Assembly (NCBI RefSeq): GCF_028561755.1
Contig: NZ_JAQQTD010000005.1
Location: 310,001 to 374,000, forward strand
DNA length: 64,000 bases
Source: Altibacter sp. HG106
GTDB taxonomy: Bacteria > Bacteroidota > Bacteroidia > Flavobacteriales > Flavobacteriaceae
Direction of reading: 5' to 3'
A model generated the notes under the pieces. That model did not search any database. It had not been told where the DNA came from and was given only the letters and a program-made list of their open reading frames with translations. Position 1 is the first letter of the stretch. Each line of letters starts with the position of its first letter. Shown here piece by piece: positions 1 through 64,000 of this stretch. Made by a program: the position numbers and the translations under genes.

Positions 1-849
1 AGCGGAACTTCTTCTATTGTGCAATTTGATGCATGGAACTGGGAAGATGCTGCGATAAAGACAGACGATGGTATCCACCTACATTGGCCGAATACCTTCA
101 GACGTGGACGCTGGTGGGTTGGCGAACCTCGAGGTTGGCAGCCTAACAAAGACTATCAAGAAGACGTGACATCGGTTCGACAGTTTTTGCTCAATGCAAA
201 AGCCTACGGCGATGGAAATGCTTCCGAAGCGAATAACGAATCGTTTAAAGCAACTCAGGGTGTTTTCGACGGCAGTAAAAAAGTATTTGTGTATGCACAC
301 GGAGAAAAGGAAATGATCGATGCCGTAACGGCACTTAAAGAAAGTGGTGTTCAAGACGTCGTTGTGGTAGGTGGCTATGAAGCCCATAAAATCATTCCGT
401 TTTTGAAAAAGAACTCCATTCCGGTACTGGTTCGGGAGCCCCATTCGCTTCCGTATCGCGAAGATGACGATTACGATCATTCTTATAAACTTCCGAAGCT
501 CCTGGCAGAGGGAGGCGTATTAGTGGGTATTCAGAACGAGGACATGGCTAATTTCCAGACACGGAATATGGCCTTCTATGCCGGTCATGTGGCGGGACAG
601 GGACTTGAAAAGGAAGAGGCCTTGAAGCTCATCACTTCAAATAGTGCGAAGATCTTAGGGATCGACGATCGTTACGGAACCTTAGAAACGGGTAAAAGTG
701 CCACACTCTTCGTAAGTGAAGGCGATGCGCTCGACATGCGTACCAACAAACTTACCCATGCCTTTATCGATGGGCGTGAAATTTCGCTAGAGACACACCA
801 AACCGAACTCTGGAAGCGCTACATGGATAAATACGAACGGGAACAATAA
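1..849 (+). CDS. Amidohydrolase family protein, C-terminal part (cut by window edge)
   Basis: This is the last part of an imidazolonepropionase-like amidohydrolase. The frame is open to the first base of the window, so a GTG at position 19 is an internal codon and not a start. The residues before it (SGTSSIV) fit the usual run into the conserved W-rich stretch of this flavobacterial family. The visible part has the alternating beta/alpha pattern of the end of a metal-dependent TIM barrel, then the closing composite beta domain (YGTLETGKSATLFV) that ends most amidohydrolases. These enzymes are usually exported and hydrolyse C-N bonds in cyclic or peptide-like substrates; the substrate here is unknown. 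The metal-binding HxH motif would lie upstream of the window. A hairpin terminator follows directly. Confidence 0.85.
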   Translation, partial: SGTSSIVQFDAWNWEDAAIKTDDGIHLHWPNTFRRGRWWVGEPRGWQPNKDYQEDVTSVRQFLLNAKAYGDGNASEANNESFKATQGVFDGSKKVFVYAHGEKEMIDAVTALKESGVQDVVVVGGYEAHKIIPFLKKNSIPVLVREPHSLPYREDDDYDHSYKLPKLLAEGGVLVGIQNEDMANFQTRNMAFYAGHVAGQGLEKEEALKLITSNSAKILGIDDRYGTLETGKSATLFVSEGDALDMRTNKLTHAFIDGREISLETHQTELWKRYMDKYEREQ

Positions 850-853
850 TCAG

Positions 854-879
854 AAAGCGGGCCAAGGCCCGCTTTTTTT
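854..879 (+). terminator. Rho-independent terminator after the amidohydrolase
   Basis: A perfect inverted repeat (AGCGGGCC, loop AA, GGCCCGCT) is followed by a run of seven T. It ends the forward gene. Its T-run overlaps the TAA stop of the reverse gene that converges on it. Confidence 0.85.
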
Positions 880-1624
880 ATGGGGTTTGGAAACCAACTT
901 CAATGTGGGTGTTTTCTATGGTTGAAAGTAATTGAAGAGAATCTTCCTGAAACCAATCGTCTAGTTCATGTAACGATACCTCTACCGTTTCGGGTTTGAA
1001 ATTGCGATAATCTACAAATCGAATGCCGTTTATGACGCGAGGGTTATAGGCTTCACGAAAACGAATTCCGCCGCCATCGGTCGCATATGAATAGGCTAAG
1101 TAGTCCACGGTATACTCCTGCGCATGGATCCAGTAGACAAACTCATCTTCAAAATCGGTACCGCCGCCTTCCTGCTTGAACGTCACTTGTATTTCATAAT
1201 AGGGCTGATTGAAAATGGTATCTCTTCCTAACACTTTCTTCTGAACCGCTGGATCATTGAGTCCGAATGGAAGCTGTGTAAAGTAATGTACCGAATTCAC
1301 GCTATTACCGTACAAGGTCTTCAAAGAGTCTGAAAGGTGGACCACCGTATCATTACGCTTTCTTATAAACCCATTATTATCCAAAACATCAACGATAGAG
1401 CCGGTGCTATCCACAAAGCGACGTTCCAATCGATATGCACCCGCCTGGCGTTTGCTTGTATACTGTTTCCCCCGAAATTCAAATGAAATCTCTGCGTGCT
1501 CACATCGGCCGGAACAGGCATTCGCAATGGCCTTATCTATAATTTGCCGCGCGGTTTCAGGCGTCTTTGGTTGGCACCCTGTTAAGATGATTCCTACACT
1601 GAGGAGAACAAACTTCCAGTTCAT
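878..1624 (-). CDS. DUF6503 family lipoprotein
   Basis: A 248-residue protein with a lipoprotein signal: short charged start, hydrophobic core and lipobox LTGC with the acylated cysteine at about residue 16. It should therefore be anchored in the envelope. The body matches my memory of flavobacterial DUF6503 proteins: QIIDKAI near the N-terminus, FEFRGKQY, then GGGTDFEDEFVYW and YSYATDGGGIRFREAYNPR in the central part. No catalytic function is known for the family. An extra CSGRC pair near residues 37-41 could form a disulfide. It stands alone and converges on the amidohydrolase. A TACATTTG box at 1641-1648 on the same strand could drive it. Confidence 0.8.
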   Translation of the reverse strand: MNWKFVLLSVGIILTGCQPKTPETARQIIDKAIANACSGRCEHAEISFEFRGKQYTSKRQAGAYRLERRFVDSTGSIVDVLDNNGFIRKRNDTVVHLSDSLKTLYGNSVNSVHYFTQLPFGLNDPAVQKKVLGRDTIFNQPYYEIQVTFKQEGGGTDFEDEFVYWIHAQEYTVDYLAYSYATDGGGIRFREAYNPRVINGIRFVDYRNFKPETVEVSLHELDDWFQEDSLQLLSTIENTHIEVGFQTP

Positions 1625-1640
1625 ACGAGTATCTTTGTAA

Positions 1641-1648
1641 CAAATGTA
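1641..1648 (-). promoter_or_regulatory. Possible -7 element of the DUF6503 gene
   Basis: Read on the reverse strand this is TACATTTG, an exact match to the Bacteroidota -7 consensus TAnnTTTG, 16 bases before the ATG. No TTG was found at the expected -33 position, so only half of the promoter is supported. Confidence 0.35.
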
Positions 1649-1692
1649 GCCAATGGGTCACAGATGGCTATAGAACCTTACACCTTTTCAGA

Positions 1693-2661
1693 ATGAAAAA
1701 TTATATCACACTTATTGTGTTGCTACTTCTGGCAGTTACTTCGGTAGCGCAAACTGAATCGTACGTGGCGATGCTCAACGTCTTTCAAAAGCATTTTAAT
1801 GGCCAGAAAGGGGCCACCATCTACCAAATGATGAATCCCCAAATGCAACAGGCATTAAGTGAAGAACAAGTGATCAGTATCGTAAAGATGCTGAACTATA
1901 ATCTAGGTACGATGGAATCTTTTGAGTATGTAGAAAAAAAAGGGCGTACCGAGATTTATGAGGGCCGTTTCAAAGAAGGAAACCAATACATAGCCATTTC
2001 GCTGGATGAGGAAGGGATGCTCAGTGGACTCCGGTTTTTACCCGTTCCGGAAGCTGAAAAAAAGGCGACCATGGATCGCAACGTCACTCCCCTTGCCCTT
2101 CCCTTCAAAGGTACCTGGTTTACCTTCTGGGGTGGAGATACAAAAGAACAGAACTACCACGTAGTCTCCCAACCACAGAAACATGCCTTCGATTTCCTGA
2201 TCATCGGACAGTACAATCGCACCTATCGACGAAGCGGTACCCGCAATGAAGACTATTACGCCTTCGGAAAACCTATCTACGCGGTCTGCGATGCAACTGT
2301 TTTTAGGGTTGAAACAGGAATACCCGATAACAAACCGGGAACGATGAATGCCGCCCAACCGCTAGGAAATAGTGTGGTTCTTAAAACCGAAGCAAACGAA
2401 TATATTGTCTATGCGCATTTCGAAGAAGGTACTGTGAAGGTTGTAGAGGGACAACAAGTAACCAAAGGGCAGTTACTCGGAAGATGCGGTAATTCAGGGA
2501 ATTCTTCAGAACCCCATTTACATCTGCACATTCAAGACGGCCCGAACATGATGACCTCTGTTGGCGTCAAATGCTATTTTGAATCCCTGCTCGTCAATGG
2601 AACGCAAAAAACGGATTATTCACCGGTACGGCTCGACGTCATTGCCCCAGTAGAAAATTAA
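1693..2661 (+). CDS. Exported M23 family metallopeptidase with an N-terminal DUF3887-like domain
   Basis: A 322-residue exported protein with a signal peptide (residues 1-19, cut after VAQ). Residues about 25-118 form a small alpha+beta domain that resembles the NTF2-like DUF3887 domain. Residues about 135-310 are a LytM/M23 zinc peptidase domain. The metal and catalytic residues are visible: H164 and D167 in QKHAFDF, H242 in YAHF, and H275/H277 in PHLHLH. M23 enzymes cut peptide cross-links in peptidoglycan, so a periplasmic wall-remodelling or regulatory role is likely. Its own substrate is not known. It starts a co-directional run with smpB and the DUF5686 gene but has a separate gap to each side. 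Confidence 0.85.
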   Translation: MKNYITLIVLLLLAVTSVAQTESYVAMLNVFQKHFNGQKGATIYQMMNPQMQQALSEEQVISIVKMLNYNLGTMESFEYVEKKGRTEIYEGRFKEGNQYIAISLDEEGMLSGLRFLPVPEAEKKATMDRNVTPLALPFKGTWFTFWGGDTKEQNYHVVSQPQKHAFDFLIIGQYNRTYRRSGTRNEDYYAFGKPIYAVCDATVFRVETGIPDNKPGTMNAAQPLGNSVVLKTEANEYIVYAHFEEGTVKVVEGQQVTKGQLLGRCGNSGNSSEPHLHLHIQDGPNMMTSVGVKCYFESLLVNGTQKTDYSPVRLDVIAPVEN

Positions 2662-2702
2662 GATGCGTACTACTTTTCTTCGTGAAACCTTCTTAAAATG
2701 GC

Positions 2703-2710
2703 TATTTTTG
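2703..2710 (+). promoter_or_regulatory. Putative -7 promoter element of smpB
   Basis: TATTTTTG matches the Bacteroidota -7 consensus TAnnTTTG and ends only 7 bases before the smpB ATG at 2718. No clear TTG lies 19 bases upstream. If it is used, the transcript would have a leader of only a few bases. Confidence 0.45.
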
Positions 2711-2717
2711 TGTGATT

Positions 2718-3185
2718 ATGGCGCAAACAGGAAACGTATCAATTAAAAACCGTAAAGCGAAGTTCCAGTACGAACTCATGGACACTTATGTGGCGGGGAT
2801 TGTACTGCAGGGAACAGAGATCAAAGCGATTCGCGAAGGAAAAGCTTCGATTGCTGAAAGTTTTTGTGAGTTTAATAGCAAAGGCGAACTGTTCGTAATC
2901 AATATGACGGTTCAGGAATATTCGCACGCTACTCACTTTAATCACAACCCCAAAAGTGAGCGGAAGTTATTGCTGAATAAGAGCGAATTAAAAAAATTAT
3001 ATAAAGAGGTAAAAAATAGTGGACTTACCATCATTCCGCTGCTGCTATTTACGAACGACCGGGGACTGGCAAAATTGAAGATCGCGCTCGCCAAAGGAAA
3101 GAAACAATTTGACAAGCGGGAGAGCATTAAAGATCGCGACAGTAAACGCCGACTCAGTCGGATCAAAAAGTCCTTCAACAATTAA
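2718..3185 (+). CDS. smpB: SsrA-binding protein SmpB
   Basis: A 155-residue protein that binds tmRNA and brings it to stalled ribosomes for trans-translation. Recognised by the N-terminal stretch with IKNRKAKFQYEL, the core QGTEIKAIREGKASI, LFVINM and HxFNHNPKSERKLLL, and by the basic C-terminal tail (KKQFDKRESIKDRDSKRRLSR) that enters the ribosomal A site. The length is normal. A GTG two codons upstream at 2712 is also in frame, but the ATG at 2718 gives the usual MAQTGNVSIKN start. The tmRNA gene itself is not in this window. Its stop codon ends one base before the next open frame. Confidence 0.97.
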   Translation: MAQTGNVSIKNRKAKFQYELMDTYVAGIVLQGTEIKAIREGKASIAESFCEFNSKGELFVINMTVQEYSHATHFNHNPKSERKLLLNKSELKKLYKEVKNSGLTIIPLLLFTNDRGLAKLKIALAKGKKQFDKRESIKDRDSKRRLSRIKKSFNN

Positions 3186-3245
3186 ATGCTAAAGTTTTGT
3201 AAATCGGGCACGGGTTCCAGCGCCTTTTCTATTTCTTTGAACATC

Positions 3246-5735
3246 ATGACTATATTTCTACGAAGCATTTTCGTATGCCTTGCGTTTATAGCAAGTTTTA
3301 GTGTTTCCGCGCAAATTGTTGGAAAAGTAACCGACGCAAAAGGCAATTCACTTCCTTATGTGAATATTTATTTGGAAGGAAGCTATCAAGGCACCACTTC
3401 AAACGAAGAAGGAAATTATGAGCTCACGCTTTCCAAACAGAGTAGCTATACCATCTCATTCCAGTATTTGGGCTACAAAAAATTATCGAAGACCATCCAG
3501 CCAAAACAGTTTCCGTTTGTGTTAAATGTAATGCTCGAAGAAGAATCCATCAGTTTAGACGAAGTGATCCTTAGCAATACTGAAGACCCCGCCTATCGCA
3601 TCATTCGTGAAACCATCGCTCAACGGAGAGAAAATCTGGCGAAGATTTCTGAGTTTACTGCGGATTTCTACTCACGCGGACTCTGGCACGTGGAGAATAT
3701 TCCGGAACGGGTTATGGGACAGGAAGTGGGTGATTTCAATGGGGCCTTAGATTCTACCCGTAGTGGGATTGTATACCTTTCAGAAACCATTTCAGAAATT
3801 GCCTATCAGCATCCTAACGAATTCAAAGAAACCATCATAGCGAGCAAAGTGAGTGGGGATGACAACGGCTTTAGCTTTAACAGCGCCCAAGAGGCCAATT
3901 TTTCGTTCTACGAGAACTCCATTGAACTCTATAGCGCTATGGTATCGCCTATCGCCAATAATGCGCTGAACTACTATGAGTATCAGCTGGACGGCGTGTT
4001 CTACGAAGGAAACAAAATGATCAATAAGATCAAGGTCATCCCAAAACGCCCTAAAGACCGGGTGTTTAATGGCTATGTGTACATTGTAGAAGATGATTGG
4101 CAGCTCTACGGCCTCGAACTCGCTACCAATGGGCAAGCCATCCAAGTGCCTATGGTGGAAGATTTGGTGTTTAAGCAGAATTTTAAATACGACGAAACAC
4201 ATGATTTTTGGGTGAAAATTTCGCAATCTATCGACTTCGGTTTCGGCTTTCTAGGGGTTGATGGCGACGGAAGGTTTATCGCGGTATACAGCAATTACGA
4301 TTTTGAACCTCAATTTGAAAAACGTTCGTTTACCAATGAAGTGCTATCTTTTAAACCGGAAGCTAATAAAAAAGACAGTCTGTTTTGGAAAGGATCGCGC
4401 CCCGTGCCGCTTACCGATGAAGAACTCAATGACTACATCCGGAAAGATAGTATTCAGACCTTACGAAATTCGAAGCCATACTTAGATTCTATTGATCGTA
4501 AAAACAACAAACCGGGAATTCTCAGTTTGTTGACCGGTTACTCGTTTAAAAATAGTTTTGAAAAATGGAGTCTCAATTATGACGGCCCCCTTTCGGAAAC
4601 ACGTTTTAATACGGTTCAAGGATGGAATAGCAAGGCAGGCGTTTCCTATTATAAATGGTATGACGACAACCAGACAAACTGGTTTCGAGTGGGCGTGAAT
4701 GCTGCCTACGGAATCGCAGAAGATCGCGTACGCTTTACGGCTAGTGTATCCCGAATGTTCAACTTGAGAGACCGCTTGCGGTTTTCCCTTTCGGGTGGAA
4801 GTGAACTCACACAATTCAATCCCAGTGAACCTATCTCTCCCTTAATCAATAGTGTGTCTACCCTTTTTTTTGAACGGAATTACATGAAGCTATACGAGCG
4901 AAATTATGCACAACTCAACTACAGTCAGGAAGTGGTGAATGGACTGCATCTCTATGCGCAAGTAGCCTATGAAAATCGACAAGCAGTATTCAATAATACC
5001 GGCTATACCATCTTTCCGCAAGACGACGTTCAATATACCTCTAATAATCCACAGCTTCCGTTGAATGAAGGAATTCCGGGAGTTATAGACCACAACATAG
5101 TAAAAACACAGCTTTCCGCACGGATCAATTTTGGGCAGAAATATTTCAGCAATCCTGAAATGAAATTTAATATCGGAAACGAAAAATATCCGGAACTCAT
5201 TGTTACCTTCGAGAATGGCACCAGTACCAATCGGTCTAATTACGATTTTAGTCAGCTGCGCGCCTCTTTGTATCAGAGCATCGGACTCGGAAACAAAGGT
5301 CAGTTTTATTATCGCTTAAAAGGAGGCACCTTCTTTAATGGAGACGGCATTTCCTTCATCGATTATCAACATTTTAATGGCAATCAAACGCGGGTAGGTA
5401 CCTCGATAAATTACACCAATAATTTCAACCTGCTCCCCTATTACGACCTAAGCACCAATTCACACTATTTTGAAGGTCATCTGGAGCATGATTTCCGCGG
5501 TTGGATTCTCGGAAAGATTCCGGGCATCAATCAATTGAACTTTAATCTCATTGCCGGAGCACACGTCTTATCAATCGATTCAAAAAAACCGTATACCGAG
5601 TTTTCCATTGGTATCGATAATCTGGGGATCGGGAAATTTCGGTTGCTTCGGTTAGATTATGTACGTTCCTATTACAACGGTGTTGGCGATGGCGCGTTTA
5701 TCTTCGGACTCAAGTTTTTAGACCTACTCGACTAA
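3246..5735 (+). CDS. DUF5686 / carboxypeptidase-regulatory-like outer membrane protein
   Basis: An 829-residue exported protein. The signal peptide is residues 1-22 (ends SVSAQ). A carboxypeptidase-regulatory-like beta-sandwich follows at about residues 23-105 (GKVTDAKG, YVNIYLEG, TSNEEGNYEL), as in TonB-linked receptors. The rest matches DUF5686: a mixed region around residues 120-400, then a long stretch rich in aromatic residues and alternating strands that ends in LKFLDLLD, typical of an outer membrane barrel. There is no TonB plug, so this is not a classic TonB receptor. I chose the ATG at 3246 because it opens the signal peptide directly; the frame extends upstream to 3186 without adding sensible sequence. 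The role of DUF5686 proteins is not known. Confidence 0.85.
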   Translation: MTIFLRSIFVCLAFIASFSVSAQIVGKVTDAKGNSLPYVNIYLEGSYQGTTSNEEGNYELTLSKQSSYTISFQYLGYKKLSKTIQPKQFPFVLNVMLEEESISLDEVILSNTEDPAYRIIRETIAQRRENLAKISEFTADFYSRGLWHVENIPERVMGQEVGDFNGALDSTRSGIVYLSETISEIAYQHPNEFKETIIASKVSGDDNGFSFNSAQEANFSFYENSIELYSAMVSPIANNALNYYEYQLDGVFYEGNKMINKIKVIPKRPKDRVFNGYVYIVEDDWQLYGLELATNGQAIQVPMVEDLVFKQNFKYDETHDFWVKISQSIDFGFGFLGVDGDGRFIAVYSNYDFEPQFEKRSFTNEVLSFKPEANKKDSLFWKGSRPVPLTDEELNDYIRKDSIQTLRNSKPYLDSIDRKNNKPGILSLLTGYSFKNSFEKWSLNYDGPLSETRFNTVQGWNSKAGVSYYKWYDDNQTNWFRVGVNAAYGIAEDRVRFTASVSRMFNLRDRLRFSLSGGSELTQFNPSEPISPLINSVSTLFFERNYMKLYERNYAQLNYSQEVVNGLHLYAQVAYENRQAVFNNTGYTIFPQDDVQYTSNNPQLPLNEGIPGVIDHNIVKTQLSARINFGQKYFSNPEMKFNIGNEKYPELIVTFENGTSTNRSNYDFSQLRASLYQSIGLGNKGQFYYRLKGGTFFNGDGISFIDYQHFNGNQTRVGTSINYTNNFNLLPYYDLSTNSHYFEGHLEHDFRGWILGKIPGINQLNFNLIAGAHVLSIDSKKPYTEFSIGIDNLGIGKFRLLRLDYVRSYYNGVGDGAFIFGLKFLDLLD

Positions 5736-5779
5736 CACGCAACCGTTTGAGCATTCTAGCATCTTAAAAATAAAACGAT

Positions 5780-6196
5780 ATGAACCTCGGCTACGTTCTT
5801 TTATATCTCTGGGTGGGGCTCAATATTTCATCATGTAATAATAATGACAATATTGCACAAGATGACACAACTTCTTTTACGCTACGCTTGAAAACCAATC
5901 CCTTTGGCGGAGCTAGTACCGAATACCCTTCAGAAGCGATCATTTGGAAGATAAATTTTGACAAGCAACGAATTGAAGTAATCCTAAAAGATGACAGCAC
6001 CCCGGTTTATCTCGAGCAAGGAACCTATTCGTATCAACTCATTGATCATCCTTGCAATTATGGTGAGAATCAATTTCTTCGGGTCGACAATCAGGATATC
6101 GGACTGATGATCTTAGATGATCTGGCCTCTGGAACTTTGATTATTACCGGCGAATGTTATGACGGCGACCGCCTTACCTTCCAGAAAATAGAATAG
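5780..6196 (+). CDS. Hypothetical lipoprotein
   Basis: A 138-residue protein I do not recognise. It has a short hydrophobic start and a lipobox-like ISSC, so the mature protein would begin at the cysteine near residue 19, followed by an Asn/Asp-rich linker (NNNDNIAQDD). The rest looks like a small beta domain, with strands around FTLRLKTNP, AIIWKINF, RIEVIL and GTLIITGECYDGDRLTF. It lies 44 bases after the DUF5686 gene and may be co-transcribed. It ends 3 bases before the convergent pcm stop, with no terminator between them. Confidence 0.7.
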   Translation: MNLGYVLLYLWVGLNISSCNNNDNIAQDDTTSFTLRLKTNPFGGASTEYPSEAIIWKINFDKQRIEVILKDDSTPVYLEQGTYSYQLIDHPCNYGENQFLRVDNQDIGLMILDDLASGTLIITGECYDGDRLTFQKIE

Positions 6197-6199
6197 GAA

Positions 6200-6841
6200 T
6201 TAGTTCTTATCTTCCAACATAGGCACAAAACGGTATTCGCCAAATTCTTCTTTTTCGAAAGAAGTAGCATCCGTTCTCGTGAAAACGGTCATGATCTGTA
6301 CCCCTTCCCCCACAGGAATGACGAGTCGGGCACCAATTTTCAATTGTGCGAGTAAGTCTTTAGGAACATGCGGTGCACCAGCAGTTACAATAATACCATC
6401 GAAAGGCGCATCGTCGGGCAGGCCTTTATAGCCGTCACCAAATACCAGTTTTTTGGGACGATACCCCAACCTGGGTAAAAACCGTTGTGCTTTTTTGAAT
6501 AATTCGTTTTGTCGTTCAATAGAATAGACCTGTACGCCCATGGCTAGTAAAATAGCGCATTGGTACCCACTTCCGGTACCAATTTCCAAGACGGTATCGC
6601 CAGCGCTTACCTTCAGCAATTCGGTTTGTCGGGCCACTGTATAGGGCTGTGAAATGGTTTGATTGGCACCAATGGGAAAGGCCTTATCGACATAGGCGTG
6701 ATCTATAAAACCGGAATCCATAAACAAATGCCTGGGCACCTCATTGAACGCCTCCAACACTCGAGAGTCGGCAATACCCTTGTCTTTTAAAGTGGCCACC
6801 AAACGGTTGCGCATGCCCTTGTGAGTGTAGGTATCCTTCAT
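6200..6841 (-). CDS. pcm: Protein-L-isoaspartate O-methyltransferase
   Basis: A 213-residue SAM-dependent methyltransferase that repairs isoaspartyl residues in aged proteins. Visible motifs are the entry helix (RNRLVATLKDKGI), FMDSGFIDHAYVDKAFPIGANQTISQP, the SAM-binding VLEIGTGSGYQCAIL, and FDGIIVTAGAPHVP followed by LVIPVGEG. The length is normal for the cytosolic enzyme. The frame runs 12 codons further upstream, but the ATG at 6841 gives a start close to known family members. It is divergent from the Gfo/Idh gene at 6967. A possible promoter lies just in front, with its -7 box 5 bases from the ATG. Confidence 0.95.
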   Translation of the reverse strand: MKDTYTHKGMRNRLVATLKDKGIADSRVLEAFNEVPRHLFMDSGFIDHAYVDKAFPIGANQTISQPYTVARQTELLKVSAGDTVLEIGTGSGYQCAILLAMGVQVYSIERQNELFKKAQRFLPRLGYRPKKLVFGDGYKGLPDDAPFDGIIVTAGAPHVPKDLLAQLKIGARLVIPVGEGVQIMTVFTRTDATSFEKEEFGEYRFVPMLEDKN

Positions 6842-6846
6842 GACTA

Positions 6847-6878
6847 CAAATATGAAAAACCATGGGGCAATACGCAAA
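6847..6878 (-). promoter_or_regulatory. Putative promoter of pcm
   Basis: On the reverse strand TTTG (6878-6875), a 20-base spacer and CATATTTG (6854-6847) resemble the Bacteroidota promoter, with one mismatch in the -7 box. The box ends 5 bases before the ATG at 6841, so a transcript from it would be almost leaderless. Confidence 0.4.
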
Positions 6879-6920
6879 TATGCGTCGAAAAAAGATGCCG
6901 AATTGACCCCATACGGTTCC

Positions 6921-6950
6921 TTCGAGTTACACGAAAAACCGTTACCTTTG
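6921..6950 (+). promoter_or_regulatory. Putative promoter of the Gfo/Idh operon
   Basis: TTC (6921-6923), a 19-base spacer and an exact -7 box TACCTTTG (6943-6950) fit the Bacteroidota promoter with one mismatch at -33. The ATG of the first gene follows 16 bases later. Confidence 0.55.
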
Positions 6951-6966
6951 TGAAAAACACGAAAGT

Positions 6967-7935
6967 ATGCTAAAAGCAGGCGTTTTGGGGGCTGGACACC
7001 TCGGAAAAATTCACTTGAAGCTCCTACAGCAATCGTCCCGTTACGAGCTCATAGGATTCTTTGATGCCGATACAAAAGCTGCAAGAAAAATTGAAAAGGA
7101 ATTGGGGTATCAAAGTTTTCCTTCCATGGAAGCGCTTATTGATGCCTGCGATATGATCGATGTGGTAACTCCAACGGTATACCACTTCGAATGTGCCCAA
7201 AAAGTGATTCAGGCCGGGAAACACCTATTTATTGAAAAACCGATTACACAAACCGTGGACGAGGCGCAACAGTTGTTGGCCCTGGTTGAAGAACACGGAG
7301 TGAAGGGGCAGGTGGGGCACGTAGAGCGTTTTAATCCGGCCTTTCGCGCTGTGCATCACATGATCGATAACCCTATGTTCATCGAAGCCCATCGCTTGGC
7401 AGAATTTAATCCGCGTGGTACCGATGTTTCGGTGGTACTCGACCTGATGATCCACGACATCGATGCCATTCTCAGTGTGGTTGATTCCGAAGTAAAACAA
7501 ATTAGTGCCAGTGGCGTGTCTGTCATCTCTGAAACACCCGACATTGCCAATGCTCGCATTGAATTTGAGAACGGCTGTGTGGCAAACCTTACAGCGAGTC
7601 GGATTTCCATGAAGAAAATGCGAAAAGCGCGCTTTTTTCAGCGAGATGCGTACATTTCGGTAGACTTTCTAGACAAGAAGGTGGAAGTGGTTAAAATGAA
7701 AGACGCGCCTAAAAAACCAGATGACTTTGCGATGGTGCTCACAAATGCCGAAGGCGTAAAAAAACAGATCTATTTCGACAATCCCACGATTCATCCTAAC
7801 AATGCCATTCTAGATGAATTGAACGCTTTTGCCGAAGCCATCGAAAACAATACTACTCCTGTGGTCACACTAGCACAGGGAACTCAGGCGCTCACCGTCG
7901 CCATGCAAATTATTGAACATTTTAAAACCTTATAA
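6967..7935 (+). CDS. Gfo/Idh/MocA family oxidoreductase
   Basis: A 322-residue cytosolic NAD(P)-dependent oxidoreductase. The N-terminal Rossmann fold shows GVLGAGHLGKIH, and the family signature FIEKPIT is at about residues 93-99. GHVERFNPAF and LDLMIHDIDAIL belong to the C-terminal substrate domain, with H159-D161 a likely part of the active site. The substrate cannot be told from sequence. It heads a forward run: the next gene begins 3 bases after its stop, which suggests co-transcription with the hydroxyacyl-CoA dehydrogenase. Confidence 0.9.
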   Translation: MLKAGVLGAGHLGKIHLKLLQQSSRYELIGFFDADTKAARKIEKELGYQSFPSMEALIDACDMIDVVTPTVYHFECAQKVIQAGKHLFIEKPITQTVDEAQQLLALVEEHGVKGQVGHVERFNPAFRAVHHMIDNPMFIEAHRLAEFNPRGTDVSVVLDLMIHDIDAILSVVDSEVKQISASGVSVISETPDIANARIEFENGCVANLTASRISMKKMRKARFFQRDAYISVDFLDKKVEVVKMKDAPKKPDDFAMVLTNAEGVKKQIYFDNPTIHPNNAILDELNAFAEAIENNTTPVVTLAQGTQALTVAMQIIEHFKTL

Positions 7936-7938
7936 CTA

Positions 7939-8826
7939 ATGAAACAGGTAGCTGTTATTGGTGCAGGGACCATGGGAAATGGAATTGCCCATACCTTTGC
8001 GCAATTCAATTATAACGTTCGACTTATTGATATCTCACAAGATGCCTTGGATCGCGGGCTTGCCACCATTGGTAAGAACCTCGACCGAATGGTCGCCAAG
8101 GAAAAAATTTCGGAAGACGACAAACAACAAACCCTCGACAACCTGAGCACCTATACGTCCTTAGAGGCGGGTGTCAAAGGAGCAGAATTGGTTGTGGAAG
8201 CCGCCACTGAAAATTTAGAACTAAAACTGAAGATCTTTAAGGAATTAGATTCGCTTTGTTCCGAAGAAACCATCCTTGCGAGCAACACCTCCTCTATCTC
8301 AATTACGCAGATCGCTGCGGTGACTTCTCGGCCTGAAAAGGTGATTGGTATGCACTTTATGAATCCTGTACCCATCATGAAATTAGTAGAGGTCATTAAG
8401 GGATATAGTACCAGCGACGAAACGTACCAAGCGGTAGCTACGCTTTCCGAAAAGCTCAACAAAGTACCGGTGGAGGTAAACGACTACCCGGGCTTTGTGG
8501 CGAATCGAATTTTGATGCCTATGATCAACGAGGCGATCGAAACACTGTACAATGGCGTGGCCGGTGTACAAGAAATCGATACCGTAATGAAACTGGGGAT
8601 GGCACATCCTATGGGGCCCTTGCAATTAGCTGATTTTATTGGGCTAGATGTCTGCCTCTCCATTCTGAAGGTAATGCACGACGGCTTTAAGAACCCAAAA
8701 TACGCTCCTTGTCCGCTGCTAGTCAATATGGTCATGGCAGGTAAACTAGGCGTAAAAAGTGGCGAAGGCTTTTATGACTATTCTGAAAGCCGGAAAGCCG
8801 AACAGGTTGCCGCAATGTTTAAATAA
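7939..8826 (+). CDS. 3-hydroxybutyryl-CoA dehydrogenase
   Basis: A 295-residue enzyme that oxidises 3-hydroxyacyl-CoA to 3-ketoacyl-CoA with NAD. The N-terminal NAD site is VIGAGTMGNGIAHTFAQF. The catalytic histidine lies in IGMHFMNPVP, and the helical C-terminal domain contains NDYPGFVANRILMPMINEA and the terminal GVKSGEGFYDY. The length is that of single-domain dehydrogenases rather than fused FadB-type proteins. No thiolase or crotonase gene is nearby, so it may act in short-chain fatty acid or amino acid breakdown with partners encoded elsewhere. It is tightly spaced with both neighbours. Confidence 0.93.
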   Translation: MKQVAVIGAGTMGNGIAHTFAQFNYNVRLIDISQDALDRGLATIGKNLDRMVAKEKISEDDKQQTLDNLSTYTSLEAGVKGAELVVEAATENLELKLKIFKELDSLCSEETILASNTSSISITQIAAVTSRPEKVIGMHFMNPVPIMKLVEVIKGYSTSDETYQAVATLSEKLNKVPVEVNDYPGFVANRILMPMINEAIETLYNGVAGVQEIDTVMKLGMAHPMGPLQLADFIGLDVCLSILKVMHDGFKNPKYAPCPLLVNMVMAGKLGVKSGEGFYDYSESRKAEQVAAMFK

Positions 8827-8834
8827 GTCCAGAC

Positions 8835-10073
8835 ATGCCTACCATTCTTCCATTTCGTGCGGTACGGCCAACGCGAGATAAAGTGAGCCTTTTAGCGGCA
8901 CGCTCGTATGAAAGCTATACGGAAGCCGAACGGGAATCGCGACTGCGGGACAACCCTTTTTCATTCTTACATATCGTGAATCCCGGATACAAGTATCAAA
9001 AGGAGATCTCGGGTGTAGAGCGCTACCAATTGGTACGTAATCGGTATTTAGAATTTAAAGAGGACGGCATTTTTATTCAGGAGGAACAACCGTGTTATTA
9101 TATCTATAAGATCGTGAATCGCGACGGACTCGAATTTAACGGTATTGTGGGGGCAACACAGGTTTCCGACTACGAAGAAGATCGGGTGAAACGGCATGAG
9201 GATACCATTGAGTTCAAGGAAACCTTGTTCAAACAATATCTCAAGACCGTGGGCTTTAATTCCGAAGCGGTACTCCTCACCTACCCAGACAATCCGTCAC
9301 TGGAAGCCATCATGCAGCAGGTGATGGAAACTCGAGCAGAATACGAATTTACGACCACCTATAGAGACACCCATTATCTATGGTGCATACAGGAACCGCA
9401 AATGGTGGCTAAGATTCAGAACATTTTTTCGCAGATGGAGGCGGTCTATATCGCCGATGGGCATCACCGCACCTCCTCTTCCTATCTGTTGGCTAAAGAA
9501 TGGAGAGAAGAAAACCCAGACCATAACGGAACGGAACCATATAATTATTTTATGAGTTTTCTCATTCCGGAAAGCGATCTGAAGATCTACGAATTTAATC
9601 GGTTGGTAACGGATCTTAAAGGGATGTCGAAAGAAGAGTTCTTGATCGCTCTCGATACGCACTTCCGTATTGAAAAACGTGGCACAGAATATTATAAGCC
9701 TTCGAAGAAACACCACTTTAGTATGTACTTGGACGGTGCCTTTTATTCTTTGTACCTTCGAAAGAGTGCGCACGAATTTAAAAGTGCTCTGGATGCCTTA
9801 GACGCCCACATTTTACATCAGCTTGTGCTGAAGCCGCTCCTGGGGATCACAGATGCCCGAAACGATCAGCGACTCACCTATGCTCATGGAAAAAAAGATC
9901 TGGCCTATGTGAAAACACAAGTAGATTCGGGAGAAGCTGCGGTGGGCTTTGGCTTACTTCCGGTGAGTACCGATGAGATGAAACAAATAGCTGATGAAGG
10001 AGGGATAATGCCTCCAAAAACCACCTATATTGAACCTAAGTTGCGTAGTGGGGTGACGATATATGAATTTTGA
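8835..10073 (+). CDS. DUF1015 domain-containing protein
   Basis: A 412-residue soluble protein of the DUF1015 family. The N-terminus shows the usual FRAVRPTRDKVSLLAARSY block, the middle has the diagnostic IADGHHRT (about residues 206-213), and the C-terminus has FGLLPVSTDEMKQIADEGGIMPPKTTYIEPKLRSG. The conserved HH pair and surrounding acidic residues suggest a catalytic or metal-binding site, but the family's reaction is not established. It starts 8 bases after the dehydrogenase stop and its own stop ends 1 base before the YggS ATG, so it is in the same operon. Confidence 0.9.
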   Translation: MPTILPFRAVRPTRDKVSLLAARSYESYTEAERESRLRDNPFSFLHIVNPGYKYQKEISGVERYQLVRNRYLEFKEDGIFIQEEQPCYYIYKIVNRDGLEFNGIVGATQVSDYEEDRVKRHEDTIEFKETLFKQYLKTVGFNSEAVLLTYPDNPSLEAIMQQVMETRAEYEFTTTYRDTHYLWCIQEPQMVAKIQNIFSQMEAVYIADGHHRTSSSYLLAKEWREENPDHNGTEPYNYFMSFLIPESDLKIYEFNRLVTDLKGMSKEEFLIALDTHFRIEKRGTEYYKPSKKHHFSMYLDGAFYSLYLRKSAHEFKSALDALDAHILHQLVLKPLLGITDARNDQRLTYAHGKKDLAYVKTQVDSGEAAVGFGLLPVSTDEMKQIADEGGIMPPKTTYIEPKLRSGVTIYEF

Positions 10074-10074
10074 C

Positions 10075-10731
10075 ATGAGTATTTCAGAAAATGTAATCGC
10101 TTTCAAAAAACAACTTCCGGAATCGGTGACACTGGTTGCCGTTTCCAAAACCAAGCCTGCTTCAGACATTCAGGAGGCGTACGATAGTGGACATCGAGAT
10201 TTTGGGGAGAATAAAGTACAAGAGATGGAGAGCAAATGGGAAACGCTTCCGAAGGACATCCGTTGGCATATGATTGGTCATGTACAGCGGAACAAAGTAA
10301 AGTATATGGCACCCTTCGTTCATTTGATTCATTCTATTGACAGTCCGAGATTGCTAAAAGAAATCAATAAACAAGGAAAAAAAGCCGAACGCGTCATTCA
10401 GGGGTTACTTCAGCTTAAAATTGCCGATGAGGACTCTAAATTCGGACTTACCGTCGCAGAAGCAGAAACCTTGCTCACTTCCGAAGCCTTTCAGAAATAC
10501 GAACACGTTAAGATCGTCGGACTCATGGGAATGGCAACATTTACCGAGGACACGGAGCAAATTTCCAGAGAGTTTCAACAATTAAAAACTGCCTACGACC
10601 GTTGGAAAGATCGGTACGGGTTTCACACCTTATCCATGGGAATGAGCGGCGATTATACCATCGCGTTAGAAAAAAACACCACGATGGTGCGCGTAGGAAG
10701 TGCCATCTTTGGGGAGCGAAATTATTCGTAA
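10075..10731 (+). CDS. YggS/PLPBP family pyridoxal phosphate homeostasis protein
   Basis: A 218-residue single-domain PLP-binding protein with an alanine-racemase-like barrel. The lysine that holds PLP is in TLVAVSKTKP. DFGENKVQEMESK, WHMIGHVQRNKVKYM, IDSPRL, MGMATF and SMGMSGDYTIALE are family motifs, and the end VRVGSAIFGERNY is diagnostic. These proteins buffer the cellular PLP pool and influence amino acid balance; no enzyme activity is established. I chose the ATG at 10075 rather than the one at 10063, since the latter overlaps the DUF1015 gene and adds only four residues. Confidence 0.95.
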   Translation: MSISENVIAFKKQLPESVTLVAVSKTKPASDIQEAYDSGHRDFGENKVQEMESKWETLPKDIRWHMIGHVQRNKVKYMAPFVHLIHSIDSPRLLKEINKQGKKAERVIQGLLQLKIADEDSKFGLTVAEAETLLTSEAFQKYEHVKIVGLMGMATFTEDTEQISREFQQLKTAYDRWKDRYGFHTLSMGMSGDYTIALEKNTTMVRVGSAIFGERNYS

Positions 10732-10754
10732 CTTCCCGATTAGACAATTGCTAC

Positions 10755-12134
10755 ATGTACGCTATTTTAGATATTGAAACCACCGGAGGAAAGTACAATG
10801 AAGAAGGTATTACCGAAATTGCTATCTATCGATTTGATGGTCATGAGACGGTTGATCAATTTGCCAGCCTCGTCAATCCGGAACGAAAAATACAGCCCTT
10901 TGTTGTAAACCTAACGGGCATTAACAATGAAATGCTGAGAAACGCTCCGAAATTCTACGAGGTGGCAAAACGCATTGTAGAGATTACCCAGGATTGTACC
11001 CTTGTGGCACATAATGCGCAGTTTGACAATAGGATTCTCACCACCGAGTTTGAACGTCTGGGCTTCAGTTTCGACAGAGATACGCTTTGTACGGTAGAGC
11101 TTTCCAAAAAGCTTATTCCCGACCTTCCCTCCTACAGCCTGGGGAAACTCGTCCGATCGTTGGGCATACCTTTAAGCGACCGGCACCGTGCTCAGGGAGA
11201 CGCTAAAGCTACGCTACAATTATTCAAAATGTTATTGAATAAGGATAATGAGAAAGAGATCATTAAAAAAACAGTACGCAAAGATCCGAAACGTCAATTA
11301 GAGCCAAAGTTGCTCGATATGATTGAAGCGGCTCCAACGAAAACAGGGGTGTATTATATGCATCGGGAGGACGGGGAAATTATCTACATCGGGAAAAGTA
11401 AAAATATCCGGAAGCGATTGGTACAGCACTTTACCAGCGACAATCGTAAATCGAAACGCATCCAACTGGAAGTGGCGGCGGTAAGCTATGAAGAAACCGG
11501 CAATGATCTAATCGCTCAGCTCAAGGAGAGTCAGGAGATCAAACAAAACAAACCCACCTACAACCGCGCCTTGCGTCAGACCCTGTTTAAATATCAATTG
11601 CGGTCGCAACTGGATGCAGATGGCTATCGAACGCTTCATATTGAAAAGGCAGACAAACGGAAAGCGGCCATTACCACCTTTACGACCTATCAACAAGCCA
11701 AAAACGTGGTACATCGCATTACGGAAGAATTCGGACTATGTCAACAAAAGACAGGGATTCACAAGACCTCCGGCAACTGTTTCAAATACACCATTAAAGA
11801 GTGTGCGGGGGCATGCATCGGAGAAGAATCACCCGAATCGTATAACGAGCGTGTTTCCGAATTCATAGAAAAGCACAGTTACCACAACAAGGATATGCTT
11901 ATTATCGATAAAGGGAGAAGCGTGGAGGAACGTTCTGTGATCCTTATCGAAAATGGCGCTTACAAAGGTTATGGTTATTACAATTTGAATTATCAGATCA
12001 ACCAACCGGATGTACTTCGATCGATCATCACTCCGATGAAAAACGATCGAGACGCCCAACATATCATTCAAAGTTACTTGCGGAAACACAAAGTTCATAA
12101 AATCGTAACTTTAGATCCGAAACATCAAACATAA
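10755..12134 (+). CDS. DnaQ-type exonuclease fused to a GIY-YIG (UvrC/Cho-like) nuclease domain
   Basis: A 459-residue two-nuclease protein. The N-terminal DEDDh 3'-5' exonuclease has D6 and E8 in ILDIETTGG, HNAQFD (H86, D91) and HRAQGD (H144, D149). After a charged linker, a GIY-YIG domain like the N-terminus of UvrC begins at about residue 196 (TGVYYM, IIYIGKSKNIRKRL). The region after it has cysteines C-x7-C (SGNCFKYTIKECAGAC) as in Cho-type proteins. It should process or repair DNA, with trimming and incision in one chain. It lacks the UvrB-binding and RNase H-like second half of UvrC. The ATG at 10755 opens the exonuclease core. Confidence 0.88.
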   Translation: MYAILDIETTGGKYNEEGITEIAIYRFDGHETVDQFASLVNPERKIQPFVVNLTGINNEMLRNAPKFYEVAKRIVEITQDCTLVAHNAQFDNRILTTEFERLGFSFDRDTLCTVELSKKLIPDLPSYSLGKLVRSLGIPLSDRHRAQGDAKATLQLFKMLLNKDNEKEIIKKTVRKDPKRQLEPKLLDMIEAAPTKTGVYYMHREDGEIIYIGKSKNIRKRLVQHFTSDNRKSKRIQLEVAAVSYEETGNDLIAQLKESQEIKQNKPTYNRALRQTLFKYQLRSQLDADGYRTLHIEKADKRKAAITTFTTYQQAKNVVHRITEEFGLCQQKTGIHKTSGNCFKYTIKECAGACIGEESPESYNERVSEFIEKHSYHNKDMLIIDKGRSVEERSVILIENGAYKGYGYYNLNYQINQPDVLRSIITPMKNDRDAQHIIQSYLRKHKVHKIVTLDPKHQT

Positions 12135-12146
12135 GCGAGCAACACC

Positions 12147-13001
12147 ATGGGGGTTCCGTTAGAAAAACCAAAGAGCGCTTGGCGCAAGCGACTACACGAC
12201 ATTATCTATGAGGCAGACACGCCCATGGGGAAGCTGTTCGATGTGGTCTTACTGGTGCTCATCTTTATTAGCGTGATCTTCGTTATGGTAGAGAGTGTAC
12301 GCGGCCTCCCGGAACATGTGTACGATCTTCTGTATTACGGAGAATGGGTGATCACCATCTTTTTCTCGTTAGAGTACATTGCCCGAATCATTACGGTAAA
12401 GAAACCGTCTTCATACGTCTTTAGTTTCTACGGAATTATTGACCTGTTATCTACCCTGCCACTCTATCTATCGTTTATTCTGGTGGGAAGTAACTACTTG
12501 CTTACCGTACGTGCGCTGCGCCTGCTCCGGGTGTTTAGAATTTTAAAGGTCACTCGATACATAGGCGAATCCAACAAACTGAAAAAGGCCCTGATTGACA
12601 GTCGGCCTAAAATCCTGGTCTTCCTTTTTGCCGTACTCATTGTTTGCATTATTGCCGGAACCTTGATGTATTTGATCGAAGGGGAGGCCAGCGGATTCAA
12701 AAGCATCCCGGTAAGTGTGTATTGGTGTATTGTAACCTTAACCACTGTAGGTTTTGGAGACATTGCCCCGGTCACCCCTTTCGGACAGTTTCTGGCGGCC
12801 ATAATTATGATCATGGGGTATGGAATTATTGCGGTACCCACGGGGATTGTAAGTGCCGAATATACGAGAAGCAGTGATTACGTTCACGTTAATAGCAAGG
12901 CCTGCCCCAATTGCAACGCTCTGCGCCACAGAGACGACGCAAAATTCTGCCATAAGTGCGGAGAAGATCTCTATCCTGAAACTTCAGAAAATGCCTCCTA
13001 A
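12147..13001 (+). CDS. Voltage-gated potassium-type ion channel with C-terminal zinc ribbon
   Basis: A 284-residue six-helix channel subunit. S1 to S3 span about residues 32-115. S4 carries regularly spaced arginines (R122, R125, R128, R131), S5 is about 155-178, the pore loop holds the potassium filter TVGFGD (200-205), and S6 is 213-237. The tail has two CxxC pairs (C253/C256 and C268/C271), a small zinc ribbon in the cytoplasm. Channels of this kind set membrane potential and pass potassium. The ribbon could be a gating or assembly module, which is inference. It overlaps the next gene, miaA, by 11 bases and so is likely co-transcribed with it. Confidence 0.9.
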   Translation: MGVPLEKPKSAWRKRLHDIIYEADTPMGKLFDVVLLVLIFISVIFVMVESVRGLPEHVYDLLYYGEWVITIFFSLEYIARIITVKKPSSYVFSFYGIIDLLSTLPLYLSFILVGSNYLLTVRALRLLRVFRILKVTRYIGESNKLKKALIDSRPKILVFLFAVLIVCIIAGTLMYLIEGEASGFKSIPVSVYWCIVTLTTVGFGDIAPVTPFGQFLAAIIMIMGYGIIAVPTGIVSAEYTRSSDYVHVNSKACPNCNALRHRDDAKFCHKCGEDLYPETSENAS

Positions 13002-13902
13002 ACCGTTACTTATTGCGGTGGTAGGCCCAACTGCGATTGGCAAAACGCGAATCGCTATCGCACTTGCCAAAGCGTTTCAATCGGAAATCATCTCAGCCGA
13101 CTCGCGTCAGTTTTTCAAAGAAATGCGTATTGGAACGGCGGTGCCTACTTCGGAAGAATTGGAGGCGATACCGCATCATTGCATTCAGCACAAATCGATT
13201 CACCAATCGTATAATGTAGGTGATTTTGAAACGGAAGCGCTCACCGTATTAGAGCAACTTTTTCAGCGACATCAAATCGCTATAATGGTAGGCGGCTCGG
13301 GTTTGTACGTAGATGCGGTGGTTAACGGACTCGATCATTTTCCGGAAGTACCCAAAGAAGTCCGTGATGTTCTCATGACCCAATGGAAGCGTGATGGTAT
13401 CGAAGCCTTGCAGCACGAGCTACAGGCCACCGACCCTGACTATTATGAAGGGGTTGATATCAATAATCCACATCGATTAATTCGGGCCTTAGAGATCATT
13501 CGGGCGACCGGACAGCCGTTTTCTTCTTATTTGCATCAAGAGAAGCCCCAGCGACCTTTCGAAACACGCTATATAGGGTTAACGGCTCCTAGAGAAACTG
13601 TCTACGACAGAATTAACCAGCGGGTAGATGCGATGCTTTCCGAAGGACTTATAGAAGAAGCCCGAAAGTTATTTCCATATCGATCGTTAAACGCGTTGCA
13701 GACGGTAGGATACAAGGAATTATTTCAATATTTTGAAGGTCATTGGAGTTTCGACAAAGCGATCGCTGAAATAAAGAAAAATACGCGGCGTTTTGCCAAA
13801 CGACAAGGCACCTGGTTTCGAAAAAATGAAACCATTCAATGGTTTGAACATACGGTAGCGCCAGAGGAAATTGCACATGCTATAAACGAAAAAAACGCCT
13901 AG
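12991..13902 (+). CDS. miaA: tRNA dimethylallyltransferase
   Basis: A 303-residue enzyme that adds a dimethylallyl group to A37 of tRNAs reading codons that start with U. The P-loop is VVGPTAIGKTRIAIALA. SADSRQFFKEMRIGTA is the conserved catalytic segment with the essential Asp. NPHRLIRALEI and LQTVGYKELFQYF, then KKNTRRFAKRQGTWFRK, close the protein. The start is the ATG at 12991, which overlaps the channel gene by 11 bases; the longer frame upstream lies wholly inside the channel gene. A bidirectional terminator overlaps its stop codon. Confidence 0.96.
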   Translation: MPPKPLLIAVVGPTAIGKTRIAIALAKAFQSEIISADSRQFFKEMRIGTAVPTSEELEAIPHHCIQHKSIHQSYNVGDFETEALTVLEQLFQRHQIAIMVGGSGLYVDAVVNGLDHFPEVPKEVRDVLMTQWKRDGIEALQHELQATDPDYYEGVDINNPHRLIRALEIIRATGQPFSSYLHQEKPQRPFETRYIGLTAPRETVYDRINQRVDAMLSEGLIEEARKLFPYRSLNALQTVGYKELFQYFEGHWSFDKAIAEIKKNTRRFAKRQGTWFRKNETIQWFEHTVAPEEIAHAINEKNA

Positions 13903-13920
13903 AATCCAGGCGTTTTTTTT
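13894..13920. terminator. Bidirectional terminator between miaA and the response regulator
   Basis: An inverted repeat (AACGCCT, 7-base loop, AGGCGTT) has A-runs on its left and T-runs on its right, so it can end transcription of both converging units. It includes the miaA stop codon. Confidence 0.85.
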
Positions 13921-13937
13921 ACACTTAACGTTTTCTA

Positions 13938-14654
13938 TTATTGGTCGACTTCATCTTTTACTACCAATCGGAATCCTTCTCCATGGATATTGATGATCTC
14001 AACACCATCGTCTTTCCCTAGATATTTCCGAAGCTTTGCAATATAAACATCCATACTTCTCGAGGTAAAATAGTTATCGTCACGCCAGATTTTGGTAAGC
14101 GCTAATTCCCGTGGCATAAGATCGTTTTTATGCAAGGCTAGCAAACGCAATAGATCATTTTCCTTAGGCGATAATTTTACCGGATCTTCTTTTTTATAAG
14201 TAAGGAAACGAAGCTTAGAATTGAGGTGGAAGTTTCCAATTTCAAACTCGAATTGTTTGCTGTCTGCGATAGAGTCGGTTGCTTTTCGCTGGATGATGGC
14301 CTTGATCTTCATGAGAAGCACCTCACTGTCAAAGGGCTTATTCAAATAATCGTCGGCACCCACCTTATATCCTTTTAGGACGTCTTCCTTCATGGCCTTA
14401 GCGGTTAGGAAGATAATGGGAATATCTTCATTCTTTTCTCGAATTTCTTTCGCCAATGTAAATCCGTCTTTATACGGCATCATTACATCTAAAATACAGA
14501 GGTCGAAATCGTCTTTTTTAAACTTCTCGAAGCCTTCCATTCCGTTTTTCGCATGGGTTACTTCATAGTCGTTCATGGACAAATAGTCCTTTAATACGGT
14601 TCCAAAGTTTGGATCGTCTTCAACCAATAAGATTTTTTTATTCTCAGTTTCCAT
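13938..14654 (-). CDS. OmpR-family response regulator (RprY-like)
   Basis: A 238-residue two-component response regulator. The receiver domain has the acidic pair in LLVEDDPNFG, the phosphorylated aspartate D56 in CILDVMMP, the conserved Thr/Ala in IIFLTAKAM and the Lys in YLNKPFDSEV. The C-terminal winged helix (about residues 135-232) shows KLSPKENDLLRLLALHKND and SRSMDVYIAKLRKYL. It begins 3 bases after the stop of the sensor kinase gene and is surely its partner. It resembles the RprY regulators of Bacteroidota. Target genes are unknown. Confidence 0.93.
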   Translation of the reverse strand: METENKKILLVEDDPNFGTVLKDYLSMNDYEVTHAKNGMEGFEKFKKDDFDLCILDVMMPYKDGFTLAKEIREKNEDIPIIFLTAKAMKEDVLKGYKVGADDYLNKPFDSEVLLMKIKAIIQRKATDSIADSKQFEFEIGNFHLNSKLRFLTYKKEDPVKLSPKENDLLRLLALHKNDLMPRELALTKIWRDDNYFTSRSMDVYIAKLRKYLGKDDGVEIINIHGEGFRLVVKDEVDQ

Positions 14655-14657
14655 ATA

Positions 14658-16220
14658 TTAAGATATTAAGTGTACTTTAATGATAAATGTGCTGCCTTTG
14701 TTCTTTTCGCTTTCCACGTAAATATCTGCATCGTGATCTTTTAAGATACGCTGCACATACGCGAGACCAAGGCCGTGTCCCTTTACGTTGTGTATATCTC
14801 CCGTATGTTCACGGTAGAATTTTTCAAATATTTTTTTCTGTGTGCTTTTGCTCATTCCAAGTCCCTGATCGCGAATCTTAAGTATGATGCTATTCTTGAC
14901 GTTTTCGGTATAAATGTCAATTTTAGGAGGTTCTTCGGAATATTTGATCGCATTATCCAAAATATTGACCACCACATTCTCGAAATGAGAGGGGTTGGCA
15001 AGGATAGAAGATTTCAATGCGCCAAAATGTGTTTTAATATATCCCTGTCTGTCTTCCATGATGAGACTCACATGAGAGATGGCGTCTTCCACAATGTCAT
15101 GTAATTTGATACGCTCCTTAGGTAGGTCTAGTTCGTTCTTTTCGAGTTTCGAAATACGCAACACATTTTCTACTTGCGCGTGCATTCGTCTGTTTTCATC
15201 GCGGATCATCTTCAAATAACGCTCTAAATACTCCTTGTTATCTGTGATCTTTGGGTTCTTCATCGCATCTAACGCCAAATTGATCGTAGCGATAGGCGTT
15301 TTGAATTCATGGGTCATGTTATTGATGAAATCACTTTTGATCTGAGAGATCTGACGCTGTTTAAAGATCTGTGAGAGTGCGCTCGCATAAGCAATGATAA
15401 TCACCGACGTAAACGCCAGCGACAAAACGGCCATTCCTAAAATAGAACTTAGTACCTGCTTCTGCTTATCAAAAAAGTTGACATAAAGGTTATAGTTGTT
15501 TCCGTCCTCTTCTTCACCAAATAAAGGTACCAAATACGTAGTTTCCGGATCTAGTTCAAAATCCTGACTTCGCACGCGAGTAGCGAGACTTTTACTGTAC
15601 ACGGCAAATTCGAAATTGGCGTCTAATCCGCGTTCACTGACCCCTTTTTTAAGTAGGGATTCGATCTCTTCTTTGGTAACCCGTTTGTGAATGGGAAGTT
15701 TGGCAGAAATATTCTTAACAGCACTTTCAAATTGTTTCTTTTCGTATTCGGGTAGCCGTTTAAACGACTCGACGGTCGATTTCGTTCCAGCTCCACCATC
15801 CACGCCATCACTAAAGCGTTGCGTCTTTTTGGAATTGATTATTTTTTTGAATTGTACGCTGTCTAATTCGGAATCTAAAAAACTAGATGATAATTTAAAG
15901 TCTTCTTCGGAAATTCGATCGGTATAAATGATGGTCTCATTATTGTCGTTATTCCGAATGGTGTAAATAAGTTCTGTAATGCTAACATTTTCTGGGGCTT
16001 CAATGCTATCTAATAAAGAGTTGTAAACGTTGTAGTAATCTTCCACCTCTCTATTCCGTACTTTTTCAGCAACATGTAGTAAAATTTGCCGTGCATTGAA
16101 TGAAAACTGATCTTTTTTCTGCTGATATGAATTTCGAATCCAATAGCCCTGAATAAAGATAATTCCAAGCAGGGCCAGACTCATGAGCGCGATCAGTAAA
16201 GCGAATAGCTTTTTATTCAT
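14658..16220 (-). CDS. Membrane sensor histidine kinase
   Basis: A 520-residue inner membrane kinase. Transmembrane helix 1 is residues 6-25, an extracytoplasmic sensor region of about 230 residues follows, and helix 2 is about 256-280. The kinase core has the phospho-accepting H304 in NNMTHEFKTP, the N box NILDNAIKYS, G1 RDQGLGMS and G2 GHGLGLAYV. There is no obvious HAMP domain: the second helix runs almost directly into the H box. The signal is unknown. The gene is followed by its response regulator with a 3-base gap, and lies downstream of coaE with a 77-base gap. Confidence 0.92.
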   Translation of the reverse strand: MNKKLFALLIALMSLALLGIIFIQGYWIRNSYQQKKDQFSFNARQILLHVAEKVRNREVEDYYNVYNSLLDSIEAPENVSITELIYTIRNNDNNETIIYTDRISEEDFKLSSSFLDSELDSVQFKKIINSKKTQRFSDGVDGGAGTKSTVESFKRLPEYEKKQFESAVKNISAKLPIHKRVTKEEIESLLKKGVSERGLDANFEFAVYSKSLATRVRSQDFELDPETTYLVPLFGEEEDGNNYNLYVNFFDKQKQVLSSILGMAVLSLAFTSVIIIAYASALSQIFKQRQISQIKSDFINNMTHEFKTPIATINLALDAMKNPKITDNKEYLERYLKMIRDENRRMHAQVENVLRISKLEKNELDLPKERIKLHDIVEDAISHVSLIMEDRQGYIKTHFGALKSSILANPSHFENVVVNILDNAIKYSEEPPKIDIYTENVKNSIILKIRDQGLGMSKSTQKKIFEKFYREHTGDIHNVKGHGLGLAYVQRILKDHDADIYVESEKNKGSTFIIKVHLIS

Positions 16221-16297
16221 AGCTCAAAAGTAAGATTTTAACATTTAGGCAATGGGGTGTTTAACCAAATGTTAACAAAATCAATAAAACTAAGGCT

Positions 16298-16882
16298 TCA
16301 GGGCATTTTTAACAGCTTTCTATGGAGGGCTTCTACCTGTGTTTTCGTGGCTTCGAGGTCTAGATTTTCAATAACGAAATCGGCTCTGGCTACGCGCTCG
16401 GCATCCGATAGTTGGTGTGCCATTCTAGCTTTAATGGAAGCTTCATCGGTATCATCTCGTTTCAAAACGCGCGCTAGTCTTGTTTCTTTCGGTGCCGTTA
16501 CTACCACGACCGCATCGCACTGTTTATAGGCTCCGCTTTCAAACAATATGGCCGCTTCTTTAATACAATAAGGAGCGTCTAGCGATTGTGTCCACGCTTT
16601 AAAATCGGCTCCCACCGCCGGGTGTATAATTTGATTCAATTGTTCCAACAAGGCAGTATCCTGAAACACTTGTTGTGCGATCCAGGCCCGATTCAAAGTG
16701 TTGCCCTCGTACGCTTCCTTTCCTAGCAATTTGCAAATCTCGTTGCGAATAGCATCAGACGTGTTCATAAGTCGTTTTGCGGCTTCATCTGCGACGTATA
16801 CAGGAATACCTAAGGCTCCAAACATCGTTGCCACGGTAGTCTTTCCGCTACCAATTCCACCGGTAAGTCCGATAATCTTCAT
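16298..16882 (-). CDS. coaE: Dephospho-CoA kinase
   Basis: A 194-residue enzyme for the last step of coenzyme A synthesis, phosphorylating the 3' hydroxyl of dephospho-CoA. The P-loop is GLTGGIGSGKTTVATMF, and VYVADEAAK holds the conserved acidic residue. NQIIHPAV and the lid region with RVLKRDDTDEASIKARM are typical. It starts 11 bases after the YbbR gene stop, so the two share an operon. CoaBC, which works earlier in the same pathway, is encoded in the other reverse cluster of this window. Confidence 0.95.
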   Translation of the reverse strand: MKIIGLTGGIGSGKTTVATMFGALGIPVYVADEAAKRLMNTSDAIRNEICKLLGKEAYEGNTLNRAWIAQQVFQDTALLEQLNQIIHPAVGADFKAWTQSLDAPYCIKEAAILFESGAYKQCDAVVVVTAPKETRLARVLKRDDTDEASIKARMAHQLSDAERVARADFVIENLDLEATKTQVEALHRKLLKMP

Positions 16883-16893
16883 AGCATCACTTT

Positions 16894-17850
16894 TTACTTA
16901 AAGATTAGAAAGTCGATCTTTTTATCTTCAAACTCGACATTCCGCAGCCAATCTGGCTTTTTTAGCAATTCCGGAAGCATAAAGTTTTCATCACGATTTC
17001 GTTTCGAATAGTCACAAACCACAGAAAAATCATTGGCGGTGACCTCCTGAAACTCATTGATGGGAAGGTTCATACGAAGTAAGACGGTTTCCGGAACTAA
17101 CTTCACCGAAACATCTGAGGGCACATTAATTAATTGGATGGGAACTGTTACTTCCTTTTGCACAAACTCGGCCACCTTGAGGGCAACCTTCACCTGCACA
17201 GGATCCCAGGTAACATGTTCGCGTTCTGGTAGGTCCAGGCGAACCGTTTCTGATAGATCGTTGTCTACATTCTGTGCCTCTAGCGGCAACGTACTAACGG
17301 TCCCTAAGGAATCGATAGAACTTTTAGGCGCACGTACCGAAACAGAATCTGGTATCGCATAAGCACTATCAATAGCTTGAAAGCCTTCACGAAATACAAT
17401 GTCGGTCATAGGCATTACGGCCACTTTCTTAGAAATCATTTGGTCGAAGGTGATTTGTACGGAAGTTGGTTGCAGGTTTCGCACCACCACATCACTTCCC
17501 AACTCACGTTGAATCAAGCCTAATAACTGTTCGTTCGATAGCGTAATGCTGTCCTTACCTTGCTCAAAATAGGTGCTCACTGAAACGGGTATTTCAGGGC
17601 GTCTTAGCTTGAATAGCAACAATTTGAACCCATTGGCGCTGATATCAAAAGTGATTTTTTCGGAAGAAGCCTCCGATAATATTACTTCTTGCGGAATGGA
17701 AACATAGGAAAGCATGACGGAGGAGCTGCCATTGATTTCTTTAGAAAATTTGGTAAGAATCCAAAATACAATGGCTAAAATCAAAAAGAAGATGAACACT
17801 CGAGGTTTGGTGTTCTTATAACTTCTGCGCGGCTTTCTTGAGTCCTTCAT
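16894..17850 (-). CDS. YbbR-like domain protein
   Basis: A 318-residue membrane-anchored protein. The basic N-terminus (KDSRKPRRSYKNTKPR) is followed by one transmembrane helix at about residues 18-34; the rest lies outside the membrane. The body consists of beta-rich YbbR-type repeats, seen as strands such as VSIPQEVIL, VQITFDQ, VSVRAPKSSIDSL and VTVPIQLINVP. In other bacteria YbbR proteins bind the diadenylate cyclase CdaA; no cyclase gene is present here. In flavobacteria the gene commonly lies next to coaE, as here. The glycosyltransferase stop lies 11 bases upstream. Confidence 0.85.
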   Translation of the reverse strand: MKDSRKPRRSYKNTKPRVFIFFLILAIVFWILTKFSKEINGSSSVMLSYVSIPQEVILSEASSEKITFDISANGFKLLLFKLRRPEIPVSVSTYFEQGKDSITLSNEQLLGLIQRELGSDVVVRNLQPTSVQITFDQMISKKVAVMPMTDIVFREGFQAIDSAYAIPDSVSVRAPKSSIDSLGTVSTLPLEAQNVDNDLSETVRLDLPEREHVTWDPVQVKVALKVAEFVQKEVTVPIQLINVPSDVSVKLVPETVLLRMNLPINEFQEVTANDFSVVCDYSKRNRDENFMLPELLKKPDWLRNVEFEDKKIDFLIFK

Positions 17851-17861
17851 GAACGCTAAAA

Positions 17862-18863
17862 TTACTCAAAAAATAAGTGAGGAAATTGTGTTTTAGGATC
17901 TTTCTTGCACCAACGAATATGGTAGGTAGATCGAAGGAAGGCCCAACCATATCCAAAAAACTGAACAAATACGGCGGCCACGGAAAGTAGCCCAATGTAG
18001 GCACTTTTATTCTGAAGAGTGGAAAGCAGAAAAACGGTTAGTACGTACAGCAATAATGGCACTGCAAAAAAATAGTGGATGCCGGCAGCGAGTAGTACTG
18101 AGCTAATGACAAATACAATAAACCAGGTAGGAAACCAATACGTAATCTTTGCACTCTTGGGATGCCAAGACGTGAGAATCGGACGTACGAGTCCGAATTT
18201 CTTTACCTGTAGATGAAACTTCTCCCAGGAAATACGGCGTTTGTGAAAAACCGCAGCATTGGGGATAAAAGCAGTTTCAAAACCCTTAGCCTTGATGCGC
18301 TGGGATAAGTCGGGATCTTCTCCCGGGTGAATTTTTCCAAACCCTCCGGTAGCTTCAAAGGCTTTTTTAGATATGCCCATATTGAAACTTCGTGGTTCGA
18401 AAGAATTGACGCGTTGTTCTTTTCCTCGAATTCCTCCCGTGGTTAAAAAAGATGTCATGACAAAGTTGATCGCTTTTTGTAACGGACTAAAACTGGGGTG
18501 TGCAGCATCGGCCCCACCAAAACAATCTACGTAGTGAGATGCTAAAAATGCTTCTACGGTTGGTAAATAGTGTTTTGGCATTAAGATGTCTGAATCCAAT
18601 ATGATAAAATAATCACCTTTGGCGTTCTTCATTCCAAAATTACGGGAGTCTCCGGGACCCGAATTAGGCTTGAAATAATAAGAAATGGGAAGTTGTTCAG
18701 AATAATGTGCCACGACAGCTTCGGAAGTTTCCGAAGAGCCATCTTCAACAATGACGATCTCATAGGGAATATCCCACTTGGCATCAGCAACGCTCTCTAG
18801 CAATTCCTGAATTTCCTGCGGCCGATTGTACACAGGAATGATAAATGAATAACGGCGATTCAT
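17862..18863 (-). CDS. Family 2 glycosyltransferase with C-terminal membrane segments
   Basis: A 333-residue protein. The N-terminal GT-A domain begins RYSFIIPVYNRP, has the acidic IVEDGS and the metal-binding DSD in FIILDSDIL, and later GEDPDLSQRIKAKG, which resembles the ED acceptor-binding motif. Two or three hydrophobic helices follow at about residues 235-320, so the enzyme sits at the inner membrane. It should transfer a sugar to a lipid or polysaccharide; donor and acceptor are unknown. The ATG at 18863 opens the catalytic domain, and ten more in-frame codons upstream are unlikely to be used. It is first in the reverse run leading to coaE. Confidence 0.9.
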   Translation of the reverse strand: MNRRYSFIIPVYNRPQEIQELLESVADAKWDIPYEIVIVEDGSSETSEAVVAHYSEQLPISYYFKPNSGPGDSRNFGMKNAKGDYFIILDSDILMPKHYLPTVEAFLASHYVDCFGGADAAHPSFSPLQKAINFVMTSFLTTGGIRGKEQRVNSFEPRSFNMGISKKAFEATGGFGKIHPGEDPDLSQRIKAKGFETAFIPNAAVFHKRRISWEKFHLQVKKFGLVRPILTSWHPKSAKITYWFPTWFIVFVISSVLLAAGIHYFFAVPLLLYVLTVFLLSTLQNKSAYIGLLSVAAVFVQFFGYGWAFLRSTYHIRWCKKDPKTQFPHLFFE

Positions 18864-18880
18864 GCCGTCAAAAATAGTCA

Positions 18881-18916
18881 AAAAAAAAGCCACCTACCTC
18901 ATGGTAGATGGCTTTT
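18881..18916 (-). terminator. Terminator of the 1094-residue secreted protein gene
   Basis: A 14-base-pair stem with one G-T wobble around a TCAT loop, followed on the reverse strand by eight T. It lies 20 bases beyond the stop of the secreted protein gene and before the glycosyltransferase start. Confidence 0.85.
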
Positions 18917-18935
18917 GGTTCTAAGGTTTTAGAAC

Positions 18936-21900
18936 TTATTGCTTAATGATCTTGTACGTTCCTAGCTGACCATTAACAGATACTTGCATAATGTAAGCAC
19001 CTACTGGCAGTTGTGAAACATTCAATTGACCTGAAGTCGCATTCACATTTAGGTCGATCACTTTTTGACCAACGATATTGAATACTTGAGCGCTTTCAAT
19101 AGGCTCTACAGATCGTAGATTGATCATGTCATTCGCAGGGTTCGGATAGAAATCAAACCCTTGAATGGTATTGTCTGCAGTACTTAGGTTTTCACCATCG
19201 ATAATAATATCGGTAGCATCTCCTGAATTCACTACAAATACATAGTAGGTTTGTCCTGCTGTAGTATTGATTGTAGTTTCCGTACCTGGAAGACATTGGT
19301 TAGCAGTTTGATCTACTAACACTAGGTCATCTTCAGTTGCATTCTCGTCTGGAGCTTCAAACCAAATAACAACACTTGTTCCAGAAGGATTATCAATAGT
19401 TGCGGTTACGGTTCCATCTCCAAATGGAGTAATGTTATACCATACACCGGCAGCACCAGAGATATCACAATCTGTTGGAACACCACCTTCGGTAGTAGCC
19501 GCTGGAGTTACTACACCTGGATCGGTATAAGGAACACCTGCATCATCTACGTCGATAGAGTTCACAATCATATCGTTTGGTGGTGGTACTGGGATACAGT
19601 CTACATTTAATGAGTAGTTACCTGTTGCACCGCCAAAGCCGTGAACTAAGATATAGTACGTGCTATTTCCGTCACCTGTGAAGGTTACTTCCGACTGAAG
19701 ACCACAAGAGTCATCATTGTCAGTTACACACACAAGGTCACCACAGTCACCGGTATATACAGTAAGCTTAGAATCATAGTCGGTTCCACCATCACATAGA
19801 GAAACTACATAATCGCTTGGGAATCCGAAGTCATCTGTAAATACATACCACTCACCTGGAGAAGTAATTCCGGTAGCACATACGGGAGAGTTATCCACTG
19901 TTGCATCAGACGTATTTCCAGTGACGGTATCTCCACAGCTAAGCTCGATTGCTCCTTCACAGAAATCTTCTGTTACAGGACCACAAGTGGCTTCAAGGCT
20001 GAAGTTACCTGATGCGGTACTAAATCCTTCTACCATTACGTAGTAGGTAGAAGTTCCGTCTGAAATAAAGGTAAGCTCTGATTGAAGACCACAAGAGTCA
20101 TCGTTAGAAGCTACTTCTTCCGTGAGGGTACAATCTGTGAATACGCGTAGTACAGAATCGTAATCCGTTCCACCATCACACAATGAAAGTGTTACTGCTT
20201 CTTGTGAACCACTACCTGTGAAGGCGTAGAATACATCTGGAGCCGCATTTCCACCAGAGTCGGTAGCCAATGCAGTGCTTCCAGTTACTACGTCACCACA
20301 CGTTAGATCGTATGCATTATCACAAAGATCGTTTGTAGGACAGAAAGTAATGGAGAATGCATTTACGGTACCAGAGTCTCCACTGGCCGTATCACAAATC
20401 TTCAATTGCCAATCACCTGCAGTATCTTCTCCTGCAAACGTAGCCGCGAAAGAACCACCTTCAGCAGCATACGGACCTGCACCATAAGGAGCAGTTGCTG
20501 CAGTAATATCGGCACCACCATCCTGGAACATAGTTCCGTTATAGGCGTCGTCTGTGTTACCACTATTGTTGTCACTTAACAATAATTCGGTTCCAGCAGG
20601 AGAAACTAATGAAATTTCAAGGTCTCCAGACCAAGTGTGTGCGATGTCGATCATTACATTGTCGATCATTACACTTCCACCGATAACATTAGAATCCGGT
20701 ACGTTTACAGGAATTAGGTTGGGTGCAGCAGCACAATCGGCTGTAGTGGTAGCTCCACCGTCGATATCGAATGGTACCGCAGCAGAATCGTAGGTGTCAC
20801 AAGGACCTCCACCACCACCTCCGGGTACTCCGTCGAGTGAGAACATACCTAATTCAGAACCAGCTGTGTTGTACACTAGCGTAGTAGCACCTGTAGCAGT
20901 ATCTACGATATATACGTTACTATCACCAGAGAACAAATAACCGCCCATGTATAGGGTATTGTCGAAGTGATCGAAGGCTACATCCTGTGCAAATGAAATA
21001 TCAATTCCCAAAGCACCAATAACGGTAGAGGTTCCTGTAGTTAAATCTACAGAGTAAAGGCTATCGTCTCCGATATCCGCCATAAAAGCGTTACCGTCAT
21101 TATCGATCGCTAACCAGATACCAAGAGCGTTCCCAGTACCCGATCCGATGGTGGTAAGTGTTCCTGTAGAAAGATCTACCGAATACAATTGTGTGATCAC
21201 GCCATCGGTACTAGAAGCGTACATCGTATCGGTTGTAAAGTCCCAAGAGAGACCTGTTACCGTATGCGCCGCTAGCAAGTTCGTAAGTGGACCTACTACG
21301 GAAGAAGTTCCAGTTGAGGTATCTACAGTAATTAGTTGATTTGCAAGGAAGTCTAAGGCATATAAGGTTCCGCTTCCGTCGAAATCATCAGCAAATGGCT
21401 GCTCATTCAAACCAGGTCCGATAGGTGAAATGGCGTATGGACCTGCAATAGGAGTCGTTCCGAATGGAAATGGAGCGGTTGCTGGGAAAATTTCCGCAAC
21501 GTAGAAATCGGTTGGACCGGTTCCTCCACCGCCTCCACCGCCACCGCCACCGGCGGATAGGATTTCAATTTCCCAACCTAGGTAGTTGATCACAGCGGAA
21601 GCGCTAAACTCGAACGTTAGGTCTCCAGAAGTACCACTAAACGTCGTACCACCAAATTCAGCAATTAATTCCGCAAGGTCGTCAACGTCCCCTGGTCTAC
21701 TATCAAAAATAACAGGATCTGCTGTTGAGGTTCCGTCATAGATTACCAACCAATCGAAGGTATTGTTGACACCGTAATCGATAAAGTCAATTTCATCTAC
21801 CCCTTCCAAGGTAGTCACTGTAATACAACCACAGTTTGGGTAGTTTCCTGGAGTTCCATCAGAGTTAGCTCCTCCTGGTCCTCCCGGATCAAAAAAGAAG

Positions 21901-22220
21901 TCTCCTGTTGCAGGAGTAAACGTTTCGGTTGCTCCGGCCGTAGGAATAATATCCGCCTCCGGATTTCTATTTTGCATTCTGAAATGTCCTCTTAGGCGCG
22001 TCGCTTCCGCTTCAGAAAGAACATCCATTATACTACCGACATGATTCTTAGCCGCAGCCAATTTGGCCTGAATATCACCAATGGTGGCTTGAGGCGTACC
22101 TTGTCGATTCGCCGCAGCTTGCAATTCTTCCTTTTCCGAAGAAGAAGTCGAGGCTATTTGAGCACTCATTGTCCCCACAAGACAGAACAAAAAGCACCAT
22201 AACAGAGTAATTCTTTTCAT
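18936..22220 (-). CDS. Large secreted mosaic protein with P-domain and type IX sorting tail
   Basis: A 1094-residue exported protein. Signal peptide residues 1-20 (ends TMSAQ); a CUB-like beta domain at about 100-220; a ten-glycine linker at 223-233; a region with recurring YSVDLTTGT-type units at 237-465 that looks like a beta-propeller; a proprotein-convertase P-domain at about 470-625 (HTWSGDLEISLVSPAGT, GDWQLKICD); two tandem 120-residue repeats with LCDGGTDYDS and DDSCGLQSE (627-868); a third, more divergent domain; and a type A type IX sorting domain at the end (FDFYPNPAND to YKIIKQ). It should be released or surface-attached through the type IX system. No protease catalytic domain is visible, so the P-domain probably serves binding or stability. 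Confidence 0.9.
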   Translation of the reverse strand: MKRITLLWCFLFCLVGTMSAQIASTSSSEKEELQAAANRQGTPQATIGDIQAKLAAAKNHVGSIMDVLSEAEATRLRGHFRMQNRNPEADIIPTAGATETFTPATGDFFFDPGGPGGANSDGTPGNYPNCGCITVTTLEGVDEIDFIDYGVNNTFDWLVIYDGTSTADPVIFDSRPGDVDDLAELIAEFGGTTFSGTSGDLTFEFSASAVINYLGWEIEILSAGGGGGGGGGGTGPTDFYVAEIFPATAPFPFGTTPIAGPYAISPIGPGLNEQPFADDFDGSGTLYALDFLANQLITVDTSTGTSSVVGPLTNLLAAHTVTGLSWDFTTDTMYASSTDGVITQLYSVDLSTGTLTTIGSGTGNALGIWLAIDNDGNAFMADIGDDSLYSVDLTTGTSTVIGALGIDISFAQDVAFDHFDNTLYMGGYLFSGDSNVYIVDTATGATTLVYNTAGSELGMFSLDGVPGGGGGGPCDTYDSAAVPFDIDGGATTTADCAAAPNLIPVNVPDSNVIGGSVMIDNVMIDIAHTWSGDLEISLVSPAGTELLLSDNNSGNTDDAYNGTMFQDGGADITAATAPYGAGPYAAEGGSFAATFAGEDTAGDWQLKICDTASGDSGTVNAFSITFCPTNDLCDNAYDLTCGDVVTGSTALATDSGGNAAPDVFYAFTGSGSQEAVTLSLCDGGTDYDSVLRVFTDCTLTEEVASNDDSCGLQSELTFISDGTSTYYVMVEGFSTASGNFSLEATCGPVTEDFCEGAIELSCGDTVTGNTSDATVDNSPVCATGITSPGEWYVFTDDFGFPSDYVVSLCDGGTDYDSKLTVYTGDCGDLVCVTDNDDSCGLQSEVTFTGDGNSTYYILVHGFGGATGNYSLNVDCIPVPPPNDMIVNSIDVDDAGVPYTDPGVVTPAATTEGGVPTDCDISGAAGVWYNITPFGDGTVTATIDNPSGTSVVIWFEAPDENATEDDLVLVDQTANQCLPGTETTINTTAGQTYYVFVVNSGDATDIIIDGENLSTADNTIQGFDFYPNPANDMINLRSVEPIESAQVFNIVGQKVIDLNVNATSGQLNVSQLPVGAYIMQVSVNGQLGTYKIIKQ
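21522..21551 (-). repeat. Poly-glycine codon tract inside the secreted protein gene
   Basis: Thirty bases encode ten consecutive glycines, using a mix of GGT, GGC and GGA. A shorter six-glycine tract is at about 20805-20822. They act as flexible linkers between domains, and the repetitive DNA could vary in length between strains. Confidence 0.8.
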
Positions 22221-22250
22221 AATTAAATTTAAATTATAGTTAATAAGTCT

Positions 22251-22280
22251 TAAAAATATCCAAAAAATGCTGAATGACAA
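22251..22280 (-). promoter_or_regulatory. Promoter of the secreted mosaic protein gene
   Basis: On the reverse strand TTTTG (TTG at 22280-22278), a 19-base spacer and TATTTTTA (22258-22251) match the Bacteroidota promoter with one mismatch at the last base of the -7 box. The ATG is 30 bases downstream, behind an AT-rich leader. Confidence 0.6.
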
Positions 22281-22340
22281 AAGAATTTAAACAACTTATT
22301 TATTCTTCCGATGTACTTCTCAAAACATCGACCATCATCA

Positions 22341-22365
22341 AAAAAGCCCATTCTTCAATGGGCTT
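22341..22365 (-). terminator. Terminator of the fabI end of the 12-gene cluster
   Basis: A perfect stem (AAGCCCATT, loop CTTC, AATGGGCTT) is followed by a T-run on the reverse strand. It sits 27 bases past the fabI stop. Confidence 0.9.
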
Positions 22366-22391
22366 CAGTATATTAGTTATGTCAATTGGTG

Positions 22392-23210
22392 TTATTCCTC
22401 CTGCTTTAAAAAGGGCTCCATGACAGCATCACTCACTCCCATATTCGAGAAACCACCGTCATTGTATAAGTTTTGAAGCGTCACCCGCTTGGTAAGATCA
22501 CTAAACAAGGAAATGGTATAATTGGCACAATCCATCGCGGTGGCATTGCCCAACGGAGACATTTTGTCCGCATACGCGATAAAGCCATCGAACCCCTTTA
22601 CCCCTTGCCCTGCGGTGGTGGGTGTAGGCGATTGAGAAATGGTATTGACGCGTACTTTTTTGTCTCTTCCGAAGAAATAACCAAAACTGCGTGCAATCGA
22701 TTCCAAATAGGCTTTGTTATCGGCCATATCATTGTAATCGGGGAATACGCGCTGTGCTGCCATATAGGTAAGCGCGACGATACTACCCCATTCATTCATC
22801 GCATTTTGTTTGTACAACACTTGCATGGTCTTATGGAAGGAAAGCGCCGATACGTCCCAACCTTTGTGTGTCCAATCGTAGTTAGATTCAGTGTAATGTA
22901 CGCCTTTTCGAACATTTACAGACATTCCGATACTGTGTAATACAAAATCTAATTTGCCTCCTAACACTTCTTGGGCCTTGCTTACCAAATTTTCCAGATC
23001 CTCCAAGTTGGTCGCATCTGCTGGAATGATTTCGGATTCGGTCTTCTCAGCCAGTTCTTTGATTTTTCCCATTCGCATCGCAATGGGCGCATTCGTTAAT
23101 ACAAAGGCCCCACCTTCTTCTTTTACTCGCTCGGCCGTTTTCCAGGCAATAGAGTTTTCGTCTAGCGCCCCAAATATAATTCCTCTTTTTCCTTTCAATA
23201 AATTGTACAT
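22392..23210 (-). CDS. fabI: Enoyl-[acyl-carrier-protein] reductase (NADH)
   Basis: A 272-residue short-chain dehydrogenase that reduces the enoyl-ACP double bond in the last step of each fatty acid elongation cycle. LLKGKRGIIFGALDENSIAW is the FabI-type nucleotide site. LDFVLHSIGM is present, and the catalytic Tyr and Lys are seen in PDYNDMADNK with the FabI spacing of seven. VNTISQSPTPTTAGQGVKGF is the substrate loop. The ATG at 23210 gives the standard MYNLLKGKRG start; the longer frame reaching 23264 adds sequence foreign to the family. It is last in the reverse cluster, 61 bases after recN, and is followed by a strong terminator. Confidence 0.96.
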   Translation of the reverse strand: MYNLLKGKRGIIFGALDENSIAWKTAERVKEEGGAFVLTNAPIAMRMGKIKELAEKTESEIIPADATNLEDLENLVSKAQEVLGGKLDFVLHSIGMSVNVRKGVHYTESNYDWTHKGWDVSALSFHKTMQVLYKQNAMNEWGSIVALTYMAAQRVFPDYNDMADNKAYLESIARSFGYFFGRDKKVRVNTISQSPTPTTAGQGVKGFDGFIAYADKMSPLGNATAMDCANYTISLFSDLTKRVTLQNLYNDGGFSNMGVSDAVMEPFLKQEE

Positions 23211-23271
23211 ATCGTATCCTAGTTTTTCTGAAACCCACGCTTTTCGTGGGAGTTGGTTGTTCAAATATACG

Positions 23272-24924
23272 TTAATTCAATAATTCTTTCGCATGCGCAA
23301 TGGCCGAATCGCTTAATTGCTTCCCTCCTATCATCTCTGCAATTTCCGCAATGCGTTCTTCCTTCGTTAAGCGTTTCATTTGCGTTATGGTAGTAGTGGC
23401 CGTTTCCTCTTTGAAAACCTTTAAATGATTTGTGCCTTTGGCGGCAATTTGCGGAAGGTGTGTTATACTCAACAGCTGCATCTCTCCGCTCATGCGCTGC
23501 ATCAAATTGGCCATTTGCTGCGCTATCTCTCCGGAAACTCCTGTATCGATCTCGTCGAAAATAAGAGTGGGCATGTGCTTGTATCGCGATAATATCGCTT
23601 TGATCGCCATCATAATCCGACTCAATTCGCCGCCGGAGGCGACTTTTTTCAAGGGGCCTAGTCGGCTGCCTTTATTAGCCGAGAAGCGTAATTCTAAGTG
23701 ATCCATCCCGATTTCTCTGAAGGTTTCAGAACGTTCCAAATGAAAGTCGAATTGCGCATTGGGCAAGCCGAGTTCCCCAAGAAGAGCGATCAATTCTTCC
23801 TGAAGTGCCGGAATGGCCGCTCGCCTCTTTTCTCCCAGTTCGGTTGCCGTACGGGTTGCTTTAGATTTCCATTCGGTCTCTTCTTGCACCGCGTTTTCTA
23901 TTTTCTCGGCAAGGGTTTCGGTTTCGTGCTGCGCCTCAGATAACTCCTTCTGAATGGCAACAAGTTCCGCTACCGTCCCTACCGCGTGTTTCTGTTGCAA
24001 TTGATGGATACGTTGTAATTGTGCGTTCGTATCGTAAAGCGCTTGCGGGTCGCTTTCGATTTCTTCCGCCAACTGTACCAGGGTTTCTTCCAGGTCTTCT
24101 AATTCAATGATCACACTGTGAATGCGCTCCCAGGCTTCCTGATATTCGCTGGCAAAACCTTGTAGCCTTGCGAGCTCTTTTCGCGCTTCCTTCGCATTTT
24201 CTAGGATTCCCGCTGGCTCCTGAGAGAAGAGCTGCACCGTTCTTGACAGTCCTTCAGTAATGCTTTCTGAATTGTTGAGCTTCTCATAGGTTGCTTCCAA
24301 GGCTTCCTGATCGACACCTTCTAAGCGGGCTTCCTGAAGTTCGTTCAATAAAAACGTGTTGTAATCTGCCTCCTTTAACGAGGCTGCCTGTCGTTCTCGA
24401 AGTGTTTCCAAGGCTGTACTCGCCTGAAGATAGCGCTGTCTTTCCTGTTGATATTGCGCTACGATTGCTGAAGTATTGGCAACCGCATCGATCATTTCCA
24501 ACTGAAAGGTTTCTGAGTTTAAGGATAGGGTTTCATGCTGACTGTGAATATCGATCAAATAAGGGCCAATGGCTTGCAATTGTTGTAGGGTTACCGGCGA
24601 ATCGTTCACAAAAGCACGTGACTTTCCGCCCGGTAAGATTTCGCGACGCAAAATAGTATGTGCGTCGAAGTCCATATCATGTGCTACGAATAGTGGTTCC
24701 AGATCGTATTCGGCGATGGAAAACTCGGCCTCAATAACACATTTCTTGTCAGGATTTTTGGCGCTGTTTAAGTCGGCTCGTTTTCCCAACAATAACGAGA
24801 GCGCTCCTAGTAAAATCGACTTACCCGCTCCGGTTTCACCTGTGATAATGGTGAGTCCGCCCTCCATATTCACCTGAATATCTTCAATGAGGGTATAGTT
24901 TTTTATGGTAAGGCGTGTAATCAA
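23272..24924 (-). CDS. recN: DNA repair protein RecN
   Basis: A 550-residue SMC-like ATPase for double-strand break repair. Walker A is GETGAGKS (residues 29-36), and RREILPGGKSRAFVNDSPV is the typical early block. The centre (about 150-370) is a long coiled coil rich in Glu, Leu and Gln. The signature VASGGELSRIMMAIK and Walker B TLIFDEIDTGVSGEIA lie near residues 430-475, followed by LLSITHLPQIAA. The start appears to be TTG at 24924, since no ATG or GTG lies between it and the in-frame stop just upstream. It sits between the PorD-like gene and fabI. Confidence 0.95.
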   Translation of the reverse strand: MITRLTIKNYTLIEDIQVNMEGGLTIITGETGAGKSILLGALSLLLGKRADLNSAKNPDKKCVIEAEFSIAEYDLEPLFVAHDMDFDAHTILRREILPGGKSRAFVNDSPVTLQQLQAIGPYLIDIHSQHETLSLNSETFQLEMIDAVANTSAIVAQYQQERQRYLQASTALETLRERQAASLKEADYNTFLLNELQEARLEGVDQEALEATYEKLNNSESITEGLSRTVQLFSQEPAGILENAKEARKELARLQGFASEYQEAWERIHSVIIELEDLEETLVQLAEEIESDPQALYDTNAQLQRIHQLQQKHAVGTVAELVAIQKELSEAQHETETLAEKIENAVQEETEWKSKATRTATELGEKRRAAIPALQEELIALLGELGLPNAQFDFHLERSETFREIGMDHLELRFSANKGSRLGPLKKVASGGELSRIMMAIKAILSRYKHMPTLIFDEIDTGVSGEIAQQMANLMQRMSGEMQLLSITHLPQIAAKGTNHLKVFKEETATTTITQMKRLTKEERIAEIAEMIGGKQLSDSAIAHAKELLN

Positions 24925-24995
24925 GCAGTACTAGAATTAGATCTCTTTCTAGGTAAAAATACAAGGGTTTTTACACCGCCGCAAGAAAAAAATAC

Positions 24996-25886
24996 CTAGT
25001 ATTTAATTTCGCTCCAAAAGGTGTTTTTGGTAGGCGCCATGCGGTTCAATATTTCTGTGAGACGCGTAATATCCACCTTGGGCCCGCCGCCGTAGATTCC
25101 GGCAATCTCCTCGGCCTTGGCATCAAAGAACGTTCTCAGGAGAAACGAGTTAGGACGTCGATCGTTGATGTTCTTCAGTTTTTCTAAGGCAAGGATGATG
25201 TTTTGTTTGGCATCCAATTGATTGGAAGTCATATTGTCCATTCCAAACCGATGATAGTCGTACATCGCGGTGTGAAATTCAGCATACACGGTCGATAACA
25301 TGGCATCATTATACTGAAAGCGAGACTGCCTTCCACTCGTGGCTTTCCAACCTGCGAAATCCGACGCACTGGCAGTATTTACAATCTGTTTTGCGGTTTG
25401 AAAGTATTCGAGGCCGCCATTCTCTTGAAAAGTATCTGCATCCAGGCCAATGATTGTATACACGTGATATGCGAGTACCGAAACTAAATTGCTGCTGAAG
25501 GTGTTCGGGTTGAAGTTCAACGGTTGGAATTCAACATAATCAAAATTGAACTGTTGATCGTTGTAGTTGTAAATAGGCGAATCGTACGTAGAGCCATACA
25601 CCGGTCGCGACGCCTGAATTTGTAGGGAAGCCAGAAAGGTGGTGCTTTCAAAGCTCGAAATAATAATCGAGAAATTACAATCGATGCGCTCCTGGTTTTT
25701 ATACACTCGATTGGTCCATTGCGTTTGATTCAAAAACTCGGTAAGCTGTTGTTCTAAGGTTCTAAACACCTGAAGGTTTGGCTGCCCGGTTTGAACAGCA
25801 TCGATAACTACAGAAGCATTTAATTCTTGCGCCTGCGCGCCAGCAATAGTACCTAGAAATAGTAGGGTGAGTAAAAAATTACGCAT
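24996..25886 (-). CDS. DUF4835 family protein, PorD-like type IX secretion protein
   Basis: A 296-residue exported protein with signal peptide residues 1-20 (ends GAQAQ). The mature part begins ELNASVVIDA, then has FRTLEQQLTEFLNQTQWTN and CNFSIIISSF, and ends LTEILNRMAPTKNTFWSEIKY, all hallmarks of DUF4835. As I recall, this family includes PorD, linked to the type IX secretion system that moves folded proteins across the outer membrane in Bacteroidota. That fits the four proteins with sorting tails in this window. The exact role of PorD is unclear. The ATG at 25886 overlaps the end of coaBC by 8 bases. The longer frame upstream is an artefact of that overlap. Confidence 0.85.
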   Translation of the reverse strand: MRNFLLTLLFLGTIAGAQAQELNASVVIDAVQTGQPNLQVFRTLEQQLTEFLNQTQWTNRVYKNQERIDCNFSIIISSFESTTFLASLQIQASRPVYGSTYDSPIYNYNDQQFNFDYVEFQPLNFNPNTFSSNLVSVLAYHVYTIIGLDADTFQENGGLEYFQTAKQIVNTASASDFAGWKATSGRQSRFQYNDAMLSTVYAEFHTAMYDYHRFGMDNMTSNQLDAKQNIILALEKLKNINDRRPNSFLLRTFFDAKAEEIAGIYGGGPKVDITRLTEILNRMAPTKNTFWSEIKY

Positions 25887-27090
25887 AAAATTGATCCAGT
25901 ATATATTTAAAAATATCGTTAGCCACCTCGGCCTTTGGTTTAACTTCAAAAGATACTACATTATTGTGATAGTCTATCAAAGTTATCTTGTTGGTATCTC
26001 CCTGAAATCCCGCGCCCTCGTCTTTGAGCGAATTTAGCACAATTAAATCTAAATTCTTTTTTTTGAGTTTGCTTTTTGCATTTTCGAGTGCGTTCTCGGT
26101 TTCCATCGCGAACCCCACTAAGATCATGTTTTCTTTCTCTGCACCCAAGGAAGCCAAAATATCTTGAGTTCGTTCTAGTTCGAGCGACATGCCAGAAGCC
26201 TTCTTTTTTATCTTTTCTGAAGCCACCTGCTTAGGTCGAAAATCGGCTACGGCAGCACTTAAAATGGCAATATCACAATTTGTTTTGTGGTCGTGAACGG
26301 CGGAGTACATTTCGGCTGCGGAAACCACACGTACTACCGTGATGTGGTCGTGATTTAATTCGAGAGTCGTGGGTCCTGACACCAACACTACATCAGCACC
26401 CAGCGTGGCCGCCTTGGAAGCAATCGCATACCCCATCTTACCGCTGGAATGATTGCCAATAAAACGCACGGGGTCGATGGCTTCATAGGTAGGACCTGCT
26501 GTTACTAGTATTTTTTTATCTCGAAGCGGAAGTTTTGAACGAAGGTCCGTTTCCAAAAAGGAAACGATGTTTTCCGGTTCTGCCATACGTCCCTTTCCTA
26601 CAAGTCCGCTGGCCAGCGCGCCCTCTTCTGCTGGAATTTGAATGTTTCCGAAGGAGGTCAGGGTTTCAAAAGAATGTTGGGTAGAAGGATGCGCGTACAT
26701 ATCAAGATCCATGGCCGGCGCGTAATAAACGGGGCATTTGGCCGAAAGATAGGTAGCTAATAATAGATTGTCTGAGGTGCCTTGGGCCATCTTGGAAAGC
26801 GTATTGGCCGTGGCCGGAGCGATCACAAACAAATCGGCCCACAAACCTAGTTCTACGTGGTTGTTCCAGGTAGCACCCTCTCGTTCTTCGGAAACAAAAT
26901 CTGACCAAACTTCGTTGTTCGAGAGGGTGGATAGGGTCAGTGGTGTGACAAAGTCTTTGGCAGCCGGAGTCATAACGACACGCACATCAGCGCCCTTTTT
27001 CACCAGTAATCTCACTAAGAAGGCGGCTTTATAGGCAGCAATACCGGCAGTTACGCCAAGGAGTATTTTTTTACCGCTTAAAACCGACAT
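25879..27090 (-). CDS. coaBC: Bifunctional phosphopantothenoylcysteine decarboxylase / phosphopantothenate-cysteine ligase
   Basis: A 403-residue two-domain enzyme for two steps of CoA synthesis. The N-terminal FMN-dependent CoaC domain has LLGVTAGIAAYKAAFLVR, the active-site histidine in NNHVELGLWADLFVIAPATAN and PAMDLDMY. The C-terminal CoaB domain begins about residue 185 (ILVTAGPTYEAIDPVRFIGN) with HSSGKMGYAIA and the AAVADFRP dimer strand. It starts 5 bases after the omega-subunit stop and ends overlapping the PorD-like gene. This order of bamD, rpoZ, coaBC, DUF4835, recN is common in flavobacteria. Confidence 0.96.
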   Translation of the reverse strand: MSVLSGKKILLGVTAGIAAYKAAFLVRLLVKKGADVRVVMTPAAKDFVTPLTLSTLSNNEVWSDFVSEEREGATWNNHVELGLWADLFVIAPATANTLSKMAQGTSDNLLLATYLSAKCPVYYAPAMDLDMYAHPSTQHSFETLTSFGNIQIPAEEGALASGLVGKGRMAEPENIVSFLETDLRSKLPLRDKKILVTAGPTYEAIDPVRFIGNHSSGKMGYAIASKAATLGADVVLVSGPTTLELNHDHITVVRVVSAAEMYSAVHDHKTNCDIAILSAAVADFRPKQVASEKIKKKASGMSLELERTQDILASLGAEKENMILVGFAMETENALENAKSKLKKKNLDLIVLNSLKDEGAGFQGDTNKITLIDYHNNVVSFEVKPKAEVANDIFKYILDQFYA

Positions 27091-27095
27091 GTTTC

Positions 27096-27431
27096 TTATT
27101 GGTTTTCCAGGTCTTCCTGAGTGTTTCGGTGATAGATTTTATCTTCTAACCACTCTTGGATCGCGATGGCATGCGGTTTCGGCAAACGCTCGTAGAATTT
27201 AGAAACTTCAATTTGTTCTTTATTCTCGAAGATCTCTTCTAAACTATCGTTATACGTAGCGAACTCATCTAATTTTTCAAGGAGTTCCTTTTTGATATCA
27301 GAATTGATCTGTACCGCTCTCTTTGCAATAATAGAAATTGCCTCGTAGATGTTGTCTGTAGGGTCGTCTACACGATTCTTATCGATCGTTACCGTATTGA
27401 TAGGGGCTTCAGAATTTTTTACGTCGCTCAT
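27096..27431 (-). CDS. rpoZ: DNA-directed RNA polymerase omega subunit family protein
   Basis: A 111-residue protein matching the flavobacterial omega family rather than the Escherichia coli type. The N-terminal variable part leads to NIYEAISIIAKRAVQIN, the conserved helix that wraps the beta-prime C-terminus. Then come KKELLEKLDEFATYNDSLEEIFENKEQ and a conserved KFYERLPKPHAIAIQEW tail found in this phylum. It should aid assembly and stability of RNA polymerase. The gene lies 15 bases after bamD and 5 before coaBC. Confidence 0.9.
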   Translation of the reverse strand: MSDVKNSEAPINTVTIDKNRVDDPTDNIYEAISIIAKRAVQINSDIKKELLEKLDEFATYNDSLEEIFENKEQIEVSKFYERLPKPHAIAIQEWLEDKIYHRNTQEDLENQ

Positions 27432-27446
27432 AATGATACTGCTCTT

Positions 27447-28259
27447 TTAACTTGTAGGTTGTTGTGCTGCGAGACCTTCATTGATCGCCTCCAAAATTTG
27501 ATTGGCTTCTTCTCCGTACTCGCCTTCTTGATAATATTTTGTAAATGAATTATACTCGTTTTTCGCTTCTTCAAGTCGCTCCTGTACTAAGGAAGGCAGA
27601 CTGTTAATAGCGAATAAATAGGTGGCTTTCAACTTTCCGAACGCGGCTTGCTCTCTATAGATAGAACCCGGATGGTCTGAAATGAAATTTTCAAAGCTCT
27701 CAATGGCCGGTCTGAAACTTCCAAGGTAATCTCCTAATTCTAACATCTGCTCGGCAACCTCAATGTCTTTCTTCTCTAGCTTCTGACGGAGCTCCACTAC
27801 CAATTCATTCGCTTCAGGGCGATAAGGAGATTCGGGATAGGTGTTAACAAACTCCTGTAACTTTTCAAGCGCCGTGTTGGTTTCTTCCTGATCTAAACTG
27901 AAACGAGGTGATAGTTGATAGTAGCTCTTAGCCGATTTATACGCAGCCACCTCCGCACTGTCGCTTTGAGGATAAGACGTCTTAAATCGATCAAACTGAT
28001 AGCCGGCCAAATAGTAATCTTCTAATTGGTAGAAGGTATTGGCATATTGGAACATTAACGGTTCTGCCTGAGGCTTCCCGCGGTAGATCGGCACAATTTG
28101 CTCCATGAGCTTCAGTGCCTTCTTGTATTTTCCAATCTCATACAAGCTATCCGCAAAGGCGTATTTTTCAGACGGACTCTCACTTCGTAAGACCGACTGA
28201 TATTTGCTGCAAGACCCGAACATCACTGCCACTAAAAGGAAAAACAATAGGCTTCTCAT
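27447..28259 (-). CDS. bamD: Outer membrane protein assembly factor BamD
   Basis: A 270-residue lipoprotein with signal and lipobox FGSC (cysteine at about residue 16), so it is tethered to the outer membrane facing the periplasm. The body is five helical TPR-like repeats, for example YEIGKYKKALKLMEQIVPIYRG and YQLEDYYLAGYQFDRFKTSYPQS. BamD helps BamA insert beta-barrel proteins. The ATG at 28259 directly opens the signal peptide. An ATG at 28274 is also in frame and adds five residues. It lies 4 bases behind a TATTTTTG box, so the true start depends on where transcription begins. Confidence 0.93.
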   Translation of the reverse strand: MRSLLFFLLVAVMFGSCSKYQSVLRSESPSEKYAFADSLYEIGKYKKALKLMEQIVPIYRGKPQAEPLMFQYANTFYQLEDYYLAGYQFDRFKTSYPQSDSAEVAAYKSAKSYYQLSPRFSLDQEETNTALEKLQEFVNTYPESPYRPEANELVVELRQKLEKKDIEVAEQMLELGDYLGSFRPAIESFENFISDHPGSIYREQAAFGKLKATYLFAINSLPSLVQERLEEAKNEYNSFTKYYQEGEYGEEANQILEAINEGLAAQQPTS

Positions 28260-28278
28260 AGAATTCAAAAACATCGTG

Positions 28279-28286
28279 CAAAAATA
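28279..28286 (-). promoter_or_regulatory. Putative -7 element before bamD
   Basis: TATTTTTG on the reverse strand matches TAnnTTTG. It lies 4 bases before the upstream in-frame ATG (28274) and 19 bases before the ATG at 28259. No clear -33 TTG is seen at 19 bases. Confidence 0.4.
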
Positions 28287-28351
28287 AGGAATTAAAGCGT
28301 ATTATAAAAACTTATTATTAGGGGGGATTATTGTGCGTCCCACAGCAAATT

Positions 28352-29233
28352 TTAGACGGAGAAGTCCTTCACAAAGGCGGCGATTCTTTGCTGCAATCCT
28401 TCCGAAGCAGGCACTAATGGCAGCCGTACTCCCGATTCGCATAATCCGAGCGTTTGAAACACGGCTTTAATACCAGCCGGATTCCCTTCGGCAAAAATGT
28501 AATCAATGGCCGGCGCTAGTTGATAATGCAATGCATAGGCTTTGGCCACCTTGCCTTTTAAACCCAAGCGTATCGCTTCTGAAAATTCCTTCGGAAAGCC
28601 TTGGCCGATTACCGAGATCACACCACTTCCCCCGGCCAATGTCATAGGAAGCGCTAGCATGTCGTCTCCCGAGATCACCATGAATGCATCTGGCGTTCCG
28701 GCGATCATACGCATGGCTTGTACCAAGTCTCCCGCCGCTTCTTTTATGGCCACAATATTTTGGAAATCCGTTGCCAGGCGAATCACCGTATCGGGCAACA
28801 TATTACTCGCGGTACGGGCAGGTACATTGTATAAAATGATAGGAAGTGGCGACGCTTGAGCAATGTGTTTAAAATGTTGATAGATCCCTTCTTGCGTAGG
28901 TTTGTTGTAGGAGGGAGACACCGAAAGTAGGGCCGTAAAGGGCGACAGGTCCGTCGCTTCTATTGTGTTTATCACGGCTTGCGTGTTATTTCCGCCGATG
29001 CCCAACACCAGAGGTAATTCTCCCGCATTTGCTTCCACCACTGTTTCTATTACTGTTTTCTTTTCAGCTGTCGTCAACGTAGCGCTCTCGGCAGTGGTTC
29101 CTAGTAACACCAGATAATCAATACCATTATCAACTTGATAGCGCACGATGTTTTGTAATGCCTTCACATCCACGCTTCCATTCGCTGTAAACGGTGTGAT
29201 TAGGGCGACTCCGGTTCCTTTCAATTCATTCAT
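28352..29233 (-). CDS. dapA: 4-hydroxy-tetrahydrodipicolinate synthase
   Basis: A 293-residue class I aldolase that condenses pyruvate with aspartate semialdehyde, the first committed step of lysine and diaminopimelate synthesis. Motifs are [20 protein letters not shown], the tyrosine in [10 protein letters not shown] and the Schiff-base lysine in [10 protein letters not shown] (near residue 164). [10 protein letters not shown] and GGSGVISV close the active site. Two adjacent ATG codons (29236 and 29233) are possible starts; both overlap the end of the DUF6913 gene, showing coupling. DapF, which acts later in the same pathway, is encoded at 44420-45196. Confidence 0.95.
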
Positions 29234-29748
29234 CATAATTTATTTAAAACAATCATATATTTTTTTAGCTCTTCCAAAAACAAGGCGTTCTGTTCGGGAG
29301 CAATGTCTAACAACAGATCATAAATACCGGGAGTCCCTCCTTTACACCCTACTTTAAATTTGGCCTTACTTCGCGACATCATCAGGTCTAGCATCGGTTG
29401 TGTTCCCGCATAATATCCTACCAACACATCAAACGGTCGATCGAGAAATTCTACGGCATTTACATTGCTAATGACACCCTTCCAACTTACGTCCTTATTG
29501 GTCATTTGATTGCTTCGTAAGCTAGGGGCCGATTTTTTTACTTCCAAAAAAGAAAACACCTTGACATCCTTCGGCTGCAATTCAAAAAACTGCCAACTTT
29601 CCTGCAGCGTCTCCAACTCGTTGAACATGCCTTCGTGCACCAAAAACCCCAAGGTTTTTAGAGGATCATTGATGTGAGAAGTATCTCGTTTTTCTAACAA
29701 TTGGCGCGTTTGCCTCTGTATCGCCTTTCGTTTTAAACTATCAAACAT
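29233..29748 (-). CDS. DUF6913 family protein
   Basis: A 171-residue protein of a Bacteroidota family without known function. It has no signal peptide or membrane helix. Visible parts are a charged N-terminal helix ([19 protein letters not shown]), an alpha/beta core with TLGFLVHE and [21 protein letters not shown], and the stretch [18 protein letters not shown]. It overlaps dapA and in flavobacteria is often its neighbour, so a link to lysine or cell-wall precursor synthesis is possible but unproven. A TATTTTTG box at 29772-29779 on the same strand could be its promoter. Confidence 0.78.
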
Positions 29749-29806
29749 GGTGTGCTACGGTGCTTCGTGAACAAAAATACAGGAAAGCGGCTACTTCCGT
29801 ATGCCT

Positions 29807-31816
<2,010 letters not shown>

Positions 31817-31841
31817 TTATCGCAAGTACCCTACCGGCAAA

Positions 31842-32432
31842 TTACGAACGTTCTTCATTCAGCCAATGGGGTTGTTGCGGAGGTTTAAAGGCATCCATTT
31901 TTTCTAATAATCCTTCTACGGTAGGAGCTACCAAGAGCAACTCGTAGGTCTCCATGGTAACAAAACCGGAGCGCACCATGTGCTCTAACTGTGACAATAG
32001 GGCATCGTAAAATCCATTGACATTGAGCAATCCTATGGGCTTGGCATGCAGCCCTAATTGGAGCCAGGTGATGATCTCAAAAAGCTCCTCTAAGGTACCC
32101 AAACCTCCCGGCAACGCGATAAAACCATCGCTTCGTTGTTGCATCAACAATTTACGATCGTGCATGCTCTCCACGGTAACGAGTTCGGTTAGTCCCAAAT
32201 GAACCACTTCCTTCTTTTTCAGAAATTCCGGAATAATACCTACCACGCGGCCATGGTAATCGAGTACCGTTTTCGCAAGAACTCCCATGATCCCGATTTT
32301 GGCAGCGCCATAGACCAAGGTAATTCCTTCCGAAGCCAATACCTTCCCTAAAGAAATAGCCGACTCCGTAATGACAGGATCATTGCCTTCACTACTGCCG
32401 CAAAAAACACAAATGTGATGTAATCTACTCAT
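31842..32432 (-). CDS. TIGR00730 / LOG family protein
   Basis: A 196-residue Rossmann-like protein of the lysine decarboxylase-like (LOG) family. Known members cleave nucleoside 5'-monophosphates into base and ribose phosphate, including cytokinin nucleotides. The diagnostic PGGLGTLEELFEIITW is at about residues 108-123, after SMHDRK. ICVFCGSSEGNDP opens the nucleotide fold. The protein should be a cytosolic dimer. Its ATG overlaps the end of prmC by 4 bases, a sign of translational coupling. Confidence 0.92.
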   Translation of the reverse strand: MSRLHHICVFCGSSEGNDPVITESAISLGKVLASEGITLVYGAAKIGIMGVLAKTVLDYHGRVVGIIPEFLKKKEVVHLGLTELVTVESMHDRKLLMQQRSDGFIALPGGLGTLEELFEIITWLQLGLHAKPIGLLNVNGFYDALLSQLEHMVRSGFVTMETYELLLVAPTVEGLLEKMDAFKPPQQPHWLNEERS

Positions 32433-33271
32433 AGGCTACAGCGAATCATTCGAGGCTTTGAAAATAGATCTTTTCTCAACACAACCTCTTGAAAACCAAT
32501 AGTTTTTAGTTCTTGTATCAATTCACTTCCAAGATACTCATTAATCTCGAAATAGAGTGCTCCAGAAGCTGTTAAATGTAGGATGGCAAGTTGTGCGATT
32601 TTTCGGTAAAACAGCAACGGATCCTCATCTTCTACGTATAGCGCTGATGCGGGTTCATAGCGGAGTACGTTGGGTTTCATCCGGGCTTTTTCGGAATGTC
32701 TTACATACGGTGGGTTCGACACGATGATGTCATATTGGGCTGGCAGAGATGTTTCTTGTAAAATATCTAGTTGCTGAAACGAAATGACTACCTCCTGTGA
32801 ACTAGCATTGGTAGCGGCGATTGTAAGCGCCGCTTCTGAAACATCTATCGCCGCTACTGCAGCTTCCGGCCAGTGCCTGGCGAGTGCGATGGCGATGCAA
32901 CCACTCCCGGTCCCTATGTCAAGGATGCTGCCAGGTACTTCTTTAGTGTCCTCAGCTATCCAGCGTACCAAAGTCTCGGTTTCAGGACGGGGAATTAACG
33001 TGTGCTTATTTACCTTCAGCTCCATTCCCATCCATTCTGTGGATCCTAAAATGTGTTGTATGGGTTCAAAGCGTGCGAGTCGGTGTAACGCTTCTTCAAA
33101 CTGCTGCTGCTGCGCTTCTGAAATTTCCGACTCTTTATGGAGAGAAGCCTCAAATCGATTCCAGCCCAAATACGCTTCTGTGAGCCAGGCAAAAAAAGTG
33201 GTGACTTCTTCTTCCGGATACTGTTCTAGCAGTCTGGTTTCAAAGTGTTTTTGAAGTTCTCGCAGTTGCAC
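32429..33271 (-). CDS. prmC: Peptide chain release factor N5-glutamine methyltransferase
   Basis: A 280-residue methyltransferase that modifies the GGQ glutamine of release factors. The helical N-terminal domain includes RFEPIQHILGSTEWMGMELKVN. HTLIPRPETETLVRWI leads to the SAM site LDIGTGSGCIAIALA, and the catalytic motif NPPY is in IIVSNPPYVRHSEK. It starts 1 base after the GNAT stop and overlaps the LOG gene, so these three genes form a tight block. Confidence 0.95.
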   Translation of the reverse strand: MQLRELQKHFETRLLEQYPEEEVTTFFAWLTEAYLGWNRFEASLHKESEISEAQQQQFEEALHRLARFEPIQHILGSTEWMGMELKVNKHTLIPRPETETLVRWIAEDTKEVPGSILDIGTGSGCIAIALARHWPEAAVAAIDVSEAALTIAATNASSQEVVISFQQLDILQETSLPAQYDIIVSNPPYVRHSEKARMKPNVLRYEPASALYVEDEDPLLFYRKIAQLAILHLTASGALYFEINEYLGSELIQELKTIGFQEVVLRKDLFSKPRMIRCSL

Positions 33272-33272
33272 C

Positions 33273-33758
33273 CTATAAGGTTTTTATCATATGCACAGGA
33301 CAGGCATGGTGTCCGGTATTACCCATGGGACCATCAATATATTCGAAACCCGCCAATTGATATAACTTTTGAGCATTCTCCATGTTGGGCATGGTTTCTA
33401 GATAGCAGGATTCAAAACCGTATTTCCGTGCTTCTAAAAGACACAGTTTCATCATGGTCTGACCGATTCCACGACCGCGCGCCGCTTTCAGAAAGTACAT
33501 CTTTTGCAATTCACACACATTGCCATCGTAATTATCTAAAGGAGCAATGCCCGCGCCACCTATGAGCGTTCCATTCTCTTCCACTACGAAGTAGGTAGCG
33601 CGTTCTTTTTGATAGGTCTCGAACATCTCATCTAAGGCTTTATCGGCATAGGCGGTTCCTACTTTAGGAACGCCGTGTTCGATAAGCACAGTACGAATCA
33701 CCTTGGCGATCTCAAGGTTGTCTTTTTTCTGAATAGGCCGTAAGGTAGGAGTGATCAT
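33273..33758 (-). CDS. GNAT family N-acetyltransferase
   Basis: A 161-residue acetyltransferase. The acetyl-CoA site is KAARGRGIGQTMMKLCL (the R/Q-x-x-G-x-G/A pattern), preceded by the strand ELQKMYFL and followed by YLETMPNMENAQKLYQLAGFEYID, typical of the fold's end. The acceptor is unknown. Related proteins next to prmC are common in flavobacteria. It is first in the long reverse cluster and divergent from ribD, with only 27 bases between the two starts. Confidence 0.9.
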   Translation of the reverse strand: MITPTLRPIQKKDNLEIAKVIRTVLIEHGVPKVGTAYADKALDEMFETYQKERATYFVVEENGTLIGGAGIAPLDNYDGNVCELQKMYFLKAARGRGIGQTMMKLCLLEARKYGFESCYLETMPNMENAQKLYQLAGFEYIDGPMGNTGHHACPVHMIKTL

Positions 33759-33785
33759 TTGGCTAATTACTTGTACTTTTACGCG

Positions 33786-34835
33786 GTGAAATTACAAGAA
33801 AAATACATGAATCGCTGTATCCAATTGGCAAAAAACGGATTGGGTACTACCTACCCGAATCCCTTGGTGGGAAGTGTGATTGTATGCGATGATAAGATCA
33901 TTGGTGAAGGCTGGCATTTTGCCGCCGGGAAGGCACATGCTGAAGTCGTTGCCATTCAGAGCGTAGCTCCTCAGAATGATCTTTCGAAAGCGACCTTGTT
34001 TGTGAATCTCGAACCCTGTAGCCACTTCGGAAAAACACCTCCCTGCGCTGATTTGATTATCGAAAAAGGCATCAAAAAGGTGGTGGTAGGAACCACCGAT
34101 CCAAATCCGAAGGTTGCCGGACGCGGGATAGACCGATTGAAAAAAGCAGGATGCGAGGTTACTGTTGGGGTTCTGGCAGAAGAATGCGAAGTGCTTAACA
34201 AGCGTTTTTTTACCTTTCAGCAGCAACAACGACCCTATGTGTTTTTAAAGTGGGCGCAAACTCGTGATGGCTTCATCGCTCCACCAGACAAGAAACGAAC
34301 CACAAAAGCACCGGAGTGGATCACACAACCGCTGGCACAACAGCAGGTACACCAGCAAAGAGCTCAGGAGGCAGCCATTCTAGTAGGTACTACCACGGCA
34401 GAAAAAGACAACCCCAGCCTCACCACGCGACACTGGAAAGGGCTTAATCCCGTACGGATAGTGCTCGATAGAACCTTGCGACTACCTTCCTCCGCTACCC
34501 TATTTAATGGGGGTACCTCTACCATCGTCTGCACGGAAAAACAAGTCGCGAATACCGAAAAGGTAACCTACCGACGTCTCGACTTCTCCAAACCGCTTCC
34601 GAAACAACTATTGGAAATGCTTTTTGAACAAAACGTACAAAGCCTGATCGTGGAAGGAGGTGCACAAACGCTTCAGCAATTTATTGATGACGAAGCCTGG
34701 GATGAAGCCTGGGTGTACGAAGGAGCGACTTGCTTTGAATCGGGAATGCCCGCTCCCACCTTCCGTGGAAACAAAATAAAAACTACCGGCATCGGTCCCG
34801 ACTGGTTACATCACTACAAAAACAGCGCTTCTTGA
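33786..34835 (+). CDS. ribD: Bifunctional riboflavin biosynthesis deaminase/reductase RibD
   Basis: A 349-residue enzyme for two early riboflavin steps. The N-terminal deaminase has the zinc ligands in HAEVVAI and EPCSHFGKTPPC. PNPLVGSVIV and KVVVGTTDPNPKVAGRGI are signature stretches. The C-terminal reductase starts about residue 145 (RPYVFLKWAQTRDGFIA) and has ILVGTTTAEKDNPSLTTR and LIVEGGAQTLQQF. The GTG at 33786 gives the standard start (KLQEKYMNRCIQLAKNG); sequence further upstream does not fit the family. Its stop overlaps the next gene by 4 bases. Confidence 0.95.
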   Translation: MKLQEKYMNRCIQLAKNGLGTTYPNPLVGSVIVCDDKIIGEGWHFAAGKAHAEVVAIQSVAPQNDLSKATLFVNLEPCSHFGKTPPCADLIIEKGIKKVVVGTTDPNPKVAGRGIDRLKKAGCEVTVGVLAEECEVLNKRFFTFQQQQRPYVFLKWAQTRDGFIAPPDKKRTTKAPEWITQPLAQQQVHQQRAQEAAILVGTTTAEKDNPSLTTRHWKGLNPVRIVLDRTLRLPSSATLFNGGTSTIVCTEKQVANTEKVTYRRLDFSKPLPKQLLEMLFEQNVQSLIVEGGAQTLQQFIDDEAWDEAWVYEGATCFESGMPAPTFRGNKIKTTGIGPDWLHHYKNSAS

Positions 34836-35704
34836 TCTATTTAATTTTAAGCATTCTAGCGTCTACCCTCATTTTTGTGGTGTTCAAATTATTTGATCGG
34901 TTTCAAATAAACACCCTGCACGCCATTGTGGTGAACTATGTAGTAGCCTGTAGCTGCGGCCTTGTTGGGTATGAGGGGGCGCTATCTCTGGCAGCCATTC
35001 CAGAACGGGGTTGGTTCTATTTTACCTTAGGATTAGGGGCCCTTTTTATACTCATATTCAACTTAATGGCCATTACCACTCAGCGAAGCGGACTCTCGGT
35101 GGTTTCGGTAGCGACGAAGATGAGTGTGGTAGTGCCGATTGTATTCGGACTCCTTTACTACAAAGAGCAACTGGGCGTCTTCAAAGCTATCGGGATCGTG
35201 TTGGCGCTGGTAGCGGTATATTTAGCCTCAATAAAGAACAAAGAGGGCCTCCACGTTCAAAAAAAGAATTTGATCTTTCCCATTCTGGTATTCCTTGGCA
35301 GTGGCATCATTGATACCAGCATCAAATTTTTGGAAGATCGATATGTAGCCAACGATGAAGTACCGCTTTTCTCAGCAACCATTTTTGCCGCAGCCGCGGT
35401 CATCGGACTCATCATCGTGGGTGCACAATACTTCAAAGGTACCTTTTCCTTCACCTGGAAAAATGTTTTGGGCGGACTCGCATTAGGAGTACCAAATTAC
35501 TTTTCCATCTACTTTTTAGTAAAAGCCCTTCGAAGTGGTATTTTGGAAAGTTCGGGTATTTTCACCGTCAACAACGTGGCTATCGTCATGTGCTCGACCC
35601 TCCTCGGAATCGCATTGTTTAGAGAACGATTGCTTCCGAAGAATTGGCTTGGGATCGCCTTGGCCATCGTAAGTATTATCCTGGTCGCAGTAACTAAATT
35701 GTAA
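34832..35704 (+). CDS. EamA/DMT-type membrane transporter
   Basis: A 290-residue inner membrane protein with about ten hydrophobic helices in two similar halves, the layout of the drug/metabolite transporter superfamily. The end of the first half has VVSVATKMSVVVPIVFGLLYYKEQL, and the second has NNVAIVMCSTLLGIALFRERLLPKNWLGI, the repeated signature of EamA domains. The substrate is unknown. The start is a TTG that overlaps the ribD stop, suggesting coupling; a link to riboflavin or flavin export is only a guess from position. Confidence 0.85.
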   Translation: MIYLILSILASTLIFVVFKLFDRFQINTLHAIVVNYVVACSCGLVGYEGALSLAAIPERGWFYFTLGLGALFILIFNLMAITTQRSGLSVVSVATKMSVVVPIVFGLLYYKEQLGVFKAIGIVLALVAVYLASIKNKEGLHVQKKNLIFPILVFLGSGIIDTSIKFLEDRYVANDEVPLFSATIFAAAAVIGLIIVGAQYFKGTFSFTWKNVLGGLALGVPNYFSIYFLVKALRSGILESSGIFTVNNVAIVMCSTLLGIALFRERLLPKNWLGIALAIVSIILVAVTKL

Positions 35705-35705
35705 T

Positions 35706-36326
35706 ATGGAAGAACGCAAAGCCGATCAATACCGAACCCTGGCAGCGCCGTCTGAAGGTGCGATTTTCAAAGATAGAGGCAGTAAGTTCTATGGGTTTGC
35801 TTTTCCGGTCACTTCCGAAGAAATCATCAAAGAACGTATTGAAGAAGTGAAGAAAACGCATTATAATGCGCGGCATTGGTGTTATGCCTGGCAACTGGGA
35901 AAAGCCTACGAACATTACAGAGCGAATGATGACGGTGAACCCAACAACAGCGCAGGCATGCCTATTTACGGACAATTACAAGCTTTTGATCTAACCAATA
36001 CTTTGGTGGTGGTAGTCCGTTATTTTGGAGGCACCAAGTTGGGCGTAGGCGGACTCATACAAGCGTATAAAACTGGAGCTCAATACGCCTTAGAAGCTGC
36101 AAAAATAGTCACCCGTACCATCGATGAAGAATTCCTACTCAGCTTTGAATATCCCGAAATGGACCTCGTAATGAGAACTTTAAAAGAACACCAAATTGAC
36201 ATACTCGAGCAAGATATGCATCTGACGTGCCGCTTTCACATTAGCGTTCGGAAAACAGAGGCGGCTCACATGTTCGAGCTCTTTTCTGAGATGTACAAGG
36301 TTACTATTAAAAAGGTGGAGGAATAA
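35706..36326 (+). CDS. YigZ/IMPACT family protein
   Basis: A 206-residue protein of the UPF0029/IMPACT family. Motifs are GSKFYGFAFPV, THYNARHWCYAWQLG, DDGEPNNSAGMPIYGQLQAFDLTNTLVVVVRYFGGTKLGVGGL, which is the family signature, then YKTGAQYALEAA. The second, smaller domain (DUF1949-like) begins near residue 140. The eukaryotic relative acts on translation stress; the bacterial role is not settled. It starts 1 base after the transporter stop and its stop abuts the convergent thioesterase. Confidence 0.9.
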   Translation: MEERKADQYRTLAAPSEGAIFKDRGSKFYGFAFPVTSEEIIKERIEEVKKTHYNARHWCYAWQLGKAYEHYRANDDGEPNNSAGMPIYGQLQAFDLTNTLVVVVRYFGGTKLGVGGLIQAYKTGAQYALEAAKIVTRTIDEEFLLSFEYPEMDLVMRTLKEHQIDILEQDMHLTCRFHISVRKTEAAHMFELFSEMYKVTIKKVEE

Positions 36327-36728
36327 CTAGGAGCTCGTAAGCTTTTGGAGCAGATAGTCGGGTGCCTTTCTCAATTTTCTGCTCTCGGCATCCACGAATA
36401 CCAGGGTGGTACTTGCAGTGATTAATAACTCGTTTTCTTCATTGTGAATTTCATAGTCAAATTCAATTTTAACCGTGGGTTCTTTCTTGAGTTTTGTGGT
36501 TATTGTAATAATGTCATCATAACGTGCGGGTAACTTGTAGTTAATGTGGAGTTCGGTCACTGGAAGCAGAATGTTATTGGCCTCCATCCACTTGTAGGAA
36601 AAGCCTAACGCACGAAGCCATTCGGTCCTTCCCTGTTCTAAATATTCGGCATAGGCACCATAGTACACCACGCCCATTTGATCGGTCTCGCCGTAACGCA
36701 CACGTAATTTTGTTCTATTATTTTTCAA
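36327..36728 (-). CDS. Acyl-CoA thioesterase (YbgC/FadM-like hotdog fold)
   Basis: A 133-residue 4-hydroxybenzoyl-CoA-thioesterase-type protein. The signature RVRYGETDQMGVVYYGAYAEYLEQGRTEWLR is at residues 9-39, with the catalytic aspartate in ETDQMG. LHINYKLPARYDDIITI and FDYEIHNEENELLITA follow the hotdog pattern. It should hydrolyse acyl-CoA or acyl-ACP; the chain length is unknown. The start appears to be TTG (36728), since no ATG or GTG exists between it and an upstream stop. Confidence 0.9.
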   Translation of the reverse strand: MKNNRTKLRVRYGETDQMGVVYYGAYAEYLEQGRTEWLRALGFSYKWMEANNILLPVTELHINYKLPARYDDIITITTKLKKEPTVKIEFDYEIHNEENELLITASTTLVFVDAESRKLRKAPDYLLQKLTSS

Positions 36729-36932
36729 GATTTAAAGAGAAAGAGTGGTTGGTTTTTTGTATGTTTGAAGTAGCAACATATTGCGAAAAAAAAACAAGAT
36801 AATCAATAGGGTTTCCGTTTTTTTTTTAAATATTTTGTTCACATATTTGCACTGTTAAGGAAATGTTAGAAAAGACCTTTTCTATCTCCCTAACCTTCTA
36901 TAATAACTAACTGAATATCTACTAATTTCACT

Positions 36933-38360
36933 ATGGGCAAAACTGCGGAATCGGTTTGGAAAAATTGTTTGGCTTTTATTGAAGATAATATAACCTCACA
37001 AGCATACAAGACCTGGTTCGAGCCCATCAAAGCGGTGAAACTTACGGACAACGCGCTAAGCATTCAGGTTCCTAGTAAATTCTTTTACGAGTGGTTGGAA
37101 GAGCACTATGTAAAATTGCTCAAGGTAGCACTCACAAAAGAATTGGGTAAAACAGCTAAATTGGTGTACATCATCAAGATGGAAAACACCTACGGGAACA
37201 AACAACCGTTTACCGAACGCATTCCAAGTGCCGATCGATCTCAAGTCCGTTCCCAAGAAGTAGATGTTCCAGTAAAAAACAAAAGTCCTGAGCTCAAAAA
37301 TCCGTTTGTCATTCCGGGCATCCGAAATGTCAAGATCGAGAGCCAGTTGAACCCCAACTATAATTTCGATAGCTTTCTAGAAGGTGAATCGAATCGTTTG
37401 GCGCGCTCAGCGGGAATGGCGGTTGCCAACAAACCCGGCGGCACCTCCTTTAATCCGCTATTGATTTTTGGCGGAGTGGGTTTAGGAAAAACCCATTTGG
37501 CGCATGCCATTGGCGTTGAGATCAAAGAAAAGTACCCAGAGAAGACGGTATTATATATTTCCGCGGAAAAATTTACACAACAATACATCGAATCGGTTAA
37601 AAAGAACAATCGAAACGATTTTATCCATTTCTATCAAATTATTGATGTTTTGATCGTTGATGACATCCAATTGCTTTCCGGAAAAGCGGGAACACAAGAT
37701 GTATTTTTTCATATTTTCAATCATTTGCATCAAAATGGGAAGCAGGTCATTTTAACCAGTGACAAGGCTCCGGTAGATATGATCGATATTGAACAACGGT
37801 TGCTGTCTCGCTTCAAATGGGGACTATCTGCCGAGCTCAATCACCCAGATTACGATACACGGGTTGCGATTATTAAGAATAAACTCTATCGCGATGGCGT
37901 GGAAATGCCGGAAGATATAATCGAGTTTTTGGCCAATAATATTAAAACCAATATTCGCGAGTTGGAAGGCGCCATCATTTCCTTGATCGCTCACTCTTCG
38001 TTCAACAAAAGAGAAATCACTATTGATCTCGCTAAAAAGATCGTTGACAATTACGTAAAGCACACCAAGCGCGAAGTATCTATCGATTATATTCAAAAAG
38101 TGGTGAGCGAGTATTTCCAAATGGATGTGGAGACGCTACAATCGAAAACTAGAAAACGTCACATCGTTCAAGCACGCCAACTGGCCATGTTTTTTGCAAA
38201 GAAGTTTACCAAGGCGTCCTTAGCTTCTATCGGTTCTCAAATCGGTCAGCGTGACCATGCAACGGTACTTCATGCTTGTAAAACGGTCGACAATCTTTCG
38301 AGTACCGACAAGCAATTCCGGAAATATGTAGAAGACCTCAATAAAAAATTAACCTTATAA
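36933..38360 (+). CDS. dnaA: Chromosomal replication initiator protein DnaA
   Basis: A 475-residue AAA+ protein that opens the replication origin. Domain I (about 1-85, SVWKNCLAFIEDNI) is followed by a variable linker to about residue 140. Domain III has Walker A GGVGLGKTHLAHAIG (180-194), Walker B LIVDDIQLLSGK and the sensor stretch. Domain IV carries the DnaA signature with DHATVLHACKTV. Length is typical. The 204 bases in front are AT-rich with a possible weak -7 box (CATATTTG at 36842-36849) but no cluster of DnaA boxes. A terminator follows. Confidence 0.97.
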   Translation: MGKTAESVWKNCLAFIEDNITSQAYKTWFEPIKAVKLTDNALSIQVPSKFFYEWLEEHYVKLLKVALTKELGKTAKLVYIIKMENTYGNKQPFTERIPSADRSQVRSQEVDVPVKNKSPELKNPFVIPGIRNVKIESQLNPNYNFDSFLEGESNRLARSAGMAVANKPGGTSFNPLLIFGGVGLGKTHLAHAIGVEIKEKYPEKTVLYISAEKFTQQYIESVKKNNRNDFIHFYQIIDVLIVDDIQLLSGKAGTQDVFFHIFNHLHQNGKQVILTSDKAPVDMIDIEQRLLSRFKWGLSAELNHPDYDTRVAIIKNKLYRDGVEMPEDIIEFLANNIKTNIRELEGAIISLIAHSSFNKREITIDLAKKIVDNYVKHTKREVSIDYIQKVVSEYFQMDVETLQSKTRKRHIVQARQLAMFFAKKFTKASLASIGSQIGQRDHATVLHACKTVDNLSSTDKQFRKYVEDLNKKLTL

Positions 38361-38363
38361 TAG

Positions 38364-38390
38364 AAACCGACCTAGTGTCGGTTTTTTATT
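38364..38390 (+). terminator. Terminator after dnaA
   Basis: A perfect 8-base-pair stem (AAACCGAC / GTCGGTTT, loop CTAGT) is followed by a T-run, directly behind the dnaA stop. Confidence 0.9.
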
Positions 38391-38399
38391 TTTACTCCT

Positions 38400-38855
38400 A
38401 TGAAGAAAATAAACGTCTTGATGGTATGCCTAGGCAATATTTGTCGTTCTCCCCTAGCGGAAGGCATTTTGCGATCAAAAGTGAATAGCAACGAAGTGGA
38501 AGTCCGTTCCGCTGGTACCGGTGGCTGGCATGTGGGCGAACAACCCGACCCGCGAAGTATCGCAGTAGCTAAGAAAAACGGACTGGACATTACCGACCAA
38601 CGCGGTCGGCAATTTAAAGTATCCGATTTTGATGCGTTCGATCATATTTTTGTGATGGATGCTTCCAACAAGAGCGATGTACTCGCCATGGCGCCTTCCG
38701 AAGAAGCGAAAGAAAAAGTACAGATGATATTGGAAGAACTATTTCCTGAGGAACACGTAGATGTGCCCGACCCTTATTATGGGGGCGATCGCGGTTTCGA
38801 TCAGGTATATGACATGTTGGAAAAAGCGTGTACCAAAATTGCGGCACGCCTCTAG
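38400..38855 (+). CDS. Low-molecular-weight protein-tyrosine phosphatase
   Basis: A 151-residue phosphatase. The P-loop CLGNICRS holds the nucleophile C10 and R16, and the acid/base D124 is in VPDPYYGG, both in the standard places. GWHVGEQPDPRS and RGRQFKVSDFDAFDHIFVMD are further family stretches. It should remove phosphate from tyrosine residues; in Gram-negative bacteria such enzymes often oppose tyrosine kinases of polysaccharide export, but none is nearby. A TATTTTTA box lies 5 bases before the ATG, inside the T-run of the dnaA terminator. Confidence 0.95.
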   Translation: MKKINVLMVCLGNICRSPLAEGILRSKVNSNEVEVRSAGTGGWHVGEQPDPRSIAVAKKNGLDITDQRGRQFKVSDFDAFDHIFVMDASNKSDVLAMAPSEEAKEKVQMILEELFPEEHVDVPDPYYGGDRGFDQVYDMLEKACTKIAARL

Positions 38856-38903
38856 TTTCATATTACATCCCTTTTGCGTATTTTTAGAAAAAAGACACTC
38901 GTT

Positions 38904-40286
38904 ATGAAACATGCCTTGACCCTACCCCTACTACTTTTTTGTGCTACGCTGCTACATGCACAGTCCATCGACCTCAGCCTAACGCTGGTTTCTGATGAAT
39001 TTTCTTCACCCCTAAACCTGCAACATGCCGGCGATGACCGCTTGTTCGTTGTTGAACAGGGCGGATTGATTCGAATTCTAAACAATGATGGTTCGGTAAA
39101 CGCCGTTCCGTTTTTAGATCTCTCGGGACAGATTTCAGTTGGAGGGGAACGCGGACTCTTAGGATTGGCCTTTCACCCAGACTATGATACGAACGGGTTC
39201 TTCTATGTAAATTATACCGATACCGCCGGAGATACTCAAGTGTCTCGTTTTTCGGTAAGTACTGGCGATCCTGACGTCGCCGATCCGGGGAGTGAGCTTC
39301 CTATCCTTGGTTTTGACCAACCGCAATCCAATCACAATGGAGGATGTTTGGCCTTTGGACCCGACGGCTATCTCTACATTTCATCTGGTGATGGTGGCGG
39401 AGGTGGCGACACCAACAATCGCGCGCAGAATACTGAATTATTACTCGGAAAAATGCTGCGAATTGATATCGACACGCCTTCAGGTGGCGAGAATTATAGT
39501 ATTCCGGCGGATAATCCTTTCGCAGGAGATCCCTCGAAGGCAGAGGAAATTTGGGCTTATGGACTTCGGAATCCGTGGAAGTTTTCTTTTGATGCTGATA
39601 CCGGAGATATATGGATTGGCGATGTAGGGCAAGGAGATGTTGAAGAGATCGATCGAGCCGGAAGCACCGAAGCGGGTCTAAACTACGGCTGGCGGTGCTA
39701 TGAAGGATCCGATCCGTTCAACACCTCGGGATGTCCTGACCCTTCTGAGTTAACCTTTCCAATTGCAGAATACTCCTCCTCTACTGGTTCGGGGAATCAG
39801 GCGGTTACAGGAGGCTATGTTTATCGTGGAGATACCTATCCGGCCATGGAAGGCCTGTATTTTTTCGCCGACCTTACCGGTGGTTTTATCGGAACGGTAG
39901 ATGATAGTGGCACCCTTACCGAATACGATGGCTTTCCTGGTTTTTGGGTGTCTTTCGGAGAAGATGTGAACAACGAACTTTATATTATTGATTTGAATGG
40001 GGGGGTGTATCAAATGGAGGCCACTTTTGGGGTGGAGGACGTTGTGAATACTTCCGTAGCGCTTTATCCCAATCCAACATCAGATCGTGTTACCCTGTCA
40101 GTTTCGCAAGGCGTAATGGAGCGCGTCGTGATTACCGGTGTTCAGGGAAATCGCATGATGGAAAGGAGCGATATTTCTTCCGAAGAAATAACTGTTACTA
40201 CGGCTTCTTTGGCCACGGGCATTTATTTTGTACGGGTCACCTTAGACTCTGGGGCCTCGATCGTAAAAAAACTAGTGGTCCGTTAA
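38904..40286 (+). CDS. Secreted PQQ-dependent sugar dehydrogenase-like protein with type IX sorting tail
   Basis: A 460-residue exported protein with signal peptide residues 1-19 (ends LLHAQ). Residues about 25-375 form a six-bladed propeller of the soluble glucose/sorbosone dehydrogenase family: DRLFVVEQGG, GERGLLGLAFHPDY, NHNGGCLAFGPDGYLYISSGDGGGGGD, EIWAYGLRNPWKFSFD and DVGQGDVEEID. The final 75 residues are a type A type IX sorting domain (VALYPNPTSDRV, LATGIYFVRV, KKLVVR). It likely oxidises sugars at the cell surface with PQQ as cofactor, supplied or made elsewhere. The ATG at 38904 opens the signal peptide. Confidence 0.92.
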   Translation: MKHALTLPLLLFCATLLHAQSIDLSLTLVSDEFSSPLNLQHAGDDRLFVVEQGGLIRILNNDGSVNAVPFLDLSGQISVGGERGLLGLAFHPDYDTNGFFYVNYTDTAGDTQVSRFSVSTGDPDVADPGSELPILGFDQPQSNHNGGCLAFGPDGYLYISSGDGGGGGDTNNRAQNTELLLGKMLRIDIDTPSGGENYSIPADNPFAGDPSKAEEIWAYGLRNPWKFSFDADTGDIWIGDVGQGDVEEIDRAGSTEAGLNYGWRCYEGSDPFNTSGCPDPSELTFPIAEYSSSTGSGNQAVTGGYVYRGDTYPAMEGLYFFADLTGGFIGTVDDSGTLTEYDGFPGFWVSFGEDVNNELYIIDLNGGVYQMEATFGVEDVVNTSVALYPNPTSDRVTLSVSQGVMERVVITGVQGNRMMERSDISSEEITVTTASLATGIYFVRVTLDSGASIVKKLVVR

Positions 40287-40288
40287 TC

Positions 40289-41002
40289 GTGGAAGCGCCC
40301 AAAGGAAACGTATACCTTATTCCGTGTACTCTTGGGGAAACTCCTCCCCTGGAGGTGTTGCCACTGCTCGTAAAAAAAGCGGTAGAGCATATTGATCATT
40401 ATATCGTAGAACATGAAAAAACAGCGCGACGCTTTATCAAAAGTATTGTCCCTAGAAAATCGCAACCCGATCTTCGCATATCGATGATCAACAAATTTAC
40501 TGATCCCTTGGAAATCCCGGAGATGTTATCCCCCTGCTTAGAAGGACTTGATGTGGGCGTCATTAGTGATGCCGGGTGTCCTGGAATCGCCGATCCCGGT
40601 GCGCTGGTGGTACAATCTGCCCATCGCCAGGGAATTAAAGTGGTGCCCCTGGTAGGCCCTTCTTCTCTACTATTGGGAATGATGGCAAGCGGTTTCAACG
40701 GACAGAATTTTGCCTTCAATGGGTATTTGCCTATTGACAAGCAAGAGCGGAAGAAAGCCTTGAAGCGCTTGGAGAAACGCTCGCAAGAAGAGGCACAATC
40801 TCAGTTGTTTATAGAAACTCCTTATCGAAACAATCAACTGCTGGAAAGTATGATGTCTGTATTGCATCCCGACACTCAGATTTGCGTGGCTTGCGACATC
40901 ACCCTACCCTCGGAATACATCAAAACAGCCACCGTCTCAGAATGGGCCAAAATAAAAGTGGATCTCAACAAGAGACCCACTTTATTTATCCTTCAGAAAT
41001 AA
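40289..41002 (+). CDS. SAM-dependent tetrapyrrole-type methyltransferase, RsmI-like
   Basis: A 237-residue methyltransferase related to RsmI, which methylates the ribose of C1402 in 16S rRNA. Motifs are GNVYLIPCTLGE at the start, VISDAGCPGIADPGALVVQSA, VVPLVGPSSLLLGMMASGFNGQNFAFNGYLP and LFIETPYRNNQLL. Bacteroidota carry this shorter RsmI-like form that lacks the C-terminal extension, so the target may differ from true RsmI. The start is GTG at 40289, 2 bases after the sugar dehydrogenase stop. Confidence 0.88.
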   Translation: MEAPKGNVYLIPCTLGETPPLEVLPLLVKKAVEHIDHYIVEHEKTARRFIKSIVPRKSQPDLRISMINKFTDPLEIPEMLSPCLEGLDVGVISDAGCPGIADPGALVVQSAHRQGIKVVPLVGPSSLLLGMMASGFNGQNFAFNGYLPIDKQERKKALKRLEKRSQEEAQSQLFIETPYRNNQLLESMMSVLHPDTQICVACDITLPSEYIKTATVSEWAKIKVDLNKRPTLFILQK

Positions 41003-41007
41003 GTTTC

Positions 41008-41664
41008 TTAGAGCAATCGAACTTTCGGGCGCTGATTCGGAAGAATCGGTGTCATATCGAACCCGCTAAACTTCTTCAAATAATATCCAATGGTGGTTCC
41101 AAAGGCATCGCTAAAGGCATGCGCCCCGCCGCTACGAAGGTACTTTTTTACGTTCCCAGCTCCCGCCAAGTGGGCTGCGGCCAGTATACCAGACTCCGTA
41201 ACCCGTACCCCATTAATCTTCTTCCCTACGAAACGTTTGATATCACGACGTAAAATCCATTTGTTGCGAGAGGTATAAGCATCAAAGGCAGCTTCCTGTA
41301 ATCGAGTGTCCGATAAAAAGTCGGTCGCATCATAGATACCAATCATTTCCAGCGTACTGGCAGAGAATTGATATTTCCCCATGTATCCAAACGGATTTAC
41401 CACGGAGTAATCTCCTTGGGATTCTTTAAATCCGAGCGCTTCTTTAAAGCCAAAATAGGTATTCCCTAAATAAAGTTCGAATGGGCGCGTCGGTTTTTTA
41501 ACAACCTTTAACACCTCGTCTTCGTTCGGCACCGTATAAAACAACTCCATGTCATCTACACGATACTTTGAGAGATCAATTGTACTGTTATCTGCCGAGA
41601 ACCCCATAGAGAACTGGATGATGACAGCCATAATTCCACAAAAAACGATTATTTTAGTTTTCAT
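41008..41664 (-). CDS. Exported lysozyme/transglycosylase-like protein, paralogue 1
   Basis: A 218-residue exported protein with an N-terminal hydrophobic signal (about 1-24). The core resembles lysozyme-like muramidases: a conserved glutamate in ALGFKESQGDYSVVNPFGYMGKYQFSASTL, then NKWILRRDI, GVRVTESGILAAAHLAGAGNVKKYL and DAFGTTIGYYLKKFSGFD. Databases often label such proteins 'peptidoglycan-binding protein LysM', but I see no LysM repeat. The glutamate in the ESQG motif would be the catalytic acid, so a periplasmic wall-cutting role is likely. The closest relative is the neighbour at 41947-42591. A TACTTTTG box is upstream. Confidence 0.8.
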   Translation of the reverse strand: MKTKIIVFCGIMAVIIQFSMGFSADNSTIDLSKYRVDDMELFYTVPNEDEVLKVVKKPTRPFELYLGNTYFGFKEALGFKESQGDYSVVNPFGYMGKYQFSASTLEMIGIYDATDFLSDTRLQEAAFDAYTSRNKWILRRDIKRFVGKKINGVRVTESGILAAAHLAGAGNVKKYLRSGGAHAFSDAFGTTIGYYLKKFSGFDMTPILPNQRPKVRLL

Positions 41665-41707
41665 ATAGTTAAAATTAAGAACCTGATAACGTTCTAATTT
41701 CAGCGCG

Positions 41708-41715
41708 CAAAAGTA
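41708..41715 (-). promoter_or_regulatory. Putative -7 element of lysozyme-like paralogue 1
   Basis: TACTTTTG on the reverse strand matches TAnnTTTG exactly, 43 bases before the ATG. No TTG at 19 bases was found. Confidence 0.4.
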
Positions 41716-41910
41716 CGATAAATTTTACAAATTTGATATTCAGGTAGTTAAAAAATGTTAAAACCCAGCATTCGCTGTAGTGTAGCCCGTCACATCAAAC
41801 AATGTAAAGACGGAGTATCCAGTAATTTGTTACAGGAGTACTATAAAAACTAAGGAAGATCATGCTCAATTCGAAATGTCTAGCATCATGTGTAGGAAAA
41901 GGTGTAAAAT

Positions 41911-41940
41911 GAAAAAATCAGGCTGTCAACCTGATTTTTT
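41911..41940 (-). terminator. Terminator of lysozyme-like paralogue 2
   Basis: A 10-base-pair stem (AAAAATCAGG / CCTGATTTTT) with a 7-base loop lies 6 bases beyond the stop of the reverse gene. It is also T-rich in the forward direction. Confidence 0.8.
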
Positions 41941-41946
41941 CAATAA

Positions 41947-42591
41947 TTATAATGCCACCTTGGCATTTGGATCGGGGAGAATTGATGATAGGTCATAGTG
42001 CGCGAACTTCGTCATGTACTTTGTGATCGGTACATTGTTAGCGTCTGCAAAAATGTTATCACCATTACTCTCCAAAAATCTTTTTACATTTTCGGCTCCC
42101 CCCAAATGAGCTGCGGCAATTAAGCCCGATTCGGTTACTTTAACACCATTCACTACTTGGCCGTCGTAAGCTGCAATATAATCTCGTAACACCCATTTAT
42201 TCAGGGAAATTAGCGTTTCTAACGCCTGTTCCTGCAACAAAGGGGATTGTAAGAATTTACTGCGACTACGAATACCTACCCAATCAAGGGCAGAACGACC
42301 AAATTGGTATTTACCTGCGTAACCCAATCTGTTCACAGCTCTGTAATTTCCACTGCTCTCACTAAAGCCGAGGTCCTCACAAAATCCAAGGTAAGACTTC
42401 CCAACAAAAGGAACATTCTGCTGGGGACTCATGTCTAAATCAATTATATCAGGAACATAGGCAAGTTCACCGATAACATTTAACTTAAACATTGAACTGC
42501 TGAAAGTTTCTGCTTTTTTGGCAGAAAACCCGGTGGCTACAAACGTAGCTACCAGCAGCAGCACAGACAATTTCATAAAACGTTTTGCCAT
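41947..42591 (-). CDS. Exported lysozyme/transglycosylase-like protein, paralogue 2
   Basis: A 214-residue exported protein, clearly related to paralogue 1. The signal peptide is residues 1-23 (ends TGFSA). The same glutamate motif is in LGFSESSGNYRAVNRLGYAGKYQFGRSAL, followed by NKWVLRDYI, GVKVTESGLIAAAHLGGAENVKRFL and TKYMTKFAHYDLSSILPDPNAKV. Both copies keep the whole core, so both are probably active. It has its own terminator, while the other copy has its own -7 box, so they are separate units. MltG and dapF next door also concern the cell wall. Confidence 0.8.
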   Translation of the reverse strand: MAKRFMKLSVLLLVATFVATGFSAKKAETFSSSMFKLNVIGELAYVPDIIDLDMSPQQNVPFVGKSYLGFCEDLGFSESSGNYRAVNRLGYAGKYQFGRSALDWVGIRSRSKFLQSPLLQEQALETLISLNKWVLRDYIAAYDGQVVNGVKVTESGLIAAAHLGGAENVKRFLESNGDNIFADANNVPITKYMTKFAHYDLSSILPDPNAKVAL

Positions 42592-42841
42592 GTTCTACTT
42601 ATTTTAGAATTATAATTATTGCCCTAAGGCTTCGTGCCAAAGGGAAATAAATTCTAAGTAGACATAATTGCGTGAACAATATGTCCACTCGAATTATTCA
42701 ATGTCTGCGCAATAATATTTTTAAGAACGTTATACGCTTTCTCAACGTATACCCCTAATATACGGCCGCTACAGTTGCTACACCCGCTCCTTAACAATCT
42801 TTAACCGGTATATTTACAAAGGTTTAACGGTATCAAATCGA

Positions 42842-43885
42842 CTATCGATTTACCCCTTGCTGTGAAAGCCATCGCACATAGGCGGCCTTATTTTGATTGT
42901 GTTGCGCCAGGGTTTTGGCGAATTTGTGATAGCCGAAGTTAGTTACATCAGCAACAAAATATAAGTAATCGTGTTGCTCGTAATTTAGAACGGCATCTAT
43001 GGAAGAAATGTCGGGCATGGCGATGGGCCCGGGCGGAACTCCGCGATATTTGTAGGTGTTGTAAGGAGAATCAAGGGTGAGGTCTTTATATAACACCCGT
43101 TTGATCACCTGATCGAAATCGCCATCCATTCGCTTTTTGGCATAAATAACCGTAGGGTCGGCTTGTAACGGCATCCCCAACCTAAGTCGGTTGATATAGA
43201 CCCCAGCCACTCGTGGACGCTCGTCGGTCTTAGCAGTTTCTTTCTGAACGATAGCGGCTAATGAAATCACTTGCATGGGAGTCATGTCCAGGTCGGCTGC
43301 CTTTTGTTTTCTACTATTTGTCCAAAAGCGTTGGTACTCTTCACGCATGCGGTCGCGAAATGCTTCCGCGGAAGTATTCCAATAAAATTCATAGGTGTTG
43401 GGCACATACATACCGAGCGCAGTATCTTCAGAATACTCGGTGTTCTCAAGAAATTCCGCCGCGCGAAAACCCTGTAGTAACGAAAGGCTATCGGCTTCAA
43501 TTTGCTGGGCTACATGGCCCGCTAAATCTTCCAATCGCTCCTGATTATTAAACTTCACCTGAATAGGAATGTTCTTACTGCGAATAGTATTTATAATGTC
43601 ATTGTTATTCATTCCCTTCCGAAGTACGTAATGCCCGGCTTTTATATTGGACACATATCCTTTTCGTTCTGCGGTGCGCTCAAAGGTGGCCTCATTCTGT
43701 AGCAACGGACTCAATTCTTCCATTACCTCGGCGAAGGAAGCATTGGTAGGAATATATACATGCGCTTCATCGTTATTGAACGCGGTATTGGGTGCAAATA
43801 TGTTGTGATAGACGTAATAGGCAAAGCCGGCCATGCCTATAAGCCCCAAAAGGGCGACTGCTACTAGAATTTTTTTCAGATACAT
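42842..43885 (-). CDS. mltG: Endolytic murein transglycosylase MltG
   Basis: A 347-residue inner membrane protein (YceG family) that cuts nascent glycan strands and ends their elongation. One transmembrane helix is at residues 8-27. A LysM-like subdomain follows (VYIPTNASFAEVMEEL, GHYVLRKGMNNNDIINTIR). The catalytic glutamate is in LAAIVQKETAKTDERPRVAGVYINRL, with PLQADPTVIYA and the closing SPYNTYKYRGVPPGPIAMPDISSIDAVLN. Length is normal. The GNAT gene ends 4 bases upstream of its start, so mltG, GNAT and dapF form one reverse unit. Confidence 0.95.
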   Translation of the reverse strand: MYLKKILVAVALLGLIGMAGFAYYVYHNIFAPNTAFNNDEAHVYIPTNASFAEVMEELSPLLQNEATFERTAERKGYVSNIKAGHYVLRKGMNNNDIINTIRSKNIPIQVKFNNQERLEDLAGHVAQQIEADSLSLLQGFRAAEFLENTEYSEDTALGMYVPNTYEFYWNTSAEAFRDRMREEYQRFWTNSRKQKAADLDMTPMQVISLAAIVQKETAKTDERPRVAGVYINRLRLGMPLQADPTVIYAKKRMDGDFDQVIKRVLYKDLTLDSPYNTYKYRGVPPGPIAMPDISSIDAVLNYEQHDYLYFVADVTNFGYHKFAKTLAQHNQNKAAYVRWLSQQGVNR

Positions 43886-43889
43886 GGTA

Positions 43890-44423
43890 TTAGACAGTGG
43901 GTTGAAAACATTGGTAAATTGCTTCGTCCTTAAATCCTTCCTTGGTCTTTATCCAGTCCTTACGGACCGAGGTTTGTGAAAACCCGCAGGCGGTAAACAA
44001 TTGTTTACTTCGTTCGTTATCGGTGGTAATGTGCGCGTATAATTGATGTACCTCCAAGGTACGAAACGCATAACCGCACAATTGCTGTAAGGCCATGCGT
44101 GCAAACCCCTTCCCGCGTGCGTCCTCGTCAAAAATAATAATTCCTACGCCGGCACGACGGTGCTTTGGATCAAAATCAAACAAATCGACACACCCTACAG
44201 GCGCATCGTCACTTGTTGTTGTGATGACCAGTCGCAGTTGTTTGACTTCATAGATGTCGCGATGGGAATTTTTGAGGTACTCTGTCAATATGTGCTTGGA
44301 AAAGGGCGTAAGTGTATGACTTACTTCCCACAAAGATTCGTCATTCTCCAGCGCATGCAACCAGTGAATATCTTCAGGCTCCAAGGCGCGAAGGGTAATC
44401 GTATCTCCCTCTAACGTGATCAT
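43890..44423 (-). CDS. GNAT family N-acetyltransferase (RimJ/RimL-like)
   Basis: A 177-residue acetyltransferase of the RimJ/RimL type: ITLRALEPEDIHWLHALEND at the start, VGCVDLFDFDPKHRRAGVGIIIFDEDARGKGFARMAL containing the acetyl-CoA loop, and HQLYAHITTDNERSKQLFTACGF. Relatives modify protein N-termini or polyamines; the acceptor here is unknown. It overlaps dapF by 4 bases upstream and is followed by mltG after 4 bases, so it belongs to this cell-wall unit by position only. Confidence 0.9.
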   Translation of the reverse strand: MITLEGDTITLRALEPEDIHWLHALENDESLWEVSHTLTPFSKHILTEYLKNSHRDIYEVKQLRLVITTTSDDAPVGCVDLFDFDPKHRRAGVGIIIFDEDARGKGFARMALQQLCGYAFRTLEVHQLYAHITTDNERSKQLFTACGFSQTSVRKDWIKTKEGFKDEAIYQCFQPTV

Positions 44424-45196
44424 AGTGTGAATGTACCTTTGAATACTTCTTTCGCCGGACCTTTTAGATAAATGTTTCGGAAGCCTACTTCGGAAGCATC
44501 AAATTGCACCTCAAGCATGCCTCCCATGGTTTCAATGGCAATGGTTTCCGCTTGCGCCTTTCCCATGGAGTACATCGCCAGAGCGACTGCCACCACTCCG
44601 GTTCCGCAGGAAAGTGTCTCATCTTCTACCCCTCGTTCATAGGTGCGCACCGTAAAAGTGTCACTTTCTTTGGCGCTCACAAAATTGACGTTGGCCCCTT
44701 GTGCGCCATAGACTTCGTTTCTTATACGCCTTCCTTCGGAAACGACCGCATGTTTAAAAACATCGTCTACCATAGTCACATGATGTGGCGATCCCGTGTC
44801 TAAAAAGCAATGCGACGCTTCCACGGAAACATTGGAAACTTCCTGCATTTTCAGGGAAACCGTCTCGCCTTCAATAGTGGCATAATGCATGCCGTCAACA
44901 GCTTCAAAAGAAGCTTCTGTATCAATAATTCCCAACGTTTGTGCGAACAGAGCAATACAGCGCCCACCATTACCACACATCGAGCTCGGCCGACCATCAG
45001 CATTAAAATACACCATGGTAAAATCGGCCTCAAAATGATCTTCCAAAAGTATCAGGCCGTCTGCCCCTATGCCAAATTTTCGGTCGCACATCATTGCGAT
45101 TGCTTTGGTATCATTTTTGGGGAATAGTTCCTGACGATTGTCAATAAGTATAAAGTCGTTTCCGGTTCCTTGATATTTGTAAAAAGTTAGTTCCAT
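44420..45196 (-). CDS. dapF: Diaminopimelate epimerase
   Basis: A 258-residue racemase that converts LL- to meso-diaminopimelate for peptidoglycan and lysine. The two catalytic cysteines are in NADGRPSSMCGNGGRC and ETLSCGTGVVA. FYKYQGTGNDFILIDNR is the usual start, and FGIGADGLILL follows. The ATG at 45196 gives this standard N-terminus; six codons further upstream are unlikely to be used. A TACCTTTG box ends 7 bases in front of this ATG. It overlaps the GNAT gene by 4 bases. Confidence 0.96.
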   Translation of the reverse strand: MELTFYKYQGTGNDFILIDNRQELFPKNDTKAIAMMCDRKFGIGADGLILLEDHFEADFTMVYFNADGRPSSMCGNGGRCIALFAQTLGIIDTEASFEAVDGMHYATIEGETVSLKMQEVSNVSVEASHCFLDTGSPHHVTMVDDVFKHAVVSEGRRIRNEVYGAQGANVNFVSAKESDTFTVRTYERGVEDETLSCGTGVVAVALAMYSMGKAQAETIAIETMGGMLEVQFDASEVGFRNIYLKGPAKEVFKGTFTL

Positions 45197-45203
45197 GTAG
45201 GAA

Positions 45204-45211
45204 CAAAGGTA
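45204..45211 (-). promoter_or_regulatory. Putative -7 element of dapF
   Basis: TACCTTTG on the reverse strand is an exact TAnnTTTG match, 7 bases before the dapF ATG. No TTG at 19 bases was found. Confidence 0.45.
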
Positions 45212-45327
45212 CAAAAAGCCTGTGGCAATCGCCGGGGGCTGTGCCTGTTAAATACTCGTTAAATAGGAAACAGCGGCGCAATACTGTCGTCATTAATATG
45301 TTATTTTAATAGTAAAACTTTGAAGAT

Positions 45328-46725
45328 ATGAAACAGACCATGCGATTACTTTTAGTGGCCTTGGTAGCCGGGGCTGTCACCTTAGGAGGCTACAAATTAT
45401 TTGTAGAAGAAGCCAATACGATTGCCTATGTACAATCTGATGAGAATGCTTCCTTTATTCCTACCTCAAACACCAAAGCAGCGGCCTTCGCTTCGGGAGT
45501 AGAATTTACCGAAGCAGCTGAAAAAACGGTGAATGCCGTGGTGCACGTAAAAAACACCACCATCAGCAGACAGCCATCCAACATCATGGAATACTTTTAC
45601 GGCGGTGGCGAACCTCGTGCCATGTTAGGAACGGGAAGCGGAGTGATCATTTCTCCCGATGGCTATATCATTACCAATAACCACGTGATCGCTAACGCAT
45701 CACAATTGGAGGTTACCCTTAACGATAACCGAACCTACGAAGCCGAATTGGTGGGAACCGACCCCAAAACTGATATTGCACTGATCCGTATTGATGCCGA
45801 AGGCGACCTACCTTTTGTTCCCTTTGGTGACAGCAATTCGGTTAAAATTGGCGAGTGGGTGTTGGCCGTAGGGAATCCGTTTAACCTCACCTCTACGGTG
45901 ACCGCCGGAATTGTAAGCGCCAAGGCGCGTGACCTTAATGAATTCGACCGCAACCCGCAGTCCTTTATCCAAACCGATGCCGCGGTGAATCGCGGTAACA
46001 GTGGTGGAGCCCTCGTCAATACGCGCGGAGAGTTGATCGGGATCAATACAGCGATCACTTCGGAAACAGGTTCGTATGTGGGATACGCTTTTGCAGTACC
46101 TAGTAATAATGCCCGAAAAGTGATTGAAGATATCATGGAGTACGGAAATGTACAACGCGGGATTCTTGGTATTTCCGCAGCCAATGTAAGCAACCCTGCC
46201 CTGCGTCAGCAAGGCATTAATGAAACCGAAGGGGTGTATGTGGCCGGAATCGAGCCCGGAAGCGGAGCCGATAAAGGCGGAATCAAAGAAGGCGACATTA
46301 TTAAAAAATTAGACGGCTATAAAATTGGCAAGTTTTCGGACCTCAGCGGATACCTGGGAGCCAAACGCCCTAATGACGTAGTACAAGTTACCGTCTTGCG
46401 TAATGGAAGGGAGAAAGTAATTCCGGTAACCCTCATTAAACTGGAGACCTATGAGATGAGTGATATCGGACTCGAAGTACGAAATACCTCCCAAGCGAAC
46501 TTGCAACAACGCAACTTAGAATATGGCGTAGAAGTATCGCGTTCACTTACACAGGAAATGCAACGCTATAATTTAGTAGGCATTATCATTACACAAATCA
46601 ATGATCAGCCGGTACGCGACATTGATGACGCCAAACGCATCATGAATCGACGTGACGGTCAAGACCCTATTAAAGTTACTTTTGTTGATCAAAAAGGAGA
46701 GAAAAACTCCTTTATTTTCAGATAA
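45328..46725 (+). CDS. Periplasmic serine protease of the HtrA/Deg family
   Basis: A 465-residue protease with an N-terminal signal or anchor helix (residues 6-24). The trypsin-like domain has the full catalytic triad: H119 in ITNNHVI, D149 in DPKTDIALI and S225 in NRGNSGGALV. Two PDZ domains follow at about 275-365 (GVYVAGIEPGSGADKGGIKEGDIIKKLDG) and 375-463 (VGIIITQINDQPVRDIDDAKRIM). It should degrade or refold damaged envelope proteins. It is a single-gene unit with its own terminator. The gene just downstream, GAPDH, has its own promoter. Confidence 0.95.
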   Translation: MKQTMRLLLVALVAGAVTLGGYKLFVEEANTIAYVQSDENASFIPTSNTKAAAFASGVEFTEAAEKTVNAVVHVKNTTISRQPSNIMEYFYGGGEPRAMLGTGSGVIISPDGYIITNNHVIANASQLEVTLNDNRTYEAELVGTDPKTDIALIRIDAEGDLPFVPFGDSNSVKIGEWVLAVGNPFNLTSTVTAGIVSAKARDLNEFDRNPQSFIQTDAAVNRGNSGGALVNTRGELIGINTAITSETGSYVGYAFAVPSNNARKVIEDIMEYGNVQRGILGISAANVSNPALRQQGINETEGVYVAGIEPGSGADKGGIKEGDIIKKLDGYKIGKFSDLSGYLGAKRPNDVVQVTVLRNGREKVIPVTLIKLETYEMSDIGLEVRNTSQANLQQRNLEYGVEVSRSLTQEMQRYNLVGIIITQINDQPVRDIDDAKRIMNRRDGQDPIKVTFVDQKGEKNSFIFR

Positions 46726-46744
46726 ATAGAACTGCATAATAACA

Positions 46745-46778
46745 AAACCCGCTTCCTACGTAGCGGGTTTTTTATTTT
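46745..46778 (+). terminator. Terminator after the HtrA gene
   Basis: A 9-base-pair stem (AAACCCGCT / AGCGGGTTT) with an 8-base loop and a long T-run, 20 bases past the stop. Confidence 0.9.
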
Positions 46779-46786
46779 TGTGAAAA

Positions 46787-46821
46787 TTGCTTCTCGAAAA
46801 CGTTTTAGTTAACTATTTTTG
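46787..46821 (+). promoter_or_regulatory. Putative promoter of the GAPDH gene
   Basis: An exact -7 box TATTTTTG (46814-46821) lies 34 bases before the ATG. The nearest TTG (46787-46789) is 24 bases upstream, longer than the usual 19, so the -33 part is uncertain. Confidence 0.5.
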
Positions 46822-46855
46822 CAGCCAAATAGAAACACCCTAAACCCTTTTAACT

Positions 46856-48304
46856 ATGTCTTCTGACAACGTGTACGAAAAAGAGCTTTCCTTTCAAACC
46901 GATCGTCGTAAAGCTTCTGTTGAATTCATTCAAGCCGTAAGCGAATTATGGTACGATAAATCAATTGAACTGGTGCTCTTTCGCAATACGCTTATCGACC
47001 GTAATGTGAGTGAAATTTTACAGCTGCATGAGTATGCTGGAGCCTTCGTTCAGAAACCTATTTCCATCTTTGATTCCGTAGAAATCGCGGAAGCGATCAA
47101 AACATTAGATCTTCCACCGGCGAAACTCGATATCGGAAAATTGACGTACGAATATCATTTAGAGGACAATAACTATGCAAATGCTATGGCGTTTGTAAGC
47201 GATAAGTTGAAAGATGCCAAAAAACAAAAAAATATCGTTCCTAAGGATGTGGTGCTGTATGGCTTCGGAAGAATTGGCCGATTACTCGCTCGTGAGCTAA
47301 TGACGCGCACCGGAAAGGGTAACCAAATGCGCCTTCGTGCCATCGTAACTCGTGGCGCTATCGATCAAACGGTGTTGGAAAAAAGAGCGTCGCTGTTAGA
47401 GTGTGATTCGGTACACGGTGATTTCCCTGGAACGGTTTCCGTAGACCTGGAAAATAGTGCCTTGATCATCAACGGAACAACTGTCCACATGATCTCTGCC
47501 AACCAACCGGAAGACATAGATTACACTCAATATGGTATTGATAACGCTCTGGTGATTGACAATACCGGAGCCTTTAGAGACGAAGAAGCTTTGTCTCGCC
47601 ATCTAAGCGCCAAAGGCGCTGCCAAAGTGTTACTCACGGCTCCCGGCAAAGGAGTACCGAACATCGTACATGGTGTCAACCATAAAGAATACAACCCAGA
47701 TGAAATAGATATCTTTTCGGCAGCCTCCTGTACCACCAATGCGATTACTCCGGTGCTGAAAGTTATGGAGGATAGTTTTGGGGTGCATCACGGACATTTA
47801 GAAACCATTCATGCGTACACCAACGATCAGAACCTGGTGGATAACATGCACAAGAAATACCGAAGAGGTCGTGCGGCAGCGTTAAATATGGTGATTACCG
47901 AAACTGGCGCGGGAAAAGCAGTATCCAAAGCGTTGCCTTCTTTTGAAGGTAAACTCACATCGAATGCAATTCGGGTTCCCGTTCCTAATGGTTCGTTAGC
48001 GATCTTAAACCTATCGTTAGAAAAAACCACTTCGGTAGATGCGATTAATGCGACCATGAAAAAATACGCGCTAGAAGGTGATTTGGTAGAACAGATCAAA
48101 TACTCCTTGAGCAATGAGTTGGTATCTAGCGATATTGTAGGGACTTCGGCTCCTGCAATTTACGACAGCAATGCGACCATCGTGACAGCCGACGGAAAGA
48201 ATGCCATCTTATATGTTTGGTATGATAATGAATATGGCTATAGCCATCAGGTAATTCGCCTGGCAAAGTATATTAGTAAAGTACGTCGTTATACCTATTA
48301 TTAA
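46856..48304 (+). CDS. Glyceraldehyde-3-phosphate dehydrogenase, long form
   Basis: A 482-residue GAPDH, about 140 residues longer than the usual enzyme. Residues 1-128 are an extra helical region found in a subset of Bacteroidota and gammaproteobacterial GAPDHs. The NAD site is VLYGFGRIGRLLARE (residues 133-147), the catalytic C292 lies in AASCTTNAITP, and HAYTNDQNLVDN and WYDNEYGYSHQVIRLA are standard. It may serve glycolysis or gluconeogenesis; which direction cannot be told here. A bidirectional terminator follows. Confidence 0.93.
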   Translation: MSSDNVYEKELSFQTDRRKASVEFIQAVSELWYDKSIELVLFRNTLIDRNVSEILQLHEYAGAFVQKPISIFDSVEIAEAIKTLDLPPAKLDIGKLTYEYHLEDNNYANAMAFVSDKLKDAKKQKNIVPKDVVLYGFGRIGRLLARELMTRTGKGNQMRLRAIVTRGAIDQTVLEKRASLLECDSVHGDFPGTVSVDLENSALIINGTTVHMISANQPEDIDYTQYGIDNALVIDNTGAFRDEEALSRHLSAKGAAKVLLTAPGKGVPNIVHGVNHKEYNPDEIDIFSAASCTTNAITPVLKVMEDSFGVHHGHLETIHAYTNDQNLVDNMHKKYRRGRAAALNMVITETGAGKAVSKALPSFEGKLTSNAIRVPVPNGSLAILNLSLEKTTSVDAINATMKKYALEGDLVEQIKYSLSNELVSSDIVGTSAPAIYDSNATIVTADGKNAILYVWYDNEYGYSHQVIRLAKYISKVRRYTYY

Positions 48305-48331
48305 CAGCTAGGTTTAAAAGGTAACTTCAAT

Positions 48332-48373
48332 AAAAACCTCGCAATGCGCGCTTCTGCATTGCGAGGTTTTTTT
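48332..48373. terminator. Bidirectional terminator between GAPDH and the secreted repeat protein
   Basis: A perfect 15-base-pair stem (AAAACCTCGCAATGC / GCATTGCGAGGTTTT) with an 8-base loop. A-runs and T-runs on the two sides let it stop transcription from both converging genes. Confidence 0.93.
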
Positions 48374-48379
48374 ATGGTC

Positions 48380-49387
48380 TTAGTGAATGATTATTCGTTT
48401 CTGAATGGTGCGATCATCGCTTTTGATGCTTAAAAAATACATGCCTTTGGAAAGCCCTGCTACGGAAAATCGAGTATTACTCCGGCCATACACCTTGACA
48501 GTTTGACCTCGAAGGTTTGTAAGGCTTACCTCAGTCACTTCAGAAAGTCCGTCAACATAGAAAAAATCGCGTGCCGGATTGGGATGTATCGTTAGCGCTG
48601 ATAAGGTAGTTTCCTCAGTTCCTAAATCGTCGCATTTGGCTTCGGTTTCTACAAAGGTGGTTACAGGGTCTACCTCCGTCCAGTTGGCGGTGCTATAAGC
48701 CGCACCATCTACAAAAACACAAATTAAGTTGGGAGTGTTGGTGGTATTATAATTGGTAACATTGGTGTTATTGCCATTTCGCAAATCTAGATATTCAATA
48801 GGTGTATTGCGAGCGTCAAAAGACACCAAATTGACAGTATTCTCAAGATTCAAAGAAACAATATCACTGAAGGAACAAACTAATTGTAATAACTCATGGT
48901 TATTACTAACGTCAATCTCTGTGATAGGGTTGTCACCCACAATTAAATTTTCTAACAATTCATTTTGAGTAACATCAAACTGTGATAGGATATTACTTGA
49001 AATATCGCATGACTTTAGCGCTGTACACCCGACAGTGGTAATGGCCGCTAAGTTCAAGTTGAAGTTTGCTAAAACAATCTCTAATGAATTGTTTGTTCCA
49101 AAATCGATAGAAGAACAAGATGTTGCTATAGCCTGAAAATTAATCATTGATGAAAACGCTTCAATCCCTGAAAAGTCAGCTACATCGTAAGTGGCACCAT
49201 CAACTATCACTTCCGTTATGGCTTGAGCATCGGTGGTAAGAATCTGTCCATCTAACACCCCTTCACTGTCATACGCACTGTCTATTAAATATTGTTCAAA
49301 AGCAGGGTCGGGGATCTGGGTGTATTGGGCGTGGACAATAGTGACGCTGAGAAGCGTGAGTAAAAAGAGTAAATGTTTCCTCTTCAT
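48380..49387 (-). CDS. Secreted leucine-rich-repeat-like protein with type IX sorting tail, copy 1
   Basis: A 335-residue exported protein with signal peptide residues 1-21 (ends TIVHAQ). The mature N-terminus has YTQIPDPAFEQYLIDSAYDS, the usual opening of Bacteroidota LRR-like surface proteins. The middle (about 90-215) has irregular repeats built on SLDxSxN/LDLRNGNN-type units that resemble leucine-rich solenoid turns. The last 75 residues are a type A sorting domain (LTIHPNPARDFFYVDGL to IQKRIIIH). It should be exported through the type IX system and face the outside, with a probable binding role. It lies 4 bases from a close relative upstream. Confidence 0.87.
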   Translation of the reverse strand: MKRKHLLFLLTLLSVTIVHAQYTQIPDPAFEQYLIDSAYDSEGVLDGQILTTDAQAITEVIVDGATYDVADFSGIEAFSSMINFQAIATSCSSIDFGTNNSLEIVLANFNLNLAAITTVGCTALKSCDISSNILSQFDVTQNELLENLIVGDNPITEIDVSNNHELLQLVCSFSDIVSLNLENTVNLVSFDARNTPIEYLDLRNGNNTNVTNYNTTNTPNLICVFVDGAAYSTANWTEVDPVTTFVETEAKCDDLGTEETTLSALTIHPNPARDFFYVDGLSEVTEVSLTNLRGQTVKVYGRSNTRFSVAGLSKGMYFLSIKSDDRTIQKRIIIH

Positions 49388-49391
49388 TCGA

Positions 49392-50396
49392 TCAATGAAT
49401 AATAAGTTTTTCAATTGAAACTCCGTGAAGAGTCTGAATGTTTAGAAAATACATCCCTTCGGAAAGCCCAGCTACGGAAAATCGAGTATCACCCCTGCGA
49501 TACACCTTGACAGTTTGACCGCGAAGGTTTGTAAGGCTCACCTTAGTCACTTCAGAAAGCCCATCCACATAGAAAAAATCGTGTGCCGGGTTGGGATGTA
49601 TGGTAATCGTTGGCAAGGTGACTTCCTCAGTTCCTAAATCGTCGCATTTGGCTTCGGTTTCTACAAAGGTGGTTACAGGATCTACCTCCGTCCAGTTGGT
49701 GGTGCTATAGGCCACATCATCTACAAAGACACAAAATAAGTTGGGAGTGTTTAAGGTCCGATACGTTTGGATATTAGTGTTATTTCCATTTCTTAAATCT
49801 AAAAAAGATAAATTTGTATCATTAGCATTGAATGCGATCAGGTTAACATTATCGGAAAGATCTAGAGCCTCCAGCGGGTTTTCCGTACAAAGCAACGAAA
49901 GTAACGAAAGATTCATGGATACATCTAAACTGGATATATTATTTCCATCGATGGATAAGGATGTTAATACTGAATTCTGACTTGTATCCAAGCTTTGTAA
50001 ATCATTAAAAGCGATATCTACTGTGCGCAAATTAATACATCCAAGGATATTAATGCTTGTCAAATTTGGATTGTCCGTTATATTTAGATCCTCGACTGAG
50101 CTGTTCATTCCGAAATCAATGCTAGTACAGGATGTTTCAATAGCTATAAAAGTTATCATTGACGTAAACTCCTCAATCCCGCTAAAATCTGCTACATTAT
50201 AAACAGCACCATCAACCATCACTTCCGTTATGGCCTGGGCATCGGTGGTAAGAATCTGCCCATCTAACACTCCTTCACTGTCATACGCGCTATCTATTAA
50301 ATACTGTTCAAAAGCAGGGTCTGGAATCTGGGTGTATTGGGCGTGGACATTGGAGATGCCAAGCACAATACATAATAATATAGCAAGGTGTTGCAA
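49392..50396 (-). CDS. Secreted leucine-rich-repeat-like protein with type IX sorting tail, copy 2
   Basis: A 334-residue paralogue of the preceding entry. The first 70 mature residues and the last 100 are almost the same in both, while the middle repeats differ (SLDTSQN, SSLDVSMNLSLLSLL, ALDLSDN). No ATG is available: the start must be TTG at 50396 or a less common codon upstream. The N-terminus still works as a signal peptide (LAILLCIVLGISNVHAQ) and aligns with that of copy 1. The two genes are probably co-transcribed, with copy 2 first. Confidence 0.83.
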   Translation of the reverse strand: MQHLAILLCIVLGISNVHAQYTQIPDPAFEQYLIDSAYDSEGVLDGQILTTDAQAITEVMVDGAVYNVADFSGIEEFTSMITFIAIETSCTSIDFGMNSSVEDLNITDNPNLTSINILGCINLRTVDIAFNDLQSLDTSQNSVLTSLSIDGNNISSLDVSMNLSLLSLLCTENPLEALDLSDNVNLIAFNANDTNLSFLDLRNGNNTNIQTYRTLNTPNLFCVFVDDVAYSTTNWTEVDPVTTFVETEAKCDDLGTEEVTLPTITIHPNPAHDFFYVDGLSEVTKVSLTNLRGQTVKVYRRGDTRFSVAGLSEGMYFLNIQTLHGVSIEKLIIH

Positions 50397-50487
50397 ATCG
50401 TGTGTTATAAATTCAACAATCTAAGCGTTTATTATATCATAAGCCGGTGGTATTCCCTTACTCTTTGTAGGGTATTTTGTGTTTTAA

Positions 50488-51900
50488 CTATAGCTCCCAT
50501 CCTTCGCGATAGTCGCGCTTCACCCAATTATTGGCAAAGTCCCAATTGGTTACCTTCATATTTTCACCATCCCATTTAATGGTGCGACGCCCCGGATAGT
50601 TATACGGCGCCCAATCGCCCACTTTCTTTCCTTCCTTTAACGTCTTGTATTGATAAGCTTTGATCGCCAGATTTCCCATAAGTACCGCTTCCGTTAACGG
50701 TCCGCCGTACGAAAAGGGTGAGGTCGTTTCTCCTCCATTCAAACAAGCGTCTACAAATACTCCGGCATGTGATGTTTTTACTCGTGGCAAGCTAGGCGCC
50801 GGAGGCGTAAAGTTCGCCATACGTTCCGCAGGTAACAGTCGCGGGTTTGCCGAGTAGGTATCGGTTACCATGATACCTTTCGTTCCGTAGAAAATACTTC
50901 CACCACCATTATCTCCGGGTACTTCGCCATCTCCTAATTCAGGCGGAAGATCAGGCATAATACCTCCATCGTACCAGTTCAGTGATAAGTCACCGTGTTT
51001 TTCGGTATCAAATTGTAAGCGAACGATAGAGGAAGGCGGGCATGCTTCGGAAAAATCTGCTTCCACAAAATCGCCCGACCAAACCGTGGTGCAACTAGCT
51101 TCCGCTTCGTACGGAAATTTTAGGCCTAAGGTCTTAAAAGGCGTTTCCATAATGTGACAGCCCATATCACCCATGGCACCCGTTCCGAAGTCCCAGAACC
51201 CACGCCACTTAAACGGTAGATAATTGGAGTTGTACGGGCGCATCTTTGCGGGCCCCAGCCATAGGTCCCACGCTAATGTTTCCGGAATGGGTTCCCCTTC
51301 GGTAATATGTTTAAAGCCTTGCGGCCATACAGGGCGATTTGTCCAGCAATCCACACGTTCTACCGTACCGATTACCCCGGCATCAATCCACTCCTGCGCC
51401 TGGCGAATACCGTCCCCAGAGGAACCTTGATTCCCCATCTGAGTTACGATCTTATTTTCCGCAGCGACCTGCGTCATGAGTCGGGCTTCATAAATATTAT
51501 GCGTCAACGGCTTTTCTACGTAGGCATGTTTTTTCGCACGCATAAACGGCAAGGCAATGGTCGCATGGGTATGATCGGGTGTCGCTACCATCACCGCGTC
51601 GATATCTTTTAAGTGAGCATCATAGACCTTCCGAAAATCTTTGTACTGTTTCGCATTTGGATAAGCGGCAAAAGTGTTTGCAGCGCGTTTGGCATCCACA
51701 TCACATAACGCCACAAATTTGACCTTTCCGGTTTGATTGAGTTCGTTGATGACTCCGGCACCTCTTCCGCCGACGCCAATAGCGGCGATATAAAGCGTGT
51801 CACTGGGGGCCGTGTGCGTACCGCCTAATACAAAGCTTGGCACTATGGAAAAAGCGGCTCCAGCGGCCGCCGATTTCTTGATAAAGGATCGTCTTTTCAT
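50488..51900 (-). CDS. Gfo/Idh/MocA family oxidoreductase with Tat signal
   Basis: A 470-residue NAD(P)-dependent oxidoreductase. The N-terminus MKRRSFIKKSAAAGAAFSIVP is a twin-arginine export signal, so the protein should be folded with its cofactor and moved to the periplasm. The Rossmann site is IAAIGVGGRGAGVI, the EKP motif is in HAYVEKPLTHN, and GAMGDMGCHIMETPF lies in the substrate domain. Members with Tat signals in Bacteroidota often act on sugars or glycosides, but the substrate here is unknown. No sugar-use genes are nearby. Length is typical for this subgroup. Confidence 0.9.
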   Translation of the reverse strand: MKRRSFIKKSAAAGAAFSIVPSFVLGGTHTAPSDTLYIAAIGVGGRGAGVINELNQTGKVKFVALCDVDAKRAANTFAAYPNAKQYKDFRKVYDAHLKDIDAVMVATPDHTHATIALPFMRAKKHAYVEKPLTHNIYEARLMTQVAAENKIVTQMGNQGSSGDGIRQAQEWIDAGVIGTVERVDCWTNRPVWPQGFKHITEGEPIPETLAWDLWLGPAKMRPYNSNYLPFKWRGFWDFGTGAMGDMGCHIMETPFKTLGLKFPYEAEASCTTVWSGDFVEADFSEACPPSSIVRLQFDTEKHGDLSLNWYDGGIMPDLPPELGDGEVPGDNGGGSIFYGTKGIMVTDTYSANPRLLPAERMANFTPPAPSLPRVKTSHAGVFVDACLNGGETTSPFSYGGPLTEAVLMGNLAIKAYQYKTLKEGKKVGDWAPYNYPGRRTIKWDGENMKVTNWDFANNWVKRDYREGWEL

Positions 51901-52046
51901 GGTTGGATGTTTTTGATGCTTCTAAAGGTACAAAATGACGGCAAATCATTTTTGAAGAAATATACATTTGCGTTCTTTCAACCGATTTATGACTTCATTA
52001 ACTGTATACCATGGGGTAATGACGGAAATTTGTTAAAAAAGGTGTG

Positions 52047-53327
52047 ATGGCTACACAAGAGAAAAAGAAAAGACGGGCATACCGAAAGAAGCGGTATACG
52101 ATACCAATCATCATTATTGTATTGCTTATCGCATTTCGAATTTATTTACCTACGCTGGTTAAAAACCGAATCAATAAGGTGTTGGCAAATATTCCCGGCT
52201 ATTATGGGTATGTGGAGGATGTGGATATTGCGCTGTATCGCGGGGCCTATGTGTTGAATGGTTTTTATCTGAACAAAATCACCAAGGAAACGGAAGTCGA
52301 TTTTCTTGATTTTCCAAAAACCGACATCTCTATTGAATGGAAATCGCTGTTCAAAGGAAAGATCGTCAGTGAGATCGATATGTTCGATCCTACGGTGGTG
52401 TATATATTTGAAGATCAACAACAGGAAACACCTGGAGAAGCCGACGTGGACGACTGGACGCAAGCCCTAAAGGATATTGTACCGATTGATATCAACAATT
52501 TTGAAGTGTACCGTGGAACAGTAGCCTTTGTGCAATTGCAAGCCGACCCCAATATCGATGTGAATATTCACGATATCCGACTCACCGCCAAGAACCTTCG
52601 TAATGTGGTGGATACCGAACGAGCGCTCCCCTCACCTATCAACGCCACTGGAGTGTCTATCGGAAATGGTAATATGACATTAAACGGTAATTTGAATCTC
52701 TTGAAACAAATACCAGATATGGACCTGGCCTTCAGTCTGGAGGAAGTCGATGCCACAGCGCTGAACGAATTTACGCGTCATTATGCGGGATTAGACTTCG
52801 ATAAGGGTACCTTTGCACTCTATAGCGAGGTGGCAATAGCCGACTCTTATTTGAAAGGCTACATCAAACCTTTGTTTATAGACACCAAGCTAATTGGGGA
52901 AGATGACGGATTTTTAGGAGTTCTTTGGGAAGGCTTTGTTGGATTGTTTAAATTTATACTGAAAAACCAACGAACTGATACCGTGGCTACTCGGGTTCCT
53001 ATTGAAGGAGACTTGAGCAATGTGGACGCTGGCGTGTGGACGACGGTGTTTAGAATTTTTGAAAATGCGTGGTTGCGTGCTTTTCGGGGAGAAGTAGACG
53101 ATGATATTAATTATGAAGATGCGTTGAACGATCCTACCCTCACCAGAGAAGAAAAGAGAGCCCTTCGGAAGCAACGCAGAGAAGAACGACGGGAAGAACG
53201 TAAAAATGATACGACCGGGTTCTTCGACAAGATCTTTGGGGGTGATGGTGATGAAGGTGATGAAGAAGACCCCACAGATGATGGTTGGTTTGGTGGTGAA
53301 GAAGATACAACAGACGACGGACAATAA
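52047..53327 (+). CDS. DUF748/AsmA-like membrane-anchored protein with acidic tail
   Basis: A 426-residue protein. The start is strongly basic (QEKKKRRAYRKKRY), then one transmembrane helix at about residues 19-37. The rest would lie in the periplasm. The section up to about 340 has the repeating beta pattern of DUF748/AsmA-type bridge proteins (VEDVDIALYRGAYVLNGFYL, TDISIEWKSLFKGKIVSEI). The C-terminus changes to a run of basic helix (EEKRALRKQRREERREERK) and then an acidic, glycine-rich tail (DEGDEEDPTDDGW). The tail looks disordered. Role unknown; relatives concern lipid movement or outer membrane assembly. I prefer the ATG at 52047 to the GTG one codon earlier. Confidence 0.72.
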   Translation: MATQEKKKRRAYRKKRYTIPIIIIVLLIAFRIYLPTLVKNRINKVLANIPGYYGYVEDVDIALYRGAYVLNGFYLNKITKETEVDFLDFPKTDISIEWKSLFKGKIVSEIDMFDPTVVYIFEDQQQETPGEADVDDWTQALKDIVPIDINNFEVYRGTVAFVQLQADPNIDVNIHDIRLTAKNLRNVVDTERALPSPINATGVSIGNGNMTLNGNLNLLKQIPDMDLAFSLEEVDATALNEFTRHYAGLDFDKGTFALYSEVAIADSYLKGYIKPLFIDTKLIGEDDGFLGVLWEGFVGLFKFILKNQRTDTVATRVPIEGDLSNVDAGVWTTVFRIFENAWLRAFRGEVDDDINYEDALNDPTLTREEKRALRKQRREERREERKNDTTGFFDKIFGGDGDEGDEEDPTDDGWFGGEEDTTDDGQ

Positions 53328-53335
53328 ATTTTATT

Positions 53336-53776
53336 ATGACAGTACAACGAGCCAACGAACAACATCTCGACCTATTAGTACCCTTATTTAACGCCTATCG
53401 CGTGTATTACAAACAACCCAGCAATCTGGACAAAGCCCGCGAATTTCTCTCGGAACGGATCAAAAATGATGATTCCGTGATTTTTATTGCGTTAGATGAC
53501 GACGGTGCCGCATTGGGCTTTACACAGCTCTACCCTATTTTCTCTTCGGTATCTGCACAGCACATCTATGTATTGAATGATATCTATGTGGATTCTTCAA
53601 GACGCGGATTGGGGACTGGGGCAGCCTTGCTGAACAAGGCGAAAGAATACGCCACCGAAAAAGGCGCAAAACGCATTGAACTGGAAACTGATATTGGTAA
53701 TCCGGCACAACGTCTCTACGAACGTATGGGTTGGGTGAAAGACACCAAATTCTATCATTTTTATTGGGATGTCTAG
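53336..53776 (+). CDS. GNAT family N-acetyltransferase
   Basis: A 146-residue acetyltransferase. The fold shows LVPLFNAYRVYY at the start, VLNDIYVDSSRRGLGTGAALLNKAKEYA with the acetyl-CoA loop, and the end ELETDIGNPAQRLYERMGWVKDTKFYHFYW. The acceptor is unknown. It starts 8 bases after the AsmA-like gene stop. Confidence 0.9.
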   Translation: MTVQRANEQHLDLLVPLFNAYRVYYKQPSNLDKAREFLSERIKNDDSVIFIALDDDGAALGFTQLYPIFSSVSAQHIYVLNDIYVDSSRRGLGTGAALLNKAKEYATEKGAKRIELETDIGNPAQRLYERMGWVKDTKFYHFYWDV

Positions 53777-53819
53777 TTAATAGATTTCTGTGTATTTTTA
53801 CGGTCTAAACATTTACGTC

Positions 53820-54314
53820 ATGGACCACCTTACCAAACTGGAAGAAATGCTTGACCGTGCTAATATGGATATTAAAAACGGTAAGTACGAAGAAGCGTCT
53901 AATACCCTGGAAGAGATCATCAATATTGATCCTAACTTCGGAAAGGCGTATAATCACCTTGGGTATTTGCATGAAGTAAAGTTCAAAGAATACGATAAAG
54001 GAGAGACGCTCTATAAACTGTGTTTGGAAAAAACTCCGATGTATCCTTCGGTGTATTACAACTATGCTGTTTTGCTTTCTACCATTGGCAAATGGGAAGA
54101 ATTGAAAGAATTGTTAGATCAATCACTCAACGTTCCCGGCATAGCGAAAGCAACCATCTACAACGAATACGGCATCATGTACGAACAGCAAGGCGAGTTG
54201 GATAAAGCGATCGAGTATTACAAGAAAGCCGGACTCAACACCTTGGATAAAAACGTGTTAGAACGCGCCAAAGGATCTATTGAGCGCTGTAAATCGAAAA
54301 AAGACCTGTTTTAA
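53820..54314 (+). CDS. Tetratricopeptide-repeat protein
   Basis: A 164-residue soluble helical protein with about four TPR units: [56 protein letters not shown] and [23 protein letters not shown]. It has no signal peptide. TPR proteins bind partner proteins; the partner is unknown. Its stop codon shares a base with the trmD ATG, so the two are translationally coupled. The ATG at 53820 is chosen because the repeats begin directly after it. Confidence 0.85.
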
Positions 54315-54997
54315 TGCGTATTGACATCATTACGGTATTGCCCGAGCTATTAATGAGTCCGTTTGAAGCTTCCATCCTTAAACGTGCTCAGGACAAAGGA
54401 TTGGTTTCGGTACATCTGCATAATCTGCGTGATTACAGCAACAATCGGTATAAGCAGGTAGACGACTATCAATACGGAGGAGGTGCCGGCATGGTAATGA
54501 TGATAGAACCCATCGATAAATGTATCAGCAAGCTGCAGGCGGAACGGGCTTACGACGAGGTTATTTATATGACACCCGATGGCACGACTTTGAATCAAGG
54601 GATCGCTAATGAACTCTCCGTTAAAGAAAATATTATTGTGTTGTGTGGTCATTACAAAGGTGTAGATCAACGGGTACGCGATCAAATTGTAACCCGGGAG
54701 ATCTCCATCGGGGATTTTGTATTGAGCGGTGGCGAATTGGCCGCGGCTGTGCTTTGTGATAGTGTCATACGATTGTTGCCGGGCGTTTTGAATAATGAAA
54801 CCAGTGCGCTAACCGATAGTTTTCAGGATAATCTACTAGCGCCGCCCATCTATACCCGACCGGCAGAATACAAGGGATGGACCGTACCGGAGATCTTGAC
54901 CAGTGGTAACACCCCAAAGATTGAAGAATGGCGTGAGGAGAAAGCGCTGGAACGTACCCGCGAACGACGTCCAGATCTCTTGGAAGGTAAAGAATAA
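54314..54997 (+). CDS. trmD: tRNA (guanine-N1)-methyltransferase
   Basis: A 227-residue SPOUT-fold enzyme that methylates G37 of tRNAs and so keeps the reading frame. Motifs are [85 protein letters not shown] and the knot around LPGVL. Length is normal. It overlaps the TPR gene by one base. The rplS gene follows after 219 bases that hold a structured RNA and a promoter. Confidence 0.97.
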
Positions 54998-55004
54998 CCG
55001 CATT

Positions 55005-55096
55005 GCCTGCGTTAGGGATGGCAACGGCATCCAGCCGGGCACGGCTGATATAGTGGACAGCCCGGCGAAGGCGCGAAAAGCGCCATCGCAACGCCC
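55005..55096 (+). ncRNA. Structured RNA element between trmD and rplS
   Basis: About 90 bases with several perfect inverted repeats. An outer stem pairs GCGTT (55009-55013) with AACGC (55090-55094). Inside are three hairpins: GGATG/CATCC (55016-55032), GCCGGGC/GCCCGGC (55034-55066) and GGCGC/GCGCC with a GAAAA loop (55070-55084). A second fold is possible, in which GATGGC (55017-55022) pairs with GCCATC (55082-55087) and breaks the first and third hairpins. It lies upstream of the rplS promoter and so is more likely in the trmD transcript. The GCGTTAGGGAT start and the TGGACAGCCCG block match a repeat I remember from other flavobacterial genomes, perhaps the Flavo-1 motif; I could not check this. 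Confidence 0.6.
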
Positions 55097-55117
55097 AAAT
55101 AAAAATACATTTACCGC

Positions 55118-55147
55118 TTGGTACTTTTCTAAAAAAACGTATTTTTG
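55118..55147 (+). promoter_or_regulatory. Promoter of rplS
   Basis: TTG (55118-55120), a 19-base spacer and TATTTTTG (55140-55147) match both parts and the spacing of the Bacteroidota promoter. The rplS ATG follows 69 bases downstream. Confidence 0.8.
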
Positions 55148-55216
55148 CATCCGATTTGATTCAACCTCTGGCGAGCATCGTGCACGTTGTTTCGATAAAA
55201 CCATAACAAAACGACC

Positions 55217-55567
55217 ATGGAAGCGTTAGTAAAATTTGTACAAGACGAATTCATCACCAAAAAGGACTTTCCAGAATTCCAAGCCGGAGATAACCTAACA
55301 GTGTATTACGAAATTAAAGAAGGGGCGAAAACCCGTACACAGTTCTTTAAAGGAACCGTGATCCAGATTAAAGGAACGGGAGCCAGCAAAACCTTTACCA
55401 TCCGAAAAATGTCGGGAACGGTAGGTGTAGAGCGAATTTTCCCGATCAATTTGCCAGCCCTTCAAAAAATTGAAGTGAACAAACGAGGTAGCGTACGTAG
55501 AAAACGTATCTACTATTTCCGCGGACTTACCGGTAAAAAAGCCCGTATTCGCGAGAAGAAACAATAA
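55217..55567 (+). CDS. rplS: 50S ribosomal protein L19
   Basis: A 116-residue ribosomal protein. The start ALVKFVQDEF, GDNLTVYYEIKEG and the conserved end GSVRRKRIYYFRGLTGKKARIREKK identify L19, which sits at the interface between the two subunits. It has its own promoter and a terminator directly after, so it is a single-gene unit even though trmD is next to it, the classic pairing. Confidence 0.97.
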   Translation: MEALVKFVQDEFITKKDFPEFQAGDNLTVYYEIKEGAKTRTQFFKGTVIQIKGTGASKTFTIRKMSGTVGVERIFPINLPALQKIEVNKRGSVRRKRIYYFRGLTGKKARIREKKQ

Positions 55568-55588
55568 GCACTTCCTTCATTATTGCAC

Positions 55589-55616
55589 AAGCAGCCCAAC
55601 GGGCTGCTTTTTTTAT
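55589..55616 (+). terminator. Terminator after rplS
   Basis: A 9-base-pair stem (AAGCAGCCC / GGGCTGCTT) with loop AAC, followed by a T-run, 22 bases past the stop. Confidence 0.92.
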
Positions 55617-55673
55617 TCACAAATGTTAATAACTCAGGTTAACAAGATGTTATTATTTAGGAAGTTAGAATCC

Positions 55674-55703
55674 TTGACATTTTAAATTTTTGATCTACAT
55701 TAG
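55674..55703 (+). promoter_or_regulatory. Promoter of the candidate RNA gene
   Basis: TTG (55674-55676), an exact 19-base spacer and TACATTAG (55696-55703) match the Bacteroidota promoter with one mismatch in the -7 box. The rplS terminator upstream and the absence of any large frame downstream suggest it drives an RNA. Confidence 0.65.
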
Positions 55704-55708
55704 CAATA

Positions 55709-56019
55709 TCAAAACGGAATAAACCCCGTAGCGATAAACATAAAGTAACGTTCTTTATACCTTTTGTTAATTCGTTGGACATGCTAACTCGGTAAAAGGA
55801 GTTAGGATGGAGAGTTGAGAAAAGTGTGATTCATACATCACTTCACGACATAGATTGATTTCACATCAATGGTTCGAAAAGAGTATGAATTGGTTGAAAT
55901 AGATCACAACTGCAAGGGTTTAATAAACTTGCTTCGCGTTGTAAAAGACGAGTTGGTAACGATGTATTTCACAAGAAGCCATAATACGTGTTCCACACTG
56001 TATTATGGCTTTTCTTGTT
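55709..56019 (+). ncRNA. Candidate non-coding RNA gene between rplS and icd
   Basis: This is most of the 577-base gap between rplS and icd. It runs from just after a promoter to a strong terminator, about 300 nt. Between them are several perfect hairpins: CTAACTC/GAGTTAG (55784-55805), GTGAT/ATCAC (55826-55841), ATTGAT/ATCAAT (55854-55870) and an imperfect CAAG..TTT/AAAC.TTG (55913-55931). The 5' end is inferred from the promoter and the 3' end from the terminator. The only frame of note, 53 codons at 55869-56030, runs through the terminator and beyond and so is unlikely to be a gene. I do not recognise it as tmRNA, SRP RNA, RNase P RNA or a clear 6S RNA. Confidence 0.5.
55978..56019 (+). terminator. 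Terminator of the candidate RNA gene
   Basis: A perfect 10-base-pair stem (GCCATAATAC / GTATTATGGC) with a 12-base loop is followed by TTTTCTTGTTTTT. No coding gene ends before it, so it must belong to a non-coding transcript or act as an attenuator for icd. Confidence 0.8.
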
Positions 56020-56047
56020 TTTGGCGGTAGCGCATCGCATTCCCTCT

Positions 56048-56077
56048 TTTTTTACGCCTTACAAATCCGTATATTTG
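56048..56077 (+). promoter_or_regulatory. Promoter of icd
   Basis: TTT (56048-56050), a 19-base spacer and an exact -7 box TATATTTG (56070-56077), 68 bases before the icd ATG. It lies downstream of the terminator at 55978-56019, so icd can be transcribed on its own. Confidence 0.65.
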
Positions 56078-56105
56078 CAAGCCTTCAACCTAAATTTCTA
56101 AGGAT

Positions 56106-56141
56106 ATGGAAGGATTATTTTCCAAACCAAATATTGAATAA
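56106..56141 (+). other. Eleven-codon upstream open frame in the icd leader
   Basis: ATG to TAA encodes MEGLFSKPNIE and ends 3 bases before the icd ATG. A purine-rich AAGGAT precedes it. It may be a leader peptide or a way to load ribosomes for icd, or it may be chance. Confidence 0.35.
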
Positions 56142-58373
<2,232 letters not shown>

Positions 58374-58378
58374 TTAAC

Positions 58379-58404
58379 AAGCCTTCAGCAATGAAGGCTT
58401 TTTT
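58379..58404 (+). terminator. Terminator after icd
   Basis: A perfect 9-base-pair stem (AAGCCTTCA / TGAAGGCTT) with a GCAA loop and a T-run. Confidence 0.92.
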
Positions 58405-58432
58405 GATACGTTACATCTAAAGGAATCGTACC

Positions 58433-60802
58433 GTGAAACAGTATTTCTTTACTTTTCTAGTATTTTTCGGAATTGTAGTCGCTTCCGCTCAAAACAAGGT
58501 TACCTTGAGTGGAACAGTGACAGAGGCAGCCACCGGAGAAACTCTAATTGGAGTAAACGTGTTAATCCCAAGTTTACGAACGGGGGCCATCACGAATGAA
58601 TACGGTTTTTACTCGATCACCATTCCGTCGGGAACCTATGATGTTACCTACAGCAGTCTTGGTTTTCAGTCGAAAATAACCTCGGTAACCCTCACCGAAA
58701 CGAAAACCTTGAATATTGCCTTAACAGAGCAAACAGAGCAATTAGAGGAAGTGATCATTCGCAACGATGTAGAAGAGCTCAATCTGCGAACACCACAAAT
58801 GAGTGTGAATGCCTTAACGTCGAAGACCATCAAAAGTATTCCGGTAGTCCTGGGAGAGTCGGATGTGATCAAAGCGATTTTACTGCTTCCCGGCGTAACC
58901 AATGCGGGAGAAGGTTCATCGGGCTTCAATGTGCGGGGAGGCGCAGCCGATCAGAACTTGATCCTTCTAGATGAGGCGACCATCTTCAATTCTTCCCATC
59001 TTTTTGGCTTCTTTTCAGTATTCAATCCAGATGCGATCAAAGACATCAAATTATATAAAGGAGGCATTCCCGCACGGTATGGCGGACGGGTTTCTTCGGT
59101 ACTGGAAATTTTTCAGAAGGAAGGGAATAGTAAAGAATTTAAAGTGAATGGCGGAATAGGCGCTGTCGCTAGCCGTGTCTTGGCTGAAGGACCCTTGGTG
59201 AAAGATCGCGGCGCGTTTTTGATAGGTGGCCGTGCTTCCTACGCCCACTTATTCCTCCCCCTTTTTGATATTGATAATAAGGCGTACTTCTACGATCTAA
59301 ATACAAAACTAAATTATCGCCTGAATGATAACAACAACATCTTCTTGTCTGGATACTTTGGGCGCGACCTATTTGCGATCAACGATACCTTTACCAATCT
59401 CTACGGAAATGCGGTGGTTAACTTTAGATGGAATCATATTTTTTCTGAAAAACTGTTTTCCAACCTAAGTCTGATCTACTCTGATTATTATTACGGACTG
59501 GAACTGGACTTCGTTGGGTTTGAATGGAATTCGGGAATTCAAAACTTTAACCTCAAGTACGACCTCCAACATTATCTCAGCGATACCTTTCAATTAGATT
59601 ATGGATTCAACTCCATCTATTATGTGTTCCACCCCGGAAAAATAGAACCCAATGATGCAGAATCGGGTATTATTACCGAACAGCTTACCAAGAAATACGC
59701 AAGCGAAAATGCGGTGTATGTCGCGGCAGATCATGATATTACCGACCAGCTTAGTGTACAGTACGGGATTCGATTGTCTCATTTCCTACGGTTAGGCCAG
59801 GATGAACTCAACGTATATGCGAACAACCAACCTGTAGTATTCGATCCCTTGACGTTAATCTATAAAGAGGCCGCTCCCATAGATACACTTACCAATACCA
59901 AGGGAACCACACTTAAAACCTTTACCAATATTGAACCGCGTATCGCGGCCGCCTTTTCATTTGATGACAACCATTCGGTGAAAGCAAGTTACACCCGACT
60001 TTCACAATACTTACATCTGTTGTCGAATACCAGTTCGCCTACGCCATTAGATGTTTGGACGCCCAGTGGACCATTCGTAGAACCGCAATTGCTCGATCAA
60101 TACGCCCTCGGTTTCTTCAAAAACATTAAGGAAGGCGCCTATTCTTTGGAGACGGAAGTGTATTACAAGGACATTCAAAATAGAATAGACTATATAGATG
60201 GCGCCAACCTCATTGCCAACGACGCCATCGAGCAGGTAATTTTAAACGGAGAAGCCAGAGCCTATGGTTGGGAGGTCTTATTCCGTAAAAACGAAGGCAA
60301 GTTTACCGGATGGCTAGCCTATACCCTTTCCAAGAGCGAGCAACGAACGCCACCTCGAAATGAAAATGAAATTGGTATAAATTACGGTAATTGGTATAAC
60401 ACACCTTATGATAAACCACATGATATTGCCCTTTTTGCGCAATATGAATGGAATGACAAATGGACCTTCAATGCGAATTTTGTCTATCAAACCGGGCGGC
60501 CAACCAACTATCCGATCGGGCAATTTGAATTTCAAGATATTGTGGTGCCGTATTACGGCCTTCGAAACCAAGAGCGACTGCCCGATTACCATCGGATCGA
60601 TATCTCGGCTGTCCTAACGCCTCGCAAAAACCGCGATCGAAGCTGGCAAAGCGAATGGGTTTTTAGTGTATATAATGTTTACAATCGCCGTAATGCCGCC
60701 TCTATCAATTTCCGAAGAAATGAAGATACAGGCGCTAATGAAGCGGTTCGCACCTCAATTTTCGGAATTGTTCCGTCGGTAACCTATAACTTTAGCTTTT
60801 AA
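58433..60802 (+). CDS. TonB-dependent receptor with carboxypeptidase-regulatory-like domain
   Basis: A 789-residue outer membrane receptor with signal peptide residues 1-19 (ends VASAQ). A carboxypeptidase-regulatory-like domain is at about 23-105 (LSGTVTEAATGETLIGVNVLI, TNEYGFYSITIPSG). The plug is about 120-225 (ESDVIKAILLLPGV, GFNVRGGAADQNLILLDEATIF, VFNPDAIKDIKLYKGGIPARYGG). The 22-strand type barrel follows, ending in VTYNFSF with the terminal aromatic. Short for its class. It takes up a substrate using energy from TonB, which is encoded elsewhere. The start is GTG at 58433. The DUF4249 lipoprotein gene begins 2 bases after its stop. Confidence 0.92.
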   Translation: MKQYFFTFLVFFGIVVASAQNKVTLSGTVTEAATGETLIGVNVLIPSLRTGAITNEYGFYSITIPSGTYDVTYSSLGFQSKITSVTLTETKTLNIALTEQTEQLEEVIIRNDVEELNLRTPQMSVNALTSKTIKSIPVVLGESDVIKAILLLPGVTNAGEGSSGFNVRGGAADQNLILLDEATIFNSSHLFGFFSVFNPDAIKDIKLYKGGIPARYGGRVSSVLEIFQKEGNSKEFKVNGGIGAVASRVLAEGPLVKDRGAFLIGGRASYAHLFLPLFDIDNKAYFYDLNTKLNYRLNDNNNIFLSGYFGRDLFAINDTFTNLYGNAVVNFRWNHIFSEKLFSNLSLIYSDYYYGLELDFVGFEWNSGIQNFNLKYDLQHYLSDTFQLDYGFNSIYYVFHPGKIEPNDAESGIITEQLTKKYASENAVYVAADHDITDQLSVQYGIRLSHFLRLGQDELNVYANNQPVVFDPLTLIYKEAAPIDTLTNTKGTTLKTFTNIEPRIAAAFSFDDNHSVKASYTRLSQYLHLLSNTSSPTPLDVWTPSGPFVEPQLLDQYALGFFKNIKEGAYSLETEVYYKDIQNRIDYIDGANLIANDAIEQVILNGEARAYGWEVLFRKNEGKFTGWLAYTLSKSEQRTPPRNENEIGINYGNWYNTPYDKPHDIALFAQYEWNDKWTFNANFVYQTGRPTNYPIGQFEFQDIVVPYYGLRNQERLPDYHRIDISAVLTPRKNRDRSWQSEWVFSVYNVYNRRNAASINFRRNEDTGANEAVRTSIFGIVPSVTYNFSF

Positions 60803-60804
60803 CT

Positions 60805-61656
60805 ATGCGCTTGTTTTGTTCCATAATAGCTATATTCACGTTACTCCTATCTATCGTAGCCTGTGAAGACGTGGTGGAAATCGAAACCCCGTCAGACACC
60901 CCTCGACTTGTGATCGACGCTCTGATTCGAGTGGACACTTCCCGAGCCCTGACTCCAATTGCTGTAAAAGTGAGTCAGACGAATAATTTCTTCGAATCGA
61001 TTCCTCCTGCCAACCTGCAGCAAATTACGCTCACCGATGCAGTGAATGGAGGCGGAGCGATACTCAACGAGTTTGAAGCAGGTAGTGGTATTTATTTGGA
61101 TACAGTAAGCACGCGATTTTTGATTGAGAATGAATTGATTCTGCAAATCGATTTTGAAGATGAATTCTATGTGGCCTATGCGCAGTTTCAACCTTCAGTA
61201 CCTATCGATTCGTTAGCTATAGGTGATGGTGTATTGATTGAAGATGAAACCGAACTAGTGGTTTCATTTACTGATGTTGGAACACGAGATGATTATTATT
61301 TATTCGATTTTGATTTCCGAAGTTATTTGGTGACAGAAGATGAATTTTACCAGGGACAACCTTTTACATTCTCCTATTTTTATGATGAAGAGTTTGAAGT
61401 AGGACAAGAATTGGAAATCGGACTCATGGGTGTTGATAAAGCATTCTACGATTACATGGCCTTGTTGATCGAGCAAAGTGAACCGCCCTTCGGACCGTTC
61501 GAAACTCCGGCGGTCACGGTGCGTGGCAACTTTATCAATGTGACCGATATCGATAACACAGACGCTTCCGACAACGTGAATAACCCAGATAATTATGCCC
61601 TGGGGTACTTTGCCATTGTTCAGGAATACAAGCGCTCCATTACTATTGAGGAGTAG
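60805..61656 (+). CDS. DUF4249 family lipoprotein
   Basis: A 283-residue lipoprotein with signal and lipobox IVAC (cysteine near residue 20). The mature part begins EDVVEIETPSDTPRLVIDALI, the diagnostic opening of DUF4249, followed by beta strands with VAVKVSQTNNFFE and ending GYFAIVQEYKRSITIEE. In Bacteroidota these genes follow a TonB receptor, as here, in the place where SusD-type proteins occur. It probably helps bind or close over the receptor's ligand on the cell surface; this is inference from position. Its 3' end overlaps the convergent glycerate kinase gene by 14 bases. Confidence 0.87.
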   Translation: MRLFCSIIAIFTLLLSIVACEDVVEIETPSDTPRLVIDALIRVDTSRALTPIAVKVSQTNNFFESIPPANLQQITLTDAVNGGGAILNEFEAGSGIYLDTVSTRFLIENELILQIDFEDEFYVAYAQFQPSVPIDSLAIGDGVLIEDETELVVSFTDVGTRDDYYLFDFDFRSYLVTEDEFYQGQPFTFSYFYDEEFEVGQELEIGLMGVDKAFYDYMALLIEQSEPPFGPFETPAVTVRGNFINVTDIDNTDASDNVNNPDNYALGYFAIVQEYKRSITIEE

Positions 61657-62785
61657 CGGTATATTCCTTCCGAAGCATTTCCACTACACGTGCTTGTATT
61701 AAATTTTTGGCGTGGGTATACGAATAGCCTTCCGGAAGTTTGGGGTCGTAAAGTTCCCGCGCAGCTGTGAGTCCGAGTCGCGCTAGTTCTTGCTCGTTCA
61801 TTTCTAATTTCCCACAAACGGCATACACCGGAATCCGGTATTTTTTAGCAAGCTCAGTTAGGCCGTTGATAAACTTTCCATGACTGGTTTGGGCATCTAT
61901 TTTTCCCTCCCCTGTTATGATGAGATCAATGTCGTTTTCTGAAAGTAGCGTTTCCAGGCCACTGAGTGTAAAGATAAATTCAGTTCCTTTGATAAATTCG
62001 GCACCAAAGAACACTTTGAGTCCGAATCCTGTTCCACCCGCAGCGCCAGAACCGGGGGTCGATGCTTGCTGTTGTTGAAGATAGCGCTGAACGTTCGCGT
62101 CTAAATTTCGCAGTCCCTGATCCAATCGTTCAATCGTGGCGTCGGAAGCTCCCTTTTGTTTGGCGAAGGTATAGGCCGCGCCCCTGGGTCCGAAGAGCGG
62201 ATTTTGAACATCATTGATGGCGACAAAACGAACGTTTGAAAGGGGTTCTTTTGGAGCAACAATTTCACCTATTTGATCTAAGGAGGCACCTTTAGGTTCG
62301 AGCAGTTCGTTGTCCTTATTCTTAAAGCGATATCCTAATGCATGGGCGATTCCGATTCCACCATCATTGGTCGCACTGCCTCCGATCCCTAAGAATATGC
62401 TGGTAGCTCCTTTTTCAATAGCGTGCTGTAGTAACACTCCCGTCCCTAGTGTGCTTGTTTTGAGCGCATCGCGTTCTGCCAACGTCAAGAGTTCGATTCC
62501 GGAGGCAGCAGCCAATTCTACGTACGCCCTGTGTTCTTTTGAATCCCATAGGTATGTTGCCTCAATGGATCGGCCCAAAGGATCGGTAGTCACCACAACT
62601 ACTGATTCAACGTGCGGCTGGTAGCGTGCCACCGCAGCTAAAAAGCCTTCTCCGCCATCAGAAACGGCCATCGTATGGGTGTTAGCCTTTGAGTTAAACG
62701 CGAGCACGCCGCGCTTCATGGCCTCCGCGGCCTCCTGGGCGGTCAAACTATCCTTAAAAGCATCCGGTGCAAGCAATACCTTCAT
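61643..62785 (-). CDS. Glycerate kinase
   Basis: A 380-residue enzyme that phosphorylates glycerate. MKVLLAPDAFKDSLTAQEAAEAM is the typical GarK-type start. Other motifs are VSDGGEGFLAAV, FLGIGGSATNDGGIGIAHALGYRF, GSGAAGGTGFGL and LIITGEGKIDAQTSHGK. It feeds glycerate into glycolysis. The ATG at 62785 is preferred to the TTG three codons earlier. It sits just downstream of the symporter, with 1 base between, so the two are co-transcribed and the symporter may bring in glycerate or a related compound. Confidence 0.94.
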   Translation of the reverse strand: MKVLLAPDAFKDSLTAQEAAEAMKRGVLAFNSKANTHTMAVSDGGEGFLAAVARYQPHVESVVVVTTDPLGRSIEATYLWDSKEHRAYVELAAASGIELLTLAERDALKTSTLGTGVLLQHAIEKGATSIFLGIGGSATNDGGIGIAHALGYRFKNKDNELLEPKGASLDQIGEIVAPKEPLSNVRFVAINDVQNPLFGPRGAAYTFAKQKGASDATIERLDQGLRNLDANVQRYLQQQQASTPGSGAAGGTGFGLKVFFGAEFIKGTEFIFTLSGLETLLSENDIDLIITGEGKIDAQTSHGKFINGLTELAKKYRIPVYAVCGKLEMNEQELARLGLTAARELYDPKLPEGYSYTHAKNLIQARVVEMLRKEYTATPQ

Positions 62786-62786
62786 A

Positions 62787-64000
62787 TTAGCCAAAGATGG
62801 ATGGGATGAAATAACTAAAAACTAAAATCACTATAAAAAAGCCTAGAAGGATGAACACTTCCTTAGATAGCACATCAGATCGGAGGATCTTAAAATCAAT
62901 GATTTTTGTTGTCTTGGCCGGCGTGTTAGTCGCTGCTGAAACTACATAAGCAACAAGCAACGAGATAAGAACCCCCGTAAAGTTTAACCAGATCCAAAAG
63001 ATATCGAAGCCTAGATCGATGTTGAAAATCTCCTGAATGGTACTTGAGAAGATCAAGTTGATCAATACGGCGGAAATAATTCCGGCGTTCATTCCAATAT
63101 GATTTACTTTTTTGGAAAAAATAGCAAGTAAAAAAGTGACCAAAACCGGACCATAGAATACAGATCCAATCGCGTTTATAATCTCGATCACCGCACTTTT
63201 GCTTCCGCCGAAAAGAAACGAAAACGCTATACAAACCGTTCCCCAAAAGACCACGGCCACTTTTGAAAGCCGCATGTACTTTTTAGTTTCCATCTTTTTT
63301 TCGCCGCGATTAAAAAAGTCTTCCATACTCACCGCCGATAATGAATTAACGGTAGAACTAAGAGAAGACATGGCGGCAGACAAGATGGCTACCATTAATA
63401 ATCCAATAAATCCGTGAGGGAGGTATTGTGTAATGAAGACTGGAATCATTAAGTCGGCTTTTACGCCTCCATTGACTGCCGCTTCGGGGAAATGACGTTG
63501 AGTGGTCGCAGTAATTTCGGCCAGGAAGTCGGGTGCTAGGGTAACTAATGAACCAACGATGAGCCCCATGGTACAATAAATCAATACCACGGGAAATCGA
63601 AGAAGACCGTTAGCCAATAGCAACTGACGGATGGTTTTCTCGTTTTTTGCGGAAAGCATTCGCTGTGCTTGTGTTTGATCACAACCGTAATACGAAACGT
63701 ACAGAAAAAAACCGCCTATGAGCATGGGCCAGAAACCGTATTCCTGATTTTCACCGATACCTAAATTATAATCAATTACCTGTAGTCGTTCCGAAGAAAA
63801 TCCGTTTTGTAATCCGCCGGCTTCCTGCACTAATTCCCAACCGTAAACCAAACAGATTAAGAGTCCGCCAAAAAGTAAGATCATCTGTATGGCATCGCCC
63901 CAAACAACGGCTTTCATTCCGCCTTGCCAACTATAAATAATGGTAATAATACTAATGATCAAGATGGTGTATATGTAATCAATATCGATGACAGCTTGCA
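62787..64000 (-). CDS. Sodium:solute symporter, C-terminal part (cut by window edge)
   Basis: A membrane transporter of the SSS family. The frame is open to the last base of the window, so the N-terminus lies beyond it and at least 404 residues are present. About ten hydrophobic helices can be seen. YSWQGGMKAVVWGDAIQM is the family signature, and GFIGLLMVAILSAAMSSLSSTVNSLSAVSMEDFFNRG lies in the sodium-binding region with its serines. The C-terminus has helices as far as VFSYFIPSIFG. It uses the sodium gradient to import a solute, possibly glycerate or a sugar acid given the kinase gene downstream. Confidence 0.92.
   Translation of the reverse strand, partial: QAVIDIDYIYTILIISIITIIYSWQGGMKAVVWGDAIQMILLFGGLLICLVYGWELVQEAGGLQNGFSSERLQVIDYNLGIGENQEYGFWPMLIGGFFLYVSYYGCDQTQAQRMLSAKNEKTIRQLLLANGLLRFPVVLIYCTMGLIVGSLVTLAPDFLAEITATTQRHFPEAAVNGGVKADLMIPVFITQYLPHGFIGLLMVAILSAAMSSLSSTVNSLSAVSMEDFFNRGEKKMETKKYMRLSKVAVVFWGTVCIAFSFLFGGSKSAVIEIINAIGSVFYGPVLVTFLLAIFSKKVNHIGMNAGIISAVLINLIFSSTIQEIFNIDLGFDIFWIWLNFTGVLISLLVAYVVSAATNTPAKTTKIIDFKILRSDVLSKEVFILLGFFIVILVFSYFIPSIFG

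Follow-up and report, generated by a model that had tools for sequence, protein, structure and literature searches.

A conserved and probably standalone structured RNA between rplS and icd in Flavobacteriaceae

OLE, ROOL, and GOLLD are large orphan structured noncoding RNAs (ncRNAs) of many helices, whose functions were found late or are unknown. To our knowledge, Bacteroidetes have no clear Hfq-type small RNA (sRNA) system, and few Bacteroidetes RNAs are understood. The nearest known work is the catalog of Rfp RNAs of Flavobacterium psychrophilum (PMC9723704), which are independent, noncoding, and strongly folded; one of them, Rfp18, is conserved in other species. The icd and icd-II riboswitch candidates of Proteobacteria are short and form part of the icd leader (PMC8632094). 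The RNA described here lies between rplS and icd in Altibacter sp. HG106, within a window of 64,000 nucleotides (contig NZ_JAQQTD010000005.1, positions 310,001 to 374,000 of the forward strand). Coordinates given without a contig or locus label are those of the window, and all mapped features of the RNA gene are on its plus strand.

As read directly from the window sequence, the gap between rplS (55217 to 55567) and icd (56145 to 58373) spans 55568 to 56144. Its left border is the rplS terminator (55589 to 55616), identified by a terminator scan, which places it at 55589 to 55609, and in the sequence. An operator-like array (55613 to 55657) begins with a degenerate palindrome, TTATTCACAAATGTTAATAA (55613 to 55632), and continues with more GTTnATAA-like half-sites. 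It is followed by a predicted Bacteroidetes-type sigma-A promoter (55674 to 55703), with a TTG −33 element (TTGACA, 55674 to 55679), a −7 element, TACATTAG (55696 to 55703), and a TTG-to-TA spacing of exactly 19 bases. The predicted RNA, with both ends placed from the promoter and the terminator, comprises about 312 nt (55709 to 56020). Its terminator (55972 to 56022), a hairpin of 55972 to 55987 with 56000 to 56017 and a T tract, escaped a simple terminator scan and was read from the sequence. A separate −7 box, TATATTTG, precedes icd at about 56070; together with the rplS terminator, it sets the RNA segment apart from both neighbors. The first-pass annotation had described an RNA gene of about 300 nt at 55674 to 56019 with its own start and stop signals, and the features that it named (the promoter with an exact 19-base spacer, the strong terminator, and the position between the rplS terminator and a separate icd promoter) are all present. 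The predicted start near 55709 and end near 56020 are probably a small correction to its limits.

Two other RNA elements are seen upstream. The known L19-Flavobacteria ribosomal protein leader precedes rplS (55162 to 55189, 35.8 bits), and a subthreshold match to the Flavo-1 RNA element (55000 to 55071, 30.9 bits with a cutoff of 42) is located in the trmD-rplS gap. Full Flavo-1 matches are found in the trmD-rplS gap of locus L007 (702 to 791) and, in L010, elsewhere.

A DNA search of 60 relatives recovered the sister species (96%) and short matches in other genera, several of them between rplS and icd. A 15-base pattern taken from P2, the second hairpin, and sought in 397 genomes of the family matches 105 of them, some by chance according to the control columns; at 79 loci, a check confirmed that rplS lies upstream or icd downstream. 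A 19-base version, scanned against 84,980 species, yielded at least 118 stretches; among the matches listed, nearly all titles name Flavobacteriaceae or their genera, and the remaining ones name only Bacteroidetes or Bacteroidia, apart from one MAG titled Chlorobiota. The merged set consists of 149 distinct motif-bearing RNAs, with rplS upstream in 143. These homologs diverge fast in sequence and length (about 310 to 560 nt) and retain the upstream palindrome, the promoter, the 5′ hairpin, and the terminator. Measured from P2 to the terminator, they fall into length classes of about 260 to 300, 310 to 380, and 410 to 460 nt; the window carries a member of the short class.

Because the 149 RNAs had been found by sequence, 60 rplS gaps without the 15-mer were fetched as a control for selection bias. 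Profiles of the short and long classes match 38 of these gaps (E < 0.001) and, at the same level, none of 20 loci from other families or from genus g146 and no decoys. Thus, the invariance of the 15-mer is partly an artifact of the search. Shared beyond the 15-mer set are the ACGTTC-containing hairpin, the P5 stem, and the terminator. A covariance model, R1, built on the 3′ domain module (55895 to 55971), has matches in 78 of 199 genomes of the family; in an order-wide sample, its matches are confined to Flavobacteriaceae, with none in any other family of the order.

With motif, profile, and covariance model matches pooled, the RNA is found in 90 of 130 Flavobacteriaceae genomes, almost all of them from different genera. 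The comparison of the rplS-icd gap across the family, suggested in the first-pass annotation, reveals conservation. The proposal of a possible lineage-specific regulator is partly right, insofar as the genomes searched show the RNA in Flavobacteriaceae only, but within that family it is widespread. In some genera, the rplS gaps that lost the RNA measure only about 180 to 235 bp. The sampled genomes of g146, a genus with many species that we infer to be Flavobacterium, contain neither the RNA at rplS-icd nor an R1 match, and their rplS-icd gap is 229 to 280 bp where icd follows. Fast divergence, combined with clean loss in some genera, suggests that the RNA is dispensable.

The control region is a common possession of the homologs. 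A TTG-N18..20-TANNTT arrangement precedes 118 of 147 (exactly 19 bases in 100), compared with 14% of shuffled upstream regions, and upstream of P2, the 147 homologs average 2.3 GTTnATAA half-sites per 170 nt, versus 0.07 after shuffling. The palindrome TTATNAACN4GTTNATAA is present in 0 to 2 copies per genome among 16 whole genomes, in 11 of which one exact copy lies before the RNA; the genome of the window has only the degenerate form, which is not counted among these copies. The palindrome accompanies the RNA also where rplS lies elsewhere. Judged by its sequence, the palindromic array between the rplS terminator and the promoter looks like an operator. A second palindrome with half-sites, similarly arranged and far from the RNA, was seen at L328 (G024:C2:1562801); the DNA-binding factor that would recognize the array might act there too. 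In another genome (G148:C1, about 3511800 to 3512971), a 15-mer match (L042) and a palindrome match (L336) lie 1.2 kb apart, off the real RNA locus; these are probably chance matches, the 15-mer having no terminator.

The segment from 55674 to 56019 folds with a predicted energy of −94.8 kcal/mol, versus −69.0 ± 4.4 for its shuffles (z = −5.87). At its 5′ end is P1 (ACGG/CCGT, 55714 to 55717 with 55726 to 55729), a perfect hairpin, represented in the short-class alignment by two helices whose 6 pairs all show change on both sides. P2, likewise perfect, pairs ATAAAG with CTTTAT around the loop TAACGTT (55740 to 55745 with 55753 to 55758), and no other sequence of the RNA is as widely conserved as its ACGTTC core. 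The covarying helix P3 (55761 to 55773 with 55812 to 55824) closes a variable domain of about 45 nt in the class of the window and about 210 nt in the long class; within it lies P3a (55784 to 55790 with 55799 to 55805), an inner helix that also covaries. A small perfect hairpin, ATTGAT/ATCAAT (55854 to 55870), contains a sole sister-species difference, which preserves the pair. The 3′ domain (55895 to 55971) comprises P5 (55895 to 55901 with 55965 to 55971), P6 (55903 to 55905 with 55961 to 55963), P7 (55907 to 55911 with 55951 to 55955), the P8 hairpin GCAAG-GGTTTAATAAA-CTTGC (55912 to 55932), and P9 (55937 to 55950); in the short-class alignment, its helices are paired in 90 to 100% of cells, and of the two helices of the terminator hairpin, one is paired in 98.5%. 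Of the four small hairpins listed initially, three as perfect, P1 and P2 are indeed perfect, but the helices exceed four, a long-range stem and a three-way junction being present as well.

Comparative analysis agrees with this fold. The short-class alignment contains 75 pairs, which are kept in 89.9% of cells, and 51 of them are changed on both sides. None of 500 shuffles attains any of five measures, and pairing falls to 39 to 46% when the partners are slid. Circularity was avoided by deriving the structures from half of the alignment rows and counting pairs in the other half. In the held-out rows, 87 to 91% of the short-class cells are paired (38 to 46% slid), as are 91% of the long-class cells (40 to 45% slid), with 359 to 376 double-change cells in the long class versus 63 to 93 slid; a third class of 16 relatives reaches 85% (41 to 47% slid). 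The covariation expected of an RNA gene is seen as strong compensatory change in these held-out sequences. The middle length class (330 to 380 nt) aligned poorly and shows little covariation by itself. The short, long, and third classes have a common plan of P1, P2, P3 around the variable domain, P5, and the terminator. The sister species shows 11 differences, 4 of them in helices (55800, 55817, 55858, and 56002), and by hand assignment all 4 preserve a standard pair.

Searches with Rfam 15 at the gathering threshold show no family over the RNA of the window or over its relatives from several classes, and relaxed thresholds give only chance-level matches, none of which covers the RNA convincingly. 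Three of the four known RNAs that the first-pass annotation could not recognize here by their motifs are encoded at other loci of the genome: 6S-Flavo RNA (RF01685) at C25:17124-17231 (109 bits) and RNase P RNA (RF00010) at C25:53831 (190 bits), neither with a match at the RNA, and tmRNA (RF00023) at C24:81840, with none detected by ARAGORN in the window. The same annotation saw no plausible protein, and a small protein is indeed rejected: open reading frames (ORFs) of at least 25 amino acids are common to at most 14 of the 149 homologs, and no ORF is conserved. A search for phage DNA returned none. No prior report of the RNA was found in the open-access literature, subscription papers and most preprints being outside the scope of that search.

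With its own promoter and terminator, conserved structure, and no conserved ORF, the RNA has the characters of a standalone bacterial ncRNA. The view of it as a standalone RNA gene is upheld by the syntenic homologs, the conserved promoter and terminator, the compensatory change in held-out sequences, the absence of an Rfam match, and the location of 6S, RNase P, and tmRNA genes at other loci, and this is very probably a real, undescribed structured RNA family of the standalone type. Its anatomy is visible in sequence, homology, covarying structure, the lack of conserved coding, and its independence of neighbors; transcription, action in trans, and protein binding are our extrapolation from these. 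The main reading, to which we assign a probability of about 0.6, is that the gene would be transcribed from its own promoter and that its product would act in trans by its fold, most likely binding a protein. RNA polymerase would start at the sigma-A promoter behind the operator-like array and produce a transcript of about 312 nt that ends at its own terminator. Selection would keep the helices, the 5′ hairpin with its ACGUUC core, and the 3′ multihelix junction. Sequence would drift meanwhile, and the P3 domain would change even in size. The RNA might serve as a scaffold, as a sequestering RNA, or as the core of a ribonucleoprotein (RNP), rather than offering one long antisense stretch. No protein partner was found; the only candidate family tested, TROVE, is absent from the genome of the window and present in 1 of 130 genomes, and a Y RNA system, which needs the Ro60 (TROVE) protein, was rejected.

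The alternative that survives best, a possible but improbable one, is a trans-acting antisense sRNA, in which the unpaired P2 and P8 loops would pair with several mRNAs and the rest would be a scaffold for stability. The promoter and terminator and the conserved loop sequences would suit a base-pairing sRNA too. However, no long unpaired stretch is conserved across the classes, the P2 loop differs between them, and the structural constraint falls on the whole molecule and not on a single seed. The adjoining mRNA starts do not appear to be targets either, as pairing of the RNA with the start regions of icd and rplS is at chance (mean z of −0.12 and −0.25, respectively). A structured regulator that binds a protein would fit the pattern of constraint better than a simple antisense sRNA, and it is the reading that we favor.

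A broader proposal, which we regard as rather doubtful, is that the RNA represents a new large structured class. Its members, present in the majority of the Flavobacteriaceae genera sampled, would form the core of an RNP or a self-assembled RNA; they would combine a conserved frame with a modular domain (about 45 to 210 nt) inserted into it and have an upstream operator array of their own. Far less probable is a catalytic or multimeric RNA in the manner of the self-assembling large structured ncRNAs. The size of the long class, the many covarying helices, the GNRA-capped hairpins, and a pseudoknot that the P2 loop (CGUU) might form with the invariant AACG at 55958 to 55961 would agree with it, but there is no catalytic motif and no Rfam match, and the pseudoknot, suggestive by eye, was not confirmed by a regular-expression script. 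In homologs that were not selected by the search pattern, the palindromic AACGUU loop varies, which argues against loop-loop dimerization as a general feature; its apparent invariance is partly due to that selection.

Still less likely, and largely refuted, is a role in cis, as a leader or attenuator of icd or as a 3′ element of rplS. In most genomes, the RNA does lie between rplS and icd on the same strand, and riboswitch candidates associated with icd exist in Proteobacteria (PMC8632094), but a conserved terminator closes the RNA and a separate −7 box precedes icd, so that the RNA would not be continuous with the icd mRNA. Nor is adjacency constant. In some genomes, genes intervene between the RNA and icd, e.g., a pentapeptide-repeat gene in L007, with the RNA still beside rplS. 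In six others (L341 to L346, from G143, G127, G149, G129, G183, and G126), which the covariance model flagged away from rplS, the RNA is found upstream of icd, complete with palindrome and promoter, and rplS lies elsewhere; there, the gene that precedes it encodes a protein whose start is carboxypeptidase-regulatory-like. What is observed is INDEPENDENCE from the neighbors: neither rplS nor icd is obligatory. The occurrence of the RNA with icd in the absence of rplS, or with rplS but no adjacent icd, makes a cis leader less likely and action in trans more so. Finally, the idea of a chromosome origin at this locus, with the RNA as an origin-linked transcript, raised by the DnaA-box-like repeats upstream of the RNA (TTATTCACA at 55613) and by a dnaA gene, named from sequence, 18 kb away (36933 to 38360), can practically be dismissed, because over 149 loci, plus-strand genes have a 4-fold-site GC skew of −0.178 on the left side and −0.197 on the right, a complete genome shows no switch in strand composition at the locus, and a strict search detects no strong DnaA-box cluster there.

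This structured RNA has its own control region and no database entry, and about 70% of the genera sampled from a dominant marine family keep it. It is a direct target for genetics and for RNP pull-down, the alignments and the covariance model permit its immediate annotation, and its fast-changing architecture offers a test case for the evolution of large RNAs.

Among known systems, 6S-Flavo RNA is also a structured, free-standing RNA of Flavobacteria but has 108 positions and another locus; RNase P RNA and tmRNA, of similar size and with similarly complex folds, are encoded at other loci of the same genome. The icd and icd-II candidates are likewise near icd; in contrast to them, the RNA terminates before icd and persists where genes intervene. 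Rfp18 and the other Rfp RNAs come from the same bacterial family and are likewise noncoding and strongly folded, set beside the RNA here by description only; g146, the presumed Flavobacterium, is without the RNA at rplS-icd. OLE, ROOL, and GOLLD differ from it in size and host range, and none of them matches it in Rfam, but they resemble it in being large and multihelical, with a conserved fold.
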